Part shown: in pieces, positions 1 through 13,337 of the stretch
Layout of the letters: every line of letters begins with the position of its first letter
How positions within the stretch are numbered: position 1 is the first letter of the stretch
Origin: Deltaproteobacteria bacterium
GTDB taxonomy: Bacteria > Desulfobacterota > BSN033 > UBA1163
Reading direction: 5' to 3'
Assembly: GCA_016875155.1 (NCBI GenBank)
Contig: VGSD01000023.1
Coordinates: 1-13,337, forward strand
DNA length: 13,337 nucleotides
Made by a program: the position numbers and the translations under genes
The notes under the pieces: model-generated
Told to the model about the DNA's origin: nothing
The model's input: only the letters and a program-made list of their open reading frames with translations
The model's database searches: none

Positions 1-21
1 TTTTGTGTTACCATTGTTCAT
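1..21 (-). CDS. Start of an unidentified gene, cut by the left window edge
   Basis: Only seven codons are visible on the minus strand (ATG at 21-19, reading M-N-N-G-N-T-K), so no function can be assigned. The start is supported by an AAAGGAG Shine-Dalgarno sequence about seven bases upstream of the ATG. It lies downstream of the saccharopine-dehydrogenase-like gene on the same strand. Its ribosome binding site sits inside a long inverted repeat (22-84) that may control translation. The call rests on the start signal alone and could be wrong. Confidence 0.45.
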
Positions 22-84
22 GGCTATGCTCCTTTCTTTAAGTTGGTCTCCGCCAACTTGCTTATGTCAGAAAGGAGTATAGCC
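22..84. promoter_or_regulatory. Long hairpin: SD-sequestering leader (minus) or rho-independent terminator (plus)
   Basis: The 16-base arms 22-37 and 69-84 are inverted copies with one mismatch, which stays pairable as G-U on one strand. A second perfect 7-bp hairpin (40-46 with 53-59, six-base loop) sits inside. On the minus strand the inner-side arm contains the AAAGGAG ribosome binding site of the gene starting at 21, and the stem ends directly at its ATG, so folding would hide the start region. On the plus strand the stem is followed by six T residues (85-90), which has the form of an intrinsic terminator. No known riboswitch class was recognised. Confidence 0.6.
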
Positions 85-118
85 TTTTTTAAGCTCCCTC
101 ACCCTCTCTATAATATAG

Positions 119-140
119 CAAGCTCTTTGCCAAAGAGGGG
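119..140. repeat. Short C/G-rich palindromic repeat
   Basis: The core CTCTTTGCCAAAGAG is a perfect 7-bp palindrome around a single base, followed by a G-run. It is the same kind of element as those at 8603-8680 and 9498-9587. It lies just downstream of the stop codon of the saccharopine-dehydrogenase-like gene. It has no T-run in the direction of that gene, so a role as a simple terminator is not supported. Confidence 0.55.
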
Positions 141-171
141 GACTGGTTTGGTCGTTTATTGCAATGTTAGG

Positions 172-1335
172 TTAAGAGACCGGATGGATCTTCTCGTGGA
201 TGAAGATCTTCCTCTTCTCAAGTTCCTTGAAAACTTCTGAAGAATCAAAGGCGAGTTCCGGAATGATCACCCCTTTGGCATTGACTTTACCAGAGGCCAG
301 GATCTGAGTCCCGATGGCCATGGGGATGCCCACACACCGGGTATAAGCCCTGAGCTTTTCCCACCCCTTTACTGATCCATCTGACGCAGGATGCGTATGG
401 GTCAGAATGTGTTGAACTTTTTCCCCACCCCTGGTGCCAATCACTTCAATGTGGAGGGAATATCCATAGAGGTCGGTCGTCTGCCCCTCGGAAGCCTGCA
501 TTAAGTAACTCCCAATGGCATCCATAATCTTAACCTTTACGTCCCCGACCTTAACCTTATCATTGCGCATGAAGCCCCAATCATAAAGGGCCTTGATCAA
601 CTGCATATTCTTGGGAGGCCAGGTCCCCCTGACCTCGATCAACCTCACCCCTTTATTTGAAAGGTACTGGGCAACCGTCTTTGTCTCTGCATGGGGAATG
701 ATATATTGCGGATGAGTCCCATAGGGTTGGGGGAGTTCGATCTCTCTCGGTCTGGAAAAAGGCGGGACCTGAATAAATTTGCCATCCTCATAAACAACTC
801 GACCCGGAAGGTCAGGATCATACTCGTAGGTCGTTGTCTCTGTGATCGAGGCGGAAAAGGCGATGGGTCGAAAGGCGCCATGGCTCACACGAACGATTTC
901 GACAGTCTCCATCTGATCGGCCGCATGCTTCACCATCATATCCGTGGTCCCCGGGGTCATCCCAAACCCAGGGACGTGGGTCTTTCCGTGGCGTTTAAAG
1001 CGTTGGTCGTATCGATACTCCTCTCCAAAGCCATTGAGATTGATCCCATGGCACCCTGCTTCAGCAATACACGCCGTGGATAGACCATTGAGGGAGATGG
1101 TGGTTCCATCCATGACAATGTCATAGTCCCGCATCAGTTTCACGGTCTCCTTTTTTTTCTTCACATCGACCTTCTTAAAATCGACCCTCGGATTATGAAG
1201 CCACTGCACCACCTCTCGACCGGCTTTCTGATTGAAGTCACCGATAGTGATCTTCTCAAAATTGGAAAACTCGACGAGATCCAAAGCAGCCTCCCTGCAG
1301 ATTTTCCCTGCCCCTCCCAAACAGAGCACTTTCAT
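172..1335 (-). CDS. Saccharopine dehydrogenase-like / lysine 6-dehydrogenase-like NAD(P) oxidoreductase
   Basis: This 387-residue protein has the layout of the saccharopine dehydrogenase family: an N-terminal Rossmann domain (about residues 1-120) and a C-terminal substrate domain. The glycine-rich loop reads LGGAGKIC (residues 6-13), so the third glycine of GxGxxG is replaced by Cys13. Asp33 lies at the expected end of the second beta strand, which usually favours NAD over NADP. The family oxidatively deaminates or reductively couples amino acids; the substrate here cannot be read from sequence. The start is supported by AAAGGAG nine bases upstream. It is the last complete gene of the minus-strand series, 253 bases after the transporter ATPase, so a role with the imported amine (for example recycling the amino group) is possible but only inferred. 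Confidence 0.75.
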   Translation of the reverse strand: MKVLCLGGAGKICREAALDLVEFSNFEKITIGDFNQKAGREVVQWLHNPRVDFKKVDVKKKKETVKLMRDYDIVMDGTTISLNGLSTACIAEAGCHGINLNGFGEEYRYDQRFKRHGKTHVPGFGMTPGTTDMMVKHAADQMETVEIVRVSHGAFRPIAFSASITETTTYEYDPDLPGRVVYEDGKFIQVPPFSRPREIELPQPYGTHPQYIIPHAETKTVAQYLSNKGVRLIEVRGTWPPKNMQLIKALYDWGFMRNDKVKVGDVKVKIMDAIGSYLMQASEGQTTDLYGYSLHIEVIGTRGGEKVQHILTHTHPASDGSVKGWEKLRAYTRCVGIPMAIGTQILASGKVNAKGVIIPELAFDSSEVFKELEKRKIFIHEKIHPVS

Positions 1336-1423
1336 CTTATCAAACTCCTTTCTCCGGGGGATATGAGATCGTTTCAGATTCTTACATTATAAAGGCTGAG
1401 AATTTACCTCTAACATTCTAGAC

Positions 1424-1558
1424 AAATAAACTCCCCTCCCCAACGTGGGAGGGGATGAAGGGGAGGGGGAACCAAATGGTCTCTGTTTTGTCCACCCCCA
1501 CCCTTGCCTACCGTCAGGCAGGCTCACCCTCCCCCATCGAAGGGGGAGGGAGTTATTG
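1424..1558. repeat. Composite palindromic repeat filling the ATPase-dehydrogenase gap
   Basis: The outer arms AATAA-ctcccctccc (from 1424) and gggagggagttatt (to about 1557) are imperfect inverted copies. Inside are two C/G-rich hairpins (around 1432-1454 and 1527-1551) and a small GCCT/AGGC hairpin near 1506-1522. The gap between the flanking genes holds little else. The element resembles dispersed non-coding palindromic units rather than a transposon, since it has no coding capacity. Confidence 0.6.
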
Positions 1559-1588
1559 GGGAAATTTCAAATATTTTCGTTTCAGGAC

Positions 1589-2674
1589 TTACTGTCTCAT
1601 TAAAACATGGATATTCTCAGGAATGGATAAATAGATTTTCTCGTTCGTTTTGAAAACCCCAGTCTCCCTGGGATTGGACTGGTCAATGATGATCTTCTCT
1701 CCCATCACCTGAACGGTATACTTGGCCAGGGAGCCAACATACATTCCGATCTCCACATTTCCTTCAAAGACGTTCAACTTTGTTGCCGGTTCGGATCGAG
1801 AAATTTCAATGGTCTCTGGCCGAATCACCAACTTCACCTTTTCTCCCGCACTGAAGCTTCTCTCTGGGACGAATTGGATCTTTCCAATAGGAGTGGAGGC
1901 AATCGCCCGATTGAGCCCAATATCTAAGATGTCAACTACCCCGTCTAAAAAATTGACATATCCCACAAACGCCGCAATGAATTCATTGGTAGGATGTTCG
2001 TAGATTTCGATCGGAGGCCCAATCTGTTGGATCTCGCCATCCCGGAGGACGACAATCCGGTCTGAGATGCTCATCGCTTCAAACTGGTCATGGGTGACGA
2101 AGATGGTTGTGATCTTCAGCCGCTCCTGAAGCTTTCGAATCTCTCCCCGCATGATGAGCCGGAGGTTTGCATCCAAATTTGAAAGAGGCTCATCCAATAG
2201 CAAGACTTTCGGTTCAAGGCTCAGAGCACGGGCCACGGCCACCCGCTGTTGCTGGCCGCCGCTCAGTTTGTCAATCATCCTTTCTCCGAGCCCTTCTAAT
2301 TTGACTAATTTCAGTAACTCCTCAACCCTCTCCTGAATCTTATTTCTCTTCCATTTCTTAATCTTCAACCCATAGCTGATATTTTCAGCGACGGTCATAT
2401 GGGGAAAGAGGGCATAATTTTGGAAACAGATTCGGGTATCTCTCAAATTGGGAGGAAGATGGTCAATCCTCTGATTATCGAGAATCACCCGTCCTGAATC
2501 GAGAGGGGTAAATCCCCCGATGATCCGCAAAAGGGTGGTCTTCCCGCATCCGCTGGGACCCACGAAAGTCACCAGTTCCCCTTTCTTGATATCCAAGGTG
2601 ATGCCCTTTAAGACTTCGTTGTTGTCGTAGAATTTATGAATGTCCTCGAGAATGAGCATGGGGATGTAATTCAT
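1589..2674 (-). CDS. ABC importer ATPase, Fe3+/spermidine/2-aminoethylphosphonate type
   Basis: This 361-residue protein powers solute import with the adjacent permease. All nucleotide-binding motifs are intact: Walker A GPSGCGKTT (39-47), Q-loop Gln85, signature LSGGQQQRVAVARA (137-150), Walker B VLLLDEP (157-163) and switch His195. The C-terminal part (about 240-355) fits a TOBE-type regulatory domain as in PotA, FbpC and PhnT. Its ATG overlaps the permease stop codon by four bases (ATGA), which indicates translational coupling. An in-frame ATG five codons later is an alternative start. The substrate cannot be read from the ATPase; the neighbouring phosphonatase-like gene suggests an aminophosphonate, while iron or a polyamine are alternatives. 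Confidence 0.9.
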   Translation of the reverse strand: MNYIPMLILEDIHKFYDNNEVLKGITLDIKKGELVTFVGPSGCGKTTLLRIIGGFTPLDSGRVILDNQRIDHLPPNLRDTRICFQNYALFPHMTVAENISYGLKIKKWKRNKIQERVEELLKLVKLEGLGERMIDKLSGGQQQRVAVARALSLEPKVLLLDEPLSNLDANLRLIMRGEIRKLQERLKITTIFVTHDQFEAMSISDRIVVLRDGEIQQIGPPIEIYEHPTNEFIAAFVGYVNFLDGVVDILDIGLNRAIASTPIGKIQFVPERSFSAGEKVKLVIRPETIEISRSEPATKLNVFEGNVEIGMYVGSLAKYTVQVMGEKIIIDQSNPRETGVFKTNEKIYLSIPENIHVLMRQ

Positions 2675-4368
2675 ACGGCTTTGGAAACTCCCTTCTGTGT
2701 GGCTTCGAATCTGGACCTCTTGCTCAAGAAGTTGAGACCGATCATGCAGAGGATGACAATCAAAACCAGTTTCATCGTCGTTGCCGAAGCAAACCCAATC
2801 TCGCCATAGGCGGCGGCATCAAAGATCTTCACGGCAGCCAGCTCATAGCCCGGGCTGACGAGGAAGACCACGGCGCTCAGGGAGACGATGGCGGTCATGA
2901 AGGTATAGATAAATCCCGCAATAAAGGCAGGAAACATGATTGGCAACACAACCTTATAAAAGGTGGTTATGAAGTTCGCCCCCATATCCGCTGACGCCTC
3001 TTCGATTTCGATATTGATCTGATGGAGTTTGCTGATGCCTGCTTCTACACCAACAGCGAGAAAGCGGAAGACGCAATTGAGCGCCAGGATCATGATCCCC
3101 CCTGTCAATTTGATCGGAGGGGTGTTAAAGGCGAGCAGATACCCAATGCCAATGACCGTCCCCGGAAGGGCAAAGCCAGAAAGGGAGATCATTTCAATAA
3201 AGGACCGGCCGAAAAATTTCCCCCGGACGATCACATAGGAAAGAAGGAGGCCGATGATGGCGCCGATGAAAGCGGCAATCAAAGAGACCTTGATGCTGTT
3301 ATAGATCGCCCGGTTCGAATCGAAGTTCAAAATATGACTGAGCACGATCTCATTCTTGACGCCGAGAAGCTGGGTAAAAGAGGCGACCAGGACGACTCCG
3401 AAAGAGACGATGATGACCAGGGCGGTGACTCCGCTGATGATGAGAAATGGAACCTTCACAAGCGGGGTGATCTTTCTTGGCTCAGAGGCAACCGGTTTTC
3501 CCCCGATGGTCGTAAATTTTTTCCCGGTCAGCAGGTAGTTATGAAGAAAGAAGATGACAATGCAGGGGATGATCAGGATGACCGACAGGACGCTTCCCAT
3601 CTCAAAATCGGCCTCGCCGATGATCATCTGATAAGTGTCAGGAGCAAGAAAGGGCGTCCTGCCCCCCAGGATGGCCGCGTTCCCAAACTCGGCAATCGTC
3701 ATGACAAAGACAAGAAGCCCTGCCTTTAATATGCCGGGGGCCAATAGAGGAATGGTGATGGTCCGAATGATCTTTATTTCTGAAGCGCCCAGATCGTAAG
3801 CGCTCTCTTCTAAATTCGGATTCAGCGACATCAGCGTATTTTCGATCATCAGATAGGCCAGAGGGATGAACGCCAGAGTCTGGGCAATCACCACACCACT
3901 GAAACCATAGATGGACCAGTTCAACCCCAAGGCATTCGTCAATACTCCGTTCCTCCCAAAAAGGATGATCAGGGAAATGGCAAAAAGGTAGGGGGGGGCA
4001 ATCAACGGCAACAGGGTGAGCAATTTGAGAGGTTTTCGCAGAGCCATCGGCCCCCGTGTGGAAAGATAAGCCATGCAGAAGCCTACGATGAGACAGACGA
4101 TGGTATTGATCACACCAAGCAACAGGGTATTGATGAGGGACTGGAAATAATATCCTTTGACAAAGAATTTGAGGTAATAGGCAAGCGTCCAGCCTTGAGG
4201 GTCTTTGACGCTTTTGATCAGGACAGCAAGGATGGGATAGAGGAGAAAGATGGCAAGTAGCAGAAAGAGAATGGCAGCCAGGATATGAACCAACTCCGCA
4301 TTGATGAACGTTTTGACTTTTTCCGAGAGATTTCTCGGTTGAAGGGTGAGAATCTCTGCCTCTGCCAT
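2671..4368 (-). CDS. ABC importer fused double permease (FbpB / 2-aminoethylphosphonate type)
   Basis: This 565-residue inner-membrane protein is two binding-protein-dependent permease domains joined in one chain, with about twelve hydrophobic segments. Each half carries a cytoplasmic EAA loop that docks the ATPase: ESAYDLGAS...IPLL around residues 188-209 and EEASADMGAN...LPIM around 456-479. This fused design is typical of iron(III) and 2-aminoethylphosphonate importers. An in-frame ATG twenty codons upstream exists, but the start at 4368 is preferred because AAGGAG stands a few bases before it. The stop overlaps the ATPase start, and the binding-protein gene lies 270 bases upstream on the same strand. 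Confidence 0.88.
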   Translation of the reverse strand: MAEAEILTLQPRNLSEKVKTFINAELVHILAAILFLLLAIFLLYPILAVLIKSVKDPQGWTLAYYLKFFVKGYYFQSLINTLLLGVINTIVCLIVGFCMAYLSTRGPMALRKPLKLLTLLPLIAPPYLFAISLIILFGRNGVLTNALGLNWSIYGFSGVVIAQTLAFIPLAYLMIENTLMSLNPNLEESAYDLGASEIKIIRTITIPLLAPGILKAGLLVFVMTIAEFGNAAILGGRTPFLAPDTYQMIIGEADFEMGSVLSVILIIPCIVIFFLHNYLLTGKKFTTIGGKPVASEPRKITPLVKVPFLIISGVTALVIIVSFGVVLVASFTQLLGVKNEIVLSHILNFDSNRAIYNSIKVSLIAAFIGAIIGLLLSYVIVRGKFFGRSFIEMISLSGFALPGTVIGIGYLLAFNTPPIKLTGGIMILALNCVFRFLAVGVEAGISKLHQINIEIEEASADMGANFITTFYKVVLPIMFPAFIAGFIYTFMTAIVSLSAVVFLVSPGYELAAVKIFDAAAYGEIGFASATTMKLVLIVILCMIGLNFLSKRSRFEATQKGVSKAV

Positions 4369-4445
4369 CTTTCTCCTTAAACAATCTTTTTCAATGTGAT
4401 TTGTGTGATTTGAAACGACGGTGATCAATGCCGGTGAAAAAACTT

Positions 4446-4557
4446 ACCGGTAACGGCAACGAGGCCCGTTTCGTTATTAAAAGGTGACGTATATCGTCTT
4501 TTATTTCTTTAGACGTAACCCTAACCGGTAACCGAAACGGGCTTCGTAACCGTAACC
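4446..4557. repeat. Large inverted repeat between binding-protein and permease genes
   Basis: The left arm around 4448-4475 and the right arm around 4528-4557 are imperfect inverted copies, with the core cgaggcccgtttcg facing cgaaacgggcttcg (13 of 14 pair). A small GACG-TATAT-CGTC hairpin (4486-4498) lies in the loop. In an mRNA running from the binding-protein gene to the permease gene this would form a long stem. Such structures between binding-protein and membrane genes often set unequal expression, but here that is inference. The arm sequence recurs at 12279-12308. Confidence 0.65.
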
Positions 4558-4638
4558 TTAACCAATGAACCATAGACCAATCAGGAACGCATTCTTAATT
4601 TGTGGCCTACACTGTTTCAAAAGGTTAAGGTGTTACCT

Positions 4639-5634
4639 TTATTTAAACTCGGTCCTGAATTTTTCCTTCCAGACATCGTTCCACTTTGGCCGCATGTCTG
4701 CCGCATAACCGAGATCCAGCTTGATATATTTGGGAGCCACATCTCCGTAAAGGGCATTGGGCGCCGGACGGGGGGTGACATAACCGATTCCAGCCATCAA
4801 CTTGCTGAATTCAGGGGTTCCGTACACATCGATCACTTTCTTAACGGCATCCGCCATGGCTGTCCCCTTAAGAATGAAGACGAAGGTCCCATCGTAGCCG
4901 ATGCCTTCTTCAGGAACCGTCCAGAGAAGTGGAAAACCTTTATTCAGTCTGTCTTTCACATTCTCATCTGACGTAATTCCAAGAAGGAACTCCCCCCTAC
5001 CGACCAGGTCGGTTGGAGCATTTCCACTCCGTGTATAGTGATGGATGTTCTTGTCCAGGGCCTGGAGGAACTTCCATCCCTCTGCTTCGCCATAGAGTGC
5101 CAGGAAAGCGAAGCGGATCATATTGGCTGTCCCCGAGCTCAGGGGTGAAGGCATCACAATCTGATCCTTCCATTTCGGATCCAGAAGCTCTTTCCAGCTC
5201 TTTGGCATGGCATAGCCCTTCTCTTTTAACTTATCCCGATTCCCGACCAGAACAAACGAGAAATTGGAAATATTAAACCAGGATTTATCCTTATCGAGAA
5301 ACTCACCGGAAACGCCTCTCCAGGCCGGAGAATCATAAGGCACCGACCAGCCGTTTTTCTTCGCCATAAAGGCAAGCGGCGATCCGCAGCCGCTGACCAT
5401 ATCGGCATTGAAGTTCGGCGCTTCGGATTTGACCTTTGCCTCAATCTCTCCAAAGGACTGGAACGTCTGAAGGATGGAAATGCCCGTCTTTTCTTTGACA
5501 AAGTTTACGACTTTAACATTGTTCTCCGGAGAAAGTCCCATGTAGGCCCTGACGCTCTGTGCCTGGGCATCACTCATCATAAATGCTACAGAAAGAATTG
5601 CTATGAACACCATTAAACTTAACTTTCCTTTCAT
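4639..5634 (-). CDS. Periplasmic substrate-binding protein of the ABC importer
   Basis: This 331-residue protein begins with a classical signal peptide: basic MKGK, a hydrophobic core (about 6-20) and a cleavage site after AQA (residues 23-25). The mature part resembles the class II periplasmic binding proteins (iron/thiamine/aminoethylphosphonate group, similar in type to AepX or PhnS). It would capture the substrate in the periplasm and deliver it to the fused permease. The start is fixed by AAAGGAGG eight bases upstream, and a good sigma-70-like promoter lies at 5709-5736. No binding-pocket residues can be assigned with confidence, so ligand identity is open: an aminophosphonate is suggested by gene context, iron or another small anion is possible. 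Confidence 0.85.
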   Translation of the reverse strand: MKGKLSLMVFIAILSVAFMMSDAQAQSVRAYMGLSPENNVKVVNFVKEKTGISILQTFQSFGEIEAKVKSEAPNFNADMVSGCGSPLAFMAKKNGWSVPYDSPAWRGVSGEFLDKDKSWFNISNFSFVLVGNRDKLKEKGYAMPKSWKELLDPKWKDQIVMPSPLSSGTANMIRFAFLALYGEAEGWKFLQALDKNIHHYTRSGNAPTDLVGRGEFLLGITSDENVKDRLNKGFPLLWTVPEEGIGYDGTFVFILKGTAMADAVKKVIDVYGTPEFSKLMAGIGYVTPRPAPNALYGDVAPKYIKLDLGYAADMRPKWNDVWKEKFRTEFK

Positions 5635-5708
5635 ACCTTTTTCCTCCTTTCAAAATTTTAATCTTCCTCGTTTTAAATGTTTCCTCCAACCACCTCCTTT
5701 CTGATGCC

Positions 5709-5736
5709 ATTCTATCAATAATGAAAAAAAAGTCAA
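5709..5736 (-). promoter_or_regulatory. Sigma-70-type promoter for the binding-protein gene
   Basis: On the minus strand TTGACT (5736-5731) and TAGAAT (5714-5709) are separated by 16 bases; each matches the consensus at five of six positions. Transcription would begin near 5702 and leave a leader of roughly 70 bases before the ATG at 5634. This suggests the transporter genes can be transcribed separately from the enzyme genes upstream. Confidence 0.6.
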
Positions 5737-5790
5737 AAAAAGTTCTACCTATAACCTGTAATTTAAATCCGTAAACTGAGCAATATCCAT

Positions 5791-5861
5791 GTCATGCTGA
5801 AATTTTTTCAGCATCTCTCATTTTTGATAACCTATAGATCCTGAACCAAGTTCAGGATGAC
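5791..5861. repeat. GTCATGCTGAA-type palindromic repeat
   Basis: Outer arms GTCATGCTGAA and TTCAGGATGAC are inverted copies with one mismatch. Two perfect inner hairpins are present: TGCTGAAA/TTTCAGCA near 5795-5813 and ATCCTGAAC/GTTCAGGAT near 5838-5858. It lies just downstream of the GSA-aminomutase-like stop codon. Repeats of this general sequence are widespread as non-coding dispersed elements in bacterial genomes; a terminator role is possible but no T-run is seen. Confidence 0.6.
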
Positions 5862-5886
5862 GATTAGGGATTATGGTTCTGCTCCT

Positions 5887-7155
5887 TCATATTTTTTTGA
5901 GTACCTTCCGGCTGATGTCGATTAATTTCTGGATATCTTCTTCTGTGTGGGCGAGAGAGAGATACATCTTGGTCCCCATGGGATTTAAAAAGATTCCCTT
6001 TTCAAACAACCCCAGGGCAAACCTTCTTCCCTTCTGACGGTCGGCCCGGAAGGCTGCCCGATAATCCATCACCGGCTCTTCAGTAAAGAGAACTTGACAG
6101 AGAGGACCGTCCCCAAGCACCTGGCCAGTGATCTCCAGCTTTTGAAGGAGTGCTCGAAACTTCTCTCTTAACTTCCGCCCTAGATGATGAAGCCGTTCAT
6201 AAGCCCCTGGCTTTCGAAGTTCATTCAGGGTGGCCAGGCTTGCGGACACAGAGACAGGATTTCCTGCCAGAGTAGAGGCAAACCAGACATAGCCCTCTTT
6301 ACCCAGATTCGACTCAATACAGAGGTCGAGGATATCGGCTTTTCCGCAGACCGCTCCAATGGGATACCCCCCTCCCATAGCCTTCCCAAAAGCGGCAATG
6401 TCCGGAACGACTCCATAATACTCCTGAGCTCCACCATAGGCAAGACGGAATCCTGTGACCACTTCATCGAAGATCAGAAGGATCTTCTTCTCCCGCGTAA
6501 TCTGCCGGATGCCCTCTAAAAATCCTTTTGCAGGAGGGGTGCATCGCTGAAGTGGCTCCATAATGACACAGGCAATTTTTCCTTCATTCTGCTCGATGAT
6601 TTTCCGGGTCGTCTCCAAATCATTATAAGGAGCGATCAGTATCTCATCTTGAACCTGTTTGGAGATACCTGCAGAGGTAGGTTCTGGCCTGGGGAAAGGG
6701 AGGAGGCTCTGAGGAAAAAGGCTCATTACCCCAATATCGTGGGCACCATGATAAGCTCCCTCGAACTTCACCACTTTTGTCCTCTTTGAGAATGCCCGTG
6801 CGAATCGGATGGCATAGAAAGTGGCCTCTGTTCCGGAGGCCGCAAAACGAATCTTTTCAGCACAGGGGATTGCCCGGCTCAATTCTTTGGCCAGCTCAAG
6901 CACCTGTTCTGTCACATAGGAAAAACTCGACCCTTTAACAACTTGTTTTTTTACGGCTTTGATAATGGCAGGATGGGCGTGACCCAAGATGACAGAACCC
7001 CAGGAGATAGAATAATCGATAAACTCCTTTCCAAATACGTCATAGACCTTCGATCCCTTCCCGTGAGAGAGGACAGTGGAAAGCTCCCTCGTGAGGTTGA
7101 ATTCTCCAAGAGAGCCACCCGGGAAAAATTGAAACGAAAGGTCAACAGGATTCAA
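5887..7155 (-). CDS. Class III PLP enzyme, glutamate-1-semialdehyde aminomutase-like
   Basis: This 422-residue protein is a fold-type I, class III PLP enzyme. Lys258 in FGKAMGGGYPIGA is the expected Schiff-base lysine, Asp230 in FDEVVTGFR should contact the pyridine nitrogen, and YHGAHD (135-140) fits the cofactor-stacking region. The FPGG near residues 11-14 and overall layout resemble HemL, but the gene is not among heme genes, so a different amine substrate is likely. The start is TTG, supported by GGAGG seven bases upstream; the next in-frame Met is not until residue 144. It follows the other class III gene after 29 bases, so the two are almost certainly co-transcribed. Besides transaminase or aminomutase activity, an ammonia-lyase role like that of PbfA on hydroxy-aminoethylphosphonate is possible but unproven. 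Confidence 0.8.
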   Translation of the reverse strand: MNPVDLSFQFFPGGSLGEFNLTRELSTVLSHGKGSKVYDVFGKEFIDYSISWGSVILGHAHPAIIKAVKKQVVKGSSFSYVTEQVLELAKELSRAIPCAEKIRFAASGTEATFYAIRFARAFSKRTKVVKFEGAYHGAHDIGVMSLFPQSLLPFPRPEPTSAGISKQVQDEILIAPYNDLETTRKIIEQNEGKIACVIMEPLQRCTPPAKGFLEGIRQITREKKILLIFDEVVTGFRLAYGGAQEYYGVVPDIAAFGKAMGGGYPIGAVCGKADILDLCIESNLGKEGYVWFASTLAGNPVSVSASLATLNELRKPGAYERLHHLGRKLREKFRALLQKLEITGQVLGDGPLCQVLFTEEPVMDYRAAFRADRQKGRRFALGLFEKGIFLNPMGTKMYLSLAHTEEDIQKLIDISRKVLKKI

Positions 7156-7184
7156 CTTTTGACCTCCTCTAAGGCTAATGCCTT

Positions 7185-8525
7185 CTATCTCTTAGAAATG
7201 GCTTCATCTACAGCAGTGCAGGCTTTATCAATGACAGACAATCCTTCCATCAACTGCTCCTCCGTGATGCAGAGAGGGGGCGCGACGAAGATTACGTTCC
7301 ACCGGGAATAACCCGAAACGCCGTTCTCCTTACAATAGCTCAAGACGGCAGCGATGCTGGGATCTTTTTTCTCGTAGGTCTCCACCGTCCACGGGACTAA
7401 GGGTTCACGAGTCTTCTTGTCCTTGACAAATTCAATGCCGGCAAAAAGGCCCAATCCCCGCACATCGCCAATGCTCGGGTGTTTCTCCTTCATCTTTTCA
7501 AGGGTGACCATCAATTTCGTCCCCAGGACTCGGGAATTCTCGATCATCCCCTCTTCCTGATAAACCTTAATCGCGGCAATGCCTGCGGCGCAGGCGATCG
7601 GGTTTCCGAACTGAGTCAATCCGCCGTAATACATGTGGTCTTCAAAGTAATCAGCGATCTCTTCACTGACCACGGTCGCTCCAAGAGGCAAATAAGCTCC
7701 GTTGATCCCCTTGGCAAGCGTCATGATATCCGGCACAACATTCCAGTGGTCGCATGCAAACCACTTTCCCGTCCTTCCGAAACCGGTCATAACCTCATCA
7801 GCAATCAATAAAACCCCATACTCATCGCAGACCTTTCGAAGTCGTTGCATGTAGCCGTCAGGAGGTACAATCCGGCAGTTGCTTCCTGTGATTGGCTCGA
7901 CAATGATAGCGGCCACCTCCTTGGGCCCCTCCACTTCGATCACCTCCCGGATCTGATCAGCGCAGAAGACATTGCATTCCGGGTAGGTCTTACCAAAGAA
8001 ACATCGGTAACAGAAGGGATCCCACACCCGGATGATCCCAGGAATCCCGGGTTCATTTGCAAGCCTTCTCGGATCTCCTGTAATGGATAAGGCACCGTAG
8101 GTTGCTCCATGGAACGACCGCCATCGGGAGATGATCTTTGATTTTCCTGTAAAAGCTTTGGCCATCTTAATGGCATTCTCGTTGGCCACCCCCCCTCCGC
8201 AGGAGAGAAAGCTCTTGGTCAAATCGCCAGGAGTGATCTCCGCAATCATCCGGCACAGTTCCGCTCGGGTCTCGTTAGCAAACCCAGGAGCTACATAACA
8301 GATCTTTTCTGTCTCCTCTTTGATTGCTTCGATGATCTTGGGATGCTGGTGCCCTGCATTCACATTGAAGAGCTGGGAAGAAAAATCAAGATATCTCTTC
8401 CCTTTATCATCCCAGAAGACCGCCCCTTCTCCTCCGGTGATAATAAGGGGTTTGAAATCCTTCTGGGCTGTCCAGGTATGAAAGACATACTTCTTTTCAT
8501 TTTGAGCCACTTTTAAAGGATCCAT
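7185..8525 (-). CDS. Class III aminotransferase, taurine/omega-amino acid:pyruvate type
   Basis: This 446-residue PLP enzyme would move an amino group from an omega-amine to a keto acid, giving an aldehyde. Lys272 in LAKGINGAYLPLGA is the Schiff-base lysine, Asp243 in ADEVMTGFGRTG the pyridine-binding residue, and FHGATYGA (138-145) the cofactor-stacking loop. The whole-length pattern resembles taurine:pyruvate and beta-alanine:pyruvate aminotransferases. A four-cysteine cluster (Cys172, 175, 184, 188) follows the FHG region. The start has AAAGGAG about seven bases upstream. Directly upstream lies the phosphonatase-like gene, directly downstream the second class III enzyme, which suggests that it supplies phosphonoacetaldehyde in place of PhnW. 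Taurine as substrate, or an ammonia-lyase role like PbfA, are alternatives. Confidence 0.82.
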   Translation of the reverse strand: MDPLKVAQNEKKYVFHTWTAQKDFKPLIITGGEGAVFWDDKGKRYLDFSSQLFNVNAGHQHPKIIEAIKEETEKICYVAPGFANETRAELCRMIAEITPGDLTKSFLSCGGGVANENAIKMAKAFTGKSKIISRWRSFHGATYGALSITGDPRRLANEPGIPGIIRVWDPFCYRCFFGKTYPECNVFCADQIREVIEVEGPKEVAAIIVEPITGSNCRIVPPDGYMQRLRKVCDEYGVLLIADEVMTGFGRTGKWFACDHWNVVPDIMTLAKGINGAYLPLGATVVSEEIADYFEDHMYYGGLTQFGNPIACAAGIAAIKVYQEEGMIENSRVLGTKLMVTLEKMKEKHPSIGDVRGLGLFAGIEFVKDKKTREPLVPWTVETYEKKDPSIAAVLSYCKENGVSGYSRWNVIFVAPPLCITEEQLMEGLSVIDKACTAVDEAISKR

Positions 8526-8602
8526 CTGCTTCTCCTTTCACTGTTATAAAAATTTATTGCTTTAATTCTTAGAAGAAGTTAGTCAAGAAATCTAAATAAT
8601 CC

Positions 8603-8680
8603 AAATCCCCCTCAATCCCCCTTTTACAAAGGGGGAGGCATTTCTTCTCCCTTTAGCAAAGGGAGGTCGGGAGGGATTTT
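8603..8680. repeat. C/G-rich palindromic repeat
   Basis: AAATCCCCCTC at the left faces GAGGGATTT at the right, and two inner hairpins (CCCCCTTTTACAAAGGGGG and CTCCCTTTAGCAAAGGGAG) lie between them. It occupies most of the gap between the phosphonatase-like and aminotransferase genes. A weak TTGACT at 8586-8581 on the minus strand could be a -35 box for the aminotransferase, but no convincing -10 follows it. Confidence 0.6.
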
Positions 8681-8708
8681 ATAAACTCTTTTTCAAACGA
8701 TTAAAATG

Positions 8709-9437
8709 TTATAAAAATTCTTTTTCAATCAACTCTGGGAGATCGGCTACGCTTGGAATCACGTGGGTATGCCAGTATCTTCCCCAATCAGTCACAGGTC
8801 GGGGACCACTCAACACCCCAATCACTCCACGGCATCCGGCATTGCGGCCTTCCAGCATATCCGCAGGCGTATCTCCGATCTTGATCACCTCATGGACACT
8901 CTGGATATTGAGCTGCGTCATCGCATAGAAAATCATAAATGGAGCTGGCCGGCCGATCTCTCCGGGAATGTGCTCCACATCCACTGAGAGATCCACCAGA
9001 CCATTTCTCACCCAGCCCAATCCCTCCATGATGGCATCCGTGATCAAGCGGTGGAATCCCGTATCCGTCGCCACTTTGATCCCATGCGCATGGCACCATC
9101 TGAACGTATCCGAAGCTCCAGGGACCTCTTTGCACTGCTTCCGGTAATATTCAAGCATAATCTCCTGATAGCGATCGAAGACCTTCTTGGCTTGTTCATA
9201 AGTTTCCGGGTCTTTGATCTTCTCAAAGTCCTCGATCTCAATCTTCCGCCCCATTTCCCTGGCGATGAGGAATTGATAGAGATGAATCTTATTCGTCCCC
9301 ATATGATAGAGAATCTCCTCTGGGGTGGTCTTCAGTTTAAACTCCTGGGCTGCTAGGTATAGGCAATCCCTCACTCCGGTGTCGTCATAGACGGTTGTCC
9401 CTGAAAGATCAAACATGACCATGCTTATTTTTCCCAT
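8709..9437 (-). CDS. PhnX-like HAD hydrolase (phosphonatase family)
   Basis: This 242-residue protein is a haloacid dehalogenase-superfamily hydrolase closest in pattern to phosphonoacetaldehyde hydrolase, which cleaves phosphonoacetaldehyde to acetaldehyde and phosphate. Motif I is DLSGTTVYDD with nucleophile Asp10; Ser12 stands where PhnX has Ala and ordinary HAD phosphatases have an acid/base Asp. The cap segment MGTNKIH (46-52) places Lys50 on the Schiff-base Lys53 of PhnX. ATDTGFHR (123-130) matches motif II, GRPAP (162-166) the PhnX Arg160 region, and KIGDTPADM (186-194) the metal-binding Asp pair. It is about 25 residues shorter than typical PhnX. The start has GGAGG about eight bases upstream. 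It is divergent from the LysR gene, whose product probably controls it. Related phosphonatase-like proteins of uncertain substrate exist, so exact specificity is open. Confidence 0.8.
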   Translation of the reverse strand: MGKISMVMFDLSGTTVYDDTGVRDCLYLAAQEFKLKTTPEEILYHMGTNKIHLYQFLIAREMGRKIEIEDFEKIKDPETYEQAKKVFDRYQEIMLEYYRKQCKEVPGASDTFRWCHAHGIKVATDTGFHRLITDAIMEGLGWVRNGLVDLSVDVEHIPGEIGRPAPFMIFYAMTQLNIQSVHEVIKIGDTPADMLEGRNAGCRGVIGVLSGPRPVTDWGRYWHTHVIPSVADLPELIEKEFL

Positions 9438-9497
9438 GAAAGCTCCTCCGTCTTTAATCCATCAGTTATTGGTTTGAGTCATACGAATATATTTTTA

Positions 9498-9587
9498 TAC
9501 CCCTCTTTGGCAAAGAGGGGTACGGGGAGATTTTCCAAACGTATTTTAAAATCCCCCTTCATCCCCCTTTGCCAAAGGGGGATAAAA
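9498..9587. repeat. Pair of C/G-rich perfect palindromes in the divergent promoter region
   Basis: Two hairpins lie side by side: 9498-9522 (core CCCCTCTTTGGCAAAGAGGGG, about 12-bp arms) and 9561-9583 (core CCCCCTTTGCCAAAGGGGG, 11-bp arms). The second is preceded by AAATCCCCCTTC, also seen at 8603. They separate the phosphonatase-like gene from the LysR promoter. The remaining minus-strand sequence before 9437 is A/T-rich (TATAAAAATATATTC near 9484-9499) and could hold the promoter, but no clear -35/-10 pair stands out. Confidence 0.65.
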
Positions 9588-9621
9588 AGAACATCATTAA
9601 CTGGTTACTTTTATCTTCATG

Positions 9622-9650
9622 TTGAATTTTACCCGGTCTTATCCTATATT
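9622..9650 (+). promoter_or_regulatory. Sigma-70-type promoter for the LysR gene
   Basis: TTGAAT (9622-9627) and TATATT (9645-9650) are separated by exactly 17 bases; they match the consensus at four and five of six positions. Transcription would begin near 9657, about 40 bases before the ATG at 9698. Confidence 0.5.
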
Positions 9651-9662
9651 ACTCAAAGTAAT
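9648..9662. promoter_or_regulatory. Probable LysR-type operator (T-N11-A palindrome)
   Basis: ATTACT-CAA-AGTAAT is a perfect 15-base palindrome containing TTACTCAAAGTAA, which fits the T-N11-A pattern bound by LysR-type regulators. It overlaps the end of the proposed -10 box and the start point of the lysR promoter, the classical position for autorepression. It lies about 210 bases upstream of the divergent phosphonatase-like gene. Confidence 0.5.
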
Positions 9663-9697
9663 AAACCTTGTCGTTCCCATAACCAATCTTTATAAAA

Positions 9698-10630
9698 ATG
9701 AACTTTCATCAACTCAAATCTTTCTATTTCGCCGTGAAATATGGGAGCCTCAGCGCTGCAGCCGATGCCCTCTATATCACCCAGCCTGCTGTGACAAAAC
9801 AGATTCAACAACTCCAGGCCACTTATGGAGTAAAACTTCTAAACCGATTCGGCAAAAAGATGGTCCCCACCGATGCCGGAGAAGTCCTCTTCGATTTTGC
9901 AGATAAAATCTTTCAGTTCGAAAGTCAGGCTGAAGAGAGTCTTCGCGATTTTCAACAGCGCAAAAGCGGCCGCCTCCGGATCCATGCGAGCGAGAGCTTC
10001 GGCGCCTACTATCTTCCCTTTATCATTAACCTCTTCAGGAAAAAATATCCAAAGATCCACATCTCCGTCAATATCTTTCCCAATCAGGAGATCGTCGAAA
10101 ACACGGTCAAACTGGAAAACGATATGGGGTTTATTTCTTACCCCATTGAACACAAAAAATTATTAGCCCAGGAGATATTAGAAGACAGACTCGTCCTCAT
10201 CGTTCCCACTAGCCATCCCTTGGCTAAGAAAAGGTTTCTGGAGCCTCGCCAATTGGATGGGCAGTCCATCGTCATGCACGAAAGGGGGTCTGCCTCTCGC
10301 GAGATCGTTGACGGATTTATCAAGCGGCATAACATCTCTGTTTCGATTCCCCTGGAGCTTTCCAATAACGAAGCCATCAAAAGGGCGGTCGAAGAGGGAA
10401 TCGGCCTTTCCCTCATTTCAGAACATGTGGTCAAAGAGGAGGTGAAAAGAAAGAAGCTGAAATCGATCCCCCTCATTGATCCAGCTTTGATACGAAAATT
10501 TTATCTGATCTACCACAAGGAGAAATATCTCTCTCAACCTTTTCAGATGTTTATCAGCATGGTCAATCAATGGGCCTCAGAATATCGTAATGCATACGCC
10601 GGGAAACCAACTCTCCCAAACCAATCCTGA
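9698..10630 (+). CDS. LysR-type transcriptional regulator
   Basis: This 310-residue protein has the standard LysR layout. The N-terminal winged helix-turn-helix covers about residues 1-60, including SLSAAADALYITQPAVTKQI (17-36), and an effector-binding domain of periplasmic-binding-protein fold begins near GRLRIHAS at residue 90. It is the only complete gene on the plus strand, divergent from the phosphonatase-like gene and convergent with the aldehyde dehydrogenase gene, the usual arrangement for a local pathway regulator. No strong Shine-Dalgarno is seen, but the ATG at 9698 gives the normal LysR N-terminus. The effector is unknown; a pathway amine or aldehyde is a reasonable guess. Confidence 0.9.
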   Translation: MNFHQLKSFYFAVKYGSLSAAADALYITQPAVTKQIQQLQATYGVKLLNRFGKKMVPTDAGEVLFDFADKIFQFESQAEESLRDFQQRKSGRLRIHASESFGAYYLPFIINLFRKKYPKIHISVNIFPNQEIVENTVKLENDMGFISYPIEHKKLLAQEILEDRLVLIVPTSHPLAKKRFLEPRQLDGQSIVMHERGSASREIVDGFIKRHNISVSIPLELSNNEAIKRAVEEGIGLSLISEHVVKEEVKRKKLKSIPLIDPALIRKFYLIYHKEKYLSQPFQMFISMVNQWASEYRNAYAGKPTLPNQS

Positions 10631-10723
10631 GAGAATAACCTCCAGATTTTACATAAGCCTTTTACAAATTAATGCCCATTCCCTGAGGGTGCCTATGAAC
10701 TGTGAAAATCGATAAGGGTTAAG

Positions 10724-10819
10724 GGTGACGATGCTCGTATCGAAGCACGAACCTCGATGCTAGATGCTCGAGTTTCAAGTTTCGGATGACGAGCCTCGAT
10801 ACGAGCTTCGACAACGACA
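10724..10819. repeat. Palindromic repeat, copy A, downstream of the dehydrogenase gene
   Basis: The ends carry inverted arms GCTCGTATCGA and TCGATACGAGC. Its first 22 and last 24 bases are identical to the ends of copy B at 12337-12443, in the same orientation, while the centre differs. It starts 15 bases after the dehydrogenase stop codon and lies between two convergent genes, so a transcript-end role for both is possible. The middle is built from degenerate variants of CTCGA/CGAG words. Confidence 0.75.
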
Positions 10820-10834
10820 TCCCCAATTTTTTAA

Positions 10835-12235
10835 CTAATCTTTTCCCCACTTCTTGAAATAGTTTCCGAAAAGTTCTTCGTCCGGAGGCATATATTCTTC
10901 CACAGGAACCGATAGCCAGGTATAGTTGAGGAAATTTCTGTAATTGATATTTTCGCTTATCATATTGCCAGCCCAGGTTCCGCAACCAAGGCTCTCGGTC
11001 CAGATTTGGCCATTGTACCAGCTTCCTGTATTGACCAGACAGTGAGGCATATTGCACTCCACTCGTCCCACCTTGGCCCGGATGGCAAGCTCCTCCATTC
11101 GCTCCACTCGGTTGGAGTGAAGGGAAACAGAATGGCCAATCCCTGAGAATTCAAGAATCTTTTCGAGACGATTGACCATCTCGTTAAAATCGTTCCATTT
11201 CCACACCGTTAGCACGAGGCTCAATTTCTCACCGGAGAATCTGTCCTCAGGTCCGATCTTTTCACCCATGACCATCAGGAATTTTGTTCCAGAGGGGGGC
11301 TTGATTCCAGCGGCTTCAGCAATAATGGGAACAGACCTGCCAAAGATGTCTCGATTGATCGTCTTTCCATCAGGCCAGAGCGCCTTTCTTACTTTCTCGC
11401 GTTCCTCGGTCGTGCAGAGGTATCCGCCCTCCTTCTTCAAGAGGTCCATAAATTTATCGTAAATGGGTTCGTAAATAGCGACCGCATTCTCGGAAGAACA
11501 CGAAGTGGAGTTATTGGCTGTTTTGGAGCGCATGATCTTATTGGCGGCTGCAGGAAGGTCTGCTGAATCATCAACAATCGAAACGACATTGCCTGCCCCA
11601 ACCGTGTGGGCTGGTTTGCCGGCTGCATAGACCACTTTGATCAGAGCGGCTCCGCCTGTTGCCATGACAAAGTCGACGTTCTTCATCAATTCCTGCGTCT
11701 TTTCGTTTGAGGGATATTGGATGCATTGAAACAAATCCTCAGGGGCGCCAATCTTTTTAAGGGCTTTTCGCGCAATTTCAACCGCCATATAAGAACACTG
11801 CTTGGTTCTCGGATGCGGAGAGCAGATCATCGCATTTCGGGTTTTTAAAAGACTGAGGCCAATGGTACAGACCGTTCCCTCTGGATTGGTCATTGGAACG
11901 ACATTGGCCACCACACCCATGGGTTTGGCGTAGACCTTGATTCCCTTTTTCTTGTCTTCTCGGACCAGCCCGCAGGTCTTCACTCCCTTGAAGTCATTAA
12001 TGGTCCCTCGCACCTTGCTCCTGATCTTACTGATCTTGTCTTCATAGACACCGATGAGGCCTTCATCCACGGCAGCCTTAGCCATGGCTTTTACATTTTC
12101 ATCTTTCTGCCATTCCCAGCCCACAGCCGCACACATCTCATCCACTTTTTCCTGGGGCCAGTATTCCACGATCTCAAACGCTTTTTTCGCCCTATGGTAC
12201 ATCTCCTGAATATCGTCCTTATGGTCTTGCGGCAT
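10835..12235 (-). CDS. CoA-acylating aldehyde dehydrogenase (acetaldehyde / sulfoacetaldehyde type)
   Basis: This 466-residue protein belongs to the acylating aldehyde dehydrogenases, which oxidise an aldehyde with NAD(P) and CoA to an acyl-CoA. Cys246 in NNSTSCSSENA aligns with the catalytic Cys of the GTICASEQ motif in AdhE-type enzymes, and the general-base Glu of hydrolytic aldehyde dehydrogenases is not apparent. ATGGAALIKVVYAAGKPAHT (191-210) followed by VGAGNV matches the usual ATGG...GKPA..VGPGN region. SPHPR (139-143) is also a family mark. The overall look is close to SauS (sulfoacetaldehyde dehydrogenase, acylating), but with a phosphonatase nearby acetaldehyde to acetyl-CoA is equally plausible. 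The start has AAGGAGG eight bases upstream. It follows the citrate-synthase-like gene by 264 bases and is flanked by two direct repeats. Confidence 0.82.
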   Translation of the reverse strand: MPQDHKDDIQEMYHRAKKAFEIVEYWPQEKVDEMCAAVGWEWQKDENVKAMAKAAVDEGLIGVYEDKISKIRSKVRGTINDFKGVKTCGLVREDKKKGIKVYAKPMGVVANVVPMTNPEGTVCTIGLSLLKTRNAMICSPHPRTKQCSYMAVEIARKALKKIGAPEDLFQCIQYPSNEKTQELMKNVDFVMATGGAALIKVVYAAGKPAHTVGAGNVVSIVDDSADLPAAANKIMRSKTANNSTSCSSENAVAIYEPIYDKFMDLLKKEGGYLCTTEEREKVRKALWPDGKTINRDIFGRSVPIIAEAAGIKPPSGTKFLMVMGEKIGPEDRFSGEKLSLVLTVWKWNDFNEMVNRLEKILEFSGIGHSVSLHSNRVERMEELAIRAKVGRVECNMPHCLVNTGSWYNGQIWTESLGCGTWAGNMISENINYRNFLNYTWLSVPVEEYMPPDEELFGNYFKKWGKD

Positions 12236-12278
12236 ATTGATTAACCTCCTTTTTCTACAGACTTGTATTTCGTCAAAC

Positions 12279-12308
12279 GGTTACGGTAATGATGCCCGTA
12301 TTGGTTAC
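12279..12308 (+). repeat. Copy of the arm of the 4446-4557 inverted repeat
   Basis: The 30 bases starting GGTTACGGTAATGATGCCCG match the reverse complement of 4528-4557 at 25 of 30 positions. It lies between the dehydrogenase start codon and repeat copy B, whose end (ACGGTGACGATGCTCGTATC) looks like a diverged version of the same unit. Confidence 0.6.
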
Positions 12309-12336
12309 AGGTAACGTTTATAAGAAAAGGTTTTAC

Positions 12337-12443
12337 GGTGACGATGCTCGTATCGAAGTTAGAAGCACGAAGCTCGAATCTCGGAATAAATCCGAGCCTC
12401 CAGTTTCTACAAACGAGCATCGATACGAGCTTCGACAACGACA
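12337..12443. repeat. Palindromic repeat, copy B, upstream of the dehydrogenase gene
   Basis: This copy has the same 22-base left end and 24-base right end as copy A (10724-10819), the same orientation and an 11-bp inverted arm pair GCTCGTATCGA/TCGATACGAGC. The centre holds CGAAGCTCGAATCTCGG, a degenerate string of CGAA/CTCG words. It occupies the gap between the citrate-synthase-like and dehydrogenase genes and would form a long structured segment in a shared transcript. Confidence 0.75.
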
Positions 12444-12499
12444 AACGTAGCCTTTCATTGACAAAACGAGCATTGTAATCCCAACCTTAACCCAAAAAC

Positions 12500-13337
12500 T
12501 TATTCCTTCCGATCTTCTGGTTTTGGAACCGGTCTGTCCGCAGGGCCGTCATAATATTTGGGCCCCTGGATGGAGAGATCGAGAAGATTGATCATCTTCG
12601 TCGTCCGCGATGCCCTCCAGGCTTTTTCCCTTGTCATCTCCTCAATGGCATGAGCCCCGCAACTGAACCCGCGGCAGAGAACTCCAATGGCCCAGGCCGC
12701 TAGCGGACTGAATCCCAGGTCCATAAAGACCGAGTTGCCACCGCCGATCACGTTGGTCCAGACCTTCTTTCCATTGATCTTCTCAAACGCCTTCTCAATC
12801 TCAATCTGCAAATCGTGAAACTTTCCGGCGACTCCCAGGTCTCTTGCCATCTTCATAATCCGGATCGCTCTCGGATCGCCGTGAATATGCTGGGGCTGCC
12901 CCAGACCCATGATGTTCTTCCCTTTATGGTCTTTGACCAGTTGCTCAGCGATCTGCGCGAGGGTCCACCCATTTTTCTCACCCATGTCCATATATTTATG
13001 GACCATGATCCCGTGCAGATGCCCCGGACCATGAGCCTCGCCAAAAGTCATGATGCCTGCTGCAATGGCTGCATTGAGGGCCGGTCTTCCGGAGGCGCAG
13101 CATCTTGCGGTCAGCGTCGAAGGGGACATGGCATGTTCCATGAATTCCACCATAAAGAAGTTAAGCATCTTCTCTTCGTTAACCTTTGGAAGCCTCCCCT
13201 GGAAAAGCAGAAAAACGGCTGCCGCAAAGCTCCACCCTTTTTCAGCCATCTCCGTCGTATCGTACCCTCTCAGGACGATCTTATCTGCCGTCTTGTAGGC
13301 AATCGAGGTTTGCCAGTGGAACGGCTCCCTCCCTGTC
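12500..13337 (-). CDS. Citrate synthase / citryl-CoA lyase-like protein, 5' end beyond window
   Basis: The reading frame is open to the right window edge; upstream of the Met codon at 13249 it continues with ...YKTADKIVLRGYDTTE, a segment typical of the citrate synthase N-terminal region, so that Met is internal and 13337 is not the true start. The visible part follows the family: FQGRLP, MSPST, FGEAHGPGHLHG, DPRAIRIM and DLGFSP..A in order. Counting from that Met, His73 (AHGPG) retains the first catalytic His, but Gln118 in GLGQPQHIHGDPRA replaces the second (normally GHP or GHR), and Ile168 in NVIGGG replaces the catalytic Asp (normally NVDG). The reaction is therefore uncertain. It precedes the acylating dehydrogenase on the same strand, which suggests that the two share a CoA-thioester intermediate. 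Confidence 0.75.
   Translation of the reverse strand, partial: TGREPFHWQTSIAYKTADKIVLRGYDTTEMAEKGWSFAAAVFLLFQGRLPKVNEEKMLNFFMVEFMEHAMSPSTLTARCCASGRPALNAAIAAGIMTFGEAHGPGHLHGIMVHKYMDMGEKNGWTLAQIAEQLVKDHKGKNIMGLGQPQHIHGDPRAIRIMKMARDLGVAGKFHDLQIEIEKAFEKINGKKVWTNVIGGGNSVFMDLGFSPLAAWAIGVLCRGFSCGAHAIEEMTREKAWRASRTTKMINLLDLSIQGPKYYDGPADRPVPKPEDRKE

Follow-up and report, generated by a model that had tools for sequence, protein, structure and literature searches.

A putative phosphonatase-type gene cluster in which a class III transaminase may stand in for PhnW

In the PhnW-PhnX phosphonatase pathway a transaminase acts first, and phosphonoacetaldehyde (PAA) is then hydrolysed to phosphate and acetaldehyde. 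The locus considered here, a window of 13,337 nucleotides (the whole stretch of DNA that was analysed), encodes a hydrolase of the HAD family that resembles PhnX, and no class V transaminase was found among the ten window proteins scanned. Which enzyme, then, might supply PAA? Gene context gives fairly good support to the view that the cluster encodes a new form of that pathway. We consider it reasonably likely, on sequence grounds, that it is an operon for breaking down 2-aminoethylphosphonate (AEP), or some close analogue of it, in which AT3, a class III transaminase, replaces PhnW. The observations behind this reading are the gene families, the catalytic residues of the HAD protein, the conserved linkage, the lack of any PhnW/AepZ over cut-off in related genomes, and the occurrence of relatives of the HAD protein and of the aldehyde dehydrogenase (ALDH) with PhnW and PbfA; from them we infer every substrate as well as the order and direction of the steps.

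In the proposed scheme, an ABC importer would bring in AEP (or the analogue), and AT3, acting as a class III omega-amino-acid transaminase, would convert AEP to PAA in place of PhnW. The PhnX-like HAD hydrolase would cleave the C-P bond by way of a Schiff base formed with the lysine of its cap, releasing phosphate and acetaldehyde, the latter being converted by ALDH to acetyl-CoA, while a LysR-type regulator would control the HAD-led operon; in some relatives, MtmB-type methyltransferases might demethylate the amine before the PLP-dependent step. The scheme departs from the PhnW-PhnX pathway in using a class III rather than a class V transaminase, in having an acylating dehydrogenase attached, and in relying on a branch of HAD proteins that scores below both the PhnX and the PhnX-like cut-offs. 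If it is correct, hydrolytic degradation of AEP needs no PhnW and can feed acetyl-CoA directly, and these organisms would escape any survey based on counts of phnW.

The subject has a review (PMC10574752) and a marine survey (PMC9381506), and no description of the window cluster was found in the titles and abstract openings listed by searches of open-licence papers. Auxiliary or substitute enzymes supplying PAA are known among the phosphonate breakdown factors, namely PbfA (PMC8154272) and PbfD, of which PbfD2 is published as a PhnW surrogate in a pathway described as aerobic only (PMC10590968); a racemase of HAEP is the subject of PMC12366243. PbfD2, however, is an FAD enzyme, whereas AT3 is a PLP protein that scores below the PbfA cut-off.

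Layout and regulation of the cluster

Ten genes are encoded in the window, in a conserved order. An open-reading-frame check of the window found every named gene to be an intact open frame at the coordinates given below, and family scans agree with the gene names. The first-pass annotation had bounded the cluster at 1589..12235; the genes it named are real, but those ends are too narrow, and the cluster runs past both. Beyond one end lies a gene for a saccharopine-dehydrogenase-like protein (172..1335, minus strand), whose membership of the pathway is uncertain; it lies 3' of the ATPase gene in the window and in the related loci L001 and L019, and not in L003. Beyond the other lies a citryl-CoA-lyase or citrate-synthase-like gene (CS; 12500..13336, minus strand), which is open at the window end.

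The importer consists of an ABC ATPase of PotA/PhnT2 type (1589..2674), a double-length ABC permease of PhnU2 type (2671..4428) and a periplasmic binding protein of PhnS2/SBP_bac_6 type (4639..5634), all on the minus strand and all named from the family scan. Its earlier designation as an aminoethylphosphonate-type transporter holds, in that it is of the PhnS2/T2/U2 kind, though its scores against PhnS2, PhnT2 and PhnU2 (161.7, 364.7 and 302.2) are below all three cut-offs (392.75, 457.7 and 593.25). AEP transporters are the subject of PMC8316502. Against the assignment, the two nearest solved relatives of the binding protein are named iron(III) transporters.

The LysR-type regulator gene (9698..10630, plus strand) and the HAD gene diverge across 260 bp. 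The cluster had been described as lying under a LysR regulator, which fits the HAD operon and does not fit ALDH and CS: the ALDH gene (10835..12235, minus strand) converges with the LysR gene; it and CS, both situated beyond LysR as seen from the HAD operon, should need a promoter of their own. The regulator scores 205.6 against the phn_lysR model TIGR03339 (cut-off 341.1), and its best model, NF040786, gives 231.3 (cut-off 250). Two inverted repeats of the T-N11-A type occur in the LysR-HAD gap, ATTAC-N5-GTAAT at 9648..9662 and ATAAA-N5-GTTAT at 9679..9693 (both given on the minus strand), and they recur with changes in relatives; matched by eye to the LysR-box consensus, they are candidate LysR boxes.

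The arrangement CS-ALDH-LysR-HAD-AT3-HemL-like protein-binding protein-permease-ATPase recurs in four related metagenome-assembled genomes (MAGs) at 78-99% identity, and is thus not a chance arrangement. The conserved co-occurrence that the first-pass annotation proposed to look for is therefore present, in loci L001, L002, L003 and L019 (Deltaproteobacteria or Syntrophaceae), of which L001 and L003 hold the complete arrangement and L002 and L019 are interrupted by contig ends. The genomes that contain these loci, G001-G004, are all members of one order, represented by 17 genomes; like the others used here, they are MAGs of unstated completeness.

The hydrolase, the dehydrogenase and the company they keep

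The HAD protein (8709..9437, minus strand) matches the phosphonatase of B. cereus, and its assignment rests on a match to the PhnX-like model TIGR03351 and on its catalytic residues. It scores 113.9 against the PhnX model TIGR01422 (cut-off 220), and against TIGR03351 the window protein scores 164.5 and four homologs 159.6-176.6, all below the cut-off of 218.9; judged by sequence, the HAD protein is a close but separate branch from the PhnX-like family. In an alignment of 22 rows (the window and 21 loci), the equivalents of PhnX Asp12, Thr16, Lys53, Arg160 and Asp186 are kept wherever rows cover the column. Asp12 is the nucleophile of PhnX and Lys53 the Schiff-base lysine of its cap, and the description of the protein as a PhnX-like hydrolase is borne out by the retention of both. 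Counting against it, Leu and Phe stand in place of His56 and Tyr128 of PhnX. The predicted structure does not separate the protein from other HADs.

For ALDH the best model is SauS (NF047625), an acylating sulfoacetaldehyde dehydrogenase, at 483.5, below the cut-off of 600. Matches to acetylating acetaldehyde dehydrogenases are also below cut-off (PRK13805, 385.9; TIGR02518, 312.4). What sets ALDH apart from SauS, besides the score, is the phosphonate neighbourhood of its relatives in three loci. A relative in the Planctomycetota, Sedimentisphaerales locus L009, carries in order PhnW (486.1, cut-off 400.8), a Zn alcohol dehydrogenase, HAD (81% identical to the window protein), PbfA (622.1 against NF049939, cut-off 525), two MtmB genes, two CS genes and ALDH (62% identical). 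Locus L015 holds two CS genes, PhnW/AepZ (421, cut-off 360.8) and ALDH (63%), followed, past other genes, by a phosphonate-binding protein, an ATPase, two permeases, HAD (80%), a Zn alcohol dehydrogenase and a NUDIX gene. In L059, PhnW/AepZ adjoins ALDH (64%), and no HAD gene lies within the 20-kb stretch. Thus relatives of both HAD and ALDH accompany recognised phosphonate families, and the claim that the cluster includes an acylating dehydrogenase, one whose relatives occur together with true PhnW/AepZ genes, is supported.

The likeness to SauS also allows for ALDH to act before C-P cleavage, converting PAA to phosphonoacetyl-CoA in the manner of SauS, with the CS protein using that acyl-CoA. 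Such a route would suit the L059 arrangement, where ALDH stands beside PhnW/AepZ with no nearby HAD gene, and the placement of ALDH, which adjoins CS in L001-L003 and L009 and is separated from it by a single gene in L015. However, the clusters of L001-L003, L009 and L015 also contain the HAD gene, whose product would compete for PAA, and ALDH resembles the acetylating acetaldehyde dehydrogenases as well, so that we regard this order of steps as distinctly improbable.

Beyond the close relatives, the HAD gene is rare. A scan with the HAD protein led to 19 loci; strong matches occur in 4/17 genomes of the order, in 6/395 sampled genomes of the phylum, and in 1/343 genomes of the phylum to which L009 belongs, namely the genome that contains L009. 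The protein is nevertheless 68-99% identical across records from Deltaproteobacteria, Chloroflexi, Methylomirabilota, Verrucomicrobia, Sedimentisphaerales and Caldithrix, and such rarity combined with such identity across distant groups suggests, at the level of sequence comparison, that the gene has spread by horizontal transfer. Several features of these 19 loci count against a tight link with the remaining window genes: the window-type AT3 is present in only four, seven (L006, L011-L014, L016 and L017) show no other window gene, and ten, L009 and L015 included, have a Zn alcohol dehydrogenase near HAD. Two of those ten dehydrogenases score 308.3 and 290.4 against TIGR03366, below the cut-off of 328.1.

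The two class III enzymes and the absence of PhnW

AT3 (7185..8525, minus strand), the proposed replacement for PhnW, belongs to the PRK06062 subfamily of class III transaminases (547.1, cut-off 472). Homologs at E <=1e-120 occur in 25/395 genomes of the phylum, and homologs at least 65% identical in five, the same five (G001-G004 and G290) that make up the 5/23 found in the class. In all five the HAD gene is the immediate neighbour of AT3, and the linkage of HAD, on which the first-pass annotation had staked its proposal, is to this extent conserved.

The same five genomes lack PhnW so far as these MAGs of untold completeness reveal it: the best PhnW/AepZ score (TIGR03301) in G001-G004 and G290 is 188.2 against a cut-off of 360.8, and the best PhnW score (TIGR02326) in G001-G004 is 132.7 against 400.8. 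Together with the window scan, this upholds the earlier statement that PhnW is absent. PhnW/AepZ is over cut-off in 0/5 of the genomes with AT3 at 65% or more, compared with 3/4 of the other HAD genomes (G005-G007 yes, G363 no), a contrast that favours replacement of PhnW by a class III enzyme and that is biased, because G005-G007 were picked by the authors, G005 and G006 after class V genes had been seen there; G005-G007 were also left out of the genome-wide AT3 search. G363, the sixth HAD genome of the phylum, counts against the reading, since AT3 (at E 1e-150) and PhnW/AepZ over cut-off are both missing from it; its HAD gene is on a 6.6-kb contig with no AT3. A search for PhnJ gave 0/10, with a positive E. 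coli control.

The nearest solved relative of AT3 is a taurine:2-oxoglutarate aminotransferase (PDB 6jix, 362.8 bits), and as ALDH is nearest to SauS, both enzymes could serve sulfonates. The cluster could then be one for taurine or another sulfonate, with AT3 as taurine transaminase, ALDH as SauS and HAD as a bystander, and many AT3 homologs are indeed named taurine--2-oxoglutarate transaminase by one source. Homologs below 65% identity, ten loci of which were inspected among the 22 rows, do include such cases: a true Xsc lies near the homolog of L124 (833, cut-off 676.4), and L121 has a transporter with a below-cut-off match to TauC. L122 has a TRAP transporter, and L118 a dihydropyrimidine dehydrogenase, PreA (537.7, cut-off 335), a neighbour that probably points to beta-alanine; the remaining loci offered nothing telling. 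In a tree built from 41 rows, of which 24 were picked from 120 listed database proteins, however, the Xsc- and PreA-linked homologs form a separate group of 11 rows (99/99), and the window protein falls in a group of 16 (99/99), although adjacency to HAD is shown for only four of those 16, the window included. A third group, which has 12 rows and weak support (89/62), includes L056 of G290, and PbfA forms a very long branch. Seven columns, one of them against a gap, are common to the window and L056 groups and unlike the eight taurine-linked or other rows; the two AT3 groups have N84, C217, N275, Q305 and N308, positions occupied in taurine-linked rows by T, G, T, Y and H, and the PbfA of L009 has N at 84 and 308, as in the AT3 groups. 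None of the genomes G001-G004 and G290 has an over-cut-off match to Xsc, the one sulfonate enzyme searched for. Since relatives of HAD and ALDH sit, moreover, in PhnW and PbfA clusters, a sulfonate cluster appears very improbable. Should AT3 act on AEP instead, a group labelled taurine transaminase in one database would gain a testable function.

The second class III PLP enzyme, here called HemL-like (5887..7155, minus strand; named by family scan), is distinct from the housekeeping HemL: an identification as HemL (TIGR00713) was rejected at 380.7 against a cut-off of 527.3, and each of G001-G004 and G290 has a separate HemL over that cut-off (635-644). Different sequences replace the N-terminal region, gating loop and C-terminal active-site region of HemL, and they are conserved in the compared rows. 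The suggestion that one of the class III enzymes might act like the lyase PbfA was not supported for AT3, which was rejected as PbfA at 310.7 against 525 (NF049939); for the HemL-like protein, PbfA is outside the 25 best of 69 models.

It might still be that both class III enzymes act on phosphonates, AT3 taking another aminophosphonate and the HemL-like protein serving as AEP transaminase or as an aminomutase or racemase feeding AT3. Their two genes adjoin each other in L001, L003 and L019 (L002 being cut inside the HemL-like gene), and the rewritten N-terminal and loop sequences, with true transaminases among the solved relatives, are in keeping with such a role. Metagenome linkage, scored as identical longest-contig sizes between protein groups, gave eight sizes in common between the window AT3 group and the HemL-like rows (0.21 expected). 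By the same measure, the L056 AT3 group and the HAD rows had seven in common (0.18 expected), HemL-like and HAD rows had one, and the window AT3 group and HAD rows had none, which tells against the favoured reading, though weakly because HAD proteins were collapsed at 90% identity. In G290, though, HAD is beside AT3 and the HemL-like gene is on another contig, and G400, which is outside the six HAD genomes of the phylum sample, has two HemL-like/MtmB pairs (the MtmB matches being partial), so that it is AT3 and not the HemL-like gene that tracks HAD. This division of roles is accordingly unlikely in our estimation, and under the favoured reading, with AT3 as the AEP transaminase, the HemL-like enzyme probably lets another amino compound enter at a second point.

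Methyltransferases in related loci

Outside the window, several related loci carry MtmB-type methyltransferase genes beside the PLP enzymes. In L003 an MtmB gene and a gene for an MtgC-like corrinoid protein (217.7 against TIGR02370, cut-off 215.3) directly follow the ATPase gene; L056 has the order HAD-AT3-MtmB, and in L009 PbfA is followed by two MtmB genes. L054 has a corrinoid protein, a HemL-like protein and MtmB, L145 a HemL-like protein and MtmB, and L140 MtmB, a corrinoid protein and a class III homolog. The four MtmB proteins of L003, L056 and L009 score 256.4-308.7 bits against PF05369 (gathering score 25). That of L003 has Met where the structure 1l2q has X, the pyrrolysine position (202); the MtmB genes of L056 and L009 have no in-frame stop, and no corrinoid protein was seen beside them.

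A PLP-dependent transaminase requires a primary amine, so an upstream demethylase makes chemical sense. It is possible, and we put this forward tentatively, that in the relatives L003, L056 and L009, though not in the window lineage, pyrrolysine-free MtmB proteins demethylate N-methylated aminophosphonates independently of oxygen, the PLP enzymes then yielding PAA for HAD. The methyltransferase, joined in L003 by the MtgC-like corrinoid protein, would remove the N-methyl group from, for example, N-methyl-AEP. N-methyl-AEP is reported to be frequent in nature and to be acted on by FAD enzymes (PMC10590968). Pyrrolysine-free MtmB proteins are described as a family of largely unknown function, of which one member, MtqB of a methanogen, has tetramethylammonium and choline as its substrates (PMC13044021); the proteins of L003, L056 and L009 belong to the same family but differ in adjoining PLP enzymes and a PhnX-like HAD in bacteria. 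No description of corrinoid-dependent N-methyl-AEP breakdown was found in the titles and abstract openings listed by searches for AEP with corrinoid or with MtmB among open-licence papers. Were the proposal correct, it would provide a testable function for a group of pyrrolysine-free MtmB proteins, a second role for such proteins after that on tetramethylammonium and choline (PMC13044021), and an equivalent of the FAD enzymes PbfB/C/D that works without oxygen. The part most worth testing, the corrinoid-dependent removal of methyl groups before the phosphonate is cleaved, lies outside the window. MtmB matches occur in 8/10 genomes, the exceptions being G004 and the window's nearest genome, G001, and in some of these genomes MtmB genes are numerous.

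Zinc alcohol dehydrogenases near the hydrolase gene

At 10 of the 19 related loci found with the PhnX-like hydrolase (HAD), namely L004, L009, L010 and L012-L018, the HAD gene has a Zn alcohol dehydrogenase gene close by, and at these ten loci PhnW or AT3, the class III transaminase proposed to replace it, is mostly out of view. Such an arrangement possibly represents a route from 2-hydroxyethylphosphonate to phosphonoacetaldehyde; the comparison with TIGR03366 covered two of the ten dehydrogenases.

Three HAD copies, with 79-81% identity to the HAD of the window, lie at separate places (L008, L010, L011) on one Desulfobacterales chromosome (CP070694.1).

The citryl-CoA-lyase-like protein and further neighbouring genes

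Aligned through its near-identical L001 copy, from which the residues were taken, the citryl-CoA-lyase-like protein (CS; window 12500-13336) has Gln-Pro at the position occupied by His-Arg in citryl-CoA lyase 6hxp. Because of this replacement, the chemistry of CS may differ from that of citryl-CoA lyase. CS-type genes are paired in L009, L010, L015 and L018.

After the importer ATPase gene comes a saccharopine-dehydrogenase-like gene (window 172-1335), likewise in L001 and L019, and a 32% homolog stands ahead of a corrinoid gene in L054. NUDIX-type genes occur near the cluster in L001 (5338-5907), L002 (4961-5476) and L015 (11939-12502), an assignment upheld by Pfam for two of the three.

HemL-like and MtmB-family genes in genomes G400 and G290

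Genome G400 holds two pairs of genes for a HemL-like class III protein and an MtmB-type methyltransferase (L054 8291-10935; L145 6729-8068), and is not among the HAD genomes found in the phylum-sample HAD search (6 of 395 genomes). A striking expansion of the MtmB family is seen in genome G290, with 14 matches, of which some are fragmentary and one contains an in-frame stop.
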